Of a DNA stretch of 64,000 nt, positions 1 through 64,000 are shown in pieces. Source of the stretch: Nitriliruptoraceae bacterium. Its GTDB lineage: Bacteria > Actinomycetota > Nitriliruptoria > Nitriliruptorales > Nitriliruptoraceae. The notes under the pieces are model-generated. The model had not been told where the DNA came from and made no database searches. It was given only the letters and a program-made list of their open reading frames with translations. Positions within the stretch are counted from its first letter, which is position 1. Every line of letters begins with the position of its first letter. The position numbers and the translations under genes were made by a program. The stretch covers positions 17,962-81,961 of the forward strand of contig PWLR01000019.1 in the NCBI GenBank assembly GCA_003558435.1, in the 5' to 3' direction.

Positions 1-2
1 CT

Positions 3-83
3 GACCCGGTCGGGGTGATGACCGGCGCGGTCCTCGACCCCAACACCATCGTGCCAGGACCGGGACAGGGGCGGAACCGGTAA
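3..83 (+). CDS. C-terminal end of an unidentified CDS cut by the window edge
   Basis: Reading frame 3 is open from the window edge to TAA at 81-83 and encodes 26 residues (DPVGVMTGAVLDPN...). Too little is visible to name a family. It ends 5 bases before a recombinase-unrelated protein fragment in another frame, which suggests a junction of two unrelated gene pieces. It could also be a chance open frame. Confidence 0.3.
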   Translation, partial: DPVGVMTGAVLDPNTIVPGPGQGRNR

Positions 84-88
84 GCGGT

Positions 89-244
89 GCCGCCCTGGCG
101 GGCCGCTTCCAGATCGTTGCCAGTCCGGCCCTGCGCGAAGCGCTGCTCGACTCCTTCGAGGGACGCGACGCCATGGTCGCCAGCGGCATGGAAGTCGGCA
201 TCCGCGAGGGATACGAGCGCCTCGACGAACTCCTCGCCGGATGA
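89..244 (+). pseudogene. C-terminal remnant of an SRPBCC/AHSA1-family protein
   Basis: The frame ending in TGA at 242-244 gives about 51 residues with the closing signature of AHSA1-type SRPBCC proteins: an F-x-S/R-x-A-R-E-A stretch, then GMEVGIREGYERLDELLAG. Upstream in the same frame the family resemblance stops at once and a stop codon appears at 2-4, so the N-terminal hydrophobic-cavity part is missing. There is no plausible start codon with a ribosome-binding site. I read it as a truncated fragment, consistent with the scrambled character of this left arm. Confidence 0.5.
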
Positions 245-555
245 GAGGCGCCACGGGTCCGCACCGGGAGGGCGTGACCAACATGGCGACGGTCGCACCG
301 CGCAGTCATGGGTAGGCGGCCTCCGGATCGGTGCCCACCATCACGGCGATGACGCGTCGGGCCGCCGGCGCACTGGGTCGCGCCGGATCGGCGCTGTGCT
401 TGCGGCCATCTGCTGTGGTCGGCCGCCACGGCGCCTGGCGTGATACGGACACGCCGTGGACGCCGACGGATCCCGAGCTTGGGTGGCCGGTGAGTGGCGT
501 GAGCGGCGGCACGAGTTCGAGGAGCAAGACTGGTCGACCCATGCGGCCTGACCCA
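245..555. other. Intergenic stretch, no gene recognised
   Basis: Open frames on both strands here are compositional shadows rich in Arg and Pro with no family resemblance. No repeat, tRNA or clear terminator was seen. It separates the SRPBCC remnant from the 3' end of the leftward hydrolase gene. Confidence 0.5.
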
Positions 556-1428
556 CTACTCCGCGGCCTCCAGCAGCTCACGCAGCCGCTGCGCGAACGC
601 CTCCGGGTCGTTGCCCGGTGACCACTCGTTGGCGGCGAAGCCGCCGTGGTCACCCGGGAACACGACGGGCTCCAGCCCCAGTAGCTCGGCCAGAGCCTGG
701 CCTCCGCGGCGCGCCATGGTGCCCTCGCCCTCTGCGCCGATCGCGGCCACGATGTTGACCGCCGACGCGCGTAGTGCCTCGGCGTCCGGCTCGAACGGTG
801 GCATGCCAAGCGTGCGACTGAGCAGCAGGTCGTCGCGGGAGCCATCGTCCTGCACAGGGAGGCCGAACTGCACTGGGTCAGGCGCGGGGTCGTCGAGATA
901 GTTCTCGGGCAGGGGACCGGGGTACATCACCAGCTTCACGAACTTGGCCATGGCCGGGCCATATCCACGCTGCTGGTAGGTGTCGAGGATGTCCGCAGTC
1001 ACCTTCCGCGCCGTCTCGCGGTCCTCCAGCAACGTCACCAGCGGCGGCTCGTGAACCACCAACCTGCCGACGTCGCTGGGGTGGTCAACGATCCAACACA
1101 ACGCGTTGACGGCGCCGCCGCTGGACGCGAAGACGTCCACGGGGGCCAAGCCGGTTGCCTCCACCACCCGGTTTAGATCGTCGGCATGCCCCTCTACGGT
1201 CACCTCGCCGTCCAGGCCAAGGGTGCTGCGCTCCGTTCCCCGCGGGTCGTAGGTGATGACCGTGCGGTCGTCGATGTGACCGATGAGCTGGCCGAATCCG
1301 GACGCAGCCATCGGCGAGCCGAGCACGAACAGCGGTCGGTGGTCGTCCGGCGCTTCCGGCCTACACACGTCGAACGCCACCACGGCCCCGCCGGGCACCT
1401 CGATGGTGTGGGTAGTCATCTGAGTCAT
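556..1428 (-). CDS. Alpha/beta-fold hydrolase
   Basis: A 290-residue protein of the alpha/beta-hydrolase superfamily, predicted to be cytoplasmic since no signal peptide is seen. Visible motifs are an oxyanion-side SPMAASG segment after the first core strand (about 38-44), YDPRG (60-64) and a nucleophile elbow ASSGG around Ser103, a variant of GxSxG. A late GDHGGF supplies the probable catalytic His (about 261). The ATG is preceded by AGGAG five bases upstream. Related proteins are often annotated as lipase or haloperoxidase-like hydrolases; the substrate cannot be predicted. It stands alone, facing away from the next gene. Confidence 0.8.
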   Translation of the reverse strand: MTQMTTHTIEVPGGAVVAFDVCRPEAPDDHRPLFVLGSPMAASGFGQLIGHIDDRTVITYDPRGTERSTLGLDGEVTVEGHADDLNRVVEATGLAPVDVFASSGGAVNALCWIVDHPSDVGRLVVHEPPLVTLLEDRETARKVTADILDTYQQRGYGPAMAKFVKLVMYPGPLPENYLDDPAPDPVQFGLPVQDDGSRDDLLLSRTLGMPPFEPDAEALRASAVNIVAAIGAEGEGTMARRGGQALAELLGLEPVVFPGDHGGFAANEWSPGNDPEAFAQRLRELLEAAE

Positions 1429-1669
1429 CGCTGCTCCTGGGCGATGGCGACTGCTCTACGTGACCCACGAAGGGTCTGGGACTCATCGGTCGACGGCCAT
1501 CCCGTGACCTTGTTCACCACCGGGGTACACACGCTATGTGTCGATCACCTCTTCGCCCGAGGGCGCCCGAAACCACGGTTCCGCGCCGAGACGGCGACTC
1601 CTGCGGGTGACCCGTGGTCATCGTAGACTTGGCCGCAGCAGTCCAGGCCCCCGAGCATGGGAGGGCGCC

Positions 1670-1936
1670 GTGTACGACCAGCGTCGGGTTCAAGACGCGG
1701 TGCTCGCGCTGATGCACCTCAACGCGCACGAGGACAAGTTCGGTTGGCGAGCGTGGAAGACGTTCCCCTGGGAGGCGACCGACGGCCTGCACGAGCGAGG
1801 GCTCATCGATGAGCCGCGTTCCAAGGCCAAGTCGGTGGCGCTCACCGACGAAGGGGCGCGACTGGCCGAGCAGTTGTTCGCCGAGTGGTTCGGGGTCGAC
1901 GATGCCGAACCTGGATGCAGCCGGCCACAGCCCTGA
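1670..1936 (+). CDS. DUF6429-family small protein
   Basis: An 88-residue protein with the DUF6429 pattern: an N-terminal ALMHLNAH helix, WRAWKTFPWEATDGLHERGLI, then a K-S-V-x-L-T-DEG-A segment that looks like a winged-helix wing. The GTG start at 1670 is preferred because GGGAGG lies just upstream and the family begins at about this point; a longer frame to 1538 has no resemblance. Function is unknown. The fold resembles small DNA-binding or transcriptional accessory domains, but no target is evident. It has no operon partner. Confidence 0.7.
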   Translation: MYDQRRVQDAVLALMHLNAHEDKFGWRAWKTFPWEATDGLHERGLIDEPRSKAKSVALTDEGARLAEQLFAEWFGVDDAEPGCSRPQP

Positions 1937-2484
1937 CCTGGCCGTCCGCATGTGCGGCCAGTCGTGTTTCCCAGGCGGGTGTCTCACGGTCTCGAGCAGG
2001 TAGCCGTCACGGGCCTGACTGACCGGTTGGCCGCCCCGGTGGGGCGCTACTTCGAGGGCGGTCCTTCGCCTGCGAGGACCAAGGCCAACGAGCGTCGTTG
2101 TCGCGGTCCGTGGACGGCTATCTGGTTGGCGATGCAGAGCCCTGGCGACCGGGCGTCAACGGCTGCGAGACGGTTGGCGAACCGTCGGCCGGCCTCACCC
2201 TCGGGTGCACGCGCCGAGGAGGTGGCGCAGACCGTCGGGCGCCACATCCCCGACCGGTCGCAGGCGCTGCTGCTCGCGGCCGTGGCCGGCGGCTGGTTCG
2301 TTCACCGGTGGCGAGCCGACAAACCGGAACAGGCGACGCCGGAAACCAGCAAGGGAGTGACCCGGAGACCACCACGCGCCGGACGAGCGAAGTGGCGTTC
2401 ACCGAAGGACACCCGGTCCTCATGCCCTGGCTCTGGTGGCCACCGGAACGTTGCTCGTCGAGGGCGACACGGATGACGTGATCC
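1937..2484. other. Gene-poor stretch with only a doubtful open frame
   Basis: A rightward frame (1952-2476) contains one hydrophobic patch (ALLLAAVAGGWFVHRW, near 2266-2311) that could be a remnant of a membrane-anchored protein. The rest is low-complexity Arg/Pro-rich sequence without a ribosome-binding site. I do not call a gene. The stretch lies downstream of the DUF6429 gene and convergent to the end of the M56 gene, so it may hold decayed material. Confidence 0.4.
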
Positions 2485-3462
2485 TCAGGTACAGCCGTTG
2501 ATGATGGCGTGTAGGTAGGGGAGGTGGACGACGGCGCTGGTGGCGGCGATGGTTCCGAGTAGGAGCACGGAGACGCTGGCGGTCCCGGTGCTGGCCCCGG
2601 CTCGGGTCGGCGCGACGAGGTGCCTGATGCGGTCGGGCCCGGCCGCGTGGAGCACGGCCGGTGCGTTGTCGGCAGGTGACGGGCACGGTGTCGCCTCGCC
2701 GAGCTTGAGTAGGGCGCCGGCGAGGGCGGTGGTGCCGGTCCGCCTCCGTGCAGCATCGTCTGCCGCGATCTCGAGGTAGTGGGGAACGGCGTCGGCCGCG
2801 GCCGTGACGACGGGGGCCCACCGCAGTGGTACGGCGAGCGCGTCGAGGACGGTTCGGATGCTGTGGTGACGCTGGGTGAGGTGTGCCTGCTCGTGGGCGA
2901 GCACCGCTGCGAGCTCTCGTGGGGTGAGCACGGCGAGGGCGCCGTCGGAGACGACGGTCCCGGTGTGGCGCGGGTAGGCGATGGCGAAGGGGCGCGGATC
3001 GGGGACCCGCCAGACGGCATGCCCGTGGATGCGCTCGCGCGACGCGCCGACGAGCATCGCTCGCGCTGAAGCGCGCGTGGCGGCTCGTTGCTGCCGGGCG
3101 GCGCGGATGGCGCTGATCGCGATGCCGGCCGCGGTGAGCGCCGGCATCGCGAGCAGGGCCGGGGCAGGGATCGGGGTGTGCAGGAGCGGGCCGGCGAACG
3201 GGTTGGTGAGATCGAGACATCGTTGGCACAGTTCGGCAGCCGCACCACCCAGGATGGTCGGGCCGGAGAGCATCCAGGCGAGCAGCGGGCCGATCGCCAG
3301 CACGGCGAGGACCCATGCCGCGATGCTGCCGGCCCACAGCGCGGTGGCCAGGCGCGGGGCGCGAGCGAGAGCTGGCGATGCGTGGCGCAGCAACCACGGC
3401 GTGACGGTCGCGCCAGCGACCACGGTCAGCGTCAGCAGCGCCGGGACTCCGAAGACGGTCAC
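2485..3462 (-). CDS. M56-family (BlaR1-type) membrane metallopeptidase
   Basis: This 325-residue polytopic membrane protein has N-terminal hydrophobic helices (about 5-25, 41-65, 100-120). A cytosolic zinc-protease segment follows with HEQAH at 190-194 and a downstream EIAADDAA (231-238) for the third ligand, then a last hydrophobic helix near the C-terminus. M56 peptidases of the BlaR1/MecR1 type sense an envelope signal and cause loss of a partner BlaI-type repressor. There is no C-terminal penicillin-binding sensor domain, so the signal need not be a beta-lactam. It overlaps the blaI-like gene by 4 bp, which supports paired function. Confidence 0.85.
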   Translation of the reverse strand: MTVFGVPALLTLTVVAGATVTPWLLRHASPALARAPRLATALWAGSIAAWVLAVLAIGPLLAWMLSGPTILGGAAAELCQRCLDLTNPFAGPLLHTPIPAPALLAMPALTAAGIAISAIRAARQQRAATRASARAMLVGASRERIHGHAVWRVPDPRPFAIAYPRHTGTVVSDGALAVLTPRELAAVLAHEQAHLTQRHHSIRTVLDALAVPLRWAPVVTAAADAVPHYLEIAADDAARRRTGTTALAGALLKLGEATPCPSPADNAPAVLHAAGPDRIRHLVAPTRAGASTGTASVSVLLLGTIAATSAVVHLPYLHAIINGCT

Positions 3463-3845
3463 GTGCCCTCACGCCCGTTGCGAGCGAGGTAGTCGCGGAG
3501 CAGCGCGAGATCGTCGGGCGCCATGCCCGCCGCGAAGTGCAGGATCGACGCACGACGATCGCTGCTGGTCGCCAAAGCGTGCTCCATCAGCATGGCCGCG
3601 TGCTCGTCGCGCGATCGTCGCGGACGGTGTCGAGCGGCGTTGCGCTCGCGGAAGGGCACGACCATGCCCTTGCGCTCGAGGTTGCGCAGCACCGTGGAGA
3701 TCGTGGTGTACGCCGGATCGTGCGGGAGACGGTCGATCACCTCGCGGACCGTTGAGGCGCCGTGGTCCCACAGCACGTCCATGACCTGCTGCTCGAGCGC
3801 ACCCAGGCGGGGGGCGCTGGCGTCTGGTTGGGGGTCCTCACTCAC
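3459..3845 (-). CDS. BlaI/MecI/CopY-family transcriptional repressor
   Basis: A 128-residue winged-helix repressor: LGALEQQVMDVLWDHGASTVREV starts the DNA-binding domain and YTTISTVLRNLERKGMV is the recognition region, followed by a C-terminal dimerisation and cleavage segment. Family members bind dyads as dimers and are released when the partner M56 protease cuts them. The gene overlaps both neighbours by 4 bp (an upstream membrane protein and the downstream peptidase), so the three are co-translated. The likely operator is the large dyad centred at 4482, which would give autoregulation and control of the divergent dsbA-like operon. Confidence 0.9.
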   Translation of the reverse strand: MSEDPQPDASAPRLGALEQQVMDVLWDHGASTVREVIDRLPHDPAYTTISTVLRNLERKGMVVPFRERNAARHRPRRSRDEHAAMLMEHALATSSDRRASILHFAAGMAPDDLALLRDYLARNGREGT

Positions 3846-4462
3846 GGTTCGACTCCTGGGGCTGCCGGGACGGCGCAGCTCACTTCGCCCTCCAGCCTAC
3901 GGACCAACGCCCATCCCGACAGCCCGATGGCCGCCCCGGCGAGGTAGGGCTGGGCCGGAGCGAACCATGTGATCGCACCGCTGTAACCGAAGGCCAGGAG
4001 CGCGAGCTTGTTGCACACCGGGCAACCGACCGCGAACCACGCCAACACCGCCCCGACGCTTCCCAGCCGACGATCCCGCCCATCACCTTCGGGGATGCGG
4101 TCGTCGGCCTCACCCTCGGTGCCGGTCGGAGACGACGCGGCCCGGCCGGGGCGCACGTAGGTCGCGACGAGCAGGCCGGTCAGCACCGAAGCCACGAGCC
4201 AGACCGGGTAGTTCCACGGCTCGGTCGGGATCTCGCGCCCGAAGACCGGGTTGGGGATCAGGACCGTTGGCACCCCGATCAGGACGGCAACGGCGAGGGC
4301 CGCGATGGCCGCCACCACCCAGCGGTACCCCGCCCAGGTCCGCAACGCCATCGCGGCCGTGCGCAGCGTCGAGGGCCGACCGGGACGGGGTTCGATGACG
4401 GGGGGCACAGGGGACCTTTCGGGGCACGTCGCCTCGTCGGGCGTGGCTCGCGGATTCGTCAT
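3842..4462 (-). CDS. Membrane protein with a CPVC motif, first gene of the blaI operon
   Basis: A 206-residue protein I cannot assign to a named family. It has a proline-rich N-terminus (1-30) and four hydrophobic segments (about 46-68, 86-103, 134-160, 165-187). GCPVCNK at 146-152 gives a Cys147-x-x-Cys150 pair at the end of the third segment, and further Cys residues lie at 13 and 196. A CxxC pair in a membrane helix facing genes for DsbA-like and CcdA-like proteins suggests a role in thiol-disulfide electron transfer; this is inference from context. It overlaps blaI by 4 bp. The ATG sits a few bases from the operator dyad, so the leftward transcript probably has a very short leader. Confidence 0.7.
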   Translation of the reverse strand: MTNPRATPDEATCPERSPVPPVIEPRPGRPSTLRTAAMALRTWAGYRWVVAAIAALAVAVLIGVPTVLIPNPVFGREIPTEPWNYPVWLVASVLTGLLVATYVRPGRAASSPTGTEGEADDRIPEGDGRDRRLGSVGAVLAWFAVGCPVCNKLALLAFGYSGAITWFAPAQPYLAGAAIGLSGWALVRRLEGEVSCAVPAAPGVEP

Positions 4463-4464
4463 CG

Positions 4465-4499
4465 ACTATCCGTCATAGTAGATTACTACGTCGGATAGT
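4465..4499. promoter_or_regulatory. Large dyad operator between the two divergent operons
   Basis: Two nested inverted repeats share one centre at 4482. The outer arms ACTATCCG (4465-4472) and CGGATAGT (4492-4499) flank inner arms TAGTA (4476-4480) and TACTA (4484-4488). The site ends 3 bases inside neither gene and lies 3-57 bases from both start codons. BlaI-family repressors bind dyads built from TAC/GTA-type half sites, so this is the probable BlaI operator for both operons. The local AT content is much higher than the surroundings, and TACTAT on the minus strand could serve as a -10 element. Confidence 0.7.
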
Positions 4500-4514
4500 A
4501 GCCTGTCGGTCGAC

Positions 4515-4533
4515 GTCGGCGGTCGACGCCGAC
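4515..4533 (+). repeat. Inverted repeat in the dsbA-like leader
   Basis: GTCGGCG (4515-4521) and CGCCGAC (4527-4533) are separated by five bases, between the dyad operator and the dsbA-like start. It could be a second operator half or a leader hairpin. There is no T-tract, so it is unlikely to be a terminator. Confidence 0.4.
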
Positions 4534-4556
4534 ACGACGGTACGAGGAGACGCGAT

Positions 4557-5294
4557 ATGCCTGCAGTGGAGAAACGGTCCGGGAAGCGCACGTGGGTGGC
4601 GCCTACGGTGGTGGCGGCCGTGTGTGCGGCGTTGCTGGCCTTCGCACTCACCGGAGGCGACCGATCCGAGCAGGCCGACGAGGGAGCGGCCGCCCCCTCG
4701 GAGCCCGGAGCGTATGGGGAGCAGCCCGCAGGCGAGGAGTCCCCTGCGCTGGCGCTGGAGCGGCGCGACCCGGACGATCCGCTCACCGATGGTCCGGTTG
4801 ATGCGCCCATCACGATGGTGGTGTACTCCGACTACCAGTGCCCGTTCTGTGCCGGCTGGTCCCACGAGACCCTGCCCACGATGCGGGAGTACGCGGCGGC
4901 TGGCGAGCTGCGCATCGAGTGGCGCGACATCAACATCCTGAGCGAGGTCTCGGAGCGTGCGTCGATCGCGTCCTACGCGGCCGGGTTGCAAGGTCGCTTC
5001 TGGGAGTACCACGAGGCCTTGTTCCCGGAAGGTGAGATCCGATCTGCGTCGGAGCTGACCGATCAGGGGCTGGTCGAGCTGGCCGTCGAAGTCGGCTTGG
5101 ACGAGGACCGGTTCGTCGAGGACATGACGGCGGCCGACACCGTGGACGCGATCGACCGCAACGCCCAGGAGGGACTGGCGGCCGGGGTCTCCTCGACGCC
5201 CGCGTTCGTCCTCGACGGCCAGCCGATGCTCGGCGCCCAACCGACCCCGGTGTTCGTCGAGATGATCGAGCAAGCACTCACGGACGGTGCCTGA
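4557..5294 (+). CDS. Membrane-anchored DsbA-like thiol-disulfide oxidoreductase
   Basis: A 245-residue extracytoplasmic thioredoxin-fold protein. It has an N-terminal signal anchor (about 12-31), a Gly/Glu/Pro linker, and the DsbA core with SDYQCPFC, i.e. the redox pair Cys95-Cys98. Thr214-Pro215 is the cis-proline loop (VSSTPAF) and a C-terminal helix closes the domain. It resembles the DsbG/BdbD-like thioredoxin_4 group common in Actinobacteria, which oxidise or isomerise exported proteins. GAGGAG lies 6 bases before the ATG. The ccdA-like gene begins directly at its stop codon, so the pair is translationally coupled and CcdA is the expected electron partner. Confidence 0.88.
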   Translation: MPAVEKRSGKRTWVAPTVVAAVCAALLAFALTGGDRSEQADEGAAAPSEPGAYGEQPAGEESPALALERRDPDDPLTDGPVDAPITMVVYSDYQCPFCAGWSHETLPTMREYAAAGELRIEWRDINILSEVSERASIASYAAGLQGRFWEYHEALFPEGEIRSASELTDQGLVELAVEVGLDEDRFVEDMTAADTVDAIDRNAQEGLAAGVSSTPAFVLDGQPMLGAQPTPVFVEMIEQALTDGA

Positions 5295-6173
5295 GTGGAG
5301 GTCGGACTGGTCACCGCCTTCCTGGGCGGGACGCTGGCCTTGCTCAGTCCCTGCGGTGCCCTGCTGCTGCCGGCGTTCTTCGCCTCGACCATCGGCGCCA
5401 CCTCCCGGCTGGCCGGTCATGCGACGGTCTTCTACGCCGGCCTCGTGCTTGCGCTCGCACCGCTCGGTCTGGCCGCTGGAACCCTCGGGTCGATCTTCGC
5501 CACGCACCGAAGCGCCGTGGTCACGGTCACCGCGGTCCTGCTGATCGGTCTCGGCATGCTGCAGGCGCTCGGCGGTGGCTTCGACATGGCTCGCCTGCTG
5601 CCGACGGCAGGCCGGCTGCCCGAGCACGCGGCGAAACGACATGGTGTCGCCCGGACGTTCGCCCTCGGTGCCGCCAGCGGGCTGGTGGGGGTGTGCACCG
5701 GGCCGATCCTCGGGGCCGTGCTCACCCTCGCGGCGGCGCAGGGCGACGTCACCGCAGCCCTGACCCTGCTGGCCGTCTACGGGGCCGGGATGGTCATCCC
5801 GCTCGTGGTGCTGGCCGCCTTCTGGGAACGGATCGGTCCACGCGGGCACCGGCTGCTTCGCGGCCGCAGCCTGCGGTTCGCACGGCGTGACTGGCACACG
5901 ACCTCGCTCGTCGCGGGGGTGTTGCTCATCACGGTCGGGGTGGTGTTCTGGGTGACCAACGGGCTCGTCGGGGTTCCCGAACTCATCCCGGTCCACGTGC
6001 AGCTGCGGCTGCAGGGGCTCGCCGGTGCTGCGGGCACGAGGTTCGACGTCATCGCCATCGTGGCGATCGCGGTTGTCGCCTCGAGCGTGTGGGCCCTGCG
6101 ACGGCGACGACCCGGTCCGCAACCTGACGCCGTCAGCGGGTCCGAACGACGATCATCCGAAGAACGCGCGTGA
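5295..6173 (+). CDS. CcdA-like thiol-disulfide electron transporter (DsbD-beta domain)
   Basis: A 292-residue membrane protein with at least six hydrophobic segments. The hallmark intramembrane cysteines are in LSPCGALLLP (Cys20) and GVCTGP (Cys134), with conserved prolines nearby, as in CcdA/DsbD transmembrane domains that move reducing equivalents across the membrane. The GTG start follows the preceding stop codon without a gap. The 3' end overlaps the lipoprotein gene by 4 bp. There is no cytochrome c maturation gene nearby, so its likely client is the adjacent DsbA-like protein. Confidence 0.88.
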   Translation: MEVGLVTAFLGGTLALLSPCGALLLPAFFASTIGATSRLAGHATVFYAGLVLALAPLGLAAGTLGSIFATHRSAVVTVTAVLLIGLGMLQALGGGFDMARLLPTAGRLPEHAAKRHGVARTFALGAASGLVGVCTGPILGAVLTLAAAQGDVTAALTLLAVYGAGMVIPLVVLAAFWERIGPRGHRLLRGRSLRFARRDWHTTSLVAGVLLITVGVVFWVTNGLVGVPELIPVHVQLRLQGLAGAAGTRFDVIAIVAIAVVASSVWALRRRRPGPQPDAVSGSERRSSEERA

Positions 6174-7381
6174 GCCGGCCCTCCCCGCAAGGAGCTGCGG
6201 CCGGCACGGTGGCGGTGCTGTTGAGCGCCTGCACCCTGCTGCCCGGTAGCGGGTACCCGACCGGCATCGATCCAGAGATCCGCACGGACGGGACGCCCGC
6301 GCCGGCGATCGTGCTCGACTCCGTCGAGCTACCCGAACCACTCGTCGACCGCGAACTGGTCGACCTCGGGTGGGACGCCGTTCCCGAGGAGTCCGCCGGG
6401 GTTTTCCTCGGTCTTGGCCAGATCACCGACGACGCCCTACGACTCTCCGCGGTCACCGAAGAGGGCATGGTCCTGTGGACCACCGAGCGTCCATTGTCGT
6501 GCGCCGGGTTCGCGCTCACCGCGGACAGCGATCGGCTCCTCGCGGTGCTCACCGACGTCTCACCCGGCAGGGCCTCGGTCGCCGTGACCACCGCCAGTGC
6601 CTACGACCTTCACACCGGCGAACAGATCTGGGGCCCGGTCGAGGTGCCAGGCCCGCACGCCGGCCCCGGACTCGTGTTCGCCACGCTCCCGACCGGAGGT
6701 GCGATGGGCAGCAGCGGGCCACGCGTCGCACTCGACCCGGCGACCGGGACCGTGTCCGCAACCGAGGACGAGCTCGACGGTGCTCGACTGGTGGGCGAGT
6801 ACCACGGCACCCTGCTGATCGTCGATCACGAGCACCTGCTCGCCCACGACACCAACGACGGCCGCGAACGGTGGCGCCTGCCGCTCGCCGACCTCGACCT
6901 CCACGACGCAGCCCAGGTGGCCGCAGCACCGGACAGCACCCCCGGCCCCGGGCTCGCGTTCGTCGGCGACCGCGACACCGGCTACGCGCTGGTCGACCTC
7001 ATCGCGGGGAGCATCGTCACAACCGCCGCACTGGGCGCCGCCACCGACCCCAGCACGAACGTGCACGTCACCATCGATCATGACCAGCTGTACGGCCACG
7101 ACATGGACGGCGACCCGATCTGGGACCACGCGATCGAGCCCGGGACCCGGATCGCCAGCGCCGGCAACGGTGTCCTCTACCTCCTGACCGCCGGCAACAT
7201 CCACACCCGCGACACCGAAACCGGCCAACCCCTCGGGGTCTACGAAGACCCCCGCACCACCAACGCAGCCCTGCCCCGACACATCGACGACGCAGGCGCC
7301 GCCGTCCTCGAAACCTCCCAAGGCTTCCTGCTCGCCACCATCAACCCGGTCGGAACCACCGCCGCACCGACGGGACCGTGA
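6170..7381 (+). CDS. PQQ-like beta-propeller lipoprotein
   Basis: A 403-residue exported lipoprotein: the short N-terminus ends in VLLSAC (lipobox Cys21). The mature part has recurring propeller-blade motifs of the PQQ-binding-like/WD40-type kind, such as YDLHTGEQIWGP, LAHDTNDGRERWRLPL and HTRDTETGQPLGVY. Such propellers are usually binding scaffolds rather than enzymes (compare BamB), and none of the calcium or PQQ ligands of true quinoprotein dehydrogenases can be confirmed. The gene overlaps both ccdA-like and lnt-like genes by 4 bp, so it is a fixed part of the module and a natural substrate for the next gene's product. Confidence 0.8.
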   Translation: MSRPSPQGAAAGTVAVLLSACTLLPGSGYPTGIDPEIRTDGTPAPAIVLDSVELPEPLVDRELVDLGWDAVPEESAGVFLGLGQITDDALRLSAVTEEGMVLWTTERPLSCAGFALTADSDRLLAVLTDVSPGRASVAVTTASAYDLHTGEQIWGPVEVPGPHAGPGLVFATLPTGGAMGSSGPRVALDPATGTVSATEDELDGARLVGEYHGTLLIVDHEHLLAHDTNDGRERWRLPLADLDLHDAAQVAAAPDSTPGPGLAFVGDRDTGYALVDLIAGSIVTTAALGAATDPSTNVHVTIDHDQLYGHDMDGDPIWDHAIEPGTRIASAGNGVLYLLTAGNIHTRDTETGQPLGVYEDPRTTNAALPRHIDDAGAAVLETSQGFLLATINPVGTTAAPTGP

Positions 7382-8940
7382 TCGGCGTCGTCACGCGAGA
7401 CGCACCGGCTGGCGCGATGCGCGCGCCCGCCGCGCCACTGGGTCCGACGGCGATGATCATCCGGCTGATCGCGGCGGGAGCTGGTGGCGCTCTGACCGGC
7501 ACTGCGGTGCTCACCGGCTGGTGGGCGGTCGCGGTCATCGGCACCGGGGTGGTCGCCAGCGCGGTGCACGACATCCGCCCGGCACGTCGTGCCATGGTCG
7601 GGACCGCAGCCGGCTGCGTGCACGCGACCGTCACCACCCTGTGGGCCTCGCAGTTCAACGCCTCCGCAGCCGCTGCGCTGATCCTCATCCAGGCTGCCGG
7701 ATGGGGACTGGCCGCGCTGGCCGTCTCCATGCGCGCACGCTGGCCGTGGCCGCTCGCCCCGGCGCTAGCGATCTCCGAATGGGCACGCACCCACTGGCCG
7801 CTTGGGGGCTATCCCCTCGCCCAGCTGTGGCTCACCCAAGCCGACGGACCGCTCGCCGCGCTCGCACCACTGCTCGGCCCCTTCGCGATCACCGCTGCGA
7901 TCGTGCTCCTTGCCACCGCCGGCATCGCCGCACTGCAGCGACGACCCGCAGCGATCCGCGTCCTCGCCGCATCGCTGATCACGGTCGGTGCCGCTCAGCT
8001 GGCGCCGATCCCATCACCGGTCGCGCCGATGGAGGTCGCTGCGGTCCAAGGCGGCGACCGGCGCGGCGTCCCGGCCATGCGCAACGACCCCGGCCCTCTG
8101 CTTGAACGTCAGATCGATCTCACCCGGTCGCTCGACACCGACGTCGACCTCGTCGTGTGGCCCGAGAGCGCGCTCGCCGTACACGGCGCGATGACGACCG
8201 GTGACCGCCGACTTCTCCAGGAGCTCGCTGATGGGTTCGACGGCGTGCTGATCGCCGGAGTCGTCGAGCGCTTCGACCTCCCCGACGGCGCAGGCTGGTT
8301 CCGCAACGCCGCGGTTGCGAGCGACGAGACCGGCACGCTCGACCGGTACGACAAGCAGCTCCCCGTACCGTTCGGCGAACGCGTTCCAGCACGACGGTTC
8401 GTCGAACTGGTCGTCGACCTCTCGCTCGTCCCGCGCGACATGGTCGCCGGTAGCGGCCCGCCGATCCTACGTACGGAACACGCTGACGTCGGTATCGCCA
8501 TCTCCTACGAGAACCTCTTCCCCCGTGTCGCGCGGCAAGCCGTGCTCCAAGGCGCTGACATCCTCGCCGTTCCCACCCTCGCATCCTCCTACGTCACCGA
8601 TGAGATCCCCACCCAACAGCTCGCCGCCGCACGGATGCGTGCCCGCGAAACCGGCCGGGACCTCGCCATCGTCGGATCGACCGGTCCCACGGCCCTCATC
8701 CGCGCAGATGGCACGCTCGCTGCCCAAGCACCAACCGACACACCCCACGTCGCCCAGGCAAGGCTCCAGACACGGTCGGGCACCACCCTGTACACGCGTT
8801 ACGGCGACGCCCTACCACTGGCTGCAGCCGCGCTCGTGCTGTCCATGACCGCCCGGAGACCGGCTCCGCGCCCGCTCCATGCGGGCCTACCCGCCGAACC
8901 CGAGCATCTGGCAGCTCGACGCCAAGAACGACGACCGTGA
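7378..8940 (+). CDS. Apolipoprotein N-acyltransferase-like protein with Ser in place of the catalytic Cys
   Basis: A 520-residue protein with N-terminal membrane helices (about 26-205) and a C-terminal nitrilase-type domain, as in Lnt. Lnt transfers a third acyl chain to the lipoprotein N-terminal Cys. The acid is in WPESAL (Glu263), the lysine in YDKQLPVPFGE (Lys326), and Glu334 is also conserved. At the nucleophile position the usual ICYE motif reads ISYEN, giving Ser376 (codon TCC at 8503-8505). A last hydrophobic segment lies near 479-490. The Ser may abolish or alter acyl transfer, or mark a lineage variant. The GTG start overlaps the lipoprotein stop. The final 30 residues run into recombinase remnant DNA and may not be original. 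Confidence 0.75.
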   Translation: MIGVVTRDAPAGAMRAPAAPLGPTAMIIRLIAAGAGGALTGTAVLTGWWAVAVIGTGVVASAVHDIRPARRAMVGTAAGCVHATVTTLWASQFNASAAAALILIQAAGWGLAALAVSMRARWPWPLAPALAISEWARTHWPLGGYPLAQLWLTQADGPLAALAPLLGPFAITAAIVLLATAGIAALQRRPAAIRVLAASLITVGAAQLAPIPSPVAPMEVAAVQGGDRRGVPAMRNDPGPLLERQIDLTRSLDTDVDLVVWPESALAVHGAMTTGDRRLLQELADGFDGVLIAGVVERFDLPDGAGWFRNAAVASDETGTLDRYDKQLPVPFGERVPARRFVELVVDLSLVPRDMVAGSGPPILRTEHADVGIAISYENLFPRVARQAVLQGADILAVPTLASSYVTDEIPTQQLAAARMRARETGRDLAIVGSTGPTALIRADGTLAAQAPTDTPHVAQARLQTRSGTTLYTRYGDALPLAAAALVLSMTARRPAPRPLHAGLPAEPEHLAARRQERRP

Positions 8941-9331
8941 AGGCACCATCGCGCTCGAGACCCGCACCATCACCGTGTTGCACGATCACCGCGAGCGGCA
9001 ACTCGACGTGCGGCGCGCCGCCGGCCCCGTCTGGTCGACACAGCCACAGGATCACGACCTGGTGTTCACCCGCCCCGACGGCGGCGCCATCCCGCCCAAG
9101 CGCGCCTCACGGATGTTCACCCGCCACGTCGACGCCGCCGGCCTACCCCGCTCCGGCGTCCACGGCCTCCGTCACAGCTGGGCCACACTGGCGCGCCGGT
9201 GTCCCCATCAAGGTCGTTTCCGAGCGCATGGTCGCGCCGACCCCGCCGTGACCATGCAGGTGTACGCCCACGCCCTCGAAGGCGACGACGCCACCGCCGC
9301 CGAGACCACAACCATCTTCGACGACCGATGA
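8915..9331 (+). pseudogene. Frameshifted C-terminal remnant of a tyrosine recombinase/integrase
   Basis: In frame 2 the translation matches the catalytic half of phage-type integrases: REGTIALETRTITVLHDHRERQL, DHDLVFTRPDGG, RMFTRHVDAAGLPRSGVHGLRHSWATLA. Reading then shifts to frame 3 for GVPIKVVSERM (9191-9229) and back to frame 2 for ADPAVTMQVYAHALEG, which carries the nucleophile Tyr. Two compensating small deletions, a missing N-terminal domain and an Arg where the conserved His of GHA should be make it inactive. It lies between the lnt-like gene and tRNA-Leu, as expected for the integrase of an element that entered at the tRNA 3' end. Confidence 0.75.
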
Positions 9332-9414
9332 TCACCAGCGGGCACGACAACCGACCCGCAACAACGCGGTGTCACGACCCTCATGGTGCCGCGAGGGGGT
9401 CCAGCACGCAGAAA

Positions 9415-9438
9415 CGCCCCCGCGGTGTGGCGGGGGCG
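9415..9438 (-). terminator. Probable intrinsic terminator of tRNA-Leu
   Basis: Nine-base arms CGCCCCCGC (9415-9423) and GCGGGGGCG (9430-9438) flank a 6-base loop. Read leftward the stem is followed by GTTTC. It lies 50 bases beyond the tRNA 3' end on the same strand. Confidence 0.65.
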
Positions 9439-9487
9439 CTGCTGCGATTCTGCCGGATCCGGGCCGGTAGACCAGCCGACGCGATCG

Positions 9488-9571
9488 TGGGCGGAGGGGG
9501 ACTTGAACCCCCATGTCCATAAGGACACACGGACCTGAACCGTGCGCGTCTGCCAATTCCGCCACCCGCCC
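9488..9571 (-). tRNA. leuT: tRNA-Leu (anticodon CAG)
   Basis: Leftward 84-nt gene with a seven-pair acceptor stem (GGGCGGG with TCCGCCC, last pair G-U), GGTGGCGGAATTGGCAGAC D-arm typical of tRNA-Leu, anticodon CAG in GGTTCAGGTCC, and a long variable arm. The T-arm is GGGGGTTCAAGTCCCCC. CCA is not encoded. Its place beside fhaA matches mycobacterial leuT. Its 3' end faces the left accessory arm and the integrase remnant. Confidence 0.95.
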
Positions 9572-9818
9572 AGGGGTGAAGCAGCGGAGCGTACCAACGT
9601 CAGAGCCAGGTCACCAACGCAGTTCCCTCGGACCGATGCCCGACCGATACGGGTGGCCCACTCGCCGCAGAGCGTGACGTTCGGACGGGTCGAACTGGAC
9701 GGGCTCTGAGCTACTCTCCGCGCGCGGGCTTAGGGGTGAACACGCTGCCCGTGACCAGGCTGGAGACGACCCGTCCCAGCCTCGTCCGACCCCGCTGATG
9801 ATCCGGACCGGTGCTGCA

Positions 9819-10616
9819 ATGGGTGTCCTGCAGGAGTTCGAGCGGCGGCTCGAAGGAGCCGTCGAGGGCTTCTTCGCGCGCATCTTCCGCTCGGGGGTGC
9901 AGCCGATCGAGCTGGCGCGCGCGGTCCGACGTTACGGCGAGGACCGTCAGCACGTCACCGCAGACGGGGTCGTGGTGCCCAACGTCTACCGCGTCACGGT
10001 GGGCCCGAAGGATCACGAACGACTCGCGGGCTATGGCGTTTCGCTCCCGCGCGAACTCGCCGAGGTCGTGGTGAAGACCGCCAGCGATCGCCGTTGGATC
10101 CTCAAGGGACCGGCACGTGTGCGCATCGAGGTGGACGAGGAGGTCCGCCTCGGGCGGTTCCGACTCGCTGGACGTGTCGAGGCCGTCGAGGATGCGGTTC
10201 GCCCGCCTGGCGCACGGCGGAACCCCGAGTCCTTCGCCGCCCCCCCGTATCGACCTGCGGCGTCGCCAACGCGCGACGACCGCCCCGCCATCGACCGGAC
10301 GCAGGTCATCTCCGCGGTCCCGGCCAGCGGGTTGCAGTTGGTCGTGCGCAGTGGCGGCGGCCCCCCAACCGCGATCCCCGTGCAGGGCACCCGCCTGACC
10401 GCCGGCCGTTCCGCGGCCTGCGACCTCACGATCGACGACTCGACCGTCTCACGCGAGCACGCCGCGTTCGTCCGGCGCGGGCCCGCCTGGTGGGTCGTCG
10501 ACCTCGGCTCGACCAACGGCACCCGCGTCAACGGCGTGCGCGCCGCGGAACAACCCCTGCAACCCGGCGACCGGGTCGAATTCGGGGACGCGGTCGTCGA
10601 GCTCGTGGGAGGCTGA
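9819..10616 (+). CDS. fhaA: FhaA: DUF3662 and FHA-domain signalling protein
   Basis: FhaA is a cytoplasmic adaptor in PknB-dependent control of peptidoglycan synthesis; its FHA domain binds phosphothreonine. The DUF3662 domain begins at MGVLQEFERRLEGAVEGFF and runs about 110 residues. A variable Arg/Pro linker follows, then a C-terminal FHA domain with the signatures GRSAACDLTI, STVSREHAAF and DLGSTNGTRVNG. I chose the ATG at 9819 because family members start MG(V/L)L; an in-frame ATG at 9798 would add seven residues, and neither has a good ribosome-binding site. About 250 bases between tRNA-Leu and this gene hold no recognisable feature and probably carry the operon promoter. Confidence 0.9.
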   Translation: MGVLQEFERRLEGAVEGFFARIFRSGVQPIELARAVRRYGEDRQHVTADGVVVPNVYRVTVGPKDHERLAGYGVSLPRELAEVVVKTASDRRWILKGPARVRIEVDEEVRLGRFRLAGRVEAVEDAVRPPGARRNPESFAAPPYRPAASPTRDDRPAIDRTQVISAVPASGLQLVVRSGGGPPTAIPVQGTRLTAGRSAACDLTIDDSTVSREHAAFVRRGPAWWVVDLGSTNGTRVNGVRAAEQPLQPGDRVEFGDAVVELVGG

Positions 10617-10617
10617 C

Positions 10618-11088
10618 ATGCCCATCGAGCTGCTGACCCTGATGAAGTTCGGGCTCCTGGCGCTGCTCTATCTGTTCGTCGCCCGTACGGTGCGTACCGT
10701 CAGCGTCGAGTTGTACGGCGGTCGCCGGAAGGCCGCCCCACCGACACCCCGTCCCGCGGTGGCTGCGCCGCCGGATGCTGCTCGGCGCTCGCGCAAGATC
10801 CCCAAGGAGATCGTGCTGCACCCGCTGGAAGGCTCACCGCGCGTGATCGGCCTGAGCGGTCATGGCCTGGTGCTCGGACGTCACGGGGCGGTCGACGTGC
10901 TGGTCGACGATCTGTACGTCTCCGACGAGCATGCGGAGATCCTCCCCGACGATGGCAGCTGGTCGGTGCGCGACCTCGGTTCGACCAACGGCACGTTCCT
11001 CAACGGCGCCAAGGTCACCCGTCCGACGCCGCTGGCCGCCGGTGATCAGCTCCGCCTCGGCAAGACCACCATCGAGGTCCGGCGATGA
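10618..11088 (+). CDS. fhaB: FhaB/FipA: membrane-anchored FHA-domain protein
   Basis: A 156-residue protein with one N-terminal transmembrane helix (about 3-23), a basic Pro/Ala linker and an FHA domain (about 75-156). The FHA phosphothreonine loops are GRHGAVDVLV, DLYVSDEHAEI and DLGSTNGTFLNG. Known FhaB/FipA proteins are phosphorylated by the operon's kinases and help join division proteins at the septum. It starts 1 base after fhaA and overlaps the phosphatase gene by 4 bp. Confidence 0.9.
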   Translation: MPIELLTLMKFGLLALLYLFVARTVRTVSVELYGGRRKAAPPTPRPAVAAPPDAARRSRKIPKEIVLHPLEGSPRVIGLSGHGLVLGRHGAVDVLVDDLYVSDEHAEILPDDGSWSVRDLGSTNGTFLNGAKVTRPTPLAAGDQLRLGKTTIEVRR

Positions 11089-12347
11089 GGCGCGTACTGG
11101 CTGCCGGCAGCTCGGATGTCGGCCAGGTGCGCGAAGGCAACGAGGATGCGCTCCTGATCAGGAACAGCGTGTTCGCCGTCGCTGACGGCATGGGCGGTCA
11201 CCTCGCCGGCGAGGTCGCCTCCGCCGCCGCCCTCGAACCCATCGAAGCCCTCGACGGTCGCGTGTTCCCGGATGCGACGGAAGCCGCGACGGCGCTCACC
11301 AACGCGGTCGTCGCCGCCAACACGACCGTCTCCAAGCTCGCGACCGACAATCCCCTCTACCGCGGCATGGGCACCACGCTCACGGCCGCGCTCATCGAGG
11401 GGCGACGCGCTCACGTCGCTCACGTCGGTGACTCGCGGGCCTACCTGCTCCGTGACGGACAGTTCAGTCAACTCACCGACGACCACACGCTGGTGCAGCA
11501 CCTGGTCGACGAGGGCCAGATCACGCGGGAAGAGGCCGCCCACCACCCGCAGCGCTCGATCATCACGCGCGCCATCGGGGTCTCTCCCGAGGTGGATGTC
11601 GATGCGATGACCCTCGAGCTGCAGCCGGGTGATCAGCTGCTGATGTGCTCCGACGGGCTGACCGGCGTCGTCGAGGACCGCGTGATCGCCGAACTCCTCG
11701 ATACCACCGCGGACCCGGACGAAGCGGTCAGCCGTCTGGTCGAGCTCGCCAACCAGGCCGGCGGTCCCGACAACATCACGGTGGTGCTGCTGCGCTACGA
11801 GGACCCGAACGCCGAGGTGGCCGCCCCCCGGACCATCTCCATCTCCACCGTGAACCGCGACGACGGGCGGGACTGGGCCGGACAACTCGGCCACTACGGC
11901 GCGCTCACCGCCGGCAGCAGCTCGGCCAACGGCAACAACGCCAGCGACGACGAACCTCGCCAGGTCGGCAGGATCCTCGGGCGCGCGACCGCCGTCGTGG
12001 CCTCGGTCGCGGTCCTCGCCGCCCTGCTCATCGGCGGTGGCCAGTTCCTGTTGTCGCGTAGCTACTTCGTCGCCCTCGACGACGACCAGGTCGTGATCTA
12101 CCAGGGCGTCGACGCCTCGATCGGGCCGGTGACCCTGGCCCGCGTCACGGAGCGCTCCGAACTCGTGCTCGCCGACATCCCGAGCTGGTACCACCCCAAT
12201 CTGGAGAACGGCCGGACCGCAGCCGACCTCAACGATGCCCGCCGCATCGTGCGCGACATCCCGGTACGCAGCGACGAGGTCGAGGATCCCGGGGTCGCCG
12301 GCGACCCCGACACCGACACCGATGAACCCGATGACGGTTCCGCGTGA
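11085..12347 (+). CDS. pstP: PstP: PP2C-family Ser/Thr protein phosphatase
   Basis: A 420-residue membrane phosphatase opposing PknB. The cytosolic PP2C domain (about 1-240) shows the metal-binding aspartate motifs REGNEDALL, VADGMGGH, CSDGLTG and GGPDNITVV. A Ser/Asn/Asp-rich linker leads to a single helix (about 306-326) and an extracytoplasmic tail of about 90 residues ending in an acidic DTDTDEPDDG stretch. The ATG overlaps fhaB by 4 bp and its stop overlaps the ftsW-like gene. Confidence 0.93.
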   Translation: MRRVLAAGSSDVGQVREGNEDALLIRNSVFAVADGMGGHLAGEVASAAALEPIEALDGRVFPDATEAATALTNAVVAANTTVSKLATDNPLYRGMGTTLTAALIEGRRAHVAHVGDSRAYLLRDGQFSQLTDDHTLVQHLVDEGQITREEAAHHPQRSIITRAIGVSPEVDVDAMTLELQPGDQLLMCSDGLTGVVEDRVIAELLDTTADPDEAVSRLVELANQAGGPDNITVVLLRYEDPNAEVAAPRTISISTVNRDDGRDWAGQLGHYGALTAGSSSANGNNASDDEPRQVGRILGRATAVVASVAVLAALLIGGGQFLLSRSYFVALDDDQVVIYQGVDASIGPVTLARVTERSELVLADIPSWYHPNLENGRTAADLNDARRIVRDIPVRSDEVEDPGVAGDPDTDTDEPDDGSA

Positions 12348-13705
12348 GCCGCGATGGCGTGACGGTCACGGGAGGTCCCCGGGCGACCGAGGCGAGGCTG
12401 TTGACCGGGGCCGTCGTGCTGACCTCGTTCGCGGCCGTGCTGCTCGGCTGGTCCGAATCCCCGGAGCTACCCCCCACCGCGATCGTGACCGGCCTGGCCC
12501 TGGCCGTCACTGCGCTCGTCGCTCATCTGACGGTGCGAGCCTTCGCGCCCGATGCCGACCCCACACTGCTGCCGCTGGCCTTCCTGCTCAACGGTCTCGG
12601 CCTGGTGTTCGTCCGTCGGGTCGATCTCGCGACGGGCAGCGATCTGGCCGCCACCCAGACGGTGTGGACCGCGGTCTCGGTCGGGGCACTGTGCGCCACG
12701 TTGTTGGTGATCCGGCGGGTGGCGGTGTTCGGGCGCTACCAGTACACCTTCGGACTACTGACCATCGTGCTGCTGCTCTCTCCACTGATCCCGGGGCTGA
12801 CGGCCGGGGTGATCAACGGCGCCCAGCTGTGGATCGATGTGTTCGGGATGCGCTTCCAGCCGGGCGAGATCGCGAAGCTCACGATGGTGGTCTTCCTCGC
12901 CGGCTACCTCGAGCGCAACCGGGCCTTGCTGTCGGTCGCCACGCAGCGCATCGGGCCGGTGATGCTGCCGGCCGCGCGCCACCTCGCGCCCGTGCTGGTC
13001 GCGGCGGTGATGGCGATGGTGATCATGGCCGGCTTGCGCGACCTCGGCACCGCCCTGCTGTTCTTCGGGGCGTTCATCGCCATGCTGTACGTCGCGACGG
13101 GTCGGTTGGCCTACCCCGCGTTCGGTGCGGTGTTCTTCGGGTTCGCGGCGTGGCTCGCCTACCTGCAGTTCGGTCACGTGCGCGTGCGCGTCAGCATCTG
13201 GTTGGACCCGTGGGCGGACGTGACAGGGATCGGCTACCAGCTCGCCCAGAGCCTGTTCGCGCTCGGTACCGGGGGACTGACCGGCACCGGGCTGGGGCTG
13301 GGGCGGCCCCAGGACGTGCCGTTCAGTGCCACCGACGCCATCTTCGTGGTCATCGGTGAGGAGCTCGGCCTGCTCGGCGCGACCGTGGTACTGCTGCTCT
13401 ACCTCGTGATCGTGGTCCGTGGCTTCCGGATCGCCCAGACCGCCCGCGACGAGTTCGGCACGCTGCTGGCCACCGGACTGACGGTCACCCTCGCGGCGCA
13501 GACCTTCGTCATCGTGGGTGGGCTGACCCGGCTGGTACCGCTCACCGGCATCACCCTGCCGTTCGTGTCCTACGGCGGGTCCGCGCTGTTGTCGAACTAC
13601 CTGTTGATCGCGTTGCTCCTGCGCATCAGTGACGAGTCCCGTGGTGCGGCCAAGGGCCGGGACCCGGATCTCCAGGCCGACGCGGCCGCCAGGCGTCGCT
13701 CATGA
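12344..13705 (+). CDS. rodA: SEDS-family peptidoglycan glycosyltransferase (FtsW/RodA)
   Basis: A 453-residue polytopic protein of the FtsW/RodA/SpoVE family, which polymerises lipid II with a partner class B PBP. Conserved elements include GAQLWIDVFGMRFQPGEIAKL, a GTALLFFGAF segment, FALGTGGLTGTGLGLGRP, FSATDAIFVVIGEELGLLGA and LPFVSYGGSALL near the C-terminus. About ten hydrophobic helices are visible. In actinobacterial operons of this type the gene is called rodA, though sequence alone does not separate rodA from ftsW. The GTG start and the stop both overlap neighbours by 4 bp; the PBP partner is next. Confidence 0.92.
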   Translation: MSRDGVTVTGGPRATEARLLTGAVVLTSFAAVLLGWSESPELPPTAIVTGLALAVTALVAHLTVRAFAPDADPTLLPLAFLLNGLGLVFVRRVDLATGSDLAATQTVWTAVSVGALCATLLVIRRVAVFGRYQYTFGLLTIVLLLSPLIPGLTAGVINGAQLWIDVFGMRFQPGEIAKLTMVVFLAGYLERNRALLSVATQRIGPVMLPAARHLAPVLVAAVMAMVIMAGLRDLGTALLFFGAFIAMLYVATGRLAYPAFGAVFFGFAAWLAYLQFGHVRVRVSIWLDPWADVTGIGYQLAQSLFALGTGGLTGTGLGLGRPQDVPFSATDAIFVVIGEELGLLGATVVLLLYLVIVVRGFRIAQTARDEFGTLLATGLTVTLAAQTFVIVGGLTRLVPLTGITLPFVSYGGSALLSNYLLIALLLRISDESRGAAKGRDPDLQADAAARRRS

Positions 13706-15150
13706 ACCGCCAGATCGGGCGCGTGGCCGCGGTGACCTTCCTGCTGTTCGGGGCGCTGTTCATCAACCTGAACATCATCACCCTGCTGCAGGCCGACGAG
13801 CTGGCGAACCATCCCTCCAACCGTCGCCTGATCCTGCGCGAGTACGCGATCGAGCGCGGTCCGATCGTGGCCGGCGAGGAAGCGATCGCACGGAGTGTCC
13901 CCACGGACGGCGAGTTCCAGTACCTGCGTACCTACCCCGACAGCGAGCTGTACGCGCACCTCACCGGCTACTACTCGATCCAGCTGCAGCGGTCGGGTCT
14001 CGAACGGGCACTCAACGAGGACCTGACCGGGCGCAGCACCGAGGTGGTCGCTCAGAACCTCGGCGAGCTGCTCGGCGGTTCGGAGCGCCCCGGTAACGCC
14101 GTGCAGCTGTCGATCGAGCCGGCGGTGCAGCGAGCGGCCCGTAGCGCGCTGGACGGTCGGGAAGGTGCCGTGGTGGCCCTCGATCCCCGGACCGGAGCGG
14201 TCCTCGCCAGCTACGCCAACCCGACCTTCGATCCCAACCCCCTGTCCGGCCACGACCGTCGGGTCATCAACGACACGTGGGCGGCGCTCAACGAACGTGA
14301 CGATCGTCCGTTGATCGATCGCACCCGCGCGGAGACCTACCCGCCGGGCTCGGTCTTCAAGTTGGTCGTCGCGGCTGCCGCGCTCGAGAGCGGATTGGAG
14401 CCGACCACCCTGTTCCCCGACGAGGGGGTCTACGACGTGCCCCAGACCCAGGCGAACATCGGCAACTTCTCCGGTGGGGTCTGCGACGACGGGGACGAGA
14501 TCTCGCTGACCGATGCCATGCGGGTCTCGTGCAACACCGTGTTCGCCCGGTTGGGCGTGGAACTCGGTGACGACGCCCTGCGTGACCAGGCGGAACGGTT
14601 CGGGTTCAACGATGCCCCGCCGTTCGACCTGGGAGTGACCGACAGCATCTTCCCGCGCGAGCTGGATGTTCCCTCGTTGGCGCAGAGCGCCATCGGACAA
14701 CGGGACGTTCGTGCCACCCCACTGCAGATGGCCGTGCTGGCCGGGAGCATCGCCAATGGTGGCCAGTTGATGCGTCCCCACGTGGTCGATGCCGTCCGGG
14801 ACCCCGACGGGGCACAGCTGCGTGGTCCGGACGTCGGACGCTGGACCGGACCCCCGGGTGGCGGCCTGCCGATCTCCCCCCGCACGGCCCAACAGTTGCG
14901 GAGCATGATGCTCGACGTCGTGAACTCCGGCACCGGCACGGCCGCGCGGATCGACGGTGTCGAGGTCGGCGGCAAGACCGGCACGGCGCAGACCGGTGGG
15001 GATCCCGTGGCATGGTTCGTCGGGTTCGCCGGCGACGAGGTCGCGATCGCGGTGATGGTCCCCGGCGCCGGTAGTGACGCGACGGGGGGCGCGGTCGCGG
15101 CGCCCATCGCCCGGAGCGTGCTCAGCGCCGCGCTCGAGGCCCGACGGTGA
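13702..15150 (+). CDS. pbpA: PbpA: class B penicillin-binding protein (transpeptidase)
   Basis: A 482-residue D,D-transpeptidase with an N-terminal anchor (about 7-29), a short dimerisation region and a transpeptidase domain. Active-site motifs are SVFK (Ser217, Lys220), SCN (276-278) and KTG (425-427). The length suits actinobacterial PbpA, smaller than FtsI. It should work with the SEDS protein of the preceding, overlapping gene under control of PknB. Confidence 0.94.
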   Translation: MNRQIGRVAAVTFLLFGALFINLNIITLLQADELANHPSNRRLILREYAIERGPIVAGEEAIARSVPTDGEFQYLRTYPDSELYAHLTGYYSIQLQRSGLERALNEDLTGRSTEVVAQNLGELLGGSERPGNAVQLSIEPAVQRAARSALDGREGAVVALDPRTGAVLASYANPTFDPNPLSGHDRRVINDTWAALNERDDRPLIDRTRAETYPPGSVFKLVVAAAALESGLEPTTLFPDEGVYDVPQTQANIGNFSGGVCDDGDEISLTDAMRVSCNTVFARLGVELGDDALRDQAERFGFNDAPPFDLGVTDSIFPRELDVPSLAQSAIGQRDVRATPLQMAVLAGSIANGGQLMRPHVVDAVRDPDGAQLRGPDVGRWTGPPGGGLPISPRTAQQLRSMMLDVVNSGTGTAARIDGVEVGGKTGTAQTGGDPVAWFVGFAGDEVAIAVMVPGAGSDATGGAVAAPIARSVLSAALEARR

Positions 15151-15198
15151 CCCGTTGGTAGGCTCCGCCGCTGTCCATGCCCGTTCGGAGGGTTCCCC

Positions 15199-16950
15199 GT
15201 GAGCGAAGGCCGCGTTCTCGCCGGCCGCTACGAACTGCGTCGCATCCTCGGGCGCGGTGGCATGGCGGAGGTCTTCGCCGCACACGATCGCACCCTCGAC
15301 CGCGAGGTTGCGGTCAAACTGCTGCTGGACCGTTTCCGCGAGGACGAATCGTTCACCCGGCGCTTCGAGGCCGAAGCACGCCACGTGGCCCGACTCAACC
15401 ACCCGAACCTCGTCGCCGTGTACGACACCGGGCATGCGGATTACCCGTCCGGCGGCGTGCAGCCCTACATCGTCATGGAACTGGTCGACGGGCGCTCCCT
15501 GCAGGAGGCGATCGCCGCCGGAGGTCTGACCGAGGACCGGGCACTCGAGGTCACGGGCGAGGTGTGTGCGGCTCTGAACTACGCCCACGAGCGCGGCCTG
15601 GTCCACCGCGACATCAAACCGGGCAACATCCTGCTCGCCGATGACGGCGCGGTGAAGGTCACCGACTTCGGGATCGCCCGCGCGGTCGACAACGAGACGG
15701 TGACGAGGACCGCCGCGGTGCTCGGCACCGCCGCCTACCTCTCGCCCGAGCAGGCTCAGGGCCTGGACGTCGACCCACGCTCCGATCTGTACTCGCTGGG
15801 GGTCGTGCTCTACGAATCGCTGACCGGTTCGCAACCCTTCAACGGCGATTCCCCGGTCACGGTGGCCTACCAGCACGTACAGGAGCCACCACGGCCGCCG
15901 CGCGAGCTGGACCCCGACATCTCGGCCGCCGCCGAGGCCATCACGATGCGGGCCTTGGCCAAGAACCCGGCCAACCGCTACCAGGACGCCGCCGAGATGC
16001 GCGCGGACGTCTCGAGCGCCCGGGTGGGGGGCCGGGTCGCCGCGCCTGCCGTGCTGTCCGCCGAGGACACCGCACTGCTCCAGCCCACCCCGACGACGAG
16101 GCCGATACGCACCCACGAGCAGGAACGACGGCGCAAGGGCTTGATCTACACCTTGCTGGCCCTGTTCGCGCTGCTGGCACTGGTGGGCGGGGCCTTCGCA
16201 CTACTGAACCTCGGTGGTGAGGACGAACCCGATCTGGTGACGGTGCCCAACGTGGTCGGCGAGACCCTCGAGGAGGCGGAACGCCTCCTGCTCGCCGCCG
16301 AACTGCAGCTCGGCGAGGTCACCGAGGACTTCTCGGACGAGGCCGAGCCGGGCACCGTGCTGTCGCAATCGCCGGGGGGTTTCGACGAGACCGAACCGGG
16401 CAGCGAGGTCGACCTGGTCGTGTCGGCCGGGGAACAGCTCACGACCGTGCCGAACCTGGAGGGGCTGACCGAGGAGGAAGCCCGGGCGCTGCTCCGGGAA
16501 CGCGACCTACTGGTGGGCAGTCCCGAGCGTGAGCCCTCGGACACCGTCGAGGAGGGGCGCATCATCCGCTCGTCGCCCGAGGCCGGCGAAGAGGTCCCGG
16601 TCGGCTCCGAGGTCTCCTACGTCATCAGCAGCGGACAGGAGATGGTCATCGTTCGCCCGGTGGTCAACTTCAGTGAGCAGGACGCGCTCGCGCGGCTGCA
16701 GGAACAGGGCCTGGAACCGGTCATCGAACGCGAGTTCAGCGACGTCGTCGCCGAGGGCACGGTGATCAGCCAGGACCCGGGGCCGGGACAGCGGGTGCCG
16801 GCGGGCTCGAGCGTGACCATCGTGATCAGCCGCGGACCGGAACCCGAGCCGGAACCCGAACCCGAACCGGAGCCCGAGCCGGAACCCGAACCGGAACCCG
16901 AGCCCGAACCCGACCCCGACCCCGAGCCGGAACCCGACGAGGACGACTGA
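15199..16950 (+). CDS. pknB: PknB-type Ser/Thr kinase with three PASTA domains
   Basis: A 583-residue receptor kinase. The kinase domain (about 10-275) has GRGGMAEVF, Lys40, HRDIKPGN (Asp138), DFG (Asp156), an activation loop with T-V-T-R-T (168-172) and SPEQA. A basic juxtamembrane segment and one helix (about 315-337) follow. Three extracellular PASTA repeats start near 346, 413 and 482; these bind muropeptides or lipid II. The C-terminus is an unusual (Pro-Glu/Asp)n tail of about 35 residues. The GTG start has GGAGG 6 bases upstream. Only one kinase is present, whereas mycobacteria have pknA plus pknB. Confidence 0.94.
   Translation: MSEGRVLAGRYELRRILGRGGMAEVFAAHDRTLDREVAVKLLLDRFREDESFTRRFEAEARHVARLNHPNLVAVYDTGHADYPSGGVQPYIVMELVDGRSLQEAIAAGGLTEDRALEVTGEVCAALNYAHERGLVHRDIKPGNILLADDGAVKVTDFGIARAVDNETVTRTAAVLGTAAYLSPEQAQGLDVDPRSDLYSLGVVLYESLTGSQPFNGDSPVTVAYQHVQEPPRPPRELDPDISAAAEAITMRALAKNPANRYQDAAEMRADVSSARVGGRVAAPAVLSAEDTALLQPTPTTRPIRTHEQERRRKGLIYTLLALFALLALVGGAFALLNLGGEDEPDLVTVPNVVGETLEEAERLLLAAELQLGEVTEDFSDEAEPGTVLSQSPGGFDETEPGSEVDLVVSAGEQLTTVPNLEGLTEEEARALLRERDLLVGSPEREPSDTVEEGRIIRSSPEAGEEVPVGSEVSYVISSGQEMVIVRPVVNFSEQDALARLQEQGLEPVIEREFSDVVAEGTVISQDPGPGQRVPAGSSVTIVISRGPEPEPEPEPEPEPEPEPEPEPEPEPDPDPEPEPDEDD
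16837..16938 (+). repeat. Hexanucleotide repeat coding a Pro-Glu tail in pknB
   Basis: Variants of the six-base unit CCGGAA/CCCGAG are repeated about 16 times, coding alternating Pro and Glu (later Asp) after the last PASTA domain. Synonymous changes break the perfection, so it is conserved at protein level and not a recent expansion. Confidence 0.8.
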
Positions 16951-16965
16951 GCTAGCGGTGCCCGG

Positions 16966-18042
16966 TCAGTCGCGTTCGTCCGGCGCGTCCGGATCGAGCG
17001 CCGTCGCGGCCAGGATGCGTCGGCCGATCGCCATCGCCGCCGCAGCCCCGATACCGAACCCGAGCGCGGCAGCCAGCGCTACGAACTCGCTCGGGACCGG
17101 GCCGGGCACGATCGGCCGCGTCAGCGCTCCTGCCTGGACGACACCCCAGACCGCGAGCGGAAGCGCCGCGGCGGGGACCATCCATCCCGCCTGCGCCGGG
17201 TCGCGTCCGGACCACCAACGTGCCGCGCCCAACACGGCGACGGCCAGGCCGGGCAACACCACCAGGGCCGGCTCCACGTCGGCCCCCGGCGGCAGACCGA
17301 CCGACGCGGCCACGCCGAGGGCGCCCGTCACCGCCGCCCCGATCCCGATGGCGGCCGACAACGTCTGTTCGCGTCGCAGACCGAGCCATACGCCGGCGGC
17401 CAGGGCCAGCACCAGCGCACCGGCAGGCTGCACCGGGGAGGGACCCGGCAACCAATCGAGCTCACCCACCAGCAGGATCTGGGCATCGTCGACCACCATC
17501 GGCACGCTCCACTCACTGACCTGCTGCACCTCGTTGCGCCCCGGATCGACCGACGGTGGAAGGCTCGGGGACATCCAGTGGATGCGGTGGTCGTGCCACG
17601 CGTACTCGCCACCCCTGGCGACCACCTCCCACGCGGGTGGCGCGTCGGCATCGGCCTGGGTGGGCAGTTCCGAATCCGGGAGTCCGAACCGTTCGTCGTT
17701 GAGCCAGCGTGCGGGAGAACGGGTGTTGATCTCCACGGTGCCGTCGGCTGCGATCCGCACGTAGGGCTCACCCTCGTACCCCGGGACCTGCACCTGCGTG
17801 CCCGGAGCGGCGCGCACCACCAGGAACGCGTCGCCGCCGAGGACCTGCACCTCGATGTCGGGCGCGATCGGCGCCTCGTTCTCCGGTGCGTCGTCGGCGT
17901 CCGCGACGAGACCCGTGATCGTGGAACGGAAGTGGGTCGGACCGGCCGGATCGGCCGCAGCGGGGACCGCGACCAGCAACAGCGCGAGTGCCACCACCGC
18001 GACGGTGGACAGACGCCGGGTGGTTCGGCGGTGAGCGGTCAT
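16966..18042 (-). CDS. Exported membrane protein of the ycnI/copper locus, function unknown
   Basis: A 358-residue protein with a signal peptide (cleavage after PAAADPA, about 30). It has an extracytoplasmic domain of about 180 residues rich in Asp, with GDAFLVVRAAPGTQVQVPGYEGEPYVRI and a WHDHRIHW cluster (His150-x-His152) that could hold a metal. Several C-terminal transmembrane helices follow (about 206-330). I do not recognise a named family, but such a protein commonly accompanies DUF1775 proteins in actinobacteria. It overlaps the ycnI-like gene by 4 bp. Its 3' end is 15 bases from that of pknB, convergent. Confidence 0.75.
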   Translation of the reverse strand: MTAHRRTTRRLSTVAVVALALLLVAVPAAADPAGPTHFRSTITGLVADADDAPENEAPIAPDIEVQVLGGDAFLVVRAAPGTQVQVPGYEGEPYVRIAADGTVEINTRSPARWLNDERFGLPDSELPTQADADAPPAWEVVARGGEYAWHDHRIHWMSPSLPPSVDPGRNEVQQVSEWSVPMVVDDAQILLVGELDWLPGPSPVQPAGALVLALAAGVWLGLRREQTLSAAIGIGAAVTGALGVAASVGLPPGADVEPALVVLPGLAVAVLGAARWWSGRDPAQAGWMVPAAALPLAVWGVVQAGALTRPIVPGPVPSEFVALAAALGFGIGAAAAMAIGRRILAATALDPDAPDERD

Positions 18043-18842
18043 GCGTCGCTACGGCCGCGGCGGCCGAGCAGCACCGCGACGATGGCACCGAGCAGCGCCA
18101 CGGCGGTCACCGGAACGAACCATCCCGGCAACCCGGTTCCATCGGTCTGCGTCGCCGAGGGCTCGGTGCCGGCAGCGCCCTCGTCCGTATCGGGAGCGGC
18201 TTCCGGCTCGGGCGCTTCGGCCTCCGGCTGTGGCTCCTCGGCCTCCGGTTCGGGCTCCTCGGCCTCCGGTTCGGGCTCGGCGGTCTCCGGCTCCGGCGGG
18301 GGTGGTGAATCGGGGTCGGCTTCGGTGAGCGTGATCCGGATGGCGGGATCGTCCGCCGGTTCGTCGGGGGTCCCGACCCAGCGGTAGACGAACTCGTCAC
18401 ATGCCTGGAAGACCCGGAGGTAGCGTTCCGCGCCGACCTCGCCCGTGGCCACGACGTCCAACTCGAACTCGGGGGCCGGTTCCTCCGCACCGTCGGCGGT
18501 CCAGGTCACCACCTCCACGACGCCGTCGGCGTCCTCCTCGAACTCGAGGTCCCAGCCGACCTCTTCGGCCACCTCCACCACCCGGAGCCATTCCGGGACC
18601 TCCATCGACACGTCGGTGGTCGGATCGCCTTCGCCCGAGGTCTCCGAATCGCAGCCGTGGGCCATCGCCAAGGTCATGGTCGCCAACGAGTCGACCGGCA
18701 ACTCGCCTCCCCTGATGAAGGGATGAGCCGATGCGGGTCCGACGACCAGCACCGCGCCGGCGATCGCCAGCACACCGGCACGTCGGCCGATCCGCGCCGA
18801 TGAGAAGGCCGTCGTGGTCGAGAGCGAACGAGTAACGGACAT
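18039..18842 (-). CDS. YcnI-like (DUF1775) copper-associated exported protein
   Basis: A 267-residue protein with a signal peptide ending ...GPASA, then HPFIRGGELPV, so the mature chain starts with His40. An N-terminal His is the copper ligand in studied YcnI proteins. The globular domain (about 40-165) carries two Cys (MAHGCDSE, FQACDEF). A Glu/Pro-rich linker of about 55 residues and a C-terminal helix (about 238-258) ending in RRGRSDA anchor it in the membrane. GGAG sits 6 bases before the ATG. It is the first gene of a two-gene unit with the next membrane protein. Confidence 0.82.
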   Translation of the reverse strand: MSVTRSLSTTTAFSSARIGRRAGVLAIAGAVLVVGPASAHPFIRGGELPVDSLATMTLAMAHGCDSETSGEGDPTTDVSMEVPEWLRVVEVAEEVGWDLEFEEDADGVVEVVTWTADGAEEPAPEFELDVVATGEVGAERYLRVFQACDEFVYRWVGTPDEPADDPAIRITLTEADPDSPPPPEPETAEPEPEAEEPEPEAEEPQPEAEAPEPEAAPDTDEGAAGTEPSATQTDGTGLPGWFVPVTAVALLGAIVAVLLGRRGRSDA

Positions 18843-18853
18843 GAGAACTCCGG

Positions 18854-18904
18854 GAGCGGGGGTCGTTGCACGGTGGGGGTCGTTGCAGGGCGGGGGTCGT
18901 TGCA
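18854..18904 (-). repeat. Three 17-bp direct repeats upstream of ycnI
   Basis: Three head-to-tail units of 17 bp (18854-18870, 18871-18887, 18888-18904) share the 12-base core GGGGGTCGTTGCA with one variable base pair of triplets between cores. They begin 12 bases upstream of the ycnI-like start codon, between it and the end of copCD. The position suits protein binding or an mRNA-leader role. Confidence 0.7.
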
Positions 18905-18933
18905 GGGCGGATCGCGGGAGGGAGGGGGATCCG

Positions 18934-20700
18934 TCAGGGCGCGACGGGGACGGTGACCTCCGCGCTCAGCTCGGTGAACCGGTCGGTGCCGGCAACGACA
19001 CGGATCTGCCAGTCGCCGGCGAACGCGAGTTCGTCGCTGTTGGCGACCCAGTGGCCGGGGCCGGCGAAGAACGGTTCGATCGGGATGGGCCCGATGCCTT
19101 CGGGGAGGGAGGTGAGTTCGATCATCAGGTCCTCGACCTCGGCCGAGGGGCGGCCGGTCTCGTCCAGGACGTACAGATGGATGGCGTTGCGGCCGACCTC
19201 GTTGGGGTCGACGACGACGTCGATCTCCAAACCGTTCCCGAGCGGCGCCGTCGTCTCGTACAGCCCGCCGAACCCGGCCGCCTCCGAGGCGGGTTGGGTC
19301 GCCACGAGCACCCCGGTGACCACCAGGACCCCGGCGATCACCGCAGCCTCGAGGCGCACCGTTCGCCGGAGCCGCTGCCAGGCGGTTCCGGCGCGGCGGA
19401 CGCGTCGATCCCCCTCGAGCGACGGGGCGTCGACGCTGCCGCCCGCGGGGATCCGCAGCGCCGTGATCGCCGGGACCAGTCGCTGACGGTTGTAGAACGC
19501 CACCAGCACCAGGACGGCGACCGCGGCCGTCTTGACCACCAGCAGCCATCCGTAGGTCGTGCCGGTCAGGGCGCCGATGCTGCCGACGAGCGGGACCGCC
19601 ATCGCCACGCCACCGGCGGCGACCAACCCGAACGACACGAGCGCCACGGAGCTGAACCGGGCCACCATCCCCGCAGCCTCGATGGCGTCGTCATCGAGCG
19701 AGCGCCGACGCAGCGCATCCGCCAGGAGCACCAGACCGCCGAACCAGCTCGCGCCGGCCACCAGGTGGACGAGGTCGCCGCCCATCAGCAGCCAGGTCGG
19801 TTCGACGGTGCGTTGGTGCCCGTCCAGCGCGAACGACGCGACCGCGGCCAGCCCGGCGATCGCCGGAACGATCGGCGGGGTGCGGGGCCGCCAGAGCACC
19901 ACCAGCCACACGAGTGCCGCCGCTCGAACCAGGGTGCTGGTCCCGAACGACGAACCGATCACGTCACCGAGTGTCACCATCGACACCGCGGCGGCGAACC
20001 CGTCGCCGGTCAGCGCGGCGGCTTGGACCGGAACCCCGAGCAGGGTCACGACCACCCCCGCGAGCGCCGCCGGAACGGCGAGTCTGCGGGCCGCGGTGCG
20101 GTCCGTCGTTCGCCGAGCGACCGTCACCGCGAACAGGGCGGCCCCACCGACGAACAACGTGGCGAGATAGCCGAGGCCGCGCAATACCATCCCCAGCGGC
20201 CGGGCCAGGCCCGCCTCCGCACCGTCGGCGAGGACGCCGATGGTGGCGTCGTCCACGGCGAACCCGTCGCCGACCGTGAAGCTACTGACCCCACCGACCG
20301 GGTGAGCGTCGTCGGAGATCACCCGGTAGGTGATCACGTAACCGCCGTCGGGTAGGTCCTCCGGGAGCGCGGCCGACACCACCGCCCGGTCACCGGTGTC
20401 CAACAGTCCCGTGTCGACGCGCTGCGCATCGGCATCGAACACCCGCAGCGCGCCGGTCGGTACCTCCACCGGCTCGTTGAAGGTCAGGGTCACCGCATCC
20501 GGCGCCTCGGCCAGTTCCGCGCCGTCGGCCGGGTCCGTACTGGTCAGCATCGCGTGTGCCGAGGCCGGGGAGGGAGCGACCAGCCACGATGCGCCGATCA
20601 CCACGAGCATCATCACCCACACGACCGCGCGCGACGGGGAGAGCCTGCGCGGCCGGACGGCCCTGCGCGTCGTCGGGCGCGTCGCGAGGTGTGGATGCAC
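18934..20700 (-). CDS. CopC-CopD fusion copper resistance/uptake protein with C-terminal YtkA-like domain
   Basis: A 588-residue fusion. After a signal peptide (cleaved before HAMLTS, His49) comes a CopC domain with the copper-site elements HAMLTSTDPADG and DDAHPVGGVSSFTV. Next is a CopD membrane domain of about eight helices (about 165-470) with HLVAGASWFGG and FYNRQRLV. The C-terminal beta domain (about 490-588, DETGRPSAEVEDL...GHWVANSDELAFAGDWQIRV) resembles YtkA/FixH-like modules. CopC binds copper outside and CopD is thought to move it across the membrane. The GTG start has GAGGA upstream. It lies 60 bases after the anti-sigma gene, probably in one transcript. Confidence 0.88.
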   Translation of the reverse strand: MHPHLATRPTTRRAVRPRRLSPSRAVVWVMMLVVIGASWLVAPSPASAHAMLTSTDPADGAELAEAPDAVTLTFNEPVEVPTGALRVFDADAQRVDTGLLDTGDRAVVSAALPEDLPDGGYVITYRVISDDAHPVGGVSSFTVGDGFAVDDATIGVLADGAEAGLARPLGMVLRGLGYLATLFVGGAALFAVTVARRTTDRTAARRLAVPAALAGVVVTLLGVPVQAAALTGDGFAAAVSMVTLGDVIGSSFGTSTLVRAAALVWLVVLWRPRTPPIVPAIAGLAAVASFALDGHQRTVEPTWLLMGGDLVHLVAGASWFGGLVLLADALRRRSLDDDAIEAAGMVARFSSVALVSFGLVAAGGVAMAVPLVGSIGALTGTTYGWLLVVKTAAVAVLVLVAFYNRQRLVPAITALRIPAGGSVDAPSLEGDRRVRRAGTAWQRLRRTVRLEAAVIAGVLVVTGVLVATQPASEAAGFGGLYETTAPLGNGLEIDVVVDPNEVGRNAIHLYVLDETGRPSAEVEDLMIELTSLPEGIGPIPIEPFFAGPGHWVANSDELAFAGDWQIRVVAGTDRFTELSAEVTVPVAP

Positions 20701-20760
20701 GAGTGGGGTCCTCAGGTGTCCGTGGATGGCGATCGCCAGATCGGTGAAGCCGCGATGGTG

Positions 20761-21393
20761 TCAGGTGGTGGAGATGGCTGCCCGGATCGACGGCGGGCCG
20801 CTGGGGACGCGGCGACGTAGGCCCCACAACGCAAGCACACCGACCACCTCGGCGAGGTGGGCGAGTTCCGCTCCGAGGTTCGCGACACCGGTGGCGACGT
20901 CGATCGTCGCAGCGGTCACGGTGGCGACCGCGACCACGGCCGCGATGGGCAGCACCCCCGCGGCGCGCTGGGGCTGCCACGCCGCCAACATCAAGCCGAT
21001 ACCGAGCGCCAACTGCAGCGCACCGAGGTCCCGCCCGACGTGGAGCTCGGCGCCGATCAGTCCCGGCAGGGCGAACACGAGTTGGACCGCACCCGCCAGG
21101 GCGACCAGTGAGCGAAGTTCCAGCATGCGCCGTCGGTCGCTCGCCAGGTGATCCTCGGTCAGTGCCGCCAGGATGGTGGGCGCCAGGTCCGGGACCGACG
21201 TCGCCGCCCGGGAGCGCGTGTGGTCGGCCACCTCGGTGGCTGCCGATGCGAACCGACTGCAGGCCGCGCAGCCCGTCAGGTGACGGGCGACCTCGGTCGG
21301 CGACAGCGGGTACGACTCGCCATCGATACGAGCCGAGATCGCCTCCGTGACCGATGTGCACACAGCGTCCGGGTCGTGGTGAGGCTGGGTCAT
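20761..21393 (-). CDS. ZAS-type anti-sigma factor with membrane C-terminus
   Basis: A 210-residue protein. The N-terminal zinc-binding anti-sigma motif is HLTGCAACSRF (His38, Cys42, Cys45, HxxxCxxC). Four hydrophobic segments follow (about 100-190). ZAS proteins hold their cognate ECF sigma factor until a redox or metal signal releases it. The ATG at 21393 has AGAGGG upstream; longer readings overlap the sigma gene region and are rejected. It is divergent from the ECF sigma gene instead of downstream of it, and leads the copCD gene, so copper or redox stress is the probable signal. Confidence 0.8.
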   Translation of the reverse strand: MTQPHHDPDAVCTSVTEAISARIDGESYPLSPTEVARHLTGCAACSRFASAATEVADHTRSRAATSVPDLAPTILAALTEDHLASDRRRMLELRSLVALAGAVQLVFALPGLIGAELHVGRDLGALQLALGIGLMLAAWQPQRAAGVLPIAAVVAVATVTAATIDVATGVANLGAELAHLAEVVGVLALWGLRRRVPSGPPSIRAAISTT

Positions 21394-21578
21394 GACGCCC
21401 TCTGTCGCGGGAGATGATCGGTTCGGAGAGCTGGCGGGTCCGGAGAGGTGGTCGTCACCGCCGCCGGACCAGTTCCCGTCCCTCGGGAGCCGTGCGCTCA
21501 ACGGACCCGGGCCACACCAACCTCGTACCCTCGGTCCCCGAACCCGTGGGTACCGAGTCTTCGAGGAGGTGGGAGCTG

Positions 21579-22100
21579 GTGGACGAGCTGACACGCCTGC
21601 TGCTCGATGCCGCCGATGGCGACCGGATGGCCCTGTCGGGTTTCGTGCGAGCGACCCAGCCGGACGTGTGGCGCTTCTGCGCCCACCTGGTCGATCCCGC
21701 AACAGCGGACGACCTGACCCAGGAGGTCTACCTGCGGGCGATGCGCTCCGCGGCCCGCTTCCGTGGCGACGCGAGCGCCAAGACGTGGTTGTTCTCGATC
21801 GCGCGCAGGACCGCGGCCGACGAGATCCGTCGGCGTCGGCGCCGACGACGGCTCCCCGAGCCGGAGCCGGAACCGGTCCCCGACGATGCGGAACTGATCG
21901 CGCTGCACCAGTTGATCGACACGCTCGAACCCGATCGTCGCGAAGCCTTCGTGCTCACCCAGGTCGTCGGTCTGCCCTATGCGGAGGCAGCGGAGATCTG
22001 CGGGGTCCCCCTCGGCACGATCCGATCGCGGGTGGCCCGGGCCCGGGCCGAGCTCGTCGACCACCTCGTGGCCGCGGAAGCCGACCGCGGCCCCGGCTAG
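21579..22100 (+). CDS. ECF-family RNA polymerase sigma factor, SigC-like
   Basis: A 173-residue sigma factor with sigma-2 (ATADDLTQEVYLRAMRSAARFRG) and sigma-4 (DRREAFVLTQVVGLPYAEAAEICGVPLGTIRSRVARARAEL) regions and a basic linker. The pattern is close to the SigC group linked to copper in mycobacteria, which is recalled knowledge rather than a computed match. I place the start at GTG 21579, with GAGGAGG 9 bases upstream; the frame is open to 21414 but that part lacks conservation and would run under the anti-sigma promoter. It probably drives the divergent anti-sigma-copCD transcript and perhaps ycnI. Confidence 0.88.
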   Translation: MDELTRLLLDAADGDRMALSGFVRATQPDVWRFCAHLVDPATADDLTQEVYLRAMRSAARFRGDASAKTWLFSIARRTAADEIRRRRRRRRLPEPEPEPVPDDAELIALHQLIDTLEPDRREAFVLTQVVGLPYAEAAEICGVPLGTIRSRVARARAELVDHLVAAEADRGPG

Positions 22101-22125
22101 TCGGTGTCGCGCTAGTCGGTGTCGC
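22096..22125. repeat. Perfect 15-bp tandem duplication at the convergent gene ends
   Basis: The 15-mer GCTAGTCGGTGTCGC occurs twice without a gap (22096-22110, 22111-22125). Copy 1 carries the TAG of the sigma gene (22098-22100) and copy 2 carries, on the other strand, the TAG of the TPR gene (22112-22114). A single copy would end both genes inside an overlap, so the duplication looks recent and separates them. Confidence 0.85.
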
Positions 22126-22957
22126 CCGACGCGGCGACCAGGCCGGCACGCACGCCCACTACCTCGTCGATGATCTCGACCACCATCGGATCGCGTTCGC
22201 CACGGAAGCGGGTGATCACCGCATCGAGGGTGGCGAGCGCCTCAGATGAGCGTCCGAGTCCCACCAGGATGCTCGCTCGTTCGCGGTGGGCCGCCACGAC
22301 CTGGGAACGGGCCGCGGGATCCTCGTCGGTGCACCGTTCCACCTCGGCGAGCGCCTCCGCCGCCTCGGCGTCCCGGTCCAGTGCGCACAACGCCGCGCCC
22401 CGGAGCCGGACCGTCATGGCCAGCTGTTCAGCCTCGAGCGCATCGGTCGGATCGAGCTGACGGACCAGCACGTCGGCCGCCGTCAAGGCCTCGCCGGTGC
22501 GGTCCACGGCCAACAACGCGGCCGCGCGGTTGACCCGACCGCGTACCACCTGATCCGCGGTCACCGGATCATCCGCCTCACGGAAACGGGTCACGAGATC
22601 GTCGTAGACCTCGATCGCCGCGTGGTGGTCGCCGACCGCGTCGAGGCAGATGCCCCGGTTGAGCAGTGCCATCGCGACCTCGTGGCGCTGGTCGGGTTCG
22701 TCGAGGTCGGCCGGAGTGCTGGCCGCCTCCGCGTACGCGCCCGCCGCTGCGGTCAGGTCCCCCAACTCGGTCAGCAGCATCGCGCGTTCGAACCGGGCGG
22801 CGAACAACGACTCACGAACGACCGGATGCGAGGTATCGGCCTCGGAGGCGTCGTTCGCCAGCGCACCGGCCGCCTCCAGGGCCTGTTCCAGCAGGCCCTG
22901 CTCGTGCAGTTCGAGCACGTGGTCCGCCCGTTGGCGGAAAGCTCGTGGATCGCTCAC
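22112..22957 (-). CDS. TPR-repeat protein of unknown function
   Basis: A 281-residue, mainly helical soluble protein built of tetratricopeptide-like repeats: AFRQRADHVLELHEQGLLEQALEAA, ALLNRGICLDAVGDHHAAIEVYDDLVTRF, GRVNRAAALLAVDRTGEALTAADVL, RERASILVGLGRSSEALATLDAVITRF. There is no signal peptide or catalytic motif; a scaffolding role is likely. I prefer GTG 22957 because GGAG lies 5 bases upstream. An in-frame ATG at 23005 would add a 16-residue Arg-rich extension. It is convergent with the sigma gene and not obviously part of an operon. Confidence 0.75.
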   Translation of the reverse strand: MSDPRAFRQRADHVLELHEQGLLEQALEAAGALANDASEADTSHPVVRESLFAARFERAMLLTELGDLTAAAGAYAEAASTPADLDEPDQRHEVAMALLNRGICLDAVGDHHAAIEVYDDLVTRFREADDPVTADQVVRGRVNRAAALLAVDRTGEALTAADVLVRQLDPTDALEAEQLAMTVRLRGAALCALDRDAEAAEALAEVERCTDEDPAARSQVVAAHRERASILVGLGRSSEALATLDAVITRFRGERDPMVVEIIDEVVGVRAGLVAASGDTD

Positions 22958-23067
22958 GTCGGCTCCAACCACTCGCCGGGCATCCCGACGCGGCACGTCG
23001 GGCATGCGCCGACGCTACCGGCAGGAGCAGACCGAACCGGGCAAGGTCCCCCTCCTGTGGACGCCCG

Positions 23068-24243
23068 TCACCAACGCAGGAGCGCGGCCACCCCTTCGTG
23101 GTCGTCCAACAGCCGTGCAGCCTCGCCACTGAGCGGCACGACGGAAGCGGAGGTCCCGATGGCCGTCTCCAGCAACCGCTCCACGAACCACGGCTCACGT
23201 CGCAGTTCCAGGTCCGACTGCGCGATGACGCCCTCGACCCGCGGGTGCAACGTGCCCTCCTCGGACACGAACCCTTCGAGCTCGATCTCGTCGTCGTAGA
23301 GCAGGTGCGAGATCCGACCCTCGTTCATCGCCTCGCAGACGTGGCGGAGTCCGATCGCTCCGGCCTGTCCACCGAGAGCGCGGTCGATCGCTTCCTCGGC
23401 CAGCTCGCGTTCGCGGTCGAGGTGGACCGATCGGAGCAGCGTCCAGGCGGCCTCCGCGATCTCGTGCGGAGGCGAGTCCTCCCACAGCTGCTCGGCCATC
23501 AACACCCGCGCATCCGAGGCATCCGCGAGCTCGCGCATCGGTTCGCGCAACTTCGGGGGGGCGGAGACGACCAGACGGTCCCACCGCTCCTCCTTGGCGA
23601 TCGACACCGTGTCCTCGACCACCTCGCGCAGGAAGCGGTTGCGGTTGACGTCGATGCGCTCCTCGAAGCTGTCCCGGTCGACGTAGCCCTGCTGGGCCCG
23701 CGCGGGATTGGCCATGGCCGGACCCTGTTTGCCTCGAAGCAGCTCGTCATAGACCACGAAGTGGCGGCCCTCGAGTTCGGTGGCCTCACCGACCGCCCAC
23801 CGCAGCAGGCGCGTGCCCGTCCGCGAGACCACCAGGATGCCAGCCGGGCGCCCTTCGTCGAGGGCGGCGACCAGCGGACGCACGTAGGCGCCATCGCGGT
23901 GCACGACCCGTTCGCGGAACGGGATCTGCAGCGAGACCGCGTGGTGCTCACCGGACTCGACCCCGACGAACAGCGCACGCCCACGGCCACTCGACTTGGG
24001 GTTCATCAACTCGTCGAGCGGACCGTCCAGAGCTTCGAGGCGCTTGTCGACCGCGCGGGCGACCGCCGGGTCCCCCTCGGCGAGGCTCGCTCGCAGCGCC
24101 TTGATCTGGTTGCGGATCTCGATCGGCAACGTCGGCTGGTGATCCGCCGCCTGGGCCGGGGTATGCCCGGCGTAGAACGACAGCACCCCCAGCTCGTCAG
24201 AGAAGTCGACCAGATCCCGGATGGTGGTATCAGCGATAGGCAT
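23068..24243 (-). CDS. Bacterial eRF1-like (aeRF1/VLRF1-type) domain protein
   Basis: A 391-residue soluble protein whose three-part layout fits the bacterial archaeo-eukaryotic release-factor-like family. The N-terminal region starts TIRDLVDFSDELGVLSFYAG. A central RNase-H-like part has GILVVSRTGTRLLRWAVGE and HFVVYDELLRGKQGPA. A C-terminal part has WDRLVVSAPPKLREPMREL and GRISHLLYDDEIELEG. Studied relatives such as Vms1 release peptidyl-tRNA on stalled ribosomes. Here the eRF1 GGQ loop is not intact; a lone KQG occurs in about the right area. The role in bacteria is unsettled. The ATG has only a weak ribosome-binding site, and the gene is divergent from the site-2 protease. Confidence 0.65.
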   Translation of the reverse strand: MPIADTTIRDLVDFSDELGVLSFYAGHTPAQAADHQPTLPIEIRNQIKALRASLAEGDPAVARAVDKRLEALDGPLDELMNPKSSGRGRALFVGVESGEHHAVSLQIPFRERVVHRDGAYVRPLVAALDEGRPAGILVVSRTGTRLLRWAVGEATELEGRHFVVYDELLRGKQGPAMANPARAQQGYVDRDSFEERIDVNRNRFLREVVEDTVSIAKEERWDRLVVSAPPKLREPMRELADASDARVLMAEQLWEDSPPHEIAEAAWTLLRSVHLDRERELAEEAIDRALGGQAGAIGLRHVCEAMNEGRISHLLYDDEIELEGFVSEEGTLHPRVEGVIAQSDLELRREPWFVERLLETAIGTSASVVPLSGEAARLLDDHEGVAALLRW

Positions 24244-24321
24244 AGGCCGGACGGTAATCGCCTGAGCACGGCAACGAAAGTCCGAACGGTCCGACCGTCC
24301 GGACGGGGTACCGTCGCGCGC

Positions 24322-25485
24322 ATGGTCTTCCGCGTCGTGCGCAGCTTCCGCATCGGCGGGATCGAGGTGCGTCTCGACCCGTCGGTGTTCGTGCTCGTCG
24401 CGCTGGTGGTGTGGGTGTTCACGACGTGGTTCCGCGAGGATCACGCTCTGCCCGTCGCCGCCCTGATGGCCCTGATCGGGGCGGTCCTGGTCGTCCTGAC
24501 GACCTTCGCGCACGAGCTCGGCCATGCACTGGAGGCGCGCCACCGGGACATCGAGGTGGTCGGTATCACCCTGCTGCTGTTCGGTGGCGTCACCGAGATG
24601 CACGCCCACGGCCAGACCGCCCGTGACCAGCTCGCCGTAGCGGTCGTGGGGCCGTACGTCAGCCTGCTCTGCGGGGCGCTGTTCGGCATCGTCGCGACCT
24701 TCGCGGGTGACCTGCTGCCCGCTACCGCCGCAGCACCGGTGGGTCAGGTCGCCGGCGTGTTGGGCTGGTGGAACGTGTTGCTCGCGGTGTTCAACCTGGT
24801 GCCCGGCGCGCCCCTCGACGGCGGACGGGTGCTCCGGGCACTGCTGTGGATGGCGCTCGGTGACCGGATGCGGGCGCTGACGATCTCCGTGCGACTCGGC
24901 CAGGTCCTGGGTGTGGCGCTGGTCGGTTTCGGGCTGTGGACCTTGACGCGCACGCTGGCCGCATGGGTCCCCGCCCTCGCGTTCGGGATCGTGGGCATCT
25001 TCCTGGTCCGTGCCGCCGGCTCCGAGTTGAGCAACGCCAGGATGGACGCGACGATCGAGGGGTGGACGGTCGCCCAGCTCATGGGTCCACCACCGACCGC
25101 GCTCGAGGCCCGCGAACGGCTCGACACGATCGACCTCTCCCTGCATGCGGGCGACGCGGATCTGCTGCCGGTGACCGACGGCCGGAACCTGATCGGCGTC
25201 ATCGAGGCGGATCGACTGACATCGCTCTCCGCCGGGGAGCGCGCCGGCCTCGTCGCCGGCGACCTCGCCGAGCCGATCGGCGAGGTCCCCACGGTCGATC
25301 TGGAGGACGACCTGCACACGCTGATCGACCGCTTCCAGGGCGATCACCACGTCGTGCTGGTGACGCGCAACGACCGTCAGGTTGGCGCGTTGACCGAACG
25401 TGAGGTCGCCCAGGCCCTGGAGCGTCTGCGTCGCGACCGCGGCAGACGCGACCCGCGCCCGACCCTCGCCGCCGAGGCCGTCTGA
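24322..25485 (+). CDS. Site-2 protease (M50), CBS-domain type
   Basis: A 387-residue intramembrane zinc protease. HELGH at 64-68 in TTFAHELGHALEARHRDIEV supplies two His ligands and the catalytic Glu, and PGAPLDGGRVLRALLW (about 172) gives the third ligand. Six hydrophobic helices are visible. The cytosolic C-terminus (about 255-375) has two weak CBS-like halves (DADLLPVTDGRNLIGVIEADRL, HHVVLVTRNDRQVGALTEREVAQAL), as in the Rv-type Rip3/CBS subgroup, which may sense nucleotides. Such proteases cleave membrane-bound regulators. Its stop TGA shares a base with the next ATG. Confidence 0.88.
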   Translation: MVFRVVRSFRIGGIEVRLDPSVFVLVALVVWVFTTWFREDHALPVAALMALIGAVLVVLTTFAHELGHALEARHRDIEVVGITLLLFGGVTEMHAHGQTARDQLAVAVVGPYVSLLCGALFGIVATFAGDLLPATAAAPVGQVAGVLGWWNVLLAVFNLVPGAPLDGGRVLRALLWMALGDRMRALTISVRLGQVLGVALVGFGLWTLTRTLAAWVPALAFGIVGIFLVRAAGSELSNARMDATIEGWTVAQLMGPPPTALEARERLDTIDLSLHAGDADLLPVTDGRNLIGVIEADRLTSLSAGERAGLVAGDLAEPIGEVPTVDLEDDLHTLIDRFQGDHHVVLVTRNDRQVGALTEREVAQALERLRRDRGRRDPRPTLAAEAV

Positions 25486-26573
25486 TGGCGGGACCGATCA
25501 CCGGGCCCGGGCCCGACGACAGCGATGCCGAGGCGACGAACCACGCGCACGACGACGACGCACGCGAGGCGCGGATGACCGCCCGGCTGTGGCGTTCGAG
25601 CTTCTATGCCGGTAGCGCCGCGATCCTCGCGTGGGCGTCCTTGGTGGTCCCGCTGCCGTTCATCGAACAGGTTCCGGGCACGCCGACCGCGATCCCACCG
25701 TTGGTGGAGATCGAGGGCGTGGAGACCACGGAGCTGGACGGTGAGACCTCGCTCCTGACCATCCTGCTCCGTCAGCAGCCCACCCTCCCGGCGCTCGGGG
25801 CGTGGCTCGACGGTGACCGGGAGCTGCTGAGGGTCGAGGGGGTCTACCCCGCGGGGGTCGACCGCCAGGAGTACCTCACCGCCGAACGCGAACGGTTCGG
25901 TCGACAGTTCGAGGTGGCGGCCGCGGTGGGTGCGCAGGCCGCCGGTGTCGAGATCGAACTGGTGACCGAGGCCGTGGTGGTCGAGGTGTTGTTCGGGAGT
26001 CCGGCCGACGGCATCCTGTCGCCGGGCGACGCGGTGGTCGCGGTCGACGGCGAGGCGATCTCCTCGGGTGAGGAGCTGCAGGCCATCACCCGCGCCTCGG
26101 AGGCCGGCGATCGGATCACCCTCAGCGTGCGTCACGGCGGTGAACTGCGCGACGTCGAGGTGACCCTCGAGGAGGTCGGCGAGGACGGTCAGGCGCGCCT
26201 GGGGGTCGCGGTCGAGACCGCGGTGGACGAGCTCCGCCTGCCCTTCGACATCCGGCTCGCGCAGGAGACCCGGATCGGAGGCCCGAGCGCCGGCATGATG
26301 GTCGGCGTCACCGTCTACGACCTGCTGGCCGAGGAAGACCTGCTGGCCGGTCGCAACGTGATGGGCACGGGGACCCTGGCCGGGGACGGGACCGTCGGCC
26401 CGGTCGGGGGCGTCCCGCAGAAGATGCTGGCCGCCGCGGCGGCGGACGCCGACATCGTCCTGGTCCCGTCGCTGCAGATCGAGGAGGCGTTGGCCGCCGC
26501 CCCCGAGGGTCTGGTCGTGGTCGGGGTCGCCGACCTCGACGAAGCGCTCGCGGTGCTGCGCGGGGAGGCCTGA
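25485..26573 (+). CDS. YlbL-like PDZ and Lon-type serine protease
   Basis: A 362-residue membrane-anchored protease with an acidic cytosolic N-terminus (1-34), one helix (about 38-57), a PDZ domain (about 155-235; EVLFGSPADGILSPGDAVVAVDGE) and a C-terminal Lon (S16) domain. The catalytic dyad is Ser268 in GGPSAGMM and Lys313 in GVPQKM. The family (Pfam Lon_C with PDZ; B. subtilis YlbL) degrades envelope proteins. It is translationally coupled to the site-2 protease by a 1-base stop/start overlap, so the two may act in sequence on one membrane substrate. Confidence 0.88.
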   Translation: MAGPITGPGPDDSDAEATNHAHDDDAREARMTARLWRSSFYAGSAAILAWASLVVPLPFIEQVPGTPTAIPPLVEIEGVETTELDGETSLLTILLRQQPTLPALGAWLDGDRELLRVEGVYPAGVDRQEYLTAERERFGRQFEVAAAVGAQAAGVEIELVTEAVVVEVLFGSPADGILSPGDAVVAVDGEAISSGEELQAITRASEAGDRITLSVRHGGELRDVEVTLEEVGEDGQARLGVAVETAVDELRLPFDIRLAQETRIGGPSAGMMVGVTVYDLLAEEDLLAGRNVMGTGTLAGDGTVGPVGGVPQKMLAAAAADADIVLVPSLQIEEALAAAPEGLVVVGVADLDEALAVLRGEA

Positions 26574-26646
26574 CCCGCCGCCGACCTCCACCGGGTGGGG
26601 TCGCCGATCCTTGGGCGTAGGGCACGAACGCGCCCGAGGCGCCGGT

Positions 26647-27282
26647 CTACGCGGTGGCGGCGGTCGCCCCACCGGCGACCTCGGCCGGTCGCGCCTCGCG
26701 CGCGGCGATGCAGCGCGCCAGGTAGTTGCCCAGCAGTTTCATCCCCACGCCGGTCAGCACCGACTCGGGATGGAACTGCACGCCCTCGACGTCCACCTCG
26801 CGGTGCCGGAGCCCCATGATCAACCCGTCGGAGGTCTCGGCGGTGACCTTCAGCACCTGCGGCAAGGTGTCGCGGTCCACGATCAGCGAGTGATAGCGCG
26901 TGGCGTCGAACGGCACGGGCAGGTCGGCCAGGACACCCTCCCCGCGGTGGTACATCGGGGAGGTCTTGCCGTGCATCAACACCGGGGCGCGCACCACGCG
27001 GCCCCCGTAGACCTCGCCGATGCACTGATGACCGAGGCAGACCCCCAGCAGGGGCCGTTCACCGGCGACCGCGCGGATCACCTCGTTGGACAACCCGGCG
27101 TCGGAAGGATCCCCCGGCCCCGGTGAGATCACCACGCCGTCCGGGAGGTCGCCCATCAGCTCGCCCACGTCGAACGCGTCGTTGCGGACCACCTCGACGT
27201 CGGCCCCGAGCTCGCCGAGCTCCTGCACGATGTTGTAGGTGAACGAGTCGTAGTTGTCGACGATCAGGATGCGGGCGCTCAC
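26647..27282 (-). CDS. trpG: Anthranilate/aminodeoxychorismate synthase glutamine amidotransferase subunit
   Basis: A 211-residue class I glutamine amidotransferase. The triad is Cys82 (GVCLGHQ), His171 and Glu173 (VQFHPES). It supplies ammonia to TrpE or PabB for anthranilate or 4-amino-4-deoxychorismate. The sequence [26 protein letters not shown] is standard for TrpG/PabA, and sequence alone does not tell them apart. The same gene sits near pknB in mycobacteria (there called trpG or pabA), which supports conserved synteny. No trpE or pabB is in the window. The GTG start overlaps the end of an AMP-binding gene by 4 bp. Confidence 0.92.
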
Positions 27283-29048
27283 GACGGTTCGCTCTCCGCC
27301 AGCAGCTCACGCAGCTCGTCGCGCGCCAGGTCACCGGCATCGGTCTCGGGGAGTTCGTCCAGCAGGGTGACGCGGTCGGGGACCGCTGGCGAGTCGAGGT
27401 GCGCCCGGCAGTGCACGAGCAGCTCCTCCTCGGTCGGTCGGCCGCGTCGCCCGACGGCGACCGCCGCGAACAGTTGATCCGGGTGCTCACCGGTGACCAC
27501 ACCCGCACGACGGACCGCCGGGTGGCGCAGCAGCACCGCTTCGATGCGTCGCGGCGAGACCCACGTGGACCGGCGGGGCACGACTTCACCGATGGTGCCG
27601 AGGTGGCGGAACAGCCCGTCGTCGTCCATCGTGGCCAGCTCGTCGGTGATCAGCCAGCCGTCCACGAACCGTTCCGCCGACGCGTCGTCCCGGCGCCAGT
27701 AGCCCTGGGCCACCTGCGGACCGTGGATCACCAGACGGCCCGGCGCATCGGGGGCACAGAGCACCTCGAGGCGCTCCGGATCGACCACCGCGGCGACCGT
27801 GCTCGTGACGGGCAACCCCATGGCCCCGGCGACCGAGCGCCCGTAGACGGGTTGGGCGTGGGTGAGCGGGGCTGCATCCAGACCGAAGCAGCTGCGGAGG
27901 CGCCCACTGCCGGTCCGTCGTTGGAGGTCGGTGACCACGTGCTCCGGGAGGTCCTCCCCGGTGGCGAGCACCACGCGCAACGAGGTCAGGTCCTGCCGGG
28001 CCGCGTCACCGGCGCCGGCGAGTCCCTCGACTCGGTCGGCGCCGACCACCAGCAGGGTCGGACGTTCCCGAGCGATCAGCCGGGCGAGTTCCGAGGGATC
28101 CGGATCCTCGGCGCAGATCACACTGGCCCCGGCCAACCACCCCATGACCAACCCGAGGACCAGCACGGTGGGGTCGGTCAGGCGCTCCGCCACCAGGATC
28201 CGTTCCGTGCCGGCCTGGATGTCGGGTACCCACAGCCGGGCTTGGAAGGCCGCCGCGACCAGGCTCGCGTGCGTGGAGGCGACCGCACGGGTAGGCGGGC
28301 CGGATCCCGTCCCTGGGCTCGTGTCGTTCGTGCCGGCCGTGCCGCCCGTGGCCGGGAGCTGGTAGGTCAACATCGCCAGATCGTCGGCTTCCGGGGTCGC
28401 CCGGGATCGGGCCGGGTGTGCGTCGGGATCGTCCGATGCGTCACCGCGCACCACCGCGATCGGTCCCTGGCGGCCACCTCGGCGTCCGAACCGCAGGCGC
28501 AGGCGTCGACGTCGGCCGGGGAACAACCAACCGTCGTCGTCGATGACGATCACGGTCCGGGGCAGGTCGGGCTCGGACGGCAGGTGCCGGACGAAACGCC
28601 GGGTCCCGAGCGCGAGCACGGGTTCCGCGTCGTCGACGATCCGCTGTACGTCGGCCTCGGCGGTCTCCGGCGTCACCGGGACGGCCACGGCAGCGACCCG
28701 CCAGATCGCCAAGAGGGCCACGGGCAGGCTCGCCACGTTCGGCAACCCGAGCAGCACCCGGTCCCCATGCCCGACGCCGGCGTCCCGCAGCACCTCGGCC
28801 AGATCGCCGACCCGATCCCGGAAGCCGACGTGGTCGAGGGCATCGCCATCGCTGATCAGCGAGGAGCGGTACGGGAAGTCCCGGACCGCGTCGTCGAGGA
28901 ACCTCGGCAGCGCCACGTTCGGCAGGTGGTACTCCGGCGGCACACCCGGGGGGTAGACCGACGTCCACGGACGGGTGAGCGTCGTGGGATCCGGCGGCCG
29001 CGGCGTCGCGCTGGTCGGCTCGGGCAAGGGCGGTGCGGACGGTGGCAC
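27279..29048 (-). CDS. AMP-binding (acyl-CoA synthetase-like) protein with degenerate active site
   Basis: A 589-residue member of the adenylate-forming superfamily by overall plan: [42 protein letters not shown] near the N-terminus, then [50 protein letters not shown] and [26 protein letters not shown]. Key motifs are damaged. The SGTTGxPK phosphate loop is replaced by PATGGTAG plus a Ser/Gly/Pro-rich insert, the YGxTE motif is absent, and the C-terminal catalytic Lys motif reads [11 protein letters not shown]. It is therefore probably not a normal ligase and may be a binding or regulatory homologue. The GTG start has GGAGGAGG upstream. It is coupled to the trpG gene and divergent from the prenyl synthase. 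Confidence 0.7.
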
Positions 29049-29142
29049 CGGGCCTCCTCCGGGTCGCCGGGCGCACCGGAGCCTACCCTCGCGCACGGTC
29101 CCGGTAGGGTGCCGCCGTGCCGTTCCGACGCGGAGGATGCCG

Positions 29143-30210
29143 GTGCAGGGACCTCCCGACGTGCTCCGGCGCCTGGCCGCCGAGGTGGACCAACAGCTGA
29201 CCGACGCGTTGGACCGGTTGCTCCCGCGACTGGTGGAGGTCCACCCGTCGCTCTCGGCCGTCGCCGAGGAACTCCGGGCCTTCGTCGAGGGTGGCAAACG
29301 CATCCGCCCCGTGCTGCTCCTGCTCGGCTTCGAGGCGGCCGGTGGCCACACGCGCTCGGCCGTCCACGGTCCCGCCCTCGCACTCGAACTGCTCCACACC
29401 TGCGCGTTGGCCCACGACGACGTGATCGATCGGGCGCCGGAGCGTCGCGGGCGCCCCTCGGTCCACCACGGCTTCGCGGCTCGCCACCGGGCTGCGGGCT
29501 GGAGCGGGGACCCGCTCGGCTACGGCGAGGCGGTCGCGATCCTCATCGGCGACCTCGCGTTCGTGCAGGCCGACGAGCTGTTCCTGAGCGCCCGGGTCCC
29601 GGACCGGGCCCTGCTGGCGGCCCTCCGGCGGTTCACCGTGCTGCGCGAAGAGGTCATGGTCGGCCAGTATCTCGATCTGCAGGCCGCGACCAGCCGGGCC
29701 ACCGACCGTGACCTGGCGCTCACGGTGGCGACGTTGAAGTCCGGGCGCTACTCGGTCGCTCGGCCGCTGGAGATCGGCGCGGAACTCGCCGGGGCCGACG
29801 AGGCGTTCCTCGAGGGTCTGCGGGCGTTCGGGGATCCCCTCGGTCGGGCCTTCCAGGTCCAGGACGATCTGTTGGGGGTCTTCGGCGAGCAGGAGACCAC
29901 CGGCAAGTCCGCCTCGTCCGACCTGGCGGAGGGCAAACGGACGCTGTTGGTCGCCGAGGCCGCCGCACGACTGTCGCCCGACGATCGGGCCGTCCTGGAG
30001 GCCGGGCTCGGCGATCCGGACCTGTCCGCGGAACGGGCCGCGGAGCTGCGTGAGTTGATGGTGGGATGCGGGGCGCGCGAGGCGACCGAGACCTACGTGC
30101 GCGACGCGGTCAGCGAGGCGCGCACCGCCCTCGAGGACCTGCCACTCCCCCGGCAGGCGCACGCCCACCTCGATGCGCTCGCGAGCTACCTCGGCGACCG
30201 GGTGAGTTGA
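29143..30210 (+). CDS. Polyprenyl (probably geranylgeranyl) diphosphate synthase, IdsA-like
   Basis: A 355-residue trans-isoprenyl diphosphate synthase. Motifs in order are GGKRIRPVLL, the first Asp-rich motif in CALAHDDVIDRAPERRGRPSVH, VMVGQYLDL, a KSG segment (LKSGRYSVARPLEIGA) and the second Asp region FQVQDDLLGVFGEQETTGKSASSDLAEGKRTLL. Actinobacterial IdsA proteins have this DDLLG variant. It condenses IPP with allylic diphosphates; chain length is not deducible with certainty. GTG 29143 is preferred over ATG 29137 because GGAGG ends immediately before that ATG and is six bases from the GTG. Confidence 0.9.
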   Translation: MQGPPDVLRRLAAEVDQQLTDALDRLLPRLVEVHPSLSAVAEELRAFVEGGKRIRPVLLLLGFEAAGGHTRSAVHGPALALELLHTCALAHDDVIDRAPERRGRPSVHHGFAARHRAAGWSGDPLGYGEAVAILIGDLAFVQADELFLSARVPDRALLAALRRFTVLREEVMVGQYLDLQAATSRATDRDLALTVATLKSGRYSVARPLEIGAELAGADEAFLEGLRAFGDPLGRAFQVQDDLLGVFGEQETTGKSASSDLAEGKRTLLVAEAAARLSPDDRAVLEAGLGDPDLSAERAAELRELMVGCGAREATETYVRDAVSEARTALEDLPLPRQAHAHLDALASYLGDRVS

Positions 30211-30374
30211 GACGTCGGCTCCTGCGCCACGACCGCAGCGGCGGGAGCAGCGGGAGCACCGAGCGTCGGGTCCTGCTGTTGGGCCTCGACCCACGGGAAG
30301 ACGTACAGGAACAGCACCACGACCGCGACGGCGATCACCACGGTGAGGCTCATCACCTTGACGGGTTTGGACAT
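30186..30374 (-). CDS. Small single-helix membrane protein
   Basis: A 62-residue protein: a short basic start (MSKPVKVM), one hydrophobic helix (about 8-30) and a Gln/Pro/Ala-rich extracytoplasmic tail. GGAG lies 7 bases before the ATG. It lies 36 bases downstream of the sortase gene on the same strand, so it is probably co-expressed. The tail has no sortase sorting signal. Its 3' end overlaps the prenyl synthase end by 25 bases in the convergent direction. Function unknown. Confidence 0.55.
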   Translation of the reverse strand: MSKPVKVMSLTVVIAVAVVVLFLYVFPWVEAQQQDPTLGAPAAPAAAVVAQEPTSQLTRSPR

Positions 30375-30410
30375 CTCACGCTCCGGATCCGGGACGGCGG
30401 CGAGGTCGGC

Positions 30411-31130
30411 TCACTGGTCTGCGAGCGCATCGATCACATCGCCGGCGGTGCTCGCGATGGGGTCTCCGACCAGCTCGCCCCAGGCGATCAGCCGTTGGCG
30501 GGCACTGCCGCGCGGGTGGCAGGTCGTCAGGGTGATGGTGGGCGCACCCGACTCCAACGGATCCTGGCCCACCACCCAGATGTCGGTCGGGGCGACGATG
30601 CGCTGCTCGCGGTAGGCGTAGACCCATTCACGTCCCTCGCGATCGAGCACGTGGATCATGTCGCCATCGGTCAGTTCGTCCATCGACCAGAACGGTGAAC
30701 CGTAGGTCGTCCGGTGACCAGCGATCGCGAGGTTGCCCTCCCCGCCCGGGCGGTCCGACTCCGGATAGTGACCGGGGCCGGCACGGAGCAGATCCAACGA
30801 GACGCCCTCGACGACGTACAGCACGTCGTCGTTGACGACGCGTTCGCCGTCCCGCTCGAACCAGATGGCGGCGTAGGCCGCTCCGAGTTCGACCGGCTCG
30901 TCCGCCACGGGCTCCGGGTCCGGGTCCGGGTCCGGCTCCGGGTCCGGCTCCGGGTCCTCCGGCAGGTCGGCGTCGCGGTCCGGCACCGCCAACGCCCAGG
31001 ATTCGGCGAGGTCCCGTTGGGAACGATCGGTCTCGAAGTTGGTGAACCACAACAGGTACACGACGTAGAGCAGGACCACCGCACCGGCGACGATGAGGGT
31101 CCAGCCGACACCCCGGACCACCTTCGTCAC
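30411..31130 (-). CDS. Class E sortase
   Basis: A 239-residue membrane-anchored transpeptidase: N-terminal helix (about 8-29), an acidic (Asp-Pro/Glu-Pro) spacer (58-76) and the sortase domain. Catalytic residues are His139 in AGHRTTYG, Cys204 in TLTTCHPRGSARQRLI and the following Arg (211 or 213). TLTTC with HPR matches actinobacterial class E sortases, which attach LAxTG-type proteins to peptidoglycan. The GTG at 31130 has AGGGGTGAG upstream; a longer frame to 31241 is rejected. No substrate with a sorting signal was seen in the window. It is divergent from crgA. Confidence 0.9.
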   Translation of the reverse strand: MTKVVRGVGWTLIVAGAVVLLYVVYLLWFTNFETDRSQRDLAESWALAVPDRDADLPEDPEPDPEPDPDPDPEPVADEPVELGAAYAAIWFERDGERVVNDDVLYVVEGVSLDLLRAGPGHYPESDRPGGEGNLAIAGHRTTYGSPFWSMDELTDGDMIHVLDREGREWVYAYREQRIVAPTDIWVVGQDPLESGAPTITLTTCHPRGSARQRLIAWGELVGDPIASTAGDVIDALADQ

Positions 31131-31279
31131 GTGCTCACCCCTGTTCCCGGCCCCGGTCGCGCTCCGGCTCGCGTGCGTCGCGGATCGTGCCCGCCACGCA
31201 GGATAACGCTCGGTGAGCGGTACGCTTGGTCGGTGCCTCACGGGGCACGTGGCAGGACATCGAGGTGAGAGGGAGCGCG

Positions 31280-31552
31280 ATGCCGGAGAGCAAGCACCGT
31301 CGCAGCGGGAAGAACCGACCGCGCGACTTCCAGACGCACGCGCCAGAGAAGAAGCCGGCCTCGTCGCCCACGTGGGTGCCCGTGACGGGCACGGCCCTGC
31401 TCGTCCTGGGCGTGATCGTGATCCTGGTCGGCTACCTCGACGAGGTGCAGAACATCATCGGTGGCTGGCCACTGTTGGGGACGAACTGGGGCCTGGTGGG
31501 GGGATTCATGCTGATCATCGCCGGGTTCGGGTTCCTCACCCGCTGGCGTTGA
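31280..31552 (+). CDS. crgA: Cell division protein CrgA
   Basis: A 90-residue protein with a basic N-terminus (MPESKHRRSGKNRPRDFQ), two transmembrane helices (about 34-52 and 68-86) and the closing GLVGGFMLIIAGFGFLTRWR-type signature of CrgA. CrgA recruits PBPs and CwsA to the division septum in actinobacteria. The ATG at 31280 is preceded by AGGGAG. Its presence between gyrA and pknB matches mycobacterial and streptomycete synteny. Confidence 0.93.
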   Translation: MPESKHRRSGKNRPRDFQTHAPEKKPASSPTWVPVTGTALLVLGVIVILVGYLDEVQNIIGGWPLLGTNWGLVGGFMLIIAGFGFLTRWR

Positions 31553-31618
31553 GCACGACGGCTCCGATGCGCAGGCCCACCGGGCCACCGTCCCCGTTCT
31601 GGCGTGGCGCGAGGAGCC

Positions 31619-31933
31619 TCAGTTGAGGATCTCCGTGCGCTCGTTCATGCGCTGACCGCAATGGCTCGGAGCGCGTGAGGTACCGCGCACCAGCAGCAGG
31701 ACCTCTGTGCCGCATTCCTCGCACCAGAACAAGATGCGCTCGTCGGTGCCGACGGGTGCCGCCTTGGACTCCTCGACATCGTGCTTGGCATCGGTGACCA
31801 GCACCCGCAACGAGGCGATCGACCACTTCAACAGCGCGTAGGCCAACAACGGCGCGAACACCCACTGCCAACCGAAGGCCGTCCCCACGAGGCCGGCGAC
31901 CACGAGCGCCACGATCAGGATGAGCCAGCGCAC
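31619..31933 (-). CDS. Membrane-anchored zinc-ribbon-like small protein
   Basis: A 104-residue protein with two hydrophobic stretches (about 2-33) followed by a soluble tail with WCEECGTEV and SHCGQRM. The four Cys/His positions could form a rubredoxin-like zinc knuckle. GTG 31933 has AGGGA upstream and the protein starts directly with the helix (VRWLILIVALVVAG). I recognise no named family. It stands alone, convergent with crgA. Confidence 0.65.
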   Translation of the reverse strand: MRWLILIVALVVAGLVGTAFGWQWVFAPLLAYALLKWSIASLRVLVTDAKHDVEESKAAPVGTDERILFWCEECGTEVLLLVRGTSRAPSHCGQRMNERTEILN

Positions 31934-32145
31934 GAGCTTCCCTCGGTCGGGGCGGATGGGGTGGACAGGTCGGGCCGGACGGGGTGGACAGGTCGGGCCG
32001 GTGATGGAGCCACCCGGGCGACGCAGCCACCGCGGACCCGGGTCGACACCTCGGTCGGGCCATGGGGGCGACCGTCCGCTACAGGGTGCCACGTCCCGGC
32101 GGCACCGTCGTCACAGGGCGCCGGAGGCGTTCACCCGGCGCCGTG

Positions 32146-33348
32146 TCAGCCGAGGCGTTCGATGATGGTCGCGTTGGCCATCCCGCCGCCCTCGCACATG
32201 GTCTGCAGCCCGTAACGACCGCCGGTCTGCTCCAGGACGTTGACCAGCGTGGTCATCAGTTTGACGCCGGAAGCGCCCAGAGGGTGGCCGTTGGCGATGG
32301 CGCCACCGTTGACGTTGACCTTGCCGAGGTCCGCGCCGGTCTCCTGCTGCCAGGCGAGCACGACGGGCGCGAACGCCTCGTTGACCTCGAACACGTCGAT
32401 GTCGTCGATGCTCAACCCGGCACGGGCGAGCACCTGCTGGGTGGCCGGGATCACGCCGGTGAGCATGAGGACCGGGTCATCGCCCACGACCGCGAAACCG
32501 TGGACCCTGGCACGTATGGACAGCCCCAGCGCCTCCGCCTTCGATCGCTCCATGATGAGCACCGCACCGGCGCCGTCCGACAACTGGGACGCGTTGCCGG
32601 CGTGGATGATCCACGGCAACTGCGGGAACCGCTCGGTCCACATCTCGTGCTGGAACGCCGGCGCGAGGTTGCCCAGCGACTCCACCGAGGTGCCGGGGCG
32701 CACGCCCTCGTCGCGGCTGAAGGGTTCGCCGGTCGGACCCTCTCCGCGGTCGACGTCGAGGTGGAGCAGTTCGGCGTCGACGCGGCCATCCTGGCCGGCT
32801 TCCACGGCGCGTCGATGTGACTCGGCGGAGAACGCGTCCACGTCCTCGCGGGTGAGGTCCCACTTGGCGGCGATGAGTTCAGCGGAGATGCCCTGGGGCA
32901 CCAGGCCACCCTCGTAGCGCTGGGGGATCCGCGTACCGAACGGGTCCTGGCCGGCCAACGACGAACCCATCGGCACCCGGCTCATGACCTCGACGCCGGA
33001 GGCGATGGCGACGTCGTAGGCACCGGCGATGACGCCCTGGGCGGCGAAGTGCACCGCTTGCTGCGACGAGCCGCACTGCCGGTCGATGGTGGTCGCCGGC
33101 ACCGACTCCGGGAAGCCGGCGGCCAGCACCGCATTGCGCCCCACGTTGAAGGTCTGCTGACCGGCCTGGGACACGCACCCGGTGATCACGTCGTCGACGG
33201 CTCCCGGGTCGATGCCGGTGCGCTCGATCAGCTGCTGCAGGGTCTCGGCGAGCAGGTCCACCGGGTGCCAGCCCGACAGCGCTCCCCCGGGCTTGCCCTT
33301 GCCGACCGGGGTCCGGACGGCATCGACGATCACGGCTTCGCGCACCAC
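32146..33348 (-). CDS. Acetyl-CoA C-acyltransferase (thiolase)
   Basis: A 400-residue type II thiolase. The nucleophile Cys92 is in DRQCGSSQQAV. NEAFAPV, GGAIANGHPLGASG (His about 354) and CEGGGMANA (Cys about 385) complete the active site. The N-terminus VREAVIVDAVRTPVGKGKPG and the sequence style resemble actinobacterial FadA-like steroid or fatty-acid thiolases. It cleaves 3-ketoacyl-CoA or condenses acetyl-CoA. GTG 33348 follows AGGAGAGG; a six-residue longer ATG start is less likely. No other beta-oxidation genes adjoin. Confidence 0.92.
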   Translation of the reverse strand: MVREAVIVDAVRTPVGKGKPGGALSGWHPVDLLAETLQQLIERTGIDPGAVDDVITGCVSQAGQQTFNVGRNAVLAAGFPESVPATTIDRQCGSSQQAVHFAAQGVIAGAYDVAIASGVEVMSRVPMGSSLAGQDPFGTRIPQRYEGGLVPQGISAELIAAKWDLTREDVDAFSAESHRRAVEAGQDGRVDAELLHLDVDRGEGPTGEPFSRDEGVRPGTSVESLGNLAPAFQHEMWTERFPQLPWIIHAGNASQLSDGAGAVLIMERSKAEALGLSIRARVHGFAVVGDDPVLMLTGVIPATQQVLARAGLSIDDIDVFEVNEAFAPVVLAWQQETGADLGKVNVNGGAIANGHPLGASGVKLMTTLVNVLEQTGGRYGLQTMCEGGGMANATIIERLG

Positions 33349-33442
33349 GGTTCCTCTCCTGATCACGGCCTCTCACGGCCGATCTGCTCCCACTCCGAGG
33401 CTACCCCGGGCCGCCCCGAACCCCCCGTCCCGATTCCCGAGG

Positions 33443-33931
33443 TCAGTGCGTCTCGCGCCAGTGGTCGCTCCAGGCGTCGTCGCCCAGCAACCATCGATCG
33501 GTGCGGTGCACCAGGGCGTGCAGGCTGCCGATGAGGGGCTCCTCGGTGTCGCTCGACGGCCCCCCGTCAGGGCACGAACGCACCTCGATCAGGTAGGCGC
33601 CGGTGCGCTTGGTGCGGTGGCGTTCGCGAGCCGTGGCCACCAGTGCCGTCCCCGGCGGCACCGTGCCGAGGAACTGCACGTCCACACTGAGCGCGACCGA
33701 CAGCCGCCCCCAGGAGTTGGATGCCACGGCGAACGCGGCGTCGCCGAGGCCGAAGGTCACCCCGCCGTGCAGCAGGCCGGCGAAGTTGGCATGTCCGGCG
33801 GCCACCGTGAGCTCGACCCGTGACCAGCCGCCGCCCCAGTCGGTCAGGCGGGCACCGATCTCGCCGGCGTAGCCGTCCTCGGCGAACACCGCGTGCATGG
33901 CCTGACGGTTGTGCTCGAGCTCGTCATCCAT
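33443..33931 (-). CDS. PaaI-like hotdog-fold thioesterase
   Basis: A 162-residue hotdog-fold protein. The PaaI-type active-site segment is GHANFAGLLHGGVTFGLGDAAFAVASNSWG with HGG and the catalytic Asp. It probably hydrolyses acyl-CoA thioesters, possibly aryl-acyl groups. It lies 94 bases upstream of the thiolase gene on the same strand, so the two may share a transcript and a CoA-ester pathway. Confidence 0.85.
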   Translation of the reverse strand: MDDELEHNRQAMHAVFAEDGYAGEIGARLTDWGGGWSRVELTVAAGHANFAGLLHGGVTFGLGDAAFAVASNSWGRLSVALSVDVQFLGTVPPGTALVATARERHRTKRTGAYLIEVRSCPDGGPSSDTEEPLIGSLHALVHRTDRWLLGDDAWSDHWRETH

Positions 33932-34105
33932 GCGCGCTCCCGGGTCGGAGCGCAGGCTAGCCCGACGAAAGACGGTTGCTGCTGCTCACCAACCCTGATA
34001 GTCCGTACATGAACTGAAGCCAGTCGAACTCGATCACGCGCTCATCCGAACCCGACCCCGGGGGTCATCGTCCCATCCGCATCGCCGAGCCGGTCGCAGC
34101 CCCGC

Positions 34106-34627
34106 ATGCGCACCCTGGTGCTCCTGCTGACCAGCGCACTGGGCGTCGTCGGTATCGCGCTCGTCGTTTCCATGACGGGTACCGACGCGACCGGCGGTGA
34201 AGGAAGCGAGGCAGACGAAGCGGTGGCGGCCCTCCCGACCCCGCCTCGAGTGGCACCCCCCCTCCCATTCGTTCAGACCGGCCGCCCAGAACTCGATCAA
34301 GAACTCGACGAACTCGACACCACCGTCGACGTCGAGGACTGGGAACGGCTCGCCGACTGCGAGTCCGGCGAGTGGGACCGCGACGGCGAACCGAAGCCCG
34401 ACAGTGCCCGCTGGGACTACGGGCTCGACTTCGACCACGGCGATCACTTCCAGGGCGGTCTCAACTTCCATCCCACGACCTGGGACGCCTACCGCGACTC
34501 CGACATGCCGGCCCACGCCGGCCGGGCCACGCAGGTCGAGGAGATCGTCATCGCCGAGCGCGTGCTCGACGATCAGGGCTGGGATGCCTGGCCGGTCTGC
34601 AGCGAGAAGATGGATCTGGCCGTGTGA
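34106..34627 (+). CDS. Rpf-like exported muralytic protein
   Basis: A 173-residue secreted protein with an N-terminal hydrophobic signal (about 3-23), a Pro/Glu linker and a resuscitation-promoting-factor/transglycosylase-like domain. WERLADCESG carries the catalytic Glu86 next to Cys85; YGLDFDHGDHFQGGLNFHPTTWDAYR and QVEEIVIAERVLDDQGWDAWPVC follow, with the disulfide partner Cys. Compared with short Rpf domains it has about 18 extra acidic residues after the catalytic Glu. It cleaves peptidoglycan glycan strands. The ATG has no obvious ribosome-binding site. Confidence 0.85.
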   Translation: MRTLVLLLTSALGVVGIALVVSMTGTDATGGEGSEADEAVAALPTPPRVAPPLPFVQTGRPELDQELDELDTTVDVEDWERLADCESGEWDRDGEPKPDSARWDYGLDFDHGDHFQGGLNFHPTTWDAYRDSDMPAHAGRATQVEEIVIAERVLDDQGWDAWPVCSEKMDLAV

Positions 34628-34654
34628 GCCGTGTGAGCCGTGTGAGCCGTGTGA
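34619..34654 (+). repeat. Four tandem 9-bp repeats spanning the rpf-like stop codon
   Basis: GCCGTGTGA is repeated four times without interruption (34619-34627, 34628-34636, 34637-34645, 34646-34654). Each unit contains an in-frame Ala-Val-stop, and the first is the natural end of the rpf-like gene, so copy-number change leaves the protein intact. Confidence 0.9.
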
Positions 34655-34687
34655 ACGGGGTCGACACCACCACCGACGCCCGGGCGC

Positions 34688-36712
34688 TCACCGCTGGGTG
34701 TCGATGATCCGAAGGCCGGGGGGACACGATCGGACCTGGACGTCCTCGCCACGGACGCGCACCTCCAGGTGGCCATCGCCGATCTGGATGCCGGCGACGT
34801 GAAGGTCGACGTCTTCGGGCAGCCTTGACGCGAGTCCCACCGTTCCGGCCGACACGTCCGGGTCGAGTCCCAGGGCCAGACGCAACACCCCCAACGGCAC
34901 GACCGCGCTCCAAGCCTGTGGACTGCAAGCCGCTGGGTACGGGACCGCGAAGGGCACCTCGGTCTCGTCCTGGCCTCCGAACAGCTCGGGCAGCCGCCAT
35001 CCGAAACGTTCCGCCGTGCCGAGCAGTCCGGTACCGAGCCGCATGGCCGCCTCGGTCCGTCCGTACCGCGCCAGTCCGACCGCACAGATCGCGCTGTCAT
35101 GGGGCCAGATCGATCCCCGGTGGTAGCTCAGCGGGCTGTAGGCCCGCTCCGTGGAGGCCAGGGTCCGCACCCCCCACGTGGTGAGCAGGTCCGGTTCGGC
35201 CAGTCGGTCCGCGACCACACCACCCACCTCGTCGTCCAGGATCCCGGTCCACAACACGTGACCCATGTTGGAGCTGGCGACGGCGAGCGGCCGCTTGTCG
35301 CCATCGAGCGCCATGGCCACGATCCGCTGTTCGGGCAACCAGAAGGCGTTGGTGAACCGTTCGCGCAGGGACGCGGCCCGCGCCCGCAGGTCGGGCGCGG
35401 CCCCCGCGTCGCCGTACGCCTCCTCGAGTCGCGCGAGATCGCGCAGCGCGGCGTAGAGGTAGGCCTGCACCTCCGCGAGCGCGATCGACCCCTGCGCCTC
35501 CCGACCGTCGGCGTGCACCATCGGGTCGTCGGAGTCCTTCCAGCCCTGGTTCTTCAGACCGTCAGGATCCGGTAGGTACTCGACGAAGCCATCACCGTCG
35601 AGATCACCGTGATCGGTGCACCAGGCTACGGCGGCCCGGGCCGCCGGGAGCAACGCCCCCAACCGTGCATCGTCAGCACCCCACCGATGCAGTTCACCGA
35701 GCAGCATCACGAACAACGGGGACGCATCGACGGTCCCGTAGTAGGGCGTGCCGGCGGGGACCCCGAACACCTCGGCACCGCCGGTCCGCAACTCGTGCAG
35801 GATGCGGCCGGGCTGCTCGGCGGTGGCCGGGTCGTGTTCCCGACCTTGGTAGCGAGCCAGGGCCTCGGCGACGTCCAGCCCCACGCCGGTGCCCGCGATC
35901 ATCGACCCCAGGGCCGTCAGCAACGTGTCCCGTCCGAACAGCGCCATGTACCAGGGCACCCCGGCGCCGAGGTAGGCCAGATCGAGTTCCGGCACCCGGA
36001 CCCGCAACGCGTCCCGGTCCTCCGCGGCGGCACGTATCCCGACGGTCCAACGGCGATCGACCCCCGACACGCTCAGCGCGGAACCTTCGGCGTCCCCCTC
36101 GGTCCCGGTGAGCTCGACCGCGCGGCCGTCCACGGTGGGGGTGTGCGTGATGGTCGCCGACCAGCTGGCGCCGGGAGCCACGTCCAGCTCCCACGCGAAC
36201 GTGGAACCATCGATCCGGGCGGCGGGCTCGGCGTGCACCCACAGGCCGTAACGGCCGTCAGCGACCGACCAACCCTCGGCCGTGCGCTCGACCGCCCGCG
36301 AGGCGGGGGGCACCTGTCCGGTCTTGATCGCCACGACGTCCATCAGGTCGTGCTCGTAGCCGAGGCGCAGCTCGCCGATCAACGGTTGTTCGTAACCGTG
36401 CACCGAGTAGTGATCGACCGCGACGTTCGCGGTGACCTCGCGACGACGGTGCAACAACACCGTCGGGCTGCGATCGGCATCGTGGCGGAGCGCGAAGATC
36501 TGGTGGCTCCGGGCCGGACCTCGTCGATCGGAGACGAGCAACGACGGCGAGACCCCGTCGATGGTCAGCCGCAGTCCGGATACGAGTCGTACGTCGCGGT
36601 GGAACAGACCGGCAGCCAGGGAGGGGGCCACGCTGCCGTCGGCCCGCGAGGACCATTGGGTCGCACCCGCGACGAGGGTGGTCAGCTCGGATGACGAGGT
36701 CGCCGCATCCAC
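34688..36712 (-). CDS. Glycogen debranching-type glucosidase (amylo-alpha-1,6-glucosidase family)
   Basis: A 674-residue protein with the N-terminal glycogen-debranching beta domain (GLFHRDVRLVSGLRLTIDG...) and a C-terminal (alpha/alpha)6 barrel. Landmarks are GVPWYMALFGRDTLLTALGSM, GTPYYGTVDASPLFV, DGDGFVEYLPDPDGLKNQGWKDSDD (a probable catalytic acid region), SSNMGHVLWTGI and YHRGSIWPHDSAICAVGL. The family removes alpha-1,6 branches, or in related forms trehalose- or sucrose-like glucosides. It follows the SDR gene by three bases and so is coupled to it. Confidence 0.85.
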   Translation of the reverse strand: MDAATSSSELTTLVAGATQWSSRADGSVAPSLAAGLFHRDVRLVSGLRLTIDGVSPSLLVSDRRGPARSHQIFALRHDADRSPTVLLHRRREVTANVAVDHYSVHGYEQPLIGELRLGYEHDLMDVVAIKTGQVPPASRAVERTAEGWSVADGRYGLWVHAEPAARIDGSTFAWELDVAPGASWSATITHTPTVDGRAVELTGTEGDAEGSALSVSGVDRRWTVGIRAAAEDRDALRVRVPELDLAYLGAGVPWYMALFGRDTLLTALGSMIAGTGVGLDVAEALARYQGREHDPATAEQPGRILHELRTGGAEVFGVPAGTPYYGTVDASPLFVMLLGELHRWGADDARLGALLPAARAAVAWCTDHGDLDGDGFVEYLPDPDGLKNQGWKDSDDPMVHADGREAQGSIALAEVQAYLYAALRDLARLEEAYGDAGAAPDLRARAASLRERFTNAFWLPEQRIVAMALDGDKRPLAVASSNMGHVLWTGILDDEVGGVVADRLAEPDLLTTWGVRTLASTERAYSPLSYHRGSIWPHDSAICAVGLARYGRTEAAMRLGTGLLGTAERFGWRLPELFGGQDETEVPFAVPYPAACSPQAWSAVVPLGVLRLALGLDPDVSAGTVGLASRLPEDVDLHVAGIQIGDGHLEVRVRGEDVQVRSCPPGLRIIDTQR

Positions 36713-36715
36713 CGG

Positions 36716-37513
36716 TCAGTCGCCCGTGAACCGCATGACGGTGCCGATCACCCGACGCGTCACGTTCGACGGCGTCGCCGAGGAGACCGCCCCACTCAGT
36801 CGGTAGATCGGACCGGGCGTCACCACCGCGCGGCGCGCCGTCACGCCGTCCACGCCGGCGCGCGCGACCGCCGCGGCGTCGGACCAGATGAACGATGGGA
36901 TGTGACCGGCCGCGCCCTCGGCCTCGGCCGCGCCGACGAACCCGGTCCTCGTGAAGCCCGGTGCCAGCACGGTGATGTGCACGGGGGTCCCGCGCATCTC
37001 CTCGTGCAGCGCCTCGGTCCAGCTGGTCAGCATCGCCTTGGTGGCGGCGTAGGTGGCCATGCGCGGCACGGGTTGGTTCGCACCGATCGAGGAGACGTTC
37101 AGCACACCCCCACCGGCCTGCCGCAGGTTCGGTAACGCGGCATGGGTCAGGCGGAGCGGGGCGAGCACGTTGAGCGCGATCTGGGTCTCGGCCACATCGA
37201 TGTCCAGCTCCTCGAACCGGCCGACCTGACCGACCCCGGCGTTGTTCACCAACAGATCGACCGGCGCCTCGGTGCCGCGCAGCCGTTCCTCCACGGCGCG
37301 CAAGGCCCCGGTCTCGGTCAGGTCGGTGGGCAGGACCTCCACCGCGATGCCGTGCTCGGCGCTGAGTTCGGTCGCGAGCGTCTGCAGCTTCTCCTCGTTG
37401 CGGGCGACCAGCACCAGGTCCGTGCCGCGCGCCGCCAGCTCGGCGGCGATCGCCGCACCGATCCCGGAGGAAGCGCCGGTCACCAGGGCACGTGCGAAAC
37501 GTCGGTCGTTCAC
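36716..37513 (-). CDS. Short-chain dehydrogenase/reductase
   Basis: A 265-residue classical SDR: the cofactor loop is TGASSGIG, NNAG follows, and catalytic Ser (NVSSIG), Tyr and Lys (YAATKAM) are present. ARNEEKL after the second strand suggests NADP preference. The substrate is unknown. GTG 37513 starts just before the first strand; an alternative GTG at 37555 would add 14 residues. It lies between a GH3 glucosidase and a debranching enzyme on the same strand, so a carbohydrate-linked role is possible. Confidence 0.85.
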   Translation of the reverse strand: MNDRRFARALVTGASSGIGAAIAAELAARGTDLVLVARNEEKLQTLATELSAEHGIAVEVLPTDLTETGALRAVEERLRGTEAPVDLLVNNAGVGQVGRFEELDIDVAETQIALNVLAPLRLTHAALPNLRQAGGGVLNVSSIGANQPVPRMATYAATKAMLTSWTEALHEEMRGTPVHITVLAPGFTRTGFVGAAEAEGAAGHIPSFIWSDAAAVARAGVDGVTARRAVVTPGPIYRLSGAVSSATPSNVTRRVIGTVMRFTGD

Positions 37514-37561
37514 GTTCGGGTCCCGTTCGTCGTCGGTGGCGCCCCGAGCGGGCACCTCAGC

Positions 37562-40051
37562 TCAGGTCGGGGTACCCGCCGTGACCTTCGTTCGCAGCGG
37601 CCGGTCTGCCAGGGACATGCCGACCGAGAGCTCGAACACCCCGCGTTCCAGGGCCCATCCGCCGTCCTGCACCGACCAGTGCTCGAAGGCGCGGCGGTCG
37701 ATATCCAGCTCGAGCGTCGCGGTCTCACCCGGCGCGACGGCGCGCGCCACGGCGAACCCGGCGAGCCACACCACGGGCCGTTCCACCTCGCTGTCGCCCC
37801 GATCGAGGTACGCCTGCACGACCTGCTTGCCGACCCGGGCTCCGGTGTTGGTCACCGACACCTGGACCGTGAGCGGTCCCTCGTCGGGCAGGGACGCCGG
37901 AGCGACGAGGCCATCGAGGTGCCAGGTGGTGTAGCCGAGCCCGGCTCCGAACCCGTAGGCCGGAGCGACGTCGGTGCGCGCCCAGGCGCGATACCCGATG
38001 TGGAGACCTTCGCGGTAGTGCAGGACCCCGTCGACCGGATCGGTGTCGAGCACCGGCACGTCCTGCTCGCGGTCCGGCCAGGTGGTCGGGAGCCGTCCTC
38101 CGGGCTCGACCGCGCCCAGCAGCACGTCGGCCAGCGCGTGACCGAACTCCTGGCCACCGAACCATCCGAGCAGCACGGCAGCCACCTCCGATCGCCACGG
38201 CAGCAGCACCGGTGCGCCCGCGTTGACCACCACCACGGTGCGGGGATTGACGGCAGCGACCGCGCGGACCAGCTCGTCCTGCTGCCCGGGCAGGGCGAGG
38301 GTGCTGCGGTCGAAGCCCTCGCTCTCGACCTCGGCGGTGGTCCCGACCACCACGATCGCGACGTCGGCGTCGCTGGCCGCGGCGACGGCCTCGCCGATCA
38401 GGACCTCGGGATCCACCATGGGACGCCGCGCACCCACCGTGATGGCGACCCCGAACGCTCCCTCCGCGACCGGCACGTGCACCTCCAGGAGCACCTCCCC
38501 GCCGAGTTCCAGGTGGCGCTCGAACCCCCGCTCCGGGGGCTGGTGCACCGCGGCATCGAAGGCATCGGTGTCGGGTTCGACGACCCCCTCGAACACGATC
38601 TCGCCATCGATCGCGATCGACACCTCCCCCAGACCGAGCACGCCCACCCGCCAGATCCCGGTCGTGTCGGCCCGGACCCGACTGCTGATGAGCAGTTGCC
38701 GCGCACCCTGCGGGATGGTCTCGACCCAACGGAGCTGGCCCTGGTGGCGGTGCTCGGTCGCGAACTCGGTCCCGGAGGCGTCACGCCAGCTGACGAGGAG
38801 GCCGGGCTCGCCGGTCCGCGGGTTGATCGACACCTCGTCGTTCAGCGGCGCCAACCCCTCGGTGATATCGGCGCCACGCGCGTGGACCACCTCGACGTGC
38901 TCGTCGAGGGCGGCGCGCAGGCCCTCCAGCGGGGACACGGCACGGGGTGGGAACACGGTGGCGCTGCCCCCGCCCTGGATACGTGCGTCACGGGCGTTGG
39001 GGCCGAGCACCGCGACGCGTCGCAACGAGCCCGCGTCGAGGGGCAGCACCGGTTCCGGGTCCCCCTCGTTGCGCACGAGCACCATGCCGGCCGCGGCGAA
39101 CCCGCGGGCGGCGGTGGCGACCGCCTCGCCATCGAGGTGGCGGGGGGCCGGCAGTCCCGGATCGACGTCGGCCAACGCACCGACGCGCGCGGCCAGGAGC
39201 AGCAGGCGGCGCACCTTGTCGTCGACCGCGGTCTCCGGTACGCGCCCGTCACGGACCGCGGCCACCAACTCATCGCCCCAGGGGCCATCCGGGCCCGGCA
39301 TCGCGAGGTCCATGGCGGCGTTGCCGGCGGCCTCGGTGGACCGGGTCGCGAACCAGTCGGAGACCACGACCCCGTCGAAGCCCCACGTGCCCTTGAGCGG
39401 TTCGGCCAGCAACGCGTTCTCGGTCATCGTGGCGCCGCGCACGCGGTTGTAGGACGCCATCACCAGCCACGGGTGCGCTTCGGTCACCATCCGTTCGAAG
39501 GGCGCCAGGTAGAGCTCGTGCAGGGCGCGGTCGTCGACCTGCACGTCCAGGGTGAAGCGCTCGTTCTCCGAGTCGTTGGCGATGTAGTGCTTGGGCGTGG
39601 CCCCGACACCGGCGGCCTGCAGCGCCGTGACGTAGGCGACCCCCAGACGACCCGTCAGCAACGGGTCCTCGGAGAAGCACTCGAAGTGGCGGCCCCCGCG
39701 GGGCGAGCGGTGCAGGTTCACGGTCGGTCCGAGCACCACGTCGACACCCTTGCGCCGGGCTTCGGACGCGAGCACGGCGGCCAGCCGGGCCACCAGGTCC
39801 TCGTCCCAGCTGGCGGCGATCGCGGTCGACGATGGCAGCGATGCGGACGGGTCACGCTCGTCCCAGGTCGTGCCGCGGACCCCGGAGGGCCCGTCGGCCA
39901 TCACGATGGGCCGCAGACCGATGGCCGGCTCGTCCCACAACTCCCAGTGGTTGGCGCCGGTCAGCAACCGGACCTTGTCCGGGAGCTCGAGCCGTCCCAG
40001 CAGGTCGTCGAGGTGCTGCGCCGTGGCGGCGTCGGGCGGGGTGGTGGACAT
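37562..40051 (-). CDS. GH3-family beta-glucosidase with PA14 insert
   Basis: An 829-residue glycoside hydrolase. The (beta/alpha)8 domain carries KHYIANDSE and the nucleophile Asp232 in GFDGVVVSDW. A PA14-like insert (about 400-520; SWRDASGTEFATE...ADTTGIWRVGVLGLGEVSIAIDGE) sits in the second domain, and GWFGGQEFGHALADVLLG and a C-terminal fibronectin-III-like domain follow. There is no signal peptide, so it acts on imported oligosaccharides or glycosides. ATG 40051 is chosen; the frame extends further but without family resemblance. Confidence 0.9.
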   Translation of the reverse strand: MSTTPPDAATAQHLDDLLGRLELPDKVRLLTGANHWELWDEPAIGLRPIVMADGPSGVRGTTWDERDPSASLPSSTAIAASWDEDLVARLAAVLASEARRKGVDVVLGPTVNLHRSPRGGRHFECFSEDPLLTGRLGVAYVTALQAAGVGATPKHYIANDSENERFTLDVQVDDRALHELYLAPFERMVTEAHPWLVMASYNRVRGATMTENALLAEPLKGTWGFDGVVVSDWFATRSTEAAGNAAMDLAMPGPDGPWGDELVAAVRDGRVPETAVDDKVRRLLLLAARVGALADVDPGLPAPRHLDGEAVATAARGFAAAGMVLVRNEGDPEPVLPLDAGSLRRVAVLGPNARDARIQGGGSATVFPPRAVSPLEGLRAALDEHVEVVHARGADITEGLAPLNDEVSINPRTGEPGLLVSWRDASGTEFATEHRHQGQLRWVETIPQGARQLLISSRVRADTTGIWRVGVLGLGEVSIAIDGEIVFEGVVEPDTDAFDAAVHQPPERGFERHLELGGEVLLEVHVPVAEGAFGVAITVGARRPMVDPEVLIGEAVAAASDADVAIVVVGTTAEVESEGFDRSTLALPGQQDELVRAVAAVNPRTVVVVNAGAPVLLPWRSEVAAVLLGWFGGQEFGHALADVLLGAVEPGGRLPTTWPDREQDVPVLDTDPVDGVLHYREGLHIGYRAWARTDVAPAYGFGAGLGYTTWHLDGLVAPASLPDEGPLTVQVSVTNTGARVGKQVVQAYLDRGDSEVERPVVWLAGFAVARAVAPGETATLELDIDRRAFEHWSVQDGGWALERGVFELSVGMSLADRPLRTKVTAGTPT

Positions 40052-40103
40052 CGTCGGGCCTCGGTCAGCAGGAGCGCACAGCATGGCCACCTGACTGCCG
40101 AAC

Positions 40104-41585
40104 TTACCCCTCCACGAGCTCGGTGCAGCCTCCGCGCCGTGGGTCGCCGACCCGGGCCCCGTCACCGGCCACCGCGTTCACCCCACCGAAGTACAGGTCG
40201 GTGACCTCCCATGCGTTCACGTCACGAACGGCTGCGAGCTCCGCGACGGCCCGCTCCCCGAAGCCGGGCTCGAGCTGCACCGTGGAGCCGTCCCAGTGCA
40301 ATCGGGGCGCCAGTACCGCCTCCTCGAGCGACATCCCGTGATCGAGCAGGTTCACGACGGTCTGCGTCAGGGCACTGCGGATGCGCTCCCTGCCACCCGA
40401 ACCCAGCACGATCGGTGCGGAGGTGGCGCGCAGCAGGATCGTCGGCGCCATCATCGACCCGACCCGTTGGCCCGGTGCGTCCAGGTGGAAACCGCCGGGG
40501 TGCAGGTCGGTCTCTCCCATGATGTTGTTGGCCAGGACCCCGGTCTCGCCCAGGGTGACCGCGCTACCCGCCCCGTTCGAGGTGGTCATCGAGGCCAGGT
40601 TCCCGTCGACGTCCGCGACGCTGACGTGCGTGGTCCCCCGCGCGGATCGTGGCCCGCTACCGGTGTGGTGCCGGGTGACCTCATCGAGGGTCTCGACGAG
40701 TTGCACGAGACGGGCGCCGCTGCCGAACGGCCCCCGGGGCCCCTCGTCGGTCAACGACGCGAGCGCGCGGGCGATCAACACGCCGCCATAGGAGGGAGGG
40801 GGGTTGGTCAGCGACCGGGCCGAACCGTGGTCGACCTGTAAGGGGGTCCGCTCGATCACCTCGTAGGCGCGGAGGTCCTCGGCGGTGATGCACCCGTCGT
40901 TGGCCGCCATGTCCGCCGCGATCGGCCCGGCGACCGCCGGGTCACCGAACCCGGTGATCCGGCCGGCCGCGACGGCTTCGAGGAAGTCGGCCAACGGGGG
41001 GTTGGCGACCACCTCGTCGTCGGCGAACGCCCGGCCCTCCGGGACGAACATCGCCCGCGACTCGGGGGTGCGGCGGAAGATCGGCTCCAGCAGGCGCACC
41101 ACCGCCGCCTGACCCGCGCCCAGGACCACGCCCTCGGCGGCGAGACGACGGGCGGGTTCGATGACCTCCGCCAGGGGGAGATGGCCGAGACGGCGATGGA
41201 CGTGGAGGTAGCCGGCCAGACAACCGGGCACGGCGATCGACCCGTGACCGACGTGGAAGACCTGTTCCGCGCCACCGAAACGCAGCGTGGCCGGCTGCAG
41301 GACCGGGGGCGGAGCGGTGGCGGGACGGCCCCTGCCAGGGGTGTCGACGAAGAAGTCGAAGACGACCTCCTGCGCGTCGGCGGTGCGGGCCAGCAGGAAC
41401 CCGCCGCCACCGAGGCTCGAGAGGCAGGGTTCGGCGACCGCGGCGGCGAACCCGGCCGCGACCGCCGCGTCGTAGGCGTTGCCGCCCGCACGCAGGCACC
41501 CGGCCGCGGCCTCGATGGTCGCCGGATGGCCGGCCGCGACGACCCCGGGGGTCGCCGGACGCGCAGCCAGGCGGTTCGCGGTCAC
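40104..41585 (-). CDS. Gamma-glutamyltransferase family protein
   Basis: A 493-residue Ntn-hydrolase precursor. AAGHPATIEAAAGCLRAGGNAYDAAVAA starts the large subunit; self-cleavage is expected before Thr318 in RGTTHVSVADVDGN, and NIMGETDLHP and GSGGRERIRSALTQTVVNLLDHG follow. No signal peptide is evident, unlike classical exported GGT, so it may be one of the cytosolic GGT-like acylases. GTG 41585 has AGGAG upstream. It heads the leftward run with the GH3, SDR and debranching genes (52-base gap to GH3). Confidence 0.85.
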   Translation of the reverse strand: MTANRLAARPATPGVVAAGHPATIEAAAGCLRAGGNAYDAAVAAGFAAAVAEPCLSSLGGGGFLLARTADAQEVVFDFFVDTPGRGRPATAPPPVLQPATLRFGGAEQVFHVGHGSIAVPGCLAGYLHVHRRLGHLPLAEVIEPARRLAAEGVVLGAGQAAVVRLLEPIFRRTPESRAMFVPEGRAFADDEVVANPPLADFLEAVAAGRITGFGDPAVAGPIAADMAANDGCITAEDLRAYEVIERTPLQVDHGSARSLTNPPPSYGGVLIARALASLTDEGPRGPFGSGARLVQLVETLDEVTRHHTGSGPRSARGTTHVSVADVDGNLASMTTSNGAGSAVTLGETGVLANNIMGETDLHPGGFHLDAPGQRVGSMMAPTILLRATSAPIVLGSGGRERIRSALTQTVVNLLDHGMSLEEAVLAPRLHWDGSTVQLEPGFGERAVAELAAVRDVNAWEVTDLYFGGVNAVAGDGARVGDPRRGGCTELVEG

Positions 41586-41604
41586 GAGCGTCTCCTGACG
41601 GATG

Positions 41605-41651
41605 GCGCGGGGTGAGGGAGCGGGGTGAGTGCGCGGGGTGAGGGAGCGGGG
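41605..41651. repeat. Pair of 21-bp direct repeats upstream of ggt
   Basis: A 21-bp G-rich sequence beginning GCGCGGGGTGAGGG occurs at 41605-41625 and again at 41631-41651, 26 bases apart. It lies in the 264-base divergent region between the ggt-like and antiporter operons, 20 bases upstream of the ggt start codon. Confidence 0.8.
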
Positions 41652-41849
41652 GCGTGCGGAGGTTGCCACGTCGAGGACCAACCCGCCGCACGGGACCCGC
41701 CGAGTCCAGCTGACCACGGACCCCGGCCGGAGCACATCCCGGGACCGCCGGCGTGTCGGGATGTGCTCATAACGTCGGAACGATCGAGCCCTTGGTACGG
41801 CCCCGCCACACCGTTCGGCCCGATCCGCCCCTCGCCGCGGAGGAACGCC

Positions 41850-42359
41850 GTGGACGATCCCGATCCTCGCGGGTCCCGCCCGCGTCAGCTCCGACGCGTC
41901 ATCACCGATCTGACCATCGGAGCCGGTCTGTGGCTGGCACTGGCCGGAACGCTCCATCCCCAGGAGCTCGTCGCGGCGCTGTTGTGCGGATGCGTCGCCG
42001 CGGCCATGGGACACCGTGTCCGGCGCCATGTCGGGCACCAGGATCGTGGAGCACTCCGGTGGTTGCGACATCTGCCGGGGTGGTACCTCAACGGGCTGCG
42101 CGACACCGTCCCCCTGACACGGGCGCTGGTCAACCGGCTCCGGGGCCGACCGAGCCGCAGCCGGCTGTTGCGGGTGCCCTTCGAGGTCGGCGGGCTGGGG
42201 CCCGACGATTCGTCGCGGCGGGCACTGGTCACGGTGGGGTTGTGTCTGCAACCCAACACCTACGTTCTCGGCTACGACGGGGACCGCGACGTCGCGTTGA
42301 TCCACCAGCTGGAGCCCGGCGACGAGCCCATCGCTGCGCGTCTGCGGACATCACGATGA
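41850..42359 (+). CDS. mnhE: Mrp/Mbh antiporter subunit E (MnhE/MbhA)
   Basis: A 169-residue protein: a hydrophobic N-terminal pair of helices (about 19-55), then the cytosolic domain with RVPFEVGGLGPDDSSRRALVTVGLCLQPNTYVLGYD, typical of subunit E. The GTG at 41850 follows GGAGGAA by a few bases. First gene of a seven-gene operon for a multisubunit cation/proton antiporter in the membrane. The 3' end overlaps subunit F by 4 bp. Confidence 0.85.
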   Translation: MDDPDPRGSRPRQLRRVITDLTIGAGLWLALAGTLHPQELVAALLCGCVAAAMGHRVRRHVGHQDRGALRWLRHLPGWYLNGLRDTVPLTRALVNRLRGRPSRSRLLRVPFEVGGLGPDDSSRRALVTVGLCLQPNTYVLGYDGDRDVALIHQLEPGDEPIAARLRTSR

Positions 42360-42607
42360 CCTGGTGGACCGCGGCGGTGACGGGACTGCTCGTCCTGCTG
42401 TCGTTGACCTCGGTGAGCGTCTGCCGGGGCCGGGCGATGGACCGGGTCGTCGGGCTCCAGCTGATCGGTGTGCTCGCGACCCTGACGGCCATCGTATTGG
42501 CCGTGGCGACCGGCCGGTCGCTGGTGCTGGACGTCGCACTCGTGCTGGCGGTGCTCACCCTGATCGGGGGGCTGGCCTACGCCCGGTTCCTGGAGCGCTG
42601 GCTGTGA
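42356..42607 (+). CDS. mnhF: Mrp/Mbh antiporter subunit F (MnhF/MbhB)
   Basis: An 83-residue protein with three hydrophobic segments. RAMDRVVGLQLIGVLATLTAIVLAVATG carries the conserved D-R-V-V and is diagnostic for subunit F. It overlaps both neighbours by 4 bp. Confidence 0.88.
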   Translation: MTWWTAAVTGLLVLLSLTSVSVCRGRAMDRVVGLQLIGVLATLTAIVLAVATGRSLVLDVALVLAVLTLIGGLAYARFLERWL

Positions 42608-42933
42608 CGGTGCCGACGGGACCCGTGGTCGGGATGCTGCTGCTCGTGATGCTCGGCGCCGCGGCCCTGTCGAGCATCGGGGTGCTGACCGCCCGCGACA
42701 CCTTCGACCGCCTCCACTACGTCGGACCCGCCGCGATGCTGGGTGGCGTCGCCGTGGTGGCGGCGACCGTGGTCGAGACCGGGTTCGGCATGATCGCGCT
42801 CCGAGCGGGGTTGGCCGTCGGGGTCCTGCAGATCGCCGCGGCGGTGACGACCCACGCCACGGCCCGCGCCGCGCTCGGACGCGGGGAGCTCGCCCGGATG
42901 CGCCAGGCCCACGACGAGGTCGTGGAACCATGA
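42604..42933 (+). CDS. mnhG: Mrp/Mbh antiporter subunit G (MnhG/MbhC)
   Basis: A 109-residue protein with three transmembrane segments. ALSSIGVLTARDTFDRLHYVGPAAMLGG matches the D-x-x-x-R-x-H signature of subunit G. The GTG start overlaps the subunit F stop, and the end overlaps the next gene. Confidence 0.88.
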   Translation: MTVPTGPVVGMLLLVMLGAAALSSIGVLTARDTFDRLHYVGPAAMLGGVAVVAATVVETGFGMIALRAGLAVGVLQIAAAVTTHATARAALGRGELARMRQAHDEVVEP

Positions 42934-43169
42934 TGGCCGCCCAGGTGATCGTGCTGGTGCTGATCGGCACCGTCGGGACGCTGACGGTGCTCACGCGCGG
43001 GCTGGTGAACCTGTGGCTGGTCTTCAGCCTCTACGGCATGCTGCTGGCGCTCGGCTTCCTGCTGCTCGAGGCACCCGATGCGGCCCTCGCCCAGGTGGTG
43101 GTCAGCGGCATCGTGGTGCCCCTGCTGCTCGGGGTCGTGCTGGCCGAGGTCCACGGTTCCGAGCGATGA
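42930..43169 (+). CDS. DUF4040 antiporter subunit (MbhD-like)
   Basis: A 79-residue protein with two or three helices. VNLWLVFSLYGMLLALGFLLLEAPDAALAQVVVSGIVVPLLL is the DUF4040/MbhD hallmark; in bacterial Mrp systems this piece is the C-terminal part of MnhA. Here it is a stand-alone gene, as in archaeal Mbh modules. An in-frame second ATG follows the first. Confidence 0.82.
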   Translation: MMAAQVIVLVLIGTVGTLTVLTRGLVNLWLVFSLYGMLLALGFLLLEAPDAALAQVVVSGIVVPLLLGVVLAEVHGSER

Positions 43170-43933
43170 CGCCGCCGGGCATGGCGGCGACGCGCACGGG
43201 CATCTTCCTCGTGGCCGCGTCGGTGCTGGGCGTGGCGCTGGTCCACGGGGTCCTGGGGTTGCCGACGGACGCCACCGCCGACGGCCCGTATGCGCGCACC
43301 CTCGCAGAACTGGCCATCGGTCAACGGTCGCTGAACACGGTGTCGGGGGTCCTGTTCGATCTGCGCTCGCTCGACACGTTGGGGGAGGCCCTCGCCCTGT
43401 TCGCCGCCGCCGCAGGGCTGCAGGTGGTACTGAGCGAGCACGAGGGCGAGGGCCGTGTGCCCACCCCCCGGTACGCCCGGCCTGGCCGCACCGCGCCACC
43501 CACCAGCGACGCCGTGCGGACGATCGCGTTGGCGTTCGTCCCGTTCGTCACCGCGTTGGCGCTCGTGGTGACGTTGCGCGGCCACCTCGGTGTCGGCGGT
43601 GGACTGCAGGGCGGCGCCCTGGGGTTGGCGGCGCTGGCGTTGGTGTTCCTCGGCGGTCGCTACCAGGCGCAGCGGCGCCTCACACCGATGGCCGCGTTGG
43701 ACGCCGAGGAGACCGTGGGGATCGGTGGGTACGTGGCCCTCGGCCTGGCCGGCCTCGCGGTCGGCGGGAGCCTGCTCGCCAACGTGCTCCCGCTCGGGAC
43801 CCCGGGACAGTTGCTGTCCGCGGGCACGATCGGGGTCCTCAGCCTGCTGATCGCTCTCGAGGCGCGAGCCGCCCTGCTGCTGATCGTCATCGAGGCCCAG
43901 GAAGAGCCGTTCGAACGGGAGCTGCCCTCGTGA
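43166..43933 (+). CDS. MbhE-MnhB fusion antiporter subunit
   Basis: A 255-residue membrane protein fusing two subunits. The N-terminal 95 residues have the MbhE-type TVSGVLFDLRSLDTLGEALALFAAAAGLQVVL, which in Mrp is the very end of MnhA. The C-terminal part is MnhB-like with FVTALALVVTLRGHLGVGGGLQGGALGLAALALVFLGG. Both overlaps are 4 bp. With the preceding DUF4040 gene it replaces the C-terminal half of MnhA plus MnhB. Confidence 0.8.
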   Translation: MTPPGMAATRTGIFLVAASVLGVALVHGVLGLPTDATADGPYARTLAELAIGQRSLNTVSGVLFDLRSLDTLGEALALFAAAAGLQVVLSEHEGEGRVPTPRYARPGRTAPPTSDAVRTIALAFVPFVTALALVVTLRGHLGVGGGLQGGALGLAALALVFLGGRYQAQRRLTPMAALDAEETVGIGGYVALGLAGLAVGGSLLANVLPLGTPGQLLSAGTIGVLSLLIALEARAALLLIVIEAQEEPFERELPS

Positions 43934-44286
43934 GCCGGGTCGTGGAGGTCCTACCGATGCTCGTCGGTCTGTGGCTGCTGCTCGTAGGGATGTACGGGGC
44001 CGCCACCACCCGCCACCTCGTCCACCTGGTGGTGTGCGTGTCGATCCTGCATTCGGGCGCCTGGCTGTTGCTGCTGGGGGTCGGGCACCGACCGGGCGTC
44101 ACGGCACCGACCCTGGACGAGGACGTCGGTGGGCGGGTGCTGGCCGATCCGGTGGTGCAGGCCCTGGCCGTCACCGACGTGGTGGTCGGCGCGGCGGTGA
44201 CCGCCCTGTTGATCGCGTTGACCTTCCGGGTGAAACGCCGTTTCGGGGAGCTCGATCCCCGCGAGGTCCACGTGCTCCGTGGTTGA
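43930..44286 (+). CDS. mnhC: Mrp/Mbh antiporter subunit C (MnhC/MbhG, NuoK-like)
   Basis: A 118-residue NuoK-like protein with three helices, HLVHLVVCVSILHSGAWLLLLGVG and DPVVQALAVTDVVVGAAVTALLIAL, which carry the conserved LxxTDxVIGxA-type motif. The GTG start and an 8-bp overlap at the end couple it to neighbours. Confidence 0.88.
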   Translation: MSRVVEVLPMLVGLWLLLVGMYGAATTRHLVHLVVCVSILHSGAWLLLLGVGHRPGVTAPTLDEDVGGRVLADPVVQALAVTDVVVGAAVTALLIALTFRVKRRFGELDPREVHVLRG

Positions 44287-46075
44287 CGCGGCCGAACGTG
44301 TCGTGCCGCTGCTGGTGGTCCTGCCGATCATGGCGGCGGCCGTGGTCCGGCTGCCGAACCTGCCGGGCCGGGTCGTCGCCGGGTTCAGCATCGGCAGCTC
44401 GGCCGCGATGGCCGGCCTGGCCCTGTGGCTGTTGCCGATCGTGATCGACACCCCGGTCGTCCACGTCGTCGGCGGCTGGGGCGTCCGTGAGGGTCTGGTG
44501 GTCGGCATATCCCTGGTCGCCGATGGTCTTGCGGTCGGGTTCGTCGCGCTGACCGGTGTGCTGGTGACCACCGGGCTCGGCTACCTCGCCGCCAGTCACG
44601 AGGGTCACGCGGCGACCGACGTACTCACGCTGTTGATCCTCGCGGCCGTCGCCGGGTTCCTGTTGGCCGGCGACATCTTCACCATGTTCGTGTTCATGGA
44701 GCTGTTCGGCATCGCCGTCTACGCCGTGACGGCGGGCAAGGTCGAGGATCCGGCCGCGCTGCCCGCCGCCATCAACGTCGCGGTCATCAGCACCATCGGG
44801 GCCGTGCTGTTCCTGACCGGGGTCGGTCTGCTGTACCGGCTGACGGGGACACCCAACATCGCCCAGTCCGGCGCCGTGCTCACCGACACCCCACCGCACG
44901 CGGCGTTGGCGGTGACGACCGCGTTGGTGCTCGGGGGGCTGGCGGTGAAGACGGGCCTGGTGCCGTTCCACTTCGCGCATGCGGATCTGCACACGGCCAG
45001 TTGGAGTCCCCATGCCGGGTTGCTGGGTGCGGTGATGCTCCCGATCGGGCTGTATGGGATCGGACGGCTGCAGATCAGCGTGTTCGGTGGTGTACCGGGG
45101 CTCGACGAGGCCGTCCGCCCGGTCCTGCTGGTCGCGGCGCTGACCACCGCACTGGTGGGTGGTGCGATGGCGCTGATGCAGGACCAGCTGAAGCGTATGT
45201 TGGCCTTCTCGAGCATCTCCCATGTCGGCATCGCGGGTGTGGCGGTCGCGTTCGGGACGGCCTCGGGCACGGCCGCCGCCGCGGTGTACGTGGTCGGGCA
45301 CGGGTTCGTGAAGGTCGGCCTCATGCTCGTCGCCGGCGTCGTGCTGCACCGGCTGGGGACGCTGCAGCTGTCCGAGTTGGCCGGCCGGGGCCGCGAGGTG
45401 CCCGTGGCGGTCGGCCTGCTGACGGTCGGCGCGGCGCTGCTGGCGGGAATGCCACCGTCGGGACTGTTCGCCGGCAAGGCGGTGATGACCGGGGCCGCCG
45501 AGGAGCTGGGTCTCGGGTGGGTGATGCCGCTCGTCTACCTGGCGGCGGTGCTGACCGGTGCGGCGGTGGCCCGGGCCGTGAGCCACCTCTGGTTCGGATG
45601 GCCCGTCCCCGAAGACGACATCGGCATCGTGGCCGAGCACCGACCCGAGGAGCTCGCTTCACGCAGCCCCCGGGTCCTGCTCGCGCTGCCGATCGCCCTG
45701 CTGGGCATCGGCAGCCTGCTGCCACTGTCCGGCTCCTACCTCGCCGGTGTCGGGGAGGCGGCCGCGGCCGCCGTCGACCGTGAGCTGTATGTGGCCACGG
45801 TCACGGGCGGACCACCGCCCGAGGTCACGGCCAGCCCCCAGGTGGAGCCGTGGACGGCCACCTCGATCGCACCTGGTGTCGCTGGCGTGGTGGGGGCCGC
45901 GGTCCTCGGACCCTGGATCGCGGCACGTTGGCGGCGGGAACCGCACCTGTTGAGTGCTCCCGCACGGGGACTGCGGCGGCTGCATACCGGCCTCGTCAAC
46001 GATCAGGTGACCTGGCTGACCGTGGGGATCGCCGGGTGGTGCCTCTGGCTGCTGGTGACCGTGCCGGCCGGCTGA
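44279..46075 (+). CDS. mnhD: Mrp/Mbh antiporter subunit D (MnhD/MbhH, NuoL/M/N-like)
   Basis: A 598-residue protein with about 14 helices of the proton-pumping antiporter family. Key elements are FMELFGIAVYAVTAG (Glu in helix 5), a KTGLVPFHFAHADLHTA segment with the conserved Lys, MALMQDQLKRMLAFSSISHVGIAGV and an HGFVKVGLMLVAGVVLHR. It is the only NuoL-like subunit visible; there is no separate MnhA N-terminal domain. Last gene of the operon. Confidence 0.88.
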   Translation: MVDAAERVVPLLVVLPIMAAAVVRLPNLPGRVVAGFSIGSSAAMAGLALWLLPIVIDTPVVHVVGGWGVREGLVVGISLVADGLAVGFVALTGVLVTTGLGYLAASHEGHAATDVLTLLILAAVAGFLLAGDIFTMFVFMELFGIAVYAVTAGKVEDPAALPAAINVAVISTIGAVLFLTGVGLLYRLTGTPNIAQSGAVLTDTPPHAALAVTTALVLGGLAVKTGLVPFHFAHADLHTASWSPHAGLLGAVMLPIGLYGIGRLQISVFGGVPGLDEAVRPVLLVAALTTALVGGAMALMQDQLKRMLAFSSISHVGIAGVAVAFGTASGTAAAAVYVVGHGFVKVGLMLVAGVVLHRLGTLQLSELAGRGREVPVAVGLLTVGAALLAGMPPSGLFAGKAVMTGAAEELGLGWVMPLVYLAAVLTGAAVARAVSHLWFGWPVPEDDIGIVAEHRPEELASRSPRVLLALPIALLGIGSLLPLSGSYLAGVGEAAAAAVDRELYVATVTGGPPPEVTASPQVEPWTATSIAPGVAGVVGAAVLGPWIAARWRREPHLLSAPARGLRRLHTGLVNDQVTWLTVGIAGWCLWLLVTVPAG

Positions 46076-46115
46076 GGCGGGCGGTCGCCGGGGCGGGTCG
46101 GGTCGGCGTGTGAGT

Positions 46116-46238
46116 TCAGCTGTCGGGTACCCGGGTCGGCGGGAGGATCACGATCGGCGACGAGGCCTCGAGCATCCCGGCCACCTCGAGGTAGCCGGGA
46201 TGGCCGTGGACGGCGAACTGGAGGGCGTGACGGTGCAT
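46116..46238 (-). CDS. Possible 40-residue small protein or decayed C-terminus
   Basis: A leftward frame from ATG 46238 encodes 40 residues (MHRHALQFAV...ILPPTRVPDS) with believable composition. The same frame is open back to the TGA that ends the upstream membrane protein at 46329, so this may be a former C-terminal extension cut off by a stop, or an independent microprotein. No ribosome-binding site is clear. Otherwise the 250 bases between mnhD and that gene hold nothing recognised. Confidence 0.3.
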   Translation of the reverse strand: MHRHALQFAVHGHPGYLEVAGMLEASSPIVILPPTRVPDS

Positions 46239-46328
46239 CGCGGGCAACGTGGCGAGGGCATCGGGCAACGACCCCGTCGCCTGTGGGGACGGCGCGCCGG
46301 GGCGACCCCTGACACCGCCCGGTCCGGA

Positions 46329-46814
46329 TCAGCCCAGCAGGTTGGACCACACGTAGGTGAGCGCGAACGCGTGGATCAAGGTGACCGCGCCCAGTGCGAG
46401 CAGGATCAGTGCCAGTGCGGGACGGACCGCGGCACGCCGCTCGGCGAGCCAGGTCAGGGCCACCACCAGCGCTCCGGACCACATCGCACGCAGGGCGAGC
46501 GCCGGACCGTCACCGATCATGTCCATGGCTCCGGCGACGAGCGGGTTGCCTTCGATCGCGATCCCGGTGCGCACCCACACGTAGGTCGCCACCGAATCGA
46601 GTACGACCATCGCGAGCAGGACGCGACGGATCGGGGCGACCTGCTCGCGGGGAGCGATCCACTCCCCCAGTTGCCACACCGCGATCGTGAGCGCCAGGGC
46701 GCGTCGGCGGAGCCGTGCGTCACCGGCGATGCGCGCATAGAGCTGTTGGCGCATCCGGTTGGCCCAGGCGGGACGTGCGTCGAGGACCCGGTGGAGGTCG
46801 AACTCGACGGCCAC
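46329..46814 (-). CDS. Membrane protein of unknown function
   Basis: A 161-residue protein: a soluble start (VEFDLHRVLDARPAWANRMRQQLYARI), an amphipathic stretch with LTIAVWQLGEWI, then four hydrophobic segments. LDSVATYVWVRTGIAIEGNPLV resembles the D-x-x-T-T...E-x-N-P motif of DUF5658-like membrane proteins. GTG 46814 has AGGGAG upstream. It is convergent with mnhD and divergent from the tRNA-Ala gene. Confidence 0.6.
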   Translation of the reverse strand: MAVEFDLHRVLDARPAWANRMRQQLYARIAGDARLRRRALALTIAVWQLGEWIAPREQVAPIRRVLLAMVVLDSVATYVWVRTGIAIEGNPLVAGAMDMIGDGPALALRAMWSGALVVALTWLAERRAAVRPALALILLALGAVTLIHAFALTYVWSNLLG

Positions 46815-46982
46815 GTCACTCCCTCGCTGGGATCTCACTCGGATGGAGAACCGGCTCGGCCGATCCCGTCGATGCCGACATCCGCGGTTCGGTCCCCGTC
46901 GATCGCCGGACGGCGTCGACCGACGGCGTCGTACCGGTCGCCGCGTGCCCTATCCTCCCACCCGCCGCCCGCACGTGCACGC

Positions 46983-47056
46983 GGGCCCGTAGCTCAGCCT
47001 GGCAGAGCGCTGCCTTTGCATGGCAGAAGTCGTCGGTTCGAATCCGATCGGGTCCA
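46983..47056 (+). tRNA. tRNA-Ala (anticodon TGC)
   Basis: A 74-nt gene with acceptor stem GGGCCCG/CGGGTCC including the G3-U70 pair that marks tRNA-Ala. The anticodon loop is CTTTGCATG and the T-arm GTCGGTTCGAATCCGAT. CCA is not encoded. It belongs to the gyrA-side tRNA-Ile/tRNA-Ala pair of actinobacterial synteny, here pulled 14 kb apart by inserted genes. Confidence 0.95.
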
Positions 47057-47096
47057 CCGCGAGGTCTCCACACGCTCCGGAGATCGCCACGGACAC

Positions 47097-47130
47097 AACG
47101 AGGGTCCGCCCAGCTGGGCGGACCCTCGTT
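47097..47130. terminator. Perfect 34-bp palindrome, bidirectional terminator
   Basis: A perfect palindrome of 17-base arms (AACGAGGGTCCGCCCAG and its complement) follows tRNA-Ala by 40 bases and lies 39 bases beyond the NlpC/P60 stop codon on the other strand. It can end both transcripts. The arms finish with TT in both directions. Confidence 0.75.
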
Positions 47131-47169
47131 CCAGGTCTGGAGGTCTCGATCAGACCGCCGTGGCGTTCC

Positions 47170-47766
47170 CTACGGGCGGCCGTACCCGACGATGTTGCTG
47201 CGACGATCCAGCTGCGAGGTCGCCACGCGGCCCTGGCTGGCGGACGCTCCGACGAGCCTGCCGTTGCCGACGTACATCTCGACGTGCCGGACCGGTGAAC
47301 CGAAGAAGACCAGGTCCCCGGGCTGAAGGTTCGAGCGGCTGATGCTGCGGGTCGCGTTCGACTGGGCTCTGGAGGTGCGGGGGATGGTGACACCGGCGGC
47401 CGCCCACGACGTCGAGGTCAGACCCGAGCAGTCGTAGGCCCAGGAGCCGGTGGCGCCCCACTGGTAGCGCGAGCCGACCTGGGACAACGCCCGGTTCGCC
47501 GCGGCCTGACCGGCTGACCAGCTCGCACGGCCGGACGCGAGCGTCGACAGCGACGCGAGCGATGCGGATGCCGTGAGCGGCGCAGGCACCGATGACGCGG
47601 CCGCCGACGACGCAGCGGCCGACGACGTGGCGGTCGACGACGTGGCGATCTGGGCGCTCGGCGCGGCCTGAGCCGAAGCGGGCGCCACCATGCCGACCGT
47701 CATCAGGGCGGCGAGACTCGCGCCCACCAGTGAGCGGCGGCGAGCAGGGTGGAGGATGTGCGTCAT
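47170..47766 (-). CDS. Secreted NlpC/P60 peptidoglycan endopeptidase
   Basis: A 198-residue exported hydrolase: signal peptide with a basic start (HPARRRSLVG) cleaved near ASAQA (about 33), a Ser/Ala/Thr-rich linker (40-85) and an NlpC/P60 domain. Catalytic Cys113 is in YDCSGLTSTSW and His161 in HVEMYVG. It cuts stem peptides of peptidoglycan. It lacks the coiled-coil of RipA-type proteins. GAGG lies 6 bases before the ATG but within a predicted leader hairpin. Confidence 0.9.
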   Translation of the reverse strand: MTHILHPARRRSLVGASLAALMTVGMVAPASAQAAPSAQIATSSTATSSAAASSAAASSVPAPLTASASLASLSTLASGRASWSAGQAAANRALSQVGSRYQWGATGSWAYDCSGLTSTSWAAAGVTIPRTSRAQSNATRSISRSNLQPGDLVFFGSPVRHVEMYVGNGRLVGASASQGRVATSQLDRRSNIVGYGRP

Positions 47767-47772
47767 ACGGGA

Positions 47773-47812
47773 CCTCGTTGGTGCCGGTCAGACCCGGCCT
47801 GGGTGAACGAGG
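47773..47812 (-). promoter_or_regulatory. Leader hairpin that covers the NlpC/P60 ribosome-binding site
   Basis: Outer arms CCTCGTT (47806-47812 read leftward) and AACGAGG (47773-47779) enclose an inner GCCGG/CCGGC pair. The right arm contains the GAGG ribosome-binding site, so folding would block translation. NlpC/P60 genes in actinobacteria often have regulated leaders, but this does not match the c-di-AMP riboswitch consensus I know. Confidence 0.5.
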
Positions 47813-48452
47813 TGCGGAAGGTGTGGAGAAGCCCGTACTTCGTCCAGTTGTCCTGGCAGGTCGCGCGCACCCCGCAACGGTCAGTGTCCTTACGAACACG
47901 AAGCGTCACCACCCAGCGCAGTCGGATGAGTGATACGAACGACCGAGTCGCCCGTCAGCCACCTCCGCGCCCCACCCGCTTCCCAAGGGAACGGCACAGA
48001 ACGGCCCGCATCGGCCGAGAGCCGCATCCTGCGCCACGCACGCCCTCGGGATGGCCCCACGTCCGACGTCGCATCCGGGGCACGGAACTTCGGCATCCCG
48101 GGAAGTACCTGAGAGCGTTCGTCCACCCGCAGAACGCCAATTGTCGATGAGCGCACGCGTTTCGCCACGCTCCGTTACCAACCGCGCACGGCGTCCCGGA
48201 GCACGTCCGGTTCGCGGCTCGGTCGCCCTCGTCCGAGGCCGTCTCGGTGGCCACCAGGTCATCAGGGCGGTCCGGCGGGTGGGCGCGGATGGCATCGATC
48301 CGGGACCCCGGCCCTCGACGGTCCCGTCGGTTCGCACTGTTTCCACTGCCTCTGCCGGGAAGGCGACGCGGCGCCTCCATACCGTCGGCGGGCCCCACCA
48401 CCCTGACGTGGTGACGGTGAAGGTCCCCCACCCCTGTCGATGGAGTAGCCGC
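47813..48452. other. Long divergent intergenic region before metY
   Basis: About 640 bases between the NlpC/P60 leader and metY. Several open frames exist but none has protein-like composition. No SAM riboswitch consensus or T-box was recognised. It presumably holds both promoters. Confidence 0.5.
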
Positions 48453-49775
48453 GTGAGCGCATCCGACCCACAAGCCTGGTCTTTCGAAACCCGTCAGATC
48501 CATGCGGGCGCGACCGCTGATCCCACGACCGGGGCCCGTGCGACCCCGATCTACCAGACCACCTCGTACGTGCTCGGCGACACGGAACGGGCCAAGAACC
48601 TGTTCGCCCTGGCCGAGTTCGGCAACATCTACACCCGCATCATGAACCCGACCACCGACGTGGTCGAGAAGCGGGTCGCGGACCTCGAAGGGGGTGTCGC
48701 CGCCGTCGCGGTGGCCTCCGGCCAGGCCGCAGAGACGCTCGCGATCCTCAACCTCGCCGAGACGGGCTCGCACATCGTCTCGTCCGCATCGCTGTACGGC
48801 GGGACCTACAACCTGTTCAAGTACACGATGCCGAAGCTGGGCATCGAGACCACCTTCGTCGAGGACCCCGACGATCCCGAAGCCTGGCAGGCCGCCGTCC
48901 AGGACAACACCAAGCTGTTCTTCGCCGAGTCGGTCGGCAACCCGCGCATCGACGTGCTGGACATCGCCGCGGTCTCGGAGGTCGCCCATCGCAACGGGGT
49001 GCCGCTGGTGGTCGACAACACCATCGCGACGCCCTACCTCATCCGACCGCTGGAGCACGGCGCCGATGTCGTGGTGCACTCGGCCACGAAGTTCCTGGGC
49101 GGGCACGGCACCGCGATCGCCGGCGTGGTCGTCGACGGCGGGACGTTCGACTTCGGCGCCCACGCGGAGAAGTACCCCGGCCTGACCACCCCGGACCCCT
49201 CCTACCACGGCCTCAACTACTGGGAGGCGCTGGGCAACGAGAACGCGGCGTTCGCGATCAAGCTGCGCGTGCAGTTGCTGCGTGACCTCGGACCGGCGCT
49301 CTCACCGCACAACGCCTTCCTGATCCTCCAGGGCATCGAGACCCTGAGCATGCGCATGGACCGCCATGTCGCCAACGCGCAGCGGCTCGCAGAGTGGCTC
49401 GAGCAGCGCGACGACGTCGCCACGGTCTGGTACGCGGGGCTGCCCTCGAGCCCGTGGCACGAGGCCGCATCGCGCTACGCCCCCAAGGGACCCGGTGCGA
49501 TCCTGTCGTTCGAGTTGCCGGGTGGTGTCGACGCCGGCAAGCGGTTCGTCGACGGCGTGGAGTTGTTCAGCCACCTCGCCAACATCGGCGACGTACGCAG
49601 CCTGATCATCCACCCTGCGTCGACCACCCACTCGCAGCTCACTCCCGACCAGCAGTTGACCGCGGGGGTCACCCCGGGTCTGGTCAGGCTGTCGGTCGGG
49701 CTCGAAGGCGTCGACGACCTGATCGCGGACCTCGAAACCGGCTTCGCCGCCGTCAACGAAACCCGCGACGTGTGA
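48453..49775 (+). CDS. metY: O-acetylhomoserine sulfhydrylase
   Basis: A 440-residue Cys/Met-metabolism PLP enzyme. [30 protein letters not shown] begins the chain, and the PLP Lys213 is in [12 protein letters not shown]. The long insert [28 protein letters not shown] is typical of MetY rather than MetB. It makes homocysteine from O-acetylhomoserine and sulfide. GTG 48453 has TGGAG upstream. It overlaps metX by 4 bp. Confidence 0.93.
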
Positions 49776-51025
49776 GCGCACCGATCGAACGCATGGAACC
49801 CGGACCGGAACCGGGTTCCGCCCGCGTGCGCCCCATCGCGGCGGTGCCGGCGCGCGTCGACGACCCGACCGACGCGCAGCGCCCCGCCACGGGCGCCTGG
49901 CTACCGGGCGACCCGGTCGGCCGACGACGGTTCGTGGATGTCGGCACCGTCGCGCTCGAGCTCGGCGGTGAGATCCCCGAGGTCCGCGTGGCCTACGAGA
50001 CGTGGGGGGAGCTCGCCCCCGACGGCTCCAACGCGGTCCTGATCCTGCACGCGCTCACCGGCGACAGCCACGTCACCGGTGCATCCGGCGTCGGTCATCC
50101 CACACCCGGGTGGTGGGACGAGGTGATCGGTCCCGGTCGCGACATCGACACCGATCGTTGGTTCGTGGTCGCCCCCAACGTGCTCGGAGGCTGCCAGGGC
50201 ACCACCGGACCCTCCTCGCTCCGCGACGACGGTCGCGCCTGGGGTGCCCGCTTCCCCCACGTCACCGTGCGCGACCAGGTCGAGGTCGAGCGGCGTGTCG
50301 CCGACCACCTCGGCGTCGACACCTGGGCCGCCGTGGTCGGAGGCTCCATGGGCGGGATGCGGGTCCTGGAATGGGCCACCACCCATCCCGAGCGCGTGCG
50401 CGGCATCGCCCCGCTGGCGGTCTCGGCCACCGCCACAGCGGACCAGATCGCGGTCCAGAGCATCCAGATCGACGCGATCCAGGCCGATCCCGCCTTCCGT
50501 GGCGGGGACTACCTCCTCGACGTACATACCGACCCGCAGCACGCGCGGGGGCCGATCGAGGGCTTGGCGATCGCCCGTCGGTTGGCCCACTTCAGCTACC
50601 GCAGTGCGGAGGAGTTGGACGTCCGATTCGGCCGGCAGGCCCAGGGGGATGAGGATCCGCTGCGGGGTGGCCGCTTCGCCGTGCAGTCCTACCTCGAATA
50701 CCACGGAGCGAAGCTCACCCGCCGATTCGACGCCGCCAGCTACGTGGTGCTCACGCGGTCGATGAACAGCCACGATGTGGGACGCGACCGGGGCGGAGTC
50801 GCGGCCGCGCTGCGACGCGTGGACGCCGAGGTACTCGTCGCGGGGGTCGAGAGCGACCGGCTGTACCCGATCGGTGAACAGCACCGCCTCGCCCACCTGC
50901 TGGGGGTGCCCGGCGGACGCGCCAAGATCGTGCGCTCGCCCCACGGGCACGACGGGTTCCTGATCGAGCGCGACCAGGTCGGTCGCATGCTGGGCGAGTT
51001 GCTCGCACGGGTCGTGGCGCGCTGA
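49772..51025 (+). CDS. metX: Homoserine O-acetyltransferase
   Basis: A 417-residue alpha/beta-hydrolase-fold acyltransferase. The nucleophile is Ser192 in VVGGSMGGM; catalytic Asp is in VAGVESDRLYPIGEQ and His in SPHGHDGF. LHALTGDSHVTG and NVLGGCQGTTGPSS mark the MetX family. It has about 45 extra N-terminal residues compared with usual MetX. It makes the substrate for the overlapping metY. If starts are conserved, the first true codon could lie further in, but no alternative with a ribosome-binding site was seen. Confidence 0.93.
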   Translation: MSAPIERMEPGPEPGSARVRPIAAVPARVDDPTDAQRPATGAWLPGDPVGRRRFVDVGTVALELGGEIPEVRVAYETWGELAPDGSNAVLILHALTGDSHVTGASGVGHPTPGWWDEVIGPGRDIDTDRWFVVAPNVLGGCQGTTGPSSLRDDGRAWGARFPHVTVRDQVEVERRVADHLGVDTWAAVVGGSMGGMRVLEWATTHPERVRGIAPLAVSATATADQIAVQSIQIDAIQADPAFRGGDYLLDVHTDPQHARGPIEGLAIARRLAHFSYRSAEELDVRFGRQAQGDEDPLRGGRFAVQSYLEYHGAKLTRRFDAASYVVLTRSMNSHDVGRDRGGVAAALRRVDAEVLVAGVESDRLYPIGEQHRLAHLLGVPGGRAKIVRSPHGHDGFLIERDQVGRMLGELLARVVAR

Positions 51026-51086
51026 GCGTCGACCCGCGCCGCTCACGGCGAGCACTAGCCTGACCGCAACGAGCGGGAGCGAGCAC

Positions 51087-51848
51087 GTGGGAGCGTTGTA
51101 CACGGTCGGGAGTTCGATGTTCTGGGGCGGTTTCCGGGCACTCGGCCTGGATGTCCGGCCCATCGACCACCACAACATCCCCTCGTCGGGTCCGGCCGTG
51201 ATCGCCAGCAACCACATCGGCTACCTCGACTTCGCCCTCGTGGTGCTCGCGCCGCCGAAGCCGCGACGCGAGGTCCGGTTCCTGGCCCGGGCGGAGTTCT
51301 TCGACAAGCCCGTCGTCGGCGGGCTCATGCACAAGCTCGGCCAGATCCCCGTCGACGTCCACGGCGATCCCATGCAGGCCGCCGAGGTGGCACGCAAGGA
51401 ACTCGAGCGCGGAGAACTGATCGGCATGCACCCGGAGGGCACCATCAGCCCGTCGTTCGTTCCGCGGCGGGCCAAGAGCGGCGCGGTCCGCCTCGCGGAC
51501 TCAGCCGGAGCGCCCATCGTGCCGGTCGCGGTGTGGGGCAGCCAGCGGATCCTGACCAAGGGCCGCCCGGCCCGGCCGACCCGCGGCGCGGTGGTCACGG
51601 TGCGCTACGGCGAGCCGTTCGTGCCCTCGGGCCGCACCGGCATGGCCCGCACCAAGGAACTGATGGACCGCATCACCACGCTGCTCGAGATCAGCCAGGC
51701 CAACTACCCGCAGCGACCGGGTCCGCCCCCCGACGACTGGTGGCTTCCCGCCCACCTCGGGGGCTCCGCCCCGACGGTGGCGGAGGCCGAGGCCCGTATC
51801 GAGGCCCAGAACCTGGAGCGCCGCGAACGGCGCCAGACGCAGACATGA
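51087..51848 (+). CDS. PlsC-family 1-acylglycerol-3-phosphate acyltransferase-like
   Basis: A 253-residue acyltransferase with SNHIGYLDF (His43, Asp48 of HX4D), FLARAEFF, GMHPEGTISPS and VPVAVWGSQRIL, the four PlsC blocks. Probably adds the second acyl chain in phospholipid synthesis; the Lys/Arg-rich tail after 215 is variable. The GTG start follows GAGCGGGAGCGAG. It is downstream of metX but separated by 61 bases. Confidence 0.88.
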   Translation: MGALYTVGSSMFWGGFRALGLDVRPIDHHNIPSSGPAVIASNHIGYLDFALVVLAPPKPRREVRFLARAEFFDKPVVGGLMHKLGQIPVDVHGDPMQAAEVARKELERGELIGMHPEGTISPSFVPRRAKSGAVRLADSAGAPIVPVAVWGSQRILTKGRPARPTRGAVVTVRYGEPFVPSGRTGMARTKELMDRITTLLEISQANYPQRPGPPPDDWWLPAHLGGSAPTVAEAEARIEAQNLERRERRQTQT

Positions 51849-51902
51849 TGCCGGTCACCCGGTCGGTGGGAACGGTTCAGGAACCCGTCCACCGACCCTC
51901 AC

Positions 51903-53057
51903 TCACTCACAGTCGGGGGCGTCGCCGGTCGGTCGGGGCACGCCGCCCCCATCGATGCGGAACGGTCGCAGGCAGGCGCGGGTTCGACCGTCCGGGTCGA
52001 TGGTGAACTCGGCGACCGCGGTGCGTGAAGCGTCCTCGGAGAGGCTCGGCCACACGAAGTTGCCGAGGTTCCAGAACACGGGGACCCCGTCGACGCGCTC
52101 CAACGGCTGCAGCCGGTGGGCATGGTGGCCAAACACCACGTCGGCACCGGCGGCGATCATCGCATCCGCCTTGTCGCGGTCCTCCGGGCGCGGTGTGAAC
52201 GCACCCTCCTCGCCCCAGTGGACCGTCGCGATCACCAGGTCCGCATCTGCCGCTGCCATCTCGACGGCACGTGCCATACGGACCGGGTCGTATCCGGACG
52301 CCTGACCGGGAGCACCGTCTCGCGCGATCCAGTCCGGGGTCGGCACCACACCACCGAACCCGACGATCGCGACCCGCCAGCCCTGGACCTCGACGATCCG
52401 CGGCCGGTAGGCCTCGGCCTCGTCCGCGCCGACGCCCACGCCGAGCATCCCGGCGGCCTCGACGTTGCGCAGGCTGTCCACGATCCCCGGCACCCCGAAG
52501 TCGCCGGTGTGGTTGTTGGCCAGCGTCACGACGTCGACGCCCGCGTCACGCATCGCGGGTAGGGCATCGAGGTCGCAGCGGAAGACGAACTGCTTGTCGA
52601 GCGCGGCACCCCCGTCGGTCGCCGCGCACTCGAGGTTCACCAGAACGAGATCCGCATCGGCGAAGGTGTCACGGGCCCCGTTCCAGGGGTTGGCCGGGTC
52701 GGCCACCGAAGCCGGGGACTGTTGCGACGGATCGAGGTTGACGTCCCCCACGTGGTGGATCGTCAAGGTCCCTCGATCGTCCGTGGCGGAGGTGGTCCCG
52801 CCCTCCGGGGCCTCGGGTCGGTCGTCGGTCGCGGCATCATCAGACACGCCGGGGGTGGGATCGGCGCTCACCTCGGCGCTCGCGTCAGGGGTGTCCCGCG
52901 AGACCTCGGCGCTCGAGGGTTCGCCGGGAGCGGCGGCGGCCCCATCGAGGCGATCGGCGGCCATGATCGCGGCCACCAGCACGATCGCGGCCAGCGCAGC
53001 CAGCGCGACCGCCACGGTCATGGGCGTCCACCAGTGCGTGACGGTCTTTGCCGGCAT
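51903..53057 (-). CDS. CapA-family exported metallophosphoesterase-like protein
   Basis: A 384-residue protein with an N-terminal anchor (about 12-33), an Ala/Pro/Asp linker and a CapA/PgsA-type domain. Metal-site motifs are VGDVNL, LVNLECAATDGG, LANNHTGDFG, VHWGEEG and FGHHAHRLQPLERVDGVPVFWNLGNFVW. The family is tied to poly-gamma-glutamate capsule synthesis, but pgsB/C genes are absent, so the role here is open. ATG 53057 has GAGGTGG upstream. It is convergent with the acyltransferase gene. Confidence 0.85.
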   Translation of the reverse strand: MPAKTVTHWWTPMTVAVALAALAAIVLVAAIMAADRLDGAAAAPGEPSSAEVSRDTPDASAEVSADPTPGVSDDAATDDRPEAPEGGTTSATDDRGTLTIHHVGDVNLDPSQQSPASVADPANPWNGARDTFADADLVLVNLECAATDGGAALDKQFVFRCDLDALPAMRDAGVDVVTLANNHTGDFGVPGIVDSLRNVEAAGMLGVGVGADEAEAYRPRIVEVQGWRVAIVGFGGVVPTPDWIARDGAPGQASGYDPVRMARAVEMAAADADLVIATVHWGEEGAFTPRPEDRDKADAMIAAGADVVFGHHAHRLQPLERVDGVPVFWNLGNFVWPSLSEDASRTAVAEFTIDPDGRTRACLRPFRIDGGGVPRPTGDAPDCE

Positions 53058-53153
53058 CCGAACCACCTCTCCCTCGAACGGCACGGCCGTCCGCGGGACA
53101 CGCCGGCGATCGCACACCGCGCGGACGCTATCCGGCGCGGTGGTCGAGACGTG

Positions 53154-54233
53154 TCACCCCGGGTCGATCTCCGCGACGTGCGAGCCCGTCGTGGTGCCCC
53201 GACCCGCGTCGGGGTGGGGGGAACGTTCGACCGGGTCACCGAGCTCACCGTGGAGCAGGCACGCGGCCCGGCCCCCCGCCCCGACCTGCTGCAGCGCCGG
53301 GAGGATCCGGCCGCAGGCCTCGAAGACCTCCGGGCACCGGGTCCGGAACCGGCAGCCCGACGGCGGATCCGTCGGGGACGGCACGTCACCGGGCAGCGGC
53401 ACGCGGACGCGTCGTCGTTCGCGAGGTGGATCGGGGACCGGGATGGCGGACAGCAGCGCGCGGGTGTAGGGATGCTGCGGATCGCGGTAGATCCGGGTGC
53501 GGTCGGCGAGCTCCACCACCCTTCCGAGGTACATCACCGCGATCCGGTCCGAGACGTGTTGGACCGCCGCCAGGTCGTGGGCGATGAACAGGTAGGTGAG
53601 TCCCAGCTCGGACTGCAGTTCCGCCAGCAGGTTCATCACCTGCGCCTGGATCGAGACGTCCAGCGCGGCGATCGGCTCGTCGCAGACCAGGAACTCGGGT
53701 TCACAGGCGAGCGCCCGCGCGATACCGAGCCGTTGACGCTGGCCGCCGGAGAACTCGTGCGGGTAGCGATCGACCACGTCGGGGTGCAGGCCGACGCGTT
53801 CCAGCAGTTCCGCGATCCGAGCCGAGCGTTCGCGCTTGCCCTGGTGCAGGTCGTGGATGTCGAGGGCCTCGCCGACCGTCTCGCCGACCGGCACTCGCGG
53901 ATCGAGCGAGGCATAGGGGTCTTGGAAGATCATCGCCGCCCGGCGGCGCCAGCGACGCAGCTCACGGCGCGAGAGCGTCGCGAGGTCGACACCGTCGAAG
54001 GTGACGGTCCCCGCCGTGGGCTCCACCAGCCGCAGCAACGCGAGACCCGTGGTCGACTTCCCGCATCCGGACTCACCGACCAGACCCAGCGTCTCGCCGC
54101 GATGCACCTCCAGGCTCACACCGTCGACCGCCCGGACCGCCGTCTTGTCGCGACCGCGACCGATCGGGAAGTGCACCCGCAGATCCTCGACCTTCACGAG
54201 CGGGTCGTGCTCCGAGCCGACCTCCGCCGTCAT
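53154..54233 (-). CDS. oppF: Oligopeptide/dipeptide ABC transporter ATPase (OppF-like)
   Basis: A 359-residue ATPase: Walker [11 protein letters not shown]-loop [11 protein letters not shown], signature SGGQRQR, Walker [13 protein letters not shown]-loop IAHDLAAV, and the oligopeptide C-terminal region with C-x-F-R-x-R-C-P iron-sulfur-like Cys motif ([15 protein letters not shown]). Last of five genes for a peptide importer. It overlaps oppD by 4 bp. A more upstream start is possible but the ATG at 54233 follows GGGGGAGG. Confidence 0.93.
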
Positions 54234-55315
54234 GGCCTCCCCCCGCCCGGCGGCCCGGCGTCCGGCGACCCGTCGTCGTTCGAGGCTTCCGGTGGTTCGA
54301 CCTCGATGCGTTGCGCCGCCGACGCGGCCCGCGCCGTGGCGTCGTCGACCTCGTAGAAACTCCGGACGTGATGACCGGGTGCGATCTCGCGTAGCGGGGG
54401 CTGCTCGGTCAGGCACCGCTCGTCGTCTCGGAACGAACACCGTGGATGGAAGGAACATCCGTCCGGGAGGTCGGTCGGCGACGGCGGCAGCCCCGGGATC
54501 GCCGTCAGGGCCTCACCGCGGAGGTCACCGAGCACCGGCAGCGACATCAACAGGCCGACGGTGTAGGGGTGGCGTGGCTCGGCGAAGAGACGGTCGACGG
54601 AGGCCTCCTCGATCACCTGGCCGGCGTACATCACCATCACCCGGTCGGCGATGCCGGCCACCACGCCGAGGTCGTGGGTGATCCAGATGACCGCCATCCG
54701 GCGCTCCTCCTGCAGGTGCTGGACCAGATCGGTGATCTGGGCCTGGGTGGTGACGTCCAGGGCGGTCGTCATCTCGTCCGCGATCAGGATCTTCGGGTCG
54801 CACGCCAGACCGATCGCGATGACGACCCGCTGGCGCATCCCGCCGGAGAACTGGTGCGGGTAGTCGTCGAGCCGTTTCTCGGCGCCGGGGATCCCCACCT
54901 GGCGGAGCAGGTCCACGGCACGGTCGCGGGCCTCGTGCTCCGAGACGTCGAGGTGGAAACGCATGCCCTCGGTCACCTGCCGACCGATCGGGTGGACCGG
55001 GTTGAGCGAGGTCATCGGGTCCTGGAAGACGTACCCCACGCGGGTGCCCCGCACCTGCAACAGTTGCTTCTCCGGCATCGTCACCAGGTCGTCACCGTCG
55101 AGCAGGACCTGGCCCTCGATCCGGCCGGGCGGCGTCGGGATCAACCGCGTGAGCGCCAACGTGGAGACCGACTTGCCGGATCCCGACTCGCCGACGATGG
55201 CGAGTGTCTCACCCTCGTGGAGGTCGTAGGACATCCCACGCACCACCTGCGCCGTTCCCCGCTTGGTCCCGAACCGGACGTTCAGATCACGGACGGACAG
55301 CAGCGGGCCGCTCAC
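54230..55315 (-). CDS. oppD: Oligopeptide/dipeptide ABC transporter ATPase (OppD-like)
   Basis: A 361-residue ATPase with Walker [22 protein letters not shown], signature SGGMRQR, Walker [12 protein letters not shown] and ITHDLGVV. The oligopeptide-type C-terminal segment has [16 protein letters not shown]. It pairs with OppF at the membrane. It overlaps oppC and oppF by 4 bp each. Confidence 0.93.
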
Positions 55316-56274
55316 GCGTCGCCGCCCGCGCCCCGGGACTCGATCACGGAGCGTTGCTGAGGATCGAGCGCGTCACGCAACCCGTCGCCGACCAGGTTGA
55401 AGGCCATGACCGTCAGGAAGATCGCCAGCCCCGGGAAGACCGACAACCACCAGCCCTGCGTGCGGTAGCGCTGCGCATCCGAGAGCATCAGCCCCCATGC
55501 CGGCTCGGGGGGTTGGACGCCGACGCCGACGAACGACAGGGCCGCCTCGATCAGGATCGCGAAGGCGAGGCTCAGCGAGGTCTGCACGATCACGGGCGCA
55601 GCCACGTTGGGCAGCACGTGGCGGAACACGATCCGCAGGTCGCTCGCGCCGAGGCTCCGCGCCGCCCGCACGTGCAGGTCCTGGCTGACCGACAGCGCCG
55701 AGCCGCGCACGACCCGGGCGAAGATCGGGGTGAACACGATCCCGACCGCCAGCATCGTGTTGCGCAGCGAGGGTCCCAGCACCGCCACCAGGGCGATCGC
55801 CAGCAGCACCACCGGGAACGAGAACAGCACGTCCATCGTGCGCATCAGCACCGTGTCGAGCCAGCCGCGCCGGTAGCCGCTGATCAACCCGATGAACGTC
55901 CCGAGCGCCAACGAGATGCTGACCGCCACCGCACCGACCTGCAGCGAGACCCGGCTGCCGAACACGACCCGGCTGAACAGGTCGCGTCCGAACTCGTCGG
56001 TGCCGAACAGGTGCTGGAGCGACGGGGGTTCGAAACGTCGGGTCAGATCCTGGGCGTTGATCGCGTACGGCGCCACCAGGTCGGCGAAGATCGCCGTGAG
56101 GATCAACACCACCAGCACGACCAGGCCGAACGCGGCCAGTTTGTTGGCCAGCACGATCCCCAGCGTCTCGCGCCACCGCGGTCGGTGCTCCCCGGTGGGA
56201 CGTTCGAGCCCGCCGACCCCGTCGCCCGGGGCCTCGTCGGGCCTGGCCTCGTCCTCCGGTCGGTCGTCGTTCAT
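55312..56274 (-). CDS. oppC: Peptide ABC transporter permease (OppC-like)
   Basis: A 320-residue permease with an acidic N-terminal tail, six helices, the FGTDEFGRDLFSRVVFGSRVSL entry typical of OppC/DppC, and the EAA loop in RAARSLGASDLRIVFRHVLPN. An ATG at 56274 overlaps oppB by 4 bp. The region upstream in the same frame belongs to oppB and is not part of this gene. Confidence 0.92.
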   Translation of the reverse strand: MNDDRPEDEARPDEAPGDGVGGLERPTGEHRPRWRETLGIVLANKLAAFGLVVLVVLILTAIFADLVAPYAINAQDLTRRFEPPSLQHLFGTDEFGRDLFSRVVFGSRVSLQVGAVAVSISLALGTFIGLISGYRRGWLDTVLMRTMDVLFSFPVVLLAIALVAVLGPSLRNTMLAVGIVFTPIFARVVRGSALSVSQDLHVRAARSLGASDLRIVFRHVLPNVAAPVIVQTSLSLAFAILIEAALSFVGVGVQPPEPAWGLMLSDAQRYRTQGWWLSVFPGLAIFLTVMAFNLVGDGLRDALDPQQRSVIESRGAGGDA

Positions 56275-57215
56275 CGGACCGCGATCCTCGGATCGAGCTT
56301 CGCATAGAGCAGGTCGACCAGCAGGTTGATGACCAGGAACGCTCCGGCCATGAACAGCACGGCACCTTGCAGGACCGGATAGTCCCGGCGTTCCACGGCG
56401 TCGAGCGCCAACCGACCGAGGCCGGGCCAGGCGAACACGACCTCCACGATCACGATGCCACCGAGCAAGGTGCCGAGCTGCAAGCCGGTGACCGTCACGA
56501 TGGGGATCCAGGCGTTGCGCAGCACGTGGTGGCGCAGGATGTAGCGCTCCGGCAGCCCCTTGGCCCGGGCGAGTCGGACATGGTCGGCGTTGAGCGCCTC
56601 CAGGACCGAGGACCGCACGAAGCGGGTCAGGATCGCCCCGGTGACCACGCCCGCGGTGACGGCGGGCAGGATCAGCCGGCGGGCGAAATCGACCGGATCC
56701 TCGCCGAACTCCGTGTAGCCGAGCGGCGGCAACCATCCGAGGGTCACCGAGAAGATCAGGATGAGCATGATCCCGTACCAGAAGTCGGGGATCGAGACCC
56801 CGACCTGCGAGAACCCGGTGGCGAGGTAGTCGGCGGCCTTGCCCTGACGGACCGCCGCGATGATCCCGGCCGGGATCGCGACCACGATCCCCACCACCAG
56901 CGAGGCGACCGCGAGCACCGCGGTCGGTGGGATCCGCGCGGCCAGCACCGTGGTGACCGGCGCACCGCTGCGGAACGACACCCCGAGATCGCCCTGCACC
57001 GCTCTGCCGAGCCAGTCGACGTACTGCACCACCAGCGGCTGGTCCAGCCCGGAGCGTTCGCGCAGGAGCTCATAGACCTCCGGATCGAACCGGGTCCCGA
57101 GCGCCGCACGGATCGGGTCGCCCGGAACGAGGTGGATGAGCGCGAACACCACGATCGACACACCGAGCAGCGCGACGAGCGATTGTGCCGTGCGGCGCAG
57201 GACGAACCGTGCCAC
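56271..57215 (-). CDS. oppB: Peptide ABC transporter permease (OppB-like)
   Basis: A 314-residue permease with six helices and the family features FVLRRTAQSLVALLGVSIVVFALIHLVPGDP, LGVSFRSGAPV, the EAA loop RLARAKGLPERYILRHHVLRNAWIPIVT and a closing LDPRI. GTG 57215 has GAGGTGAGG upstream. It lies 95 bases after the substrate-binding gene. Confidence 0.92.
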   Translation of the reverse strand: MARFVLRRTAQSLVALLGVSIVVFALIHLVPGDPIRAALGTRFDPEVYELLRERSGLDQPLVVQYVDWLGRAVQGDLGVSFRSGAPVTTVLAARIPPTAVLAVASLVVGIVVAIPAGIIAAVRQGKAADYLATGFSQVGVSIPDFWYGIMLILIFSVTLGWLPPLGYTEFGEDPVDFARRLILPAVTAGVVTGAILTRFVRSSVLEALNADHVRLARAKGLPERYILRHHVLRNAWIPIVTVTGLQLGTLLGGIVIVEVVFAWPGLGRLALDAVERRDYPVLQGAVLFMAGAFLVINLLVDLLYAKLDPRIAVR

Positions 57216-57310
57216 CCCTCACCTCCCCGAGCCGCACCCCACCTCGAACGTGCTGTCCCGGGACCGCGGCCCGACCGCAACCTCCGGCGGCATCACCGGC
57301 ATCACCGGCG

Positions 57311-58891
57311 TCACGAGGCGAGGCTCGTGTCGACGAACCTGGTCGCCTGATCAGGTCGGGTCGTGTAGCCCTGCACGTCGGGCGACCAGGCCTGCACGAT
57401 GTCGGGGTTGTAGAGGTAGATGTAGGAAGCCAGGTCGACGATCCGCTCCGCCGCCTGGTCGTAGAGTTCCTTGCGGTCGTCCTCGTCGGTCTCGACCCGC
57501 GCCGAGTCGAGCAGCTCGTCGGTCTCCGGATCGGCGAAGCCGTGGAAGTTGAAGCTCCCCTCCGAGTGGTGCTGGGCGTAGTAGTAGTCGTCGGGGTCGA
57601 TGTTGCCGAGCCAGCTGAGCCCGAAGGCGTCGAACTCGCCGTCGCCCTGATCGGCCAGCCAGGTCGTGAAATCCTCGGTTCGGATCTGGACGTCGATGCC
57701 GACCTCGCCGAGCTGTGCCTCCATCACCTGGGCGAAGGTGACCGTCTCCGGGAACTCGTTGGTGACCATCAGATCGACGGTGAGGTCGGTGACCCCGGCA
57801 TCCTCGAGCAACTGCCGCGCCTGGTCCGGGTCGTGGCCATAGGGCTCGTAGTCGTGGTACCAGAAGCTGGTCTCGGGGATCGCGGTCTCGTTCGGGGTCG
57901 CGGCATCGAACCGCGCCGCCTCCGTGATCACGTCGATGTCGAGCGCGAAGGCGATGGCACGACGGACGGCGGGATCGTCGAACGGTTCGCGATCCTGGTT
58001 CAACGCGATGTACCAGTAGTCGTTGCCGGCGACCTGATCGAGCTCGATCTGGTCGTCGGCACCGAGCTCCTCGACCTGTTCGGGCGGGACCGAGTCGATC
58101 CAGTCCACCTCACCGGTCTGCAGGCTGGTGAGCTTCGTGCCCTCGTCCGGAACGACCTGGAACTCGATGCCGTCCAGCGCCACGTCACCACCCCAGTAGT
58201 CGTCGAAGCGTTCCAGGGTGACGCTGTCACCCGGGCTGAACGACACGAACTCGAAGGGGCCGGTCCCGATCGGGTCGTCCTGCATGGTCCCGGCCTCGAT
58301 GGCCTCGGCCGGGGCGATCGCCATACCCTTGAACGGCCCGATCTGTTCGAGCAGGTTCGGCGCCGGGCGGTTGAGCACGAGTTCCACGGTCAACTCGTCC
58401 GGCGCATTGAACTCCTCGACCGCTTCGAGACGGAACGCGTTGTCGCCCTCCTCGGCGATGCGTTCGAACGAGGCGACGACGTCCCCGGCATCCAGTTCGG
58501 ATCCGTCGTGGAAGGTCACACCTTCGCGCAGCGTGAAGGTCCAGGTCAGCAGGTCCTCCGAGGTCTCCCACGACTCGGCCAGCGCCGGCTCCATCGTCAG
58601 GTCCTCGCCCGGCTGGACCAACGTGTCGTAGACGTTCTCCAGGACGGTGAAGGCGAACGACGAGGTGGTCGTGTGGGCATCGAGCTGATCGGGGTCCCCA
58701 CCGATCGCGGCGCGTAGCGTCCCGCCCTCCGCTGCGGGCTCCGCCTCGTCGTCGACGTCGTCGGTGCCGTCCTCGATGGCCGGGTCGTCCTCACCGGCGT
58801 CGCCGAGATCGACCCCACCGTTCCCGTCGTCACAGGCGGCGACCATCAGGGCGATCACGGCGGTCACGGCGGTCAGGGAACGCAAGCGCAT
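57311..58891 (-). CDS. oppA: Peptide-binding lipoprotein of the ABC importer (SBP family 5)
   Basis: A 526-residue lipoprotein: signal ending MVAACDDG (Cys21 about), a highly acidic spacer (DEAEPAAEGG), then an SBP_bac_5 domain (LRAAIGGDPDQLDAHTTTS..., WTFTLREGVTFHDGSELDAGDVVASFER, DDPAVRRAIAFALD, WLGNIDPDDYYYAQHHSEGSFNFHGF). It binds peptides or similar ligands outside and passes them to OppBC. The ATG at 58891 is followed at once by the signal peptide; the ribosome-binding site is weak. Confidence 0.92.
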   Translation of the reverse strand: MRLRSLTAVTAVIALMVAACDDGNGGVDLGDAGEDDPAIEDGTDDVDDEAEPAAEGGTLRAAIGGDPDQLDAHTTTSSFAFTVLENVYDTLVQPGEDLTMEPALAESWETSEDLLTWTFTLREGVTFHDGSELDAGDVVASFERIAEEGDNAFRLEAVEEFNAPDELTVELVLNRPAPNLLEQIGPFKGMAIAPAEAIEAGTMQDDPIGTGPFEFVSFSPGDSVTLERFDDYWGGDVALDGIEFQVVPDEGTKLTSLQTGEVDWIDSVPPEQVEELGADDQIELDQVAGNDYWYIALNQDREPFDDPAVRRAIAFALDIDVITEAARFDAATPNETAIPETSFWYHDYEPYGHDPDQARQLLEDAGVTDLTVDLMVTNEFPETVTFAQVMEAQLGEVGIDVQIRTEDFTTWLADQGDGEFDAFGLSWLGNIDPDDYYYAQHHSEGSFNFHGFADPETDELLDSARVETDEDDRKELYDQAAERIVDLASYIYLYNPDIVQAWSPDVQGYTTRPDQATRFVDTSLAS

Positions 58892-59277
58892 CGCGGTCTC
58901 GTTCGTCGGGGGCTCCAGGGGACGCGGTACCCGGTTGCGCCTGGCGAACTCGGGCCATGGGCACCGACTGCTACGACCGTAGGCGTGGGCCCTTCCCGTG
59001 GACACGGGCCAGAGGTACGAGCGGACAGGGGGGTGGAAGCCTGTGGACGACCCTGTGGGTATGTGGATGGTTACACCCATGGAATTCCACAGGCATACTC
59101 ACAGGTGTGGAGTTCGGGTTGTGGAGCAGAGGCCCATCTACGCGCCATCCGTCACCACCGCCCGTCAGCGAGCGGATCGTCGGACCGCGGCCCCGTCGCC
59201 GTCCCCAGCCCTGTGGATGACCACGACAGGGTCCTCGTGCCCGCGCCCGACCCCGGCCGGTGCGCGACGGGCGGTGT
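58892..59277. other. Intergenic region with repeated DnaA-box-like sites
   Basis: A 386-base region between oppA and the epimerase gene. It carries six TGTGGA/TCCACA cores (see the separate entry) and a locally AT-richer patch near 59061-59100. No gene is supported. Confidence 0.6.
59042..59220. promoter_or_regulatory. Cluster of DnaA-box-like sequences
   Basis: TGTGGA or its complement occurs at 59042, 59062, 59086, 59106, 59120 and 59212. Three (59042-59050, 59062-59070, 59212-59220; complements TCGTCCACA, CCATCCACA, TCATCCACA) fit a relaxed YYRTCCACA DnaA-box pattern; the others share only the core. gyrA about 2.6 kb away points to an origin to the right of the window, so this is not the usual oriC spot. 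Confidence 0.4.
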
Positions 59278-60246
59278 TCAGGCCGACCTGTCCGAGAAGC
59301 TGCGGGCGAGCCCGTCCGCGAGCTCGACCCGGGGCGTCCATCCGAGTTCGGTGCGGGCGCGCACGGTCGCGTAGCCACCGGGGTGGGTGACGTACTCGAT
59401 GGCCTCCGGACCGAAGGGGGCCTGGCGTCCCATCACCTGCGCTCCGAAGCGCGCCGTCGACGCCGCCGCGCGTGCCGCCGCCCGCGGCAGCGATCGTGCC
59501 GAGGTGCCGACGTGACGTTCGTGATGGCCGAAGAAGGTCGCGCACGGGACCTGCCCACCGGCGAGGTTGTAGCTGCGACCCGCCGCAGCCGGCTCGTCGG
59601 CCGCCAGCAGGACACCGCTGACCACGTCGTCGACGTGGATCGGCGACAGCGGCCAGCGGCCGCCGTCGACGAGCACGAACAGGCCACGCCGCAACAGCTC
59701 GACGGGGCGCAGCACCCAGGGCACCGAACGGGCCCCGTAGACATCACCGGGCCGCACGATGGTCAAGGGGACCCCGGTCGCGGCCGAGACCTGCAACGCC
59801 GCATGCTCGGCCGCGATCTTGGTGTCGGTGTAGGGGCCACCCGTCGGCACCGCGGGCGCATCCTCGTCCAGCATGGCCCCCGGGGCGGAGGAACCCCCGT
59901 AGATCACGATCGAGGAGATGTGCACCACCCGTCCGACCCCCGCCGCGGCGGCGGCCGTCACCACCGAGCGCGTGCCGTGGACGTTCACGGTGACGAACCG
60001 CTGTCGGTCCCCGGACTCGGCCACGATGGCCGCGGCGTGGATCACGAGATCCGCGCCGGCGAGCACCGAGGCCCATCCGGGACCGGACGGACCGGCCCCA
60101 CCGACATCCATCACCACGGGTTCGACACCGGGCAGATCGACCGGCAGCAGGTCGACACCGACGACCTCGTCGCCGCGGTCCCGACACCGGCGCGCGAGCT
60201 CGGCACCGATCATGCCGGCTGCCCCGGTGATCACCACCTTCGCCAC
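59278..60246 (-). CDS. NAD-dependent epimerase/dehydratase (extended SDR)
   Basis: A 322-residue extended SDR. The N-terminal loop GAAGMIG binds NAD(P); DLVIHAAAIVAE, VHISSIVIYGG and YTDTKIAAEHAAL (catalytic Tyr and Lys) follow, then RPGDVYG. Substrate specificity cannot be read; related proteins act on nucleotide sugars or sterol-like 3-beta-hydroxy compounds. GTG 60246 has AGGGGCG upstream; the longer ATG start is weaker. Confidence 0.85.
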   Translation of the reverse strand: MAKVVITGAAGMIGAELARRCRDRGDEVVGVDLLPVDLPGVEPVVMDVGGAGPSGPGWASVLAGADLVIHAAAIVAESGDRQRFVTVNVHGTRSVVTAAAAAGVGRVVHISSIVIYGGSSAPGAMLDEDAPAVPTGGPYTDTKIAAEHAALQVSAATGVPLTIVRPGDVYGARSVPWVLRPVELLRRGLFVLVDGGRWPLSPIHVDDVVSGVLLAADEPAAAGRSYNLAGGQVPCATFFGHHERHVGTSARSLPRAAARAAASTARFGAQVMGRQAPFGPEAIEYVTHPGGYATVRARTELGWTPRVELADGLARSFSDRSA

Positions 60247-60378
60247 GCCTCGCCCCTCATCCGTCGCGCCGCGTCCCACACCGACCCGATGCTACGACCC
60301 CGATGCTACGAGCGTCGCATCCGGGTCGCCGTACGCAGAGATGCCCGCACGACGGCTCGTCGCACGGGCATCACCGCA

Positions 60379-60642
60379 TCAGATCGAACGGGGCTCTTCC
60401 CACAGGGCCTCGTCGAGTTCCTGGTCCCGCTTCTTCTTCAGGGCGAACGCGGCGCCGGCCAGCGCGGCGAGCAGCAGCGCGAAGATGCCCTTCTTGCCGC
60501 CCTTGCCGTCATCCGACAGCTCGTCGATGCGGTCCGAGGTGGTGGACTGCAGGTCCTTTCCCTTCTTCTCCGCCTTCTTCCGCAGCTTGTCGGTCTCTTT
60601 CTCGAGCTTGTCGATCTTCTTCGAGATGTTCGACTTCCCCAC
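60379..60642 (-). CDS. Small coiled-coil membrane protein
   Basis: An 87-residue protein: a Lys/Glu-rich coiled coil (about 5-45; KKIDKLEKETDKLRKKAEKKG), then one helix (IFALLLAALAGAAFAL, about 53-68) and a basic-acidic tail. It resembles YtxH-like or phage-shock-type small proteins only in layout; no family is recognised. AGGAGG lies 6 bases before the GTG, a strong site. Confidence 0.65.
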   Translation of the reverse strand: MGKSNISKKIDKLEKETDKLRKKAEKKGKDLQSTTSDRIDELSDDGKGGKKGIFALLLAALAGAAFALKKKRDQELDEALWEEPRSI

Positions 60643-61045
60643 ACGTTCCTCCTTGGACGGGCCATGGACGCTTCGCCCGAGACTAGCGGCCGCCTCACCC
60701 GGTGCACCCGGCCGTGCAGACGCACGGACGGTTGACCGCGGCCGGGGCTCGGTCCGGCAGCACGGGACGCTTCGCCCACACCATGGTCACGCAGCGAGCG
60801 CTCGCCTCGACCTCCGAGCGGGATCGGTCGATACCGAGACCACGTGCCCGGCATCGACCGGGCCTCGACCGCACGCTTGGAGACGTCCGTGGCCGAGCAG
60901 GGGACGACGACGCGCCCCATCGGGCGCACACTCCGCAGCGCGCGGCAGAGAGCCGGTCCCCAGGGGCTCGTCCCGCGAGACCTCTCCCCCAGGGCACCGT
61001 CCACCTTGGCGCGGGAACGAACTTTGCCAGATCTGCCCGTGCAGT
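60643..61045. other. Intergenic stretch, no gene recognised
   Basis: About 400 bases between the small coiled-coil gene and the hairpin beyond tRNA-Ile. Open frames have shadow-like composition on both strands, and no structured RNA was recognised. Confidence 0.5.
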
Positions 61046-61080
61046 CCAGCGAGCGGGCCCGGGAAGGACCCGCCCGCTGG
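61046..61080 (-). terminator. Imperfect hairpin downstream of tRNA-Ile
   Basis: CCAGCG-A-GCGGG (61046-61057) can pair with CCCGC-C-CGCTGG (61069-61080), each arm with one bulge. It lies 19 bases beyond the tRNA-Ile 3' end on the leftward strand. No T-tract follows, so termination is plausible but unproven. Confidence 0.45.
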
Positions 61081-61098
61081 TCTGTCTGAGGTTTCCTG

Positions 61099-61173
<75 letters not shown>

Positions 61174-61253
61174 GAAGCGGTCGGCACGCCGAGCATGCGC
61201 CGCAGCGGCGAAGCGTAGCGAGCGGGCTCAGGACTGGCGAACGGGACCATCGC

Positions 61254-61781
61254 TCACTGGTTGAACAACTCGTCGCCCTCCGGCCGCGGACGCCCTGCCG
61301 GCTCCCGTGATCGGGGCCCCGGTGAGGTGCGGGCGTCGGCTTGCGGAGCCGTCCGGCCCGTGGAACGGGCGGAGGACCCCGGTGGCGTCGCGGCGTTGGT
61401 GAGCTTGCGTGGGGAGCCGGCCGCCGAACGGGCGGGTTGGCCCTCCTCGATCACGCCGATGGTCAGCCCGCCGGTCAGGTCCGCGATCAGGTTGTACAGG
61501 AAGGCGAGGAACACCAACACGGCGGTCTGGACGATGACCCCCATACCACCGAGCAGGCCGAGAGCACTGAACATGTTGCCGGCATTGACGCCACAGGAGG
61601 TGAAGCCCACATCCGTGGCGATACCGCAGATCTGATCGACGAGTTGCAACCGGTCGATGATGAACCAGACCACGCCGGCGGCCAGCATGAAGATCGCGAA
61701 CAGCACGACGTTGGCCACGGCGCCGAACTTCAACACCGACCAAGGATCGAGCCGCTTCACGGTCATACGTCGGCGGATCAC
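61254..61781 (-). CDS. DUF3566 membrane protein
   Basis: A 175-residue protein: VKRLDPWSVLKFGAVANVVLFAIFMLAAGVVWFII begins the DUF3566 domain with two helices (about 21-42 and 75-107), ending in NLIADLTGGLTIGV. A variable Pro/Arg/Ser-rich tail of about 60 residues follows. The domain is a regular neighbour of gyrA in actinobacteria; its function is unknown. GTG 61781 follows GAGGAG by 6 bases and lies 25 bases after gyrA, so it is probably co-transcribed. Confidence 0.88.
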   Translation of the reverse strand: MIRRRMTVKRLDPWSVLKFGAVANVVLFAIFMLAAGVVWFIIDRLQLVDQICGIATDVGFTSCGVNAGNMFSALGLLGGMGVIVQTAVLVFLAFLYNLIADLTGGLTIGVIEEGQPARSAAGSPRKLTNAATPPGSSARSTGRTAPQADARTSPGPRSREPAGRPRPEGDELFNQ

Positions 61782-61806
61782 ACGCGCTCCTCTGTGCGTC
61801 GCGATG

Positions 61807-64000
61807 CTACTCCGCGAGGTCGGGATCGGTGCCAGCCTCGCCCTCGCCCTCTGCCGGCGGGAGCGCGGCCTCGGACAGGGATCCCTCGGACGAGCCCCCG
61901 GCGGCCTCACTGCCGACCGGCGCCGGGAGTTCGACCTCGTCGTCGATCGCATCCTCGACCACCAGCGCCAAGCCGACCACCCGCGCGCCCTCGCCGGGCT
62001 TCATCAGCGACACGCCCTGGGTCGATCGCCCCTTGGGGTGGACATCGGCCAGACTCATGCGGATCAGGGTCCCAGCACCGGTCACCAGCAGCACCTCGGC
62101 CTCGTAGGGCACCACCAGGGCGCCGATCAGACCACCGCGCCGTTCGGTCAACTCGACCGTCTTGACACCCTGACCACCGCGCTTCTGCTGGGGGTACTGC
62201 TGGATCTCGGTGCGCTTGCCGAAGCCGTTCTCCGTGACCACGAGCAGGAAGTCGCGTTCGTCCTCCTCGTCGCCCTTCGGTGGCAATGGGGCCATGGCCA
62301 GCACTTCGTCGTCGGGACCCTTGAGCCTCATCCCGCGCACACCTGCGGCCGTACGGCCCATCGCCCGGGCGTCGGTCTCCGCGAACCGGATCGCCTGACC
62401 CTGCTTGGAGACCATCGCGAGGTCGCGTGTCCCGTCGGTCACCGACACGCCGATCAGTTCGTCGTCGTCACCGAGGTTGATCGCGATGAGCACGGCACGC
62501 GGCGAGTCGAACGCATCCAATCGCGTCCGCTTGACGGTGCCCTGCCGGGTGGCGAACACCAGGAACCGGTCATCGGTGAACTCGCGCAGCGCGAGCACCG
62601 CGGCGACCTTCTCGTCGGGTTCGAGCGCCAGACCGGGAACGTTGGCGACGTACACGCCCTTGGACGACCGTGACTTCTCCGGCACCTGGTAGGTCTTGAT
62701 CCGGTAGACGCGGCCCTGGTTGGTGAAGAACAACAGATGGTCGTGAGTGGAACACGCCAGGAGGACCGAGACGATGTCGTCCTCCTTCATGTCGGTGCCG
62801 CGGACCCCGCGACCGCCGCGCCGCTGGGTCCGGAACGCCTCGATCGGGGTGCGCTTGAGGTACCCGGCGCGGGTCAGGGTCACGACCACGTCCTCGACCG
62901 GGATCAGGTCCTCGACGCTCATGGCCCCGTCGTCGGCCACGATCCGCGAGCGCCGCTCGTCGCCGAAGCGGTTGCGGACGTCGGTCATCTCCTCCTTGAT
63001 GATGGCCCGCACCCGGGCCGGGTCACCCAGGATGTCGCGCAACTCGGCGATCAGCGTCTGCAGCTCGTCGTACTCGTCCTGGATGCGTTGGCGTTCGAGC
63101 TGGGCGAGGCGCCGCAGCTGCATGTCGAGGATCGCCTGCGCCTGGATCTCGGACAGCTCGAAACGCGTCATCAGCTCGGACTTGGCCGCATCGGCCGACG
63201 CGCTGGCCCGGATCAGGGCGATGATCTCGTCGATCACGTCGAGGGCGATCAGCAGGCCCTCCAACACGTGCGCCCGGTCCTCGGCCTTTCGCAGGCGGTA
63301 GGCGGTCCGGCGGGTGATCACATCGACCTGGTGGTCGATGTAGTGACCGAGTGCCTGATCGAGGGTGAGCGTCTTCGGGATGCCGTCGACGAGCGCGAGC
63401 AGGTTGACCCCGAAGGTGTCCTGCAGCTGGGTGTGCTTGTAGAGCTGGTTGAGCACCACCTGGGAGTTGGCATCCCGCTTGAGGTCGATCACGACCCGCA
63501 TGCCCTCACGCGACGACTCGTCGCGTAGGTCGGCGATCCCCATGATCACCTTGCTGTTGACCAGCTCCGCGATCTTCTTCAGCAGCGTCGCCTTGTTGAC
63601 CATGTAGGGGATCTCGGTGACCACGATGCGCTCGCGCTCTCGGCCCTTCTCCGGTTCCTCCACGGTGCACACGGCCCGGACCTTGATGCTGCCGCGACCG
63701 GTGGTGTAGGCGTCGTAGGCGCCTTGGTTGCCGAGGATCAGCCCACCGGTCGGGAAGTCCGGAGCGGGGATGTAGCGCATCAGTTCGACGGCGGTCAACG
63801 AGGGGTCGTCGAGCAGGGCGACCGCGGCGTCGATCAACTCGCGCAGGTTGTGCGGCGGGATGTTGGTCGCCATACCGACCGCGATACCGGTGGAGCCGTT
63901 GGCCAACAGGTTGGGGAACCGGGCCGGGAGCACGACCGGCTCGTCCTCGTAACCGTCGTAGTTCGGGACGAAGTCGACGGTCTCCTCGTCGATGTCCCGG
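61807..64000 (-). CDS. gyrA: DNA gyrase subunit A (5' end beyond the window)
   Basis: The frame runs to the window edge and lacks its N-terminus, including the catalytic Tyr region. What is visible covers the rest of the breakage-reunion domain ([70 protein letters not shown]) and the C-terminal beta-pinwheel with the GyrA box QRRGGRG, which separates it from ParC. The tail is acidic. It introduces negative supercoils together with GyrB. Gene orientation implies gyrB, recF, dnaN and dnaA further right. Confidence 0.97.

Follow-up and report, generated by a model that had tools for sequence, protein, structure and literature searches.

What signal does a BlaI repressor answer to when the M56 protease encoded beside it carries no penicillin sensor? 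The question is raised by a locus in a 64,000-nucleotide stretch of Nitriliruptoraceae DNA, analysed here as a whole (the window), where seven open reading frames were confirmed between positions 2485 and 8940 as two back-to-back gene sets (Table 1). The leftward set encodes a membrane protein with a CxxC motif (the CPVC protein), a BlaI-type repressor and the M56 protein, and the rightward set encodes DsbA-like, CcdA-type, β-propeller and Lnt-like proteins. The internal junctions of 0–4 bp given in the preliminary description were confirmed, with overlaps of 4 bases at M56/BlaI, BlaI/CxxC, CcdA/propeller and propeller/Lnt and direct abutment of the DsbA and CcdA genes. Its rightward gene families were likewise recovered, as matches to PF13462 and PF01323 (DsbA-like), PF02683 (CcdA), PF13360 (propeller) and TIGR00546 (Lnt). 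In the leftward set the BlaI assignment stood (PF03965); the M56 protein matched PF05569 only below the cut-off (20.1 against 31 bits) and PF01435 (M48) better, at 35.2 bits. No beta-lactamase appeared among the Pfam profile matches of the module genes, as had been described, and neither a beta-lactamase nor a PBP2a target gene is found among them.

Table 1. Features of the module and its 3' neighbours (positions in the window).
Feature	Position	Strand	Basis
M56-type membrane zinc protease, 325 aa, four predicted TM segments	2485–3462	−	Pfam match, alignment, hydropathy
Cys324, predicted extracytoplasmic C terminus of M56 protein	2491–2493	−	Cys in 48 of 53 rows, 3 gaps, 2 other residues
HEQAH zinc site of M56 protein, predicted cytoplasmic	2881–2895	−	Alignment, topology prediction
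CxxC (Cys79, Cys82), predicted extracytoplasmic loop of M56 protein; proposed thiol sensor	3217–3228	−	Alignment
BlaI-type repressor, 128 aa, no cysteine	3459–3845	−	PF03965 84.2 bits (cut-off 22.6)
Membrane protein with invariant GCPVCNK motif	3842–4462	−	Homologue alignment; no Pfam/NCBIfam family
Operator palindrome 1	4464–4480		GACTA-N7-TAGTA, motif only
Operator palindrome 2	4484–4500		TACTA-N7-TAGTA, motif only
DsbA-like protein, one N-terminal TM anchor, CPFC active site (4839–4850), cis-Pro	4557–5294	+	PF13462, PF01323
CcdA/DsbD_TM-type electron carrier, two cysteines (5352–5354, 5694–5696)	5295–6173	+	PF02683 49.5 bits
β-Propeller lipoprotein, lipobox Cys (6230–6232), Cys111 (6500–6502)	6170–7381	+	PF13360 28.5 bits (cut-off 27.6)
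Lnt-like protein, Ser376 (8503–8505) at catalytic Cys position	7378–8940	+	TIGR00546 152.4 bits (cut-off 132.9)
Tyrosine-integrase remnant, overlaps end of Lnt-like gene in another frame	8879–9331	+	PF00589 20.5 bits (below cut-off 27.1)
tRNA-Leu (CAG), adjoins integrase remnant	9487–9571	−	–

The M56 gene is read as of BlaR1 type because the HExxH...E motif of its product, located between TM3 and TM4, and a four-segment layout derived from hydropathy and a count of Lys and Arg residues support that reading; HExxH is kept in 52 of 53 aligned rows. The protein ends 13 residues past its last hydrophobic segment and has no Pfam match to a penicillin-binding sensor domain, in agreement with the preliminary description, which had noted the lack of this sensor. 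New in this analysis is a conserved CxxC motif in the predicted outward loop, with Cys79 present in all 53 aligned rows, Cys82 in 52 and the full motif in 52, compared with none of 49 control proteases; the second M56 protein of the same genome also has no CxxC in this loop. In BlaR1, according to passages of the published account, the HExxH is cytoplasmic and an extracellular loop lies between helices 2 and 3 (PMC9834060). The M56 CxxC is predicted to sense the extracytoplasmic thiol state from a loop corresponding to the BlaR1 signaling loop, although it could be a structural disulfide instead of a sensor. For a BlaI/M56 pair whose signal is left open by the missing penicillin sensor, the outward CxxC offers a concrete and mutable candidate sensor.

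A second route to a similar signal comes from the repressor. The closest solved structure by sequence to the window BlaI is PDB entry 2g9w (E 1.4e-15), which we take to be the mycobacterial BlaI Rv1846c, and the protein belongs to the BlaI-family winged-helix repressors. At least two cysteines are present in BlaI at all nine loci without an M56 gene, compared with 11 of 53 rows with M56; in those 11 the cysteines occupy five kinds of position, and the C-x4-C arrangement of the loci without M56 recurs in 2 of the 53. The alignments indicate that a cysteine-bearing BlaI replaces the M56 protein in one branch. As the nine loci form one clade (support 96/82, unrooted tree), the exchange counts as one event, and several independent exchanges are not supported. 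The argument is further weakened by the 11 rows in which any two cysteines already coexist with M56. A CopY reading of the window BlaI was rejected (CopY_TcrY, TIGR02698, 21.3 bits against a cut-off of 121.95).

Both operons are likely controlled by the BlaI/M56 pair through two common tandem operator motifs. The preliminary description placed one 35-bp dyad between the divergent operons; the shared operator is real, and the single dyad resolves into two tandem palindromes. Allowing up to 3 mismatches, the palindrome pattern has 2 matches in the window against 0.26 expected, a number reached by 4 of 100 shuffles. In its strict form (ACTAY-N5-RTAGT) the pattern has 3 matches across the assembly, two at the module and one at the end of an AT-rich contig; the reversed control pattern has 12. 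Among loci that contain BlaI, 61 of 63 have the motif upstream of the CxxC gene; among those without BlaI, 2 of 53 do. The motif also moves along with relocated genes for DsbA, the propeller or Lnt. Strict sites were counted at 31 other places, 15 of them upstream of DsbA genes that have been displaced; some of the others adjoin genes of propeller, CstR-like, Lnt or thioredoxin-like type. In two types of island, a BlaI-type site is the neighbor of a CstR-like gene. The joint control proposed earlier is thus supported by an operator that is kept with BlaI and travels with the operon genes. A promoter scan of 4400–4600 found nothing.

A search for the gene set in other genomes, suggested with the preliminary description, found that it recurs. 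The comparison comprised 64 clusters, of which 42 dereplicated actinobacterial clusters contain BlaI and 22 have no BlaI match in the DNA examined; the core CxxC-BlaI-M56 <> DsbA-CcdA is complete in 24 of the 42. The description of each operon as a fixed unit was too strong, and the lipoprotein and Lnt genes are not constant members, since M56 is present in 34 BlaI clusters, the propeller in 24 and Lnt in 4, directly 3' of the propeller in only one. Several genera carry one near-identical island with the module.

The CPVC protein belongs to a family of at least 2,090 homologues (E ≤ 0.001) with nearly absolute conservation of Cys147 (89/89 hit segments), Cys150 (88/89) and Cys196 (86/86). Its structure model (pLDDT 73.8) gave no PDB match at E ≤ 0.001. 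In-frame stops in several genome matches prompted a check for selenocysteine, which was rejected: seven aligned loci have plain cysteines in the motif, and the stops fall outside the aligned stretch, except in two alignments (L091, L104) where they sit at the C-terminal end. Six of these seven loci gave nothing in Rfam at gathering scores. If the present reading is correct, this large unnamed family would gain a testable role. The DsbA-like protein (PDB matches 7unn and 4pwo) retains both active-site cysteines in 75/75 and the proline in 74/74 hit segments, and the two CcdA cysteines are present in 68/68 and 67/67, so that both features of a CcdA-DsbA reductive pathway, conserved cysteines in the carrier and a partner bearing CxxC and cis-Pro, are in place.

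Cys111 of the propeller is found in 24 of 32 hit segments. Foldseek comparison of its structure model (pLDDT 84.7) gave E 3.5e-11 at best for tetrathionate hydrolase but a similar 7e-11 for BamB, with TM-scores of about 0.4. The Lnt-like protein retains Glu and Lys of the Glu-Lys-Cys catalytic triad and has Ser in place of Cys, as do 35 of 107 aligned rows; a Cys-type Lnt is encoded elsewhere in the genome. Among 66 genomes of the class searched, G408 has a Ser-type Lnt gene in the vicinity of genes for CcdA and for a rhodanese-domain protein. In G247 such a gene adjoins another BlaI, and reading by eye shows a DUF305-like gene and a possible M56 there as well. Neither stretch contains a CPVC homologue, and they consequently neither support nor refute the reading; were it true, Ser-type Lnt homologues would gain a genomic context. 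Integrative-element ends were sought and rejected: the window and the 17,961 bases before it hold no second exact copy (≥12 bases) of the 3' end of the tRNA-Leu gene.

Sulfur genes recur in the neighborhood of the module. Persulfide-dioxygenase-type (PDO) genes were found in 8 of the 42 BlaI clusters against 0.38 expected (~20-fold), TauE genes in 6 against 0.14 (~40-fold) and P-type ATPase genes in 3 against 1.06 (P 0.09), all relative to background genomes that are not taxon-matched; in the clusters without BlaI, PDO and TauE genes each occurred in 4 of 22. The flanking DNA examined held no PDO, TauE, rhodanese, DsrE or DUF302 gene in 30 of the 42 BlaI clusters. No sulfur gene adjoins the window's own module, and PDO, TauE and CsoR-type genes lie on other contigs of that genome. 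In an unselected sample PDO lay within 10 kb of the CxxC homologue in one of the 30 genomes that have such a homologue (G062), and G050 carries the module, yet has no PDO match anywhere. The ATACC-N6-GGTAT operator, a feature shared with the S. coelicolor sulfane-sulfur circuit, precedes PDO at 13 of the 19 PDO places that were scanned, a tally that counts near-copies.

Because of the M56 CxxC, the cysteine-bearing BlaI of loci without M56 and the PDO and TauE enrichment, a thiol-type signal, possibly sulfane sulfur, appears likeliest. The first two support the thiol among the signals that the preliminary description had suggested. Polysulfides oxidize periplasmic thiols in E. coli, as passages of PMC11921322 relate. 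In the mechanism we propose, the M56 cysteines would be converted to a disulfide or persulfide by an oxidant, for which sulfane sulfur (polysulfide or persulfide) is the likeliest candidate; the cytoplasmic HExxH site would then cleave BlaI and release both operons. Electrons of cytoplasmic thioredoxin would next pass through CcdA to the DsbA-like protein, a direction suggested by the pairing of CcdA with this protein, which would act as a reductase for persulfidated or wrongly oxidized envelope proteins. The CPVC protein may carry thiol equivalents or sulfur species across the membrane, with the propeller lipoprotein and Ser-type Lnt-like protein as putative accessory parts, and the system would be switched off once the DsbA-like protein reduced the M56 CxxC. 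Judged from sequence, the explanation as a whole, a BlaI/M56 switch with a thiol-sensing M56 protein and an envelope-reducing operon, is evenly poised between right and wrong. The narrower proposal is tentative, and we lean against it more than toward it: that the outward cysteine pair replaces the antibiotic sensor of BlaR1, making an envelope sulfane-sulfur proteolytic switch, exchangeable for a BlaI cysteine pair, that forms an outer arm beside a cytoplasmic CsoR-like/PDO inner arm. If true, known sensors of thiols or sulfane sulfur would be joined by a proteolytic one that faces outside the cytoplasm.

The same features could reflect general disulfide or oxidant stress of the envelope (diamide-like oxidants, hypochlorite or misfolded proteins), with the sulfur genes merely sharing mobile islands. 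The cysteines of the M56, BlaI, DsbA, CcdA and CPVC proteins fit any thiol oxidant, and the many BlaI clusters without flanking sulfur genes and the near-identical island of several genera agree with such a signal; nevertheless, sulfur genes also occur near CxxC homologues without BlaI, and BlaI-type sites adjoin CstR-like genes, making this reading unlikely in our view. Scs proteins protect envelope thiols from copper, and copper or another soft metal might be bound by the cysteine pairs here, with the module shielding envelope thiols from it. P-type ATPase genes that neighbor three clusters (L041, L056, L077) and, on two plasmids, CxxC homologues would suit this, as would the BlaI and DUF305-like genes beside the Ser-type Lnt gene of G247, but the ATPase count relative to expectation and the CopY score speak against a metal, which we consider quite improbable.

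If the M56 CxxC formed only a structural disulfide, the CPVC protein could be the true sensor and control M56. Its gene heads the BlaI operon, its cysteines are invariant and it is also found without BlaI beside sulfur genes; its role is nevertheless not tied to M56, because in 22 of the 64 clusters the CPVC protein occurs while BlaI has no match in the DNA examined, and we give this arrangement little credence. A cell-wall antibiotic of the classical BlaR1 kind is scarcely credible: the BlaI and M56 families are present, and a PF00144 beta-lactamase-family gene lies near the module in Dietzia relatives, but the M56 protein has no sensor domain past its last segment and the window's module has no beta-lactamase gene.

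Among the matches listed from open PubMed Central papers, no title describes a BlaI/M56-DsbA-CcdA system. Several known systems resemble the module in part. Scs-type pairs consist of CcdA/DsbD with a DsbA-like partner; the module similarly has a two-cysteine membrane carrier adjoining an extracytoplasmic CPFC protein, but places the pair under BlaI-type operators and joins it with the CPVC protein. The mycobacterial Ser-type homologue BCG_2279c is reported not to take over the activity of Lnt and has no assigned role (PMC3850990); like the window protein, it has Ser at the catalytic Cys position and coexists with a Cys-type Lnt encoded at another place, whereas the window's Ser-type Lnt gene is the last of a predicted BlaI-controlled operon. 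The sulfane-sulfur circuit of S. coelicolor comprises, in the cited passages, a CsoR-like regulator, PDO, rhodanese and a sulfite transporter (PMC7533328), and these four gene kinds neighbor the module in some relatives; the circuit differs in being cytoplasmic and under another regulator, and none of its four genes (CstR, PDO, rhodanese, TauE) is in the window's module. Mycobacterial BlaI (Rv1846c), the nearest relative of solved structure, is reported to act on blaC and on cell-division or ATP-synthase genes (PMC12565901), targets that differ from the module's genes. Staphylococcal BlaR1/BlaI and MecR1/MecI resemble the module in having a repressor of the BlaI family, a divergent promoter region with palindromic operators (predicted here at the motif level, at both regulator and target promoters) and an HExxH membrane protease. 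Compared with BlaR1/BlaI, the module lacks the penicillin-binding domain and beta-lactamase target and has the loop CxxC, its predicted targets are thiol-redox genes, and its M56 protein can be missing where a cysteine-bearing BlaI is found instead.

The module comprises seven genes arranged in two divergent operons, with a 4-base overlap at four of the junctions and one junction abutting. It lies in an assembly of 286 contigs (4.45 Mb), and its Lnt end is flanked in the window by an integrase remnant and a tRNA-Leu. The remnant, of a tyrosine integrase, overlaps the end of the Lnt-like gene and adjoins the tRNA-Leu (window 8879-9571); the module may be the terminal part of an ancient genomic island. 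At the limits used, neither the gene for the CPVC protein (a CxxC membrane protein with a GCPVCNK motif) nor the Lnt-like gene was found in the sole same-genus genome searched (G108, 93% complete). The DsbA-like protein shows a below-cut-off similarity (99.5 versus 190 bits) to the NCBIfam Rcas_1661 thioredoxin-like (seleno)lipoprotein family.

Genes of the divergent module, in window coordinates
Feature	Position	Direction
CPVC membrane protein	3842-4462	leftward
BlaI	3459-3845	leftward
M56-type protease	2485-3462	leftward
DsbA-like	4557-5294	rightward
CcdA	5295-6173	rightward
Propeller lipoprotein	6170-7381	rightward
Lnt-like	7378-8940	rightward

Relatives of the CPVC protein were drawn from a scan of species genomes, and the best 80 of 177 loci, with near-copies joined, gave 64 clusters, 42 with BlaI and 22 without BlaI in the DNA examined. 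The closest locus in named genomes, among the matches listed, belongs to a Nitriliruptoraceae assembly (L003, 79% identical). The BlaI clusters include a DsbA homologue in 41 cases, CcdA in 39, M56 in 34, the propeller in 24, and Lnt in 4. Gene order was counted on one locus per cluster, the longest with BlaI (n = 42), some loci being cut by contig ends: BlaI comes after the CPVC gene in 41, DsbA is transcribed divergently in 37, the arrangement CxxC-BlaI <> DsbA-CcdA (<> marking divergence) occurs in 31, and the full five-gene core is present in 24, with the propeller added in 15. Lnt directly after the propeller, the order seen in the window, recurs only in Brevibacterium casei (L065). The preliminary description of the module holds with corrections, one of them to its view of each operon as a fixed unit: genes drop out and relocate across the 42 BlaI clusters. 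Some matches from the CPVC, propeller, and Lnt protein searches lie on contigs of equal length, e.g. 392,817 bases for P0011, P0125, and P0186, and are probably on a common contig.

A near-identical island (L033-L036, L114) was found in Cellulosimicrobium, Microlunatus, Haematomicrobium, and Microbacterium, once plasmid-borne, carrying the module together with persulfide dioxygenase (PDO), rhodanese, TauE, thioredoxin, and Lnt genes. Its near-identity across genera, plasmid included, indicates that the island travels. A family of SAM-dependent methyltransferases recurs near the module at 14 loci (L021 3112-4062 and 13 more). The Dietzia loci (L019, L067, L070, and L082) have a PF00144 beta-lactamase-family protein nearby (e.g. 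L082 6493-8223), as well as two DsbA-CcdA pairs.

The region between the operons, previously described as one dyad, contains two palindromes at 4464-4480 and 4484-4500, with centres 20 bp apart. The strict form of this operator, ACTAY-N5-RTAGT, occurs three times in the whole assembly, twice between the operons and once at an AT-rich contig edge. This third operator-like site (L126, G000:C24) is at a contig end that is AT-rich within a GC-rich assembly and is possibly contamination. All 116 loci with a CPVC match were counted, with near-copies, short loci, and that of the window included: 61 of the 63 that have BlaI carry a palindrome (at most 2 mismatches) upstream of the CPVC gene, versus 2 of the 53 that lack it. 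The two exceptions with BlaI are L051, where the operator is absent at the CPVC gene and present upstream of DsbA, and L115. The strict form was found at 136 sites in 1.56 Mb, with 105 upstream of the CPVC gene and 31 elsewhere. Fifteen of these 31 are upstream of relocated DsbA genes, one is upstream of a relocated propeller gene, one is between propeller and BlaI, two adjoin a CsoR-family gene (L065), and two are on a Rhodococcus plasmid, upstream of an Lnt and a thioredoxin-like gene. The other ten belong to five copies of a single island, flanked there by a leftward set that contains a CsoR-family gene and by an unnamed gene running rightward. Judged from sequence, this distribution is as expected of a BlaI regulon.

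The M56 protein has four hydrophobic segments, with the loop between segments 2 and 3 (residues 66-100; one K/R) and the C terminus (313-325; no K/R) predicted outside and the protease part (120-293; 21 K/R) predicted inside. In BlaR1, an extracellular loop, EL1, is described as jutting from helices 2 and 3 beside the sensor domain (PMC9834060). The module's loop carries a CxxC motif, with C79 conserved in 53 of 53 rows (52 distinct) and C82 in 52, the sole departure being L115, a plasmid locus with a different gene order; the C-terminal Cys324 is found in 48 of 53 rows, with 3 gaps. Control proteases consisted of the 30 best M56-family loci from 119 genomes and 20 weaker M56/M48 matches, with reading frames picked by length and HExxH, a few possibly wrongly. 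A CxxC at most 190 residues before HExxH was seen in one of these 50 automatically parsed proteins (L191), itself a module copy, and in 0 of 49 M56/M48 controls once it was set aside. The second M56 of the window's genome, among these controls, has no CxxC; in the genome's second BlaI/M56 pair (L133, G000:C182) the M56, besides missing the motif, has a longer C-terminal part.

At nine BlaI loci (11 to 21 kb each) a profile of the module's M56 found no M56, and the BlaI of all nine has at least two cysteines: C-x4-C near the N terminus in the Cellulomonadaceae type (6/6: L004, L009, L013, L022, L056, and L068) and a different pair in the Arthrobacter type (3/3: L041, L044, and L113). Of the 53 BlaI rows that come with M56, the domain is cysteine-free in 34 and has a single cysteine in 8; the remaining 11 have at least two, and among those 11 C-x4-C appears only in L006 and L020 (one cluster) and the Arthrobacter pair in none. 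The nine loci form one group in the BlaI tree (support 96/82), pointing to a single exchange with cysteine positions changing later, although either state may be older. That the repressor has its own cysteines in loci lacking the outer CxxC protease argues for a signal acting on thiols, lending sequence support to the earlier guess of a thiol-type signal, and these nine BlaI proteins are candidates for direct thiol sensing. Other cysteine pairs occur in BlaI proteins with an M56 partner (L052, L062, L076, and L021; L047, L070, and L082; Leucobacter and Dietzia types).

Annotated plasmid relatives have as neighbours MBL-fold/rhodanese proteins (read here as PDO), rhodanese, TauE, DsrE, DUF302, and CsoR-family regulators; two others have metal genes in place of or alongside sulfur genes. 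The 42 BlaI clusters (0.77 Mb) hold PDO in 8, TauE in 6, rhodanese in 6, and a P-type ATPase in 3, and the 22 clusters without BlaI (0.34 Mb) 4, 4, 3, and 0, respectively. Thirty background genomes (102 Mb, rounded sizes), picked for a CPVC homologue, not taxon-matched, and searched at score limits only roughly equal to those of the clusters, gave 51 PDO, 18 TauE, and 140 ATPase places, so that 0.38, 0.14, and 1.06 would be expected in 0.77 Mb (Poisson chances 9e-9, 8e-9, and 0.09). PDO, rhodanese, TauE, and a CsoR-like regulator make up the sulfane-sulfur circuit described in S. coelicolor (PMC7533328), whose operator, ATACC-N6-GGTAT (at most 1 mismatch), lies upstream of PDO at 13 of 19 PDO places scanned, near-copies included; L114 has two sites of this type with spacing one base shorter. 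Genes and operator of this circuit near the module suggest a division in which cytoplasmic sulfane sulfur would fall to the circuit and the envelope to the module. Against a sulfur link, 30 of the 42 BlaI clusters show no such gene in the flanks examined, PDO lies near a CPVC homologue only in G062 within the unselected 30-genome sample, genome G050 has the module and no PDO match, and no sulfur gene adjoins the window's copy. To the left on the same contig, the nearest lie about 5.7 kb before the window start (an ArsR-rhodanese fusion, L131 11527-12240) and about 15.5 kb before it (a YgaP-like rhodanese beside a sulfate permease, L131 1855-2466).

The Lnt-like protein passes the Lnt model with Ser376 at the nucleophile position. 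Of 107 aligned rows, among which the window appears twice and two are unusable, 35 have serine there; cysteine is present in the island copies L114, L065, and L117 and in the other Lnt of the window's genome. Ser-type homologues are frequent in the class (window 7378-8940; L194, L195, L197, L199, L200, L202, L204-L206, and L209). For E. coli Lnt with this serine, one study reports low activity and another cites work in which no activity was detectable (PMC10313180, PMC3850990), and a mycobacterial Ser-type homologue is described as failing to replace Lnt (PMC3850990). By analogy with these proteins, the window's Lnt-like protein is probably other than a plain Lnt.

The genes, cysteines, operators, and their conservation are observed, and from them a mechanism can be proposed. 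The protease would open when the M56 loop is oxidised or persulfidated, and would then cut BlaI and release both operons. CcdA would carry electrons outward from thioredoxin, a gene for which lies in the flanks in 8 of the 42 BlaI clusters, to the DsbA-like protein, which would reduce envelope thiols and reset the sensor. A threat to the envelope is plausible because, in a report on anaerobic E. coli, polysulfides outpaced GSSG and peroxide in oxidising a periplasmic reporter (PMC11921322). No known fold matches the CPVC protein; the best fold matches of the propeller, tetrathionate hydrolase and BamB, score nearly equally, and no function is drawn from them. The module would work like BlaR1/BlaI, but the defining penicillin sensor is absent, which places it outside the beta-lactam system as a variant of the BlaR1/BlaI kind.
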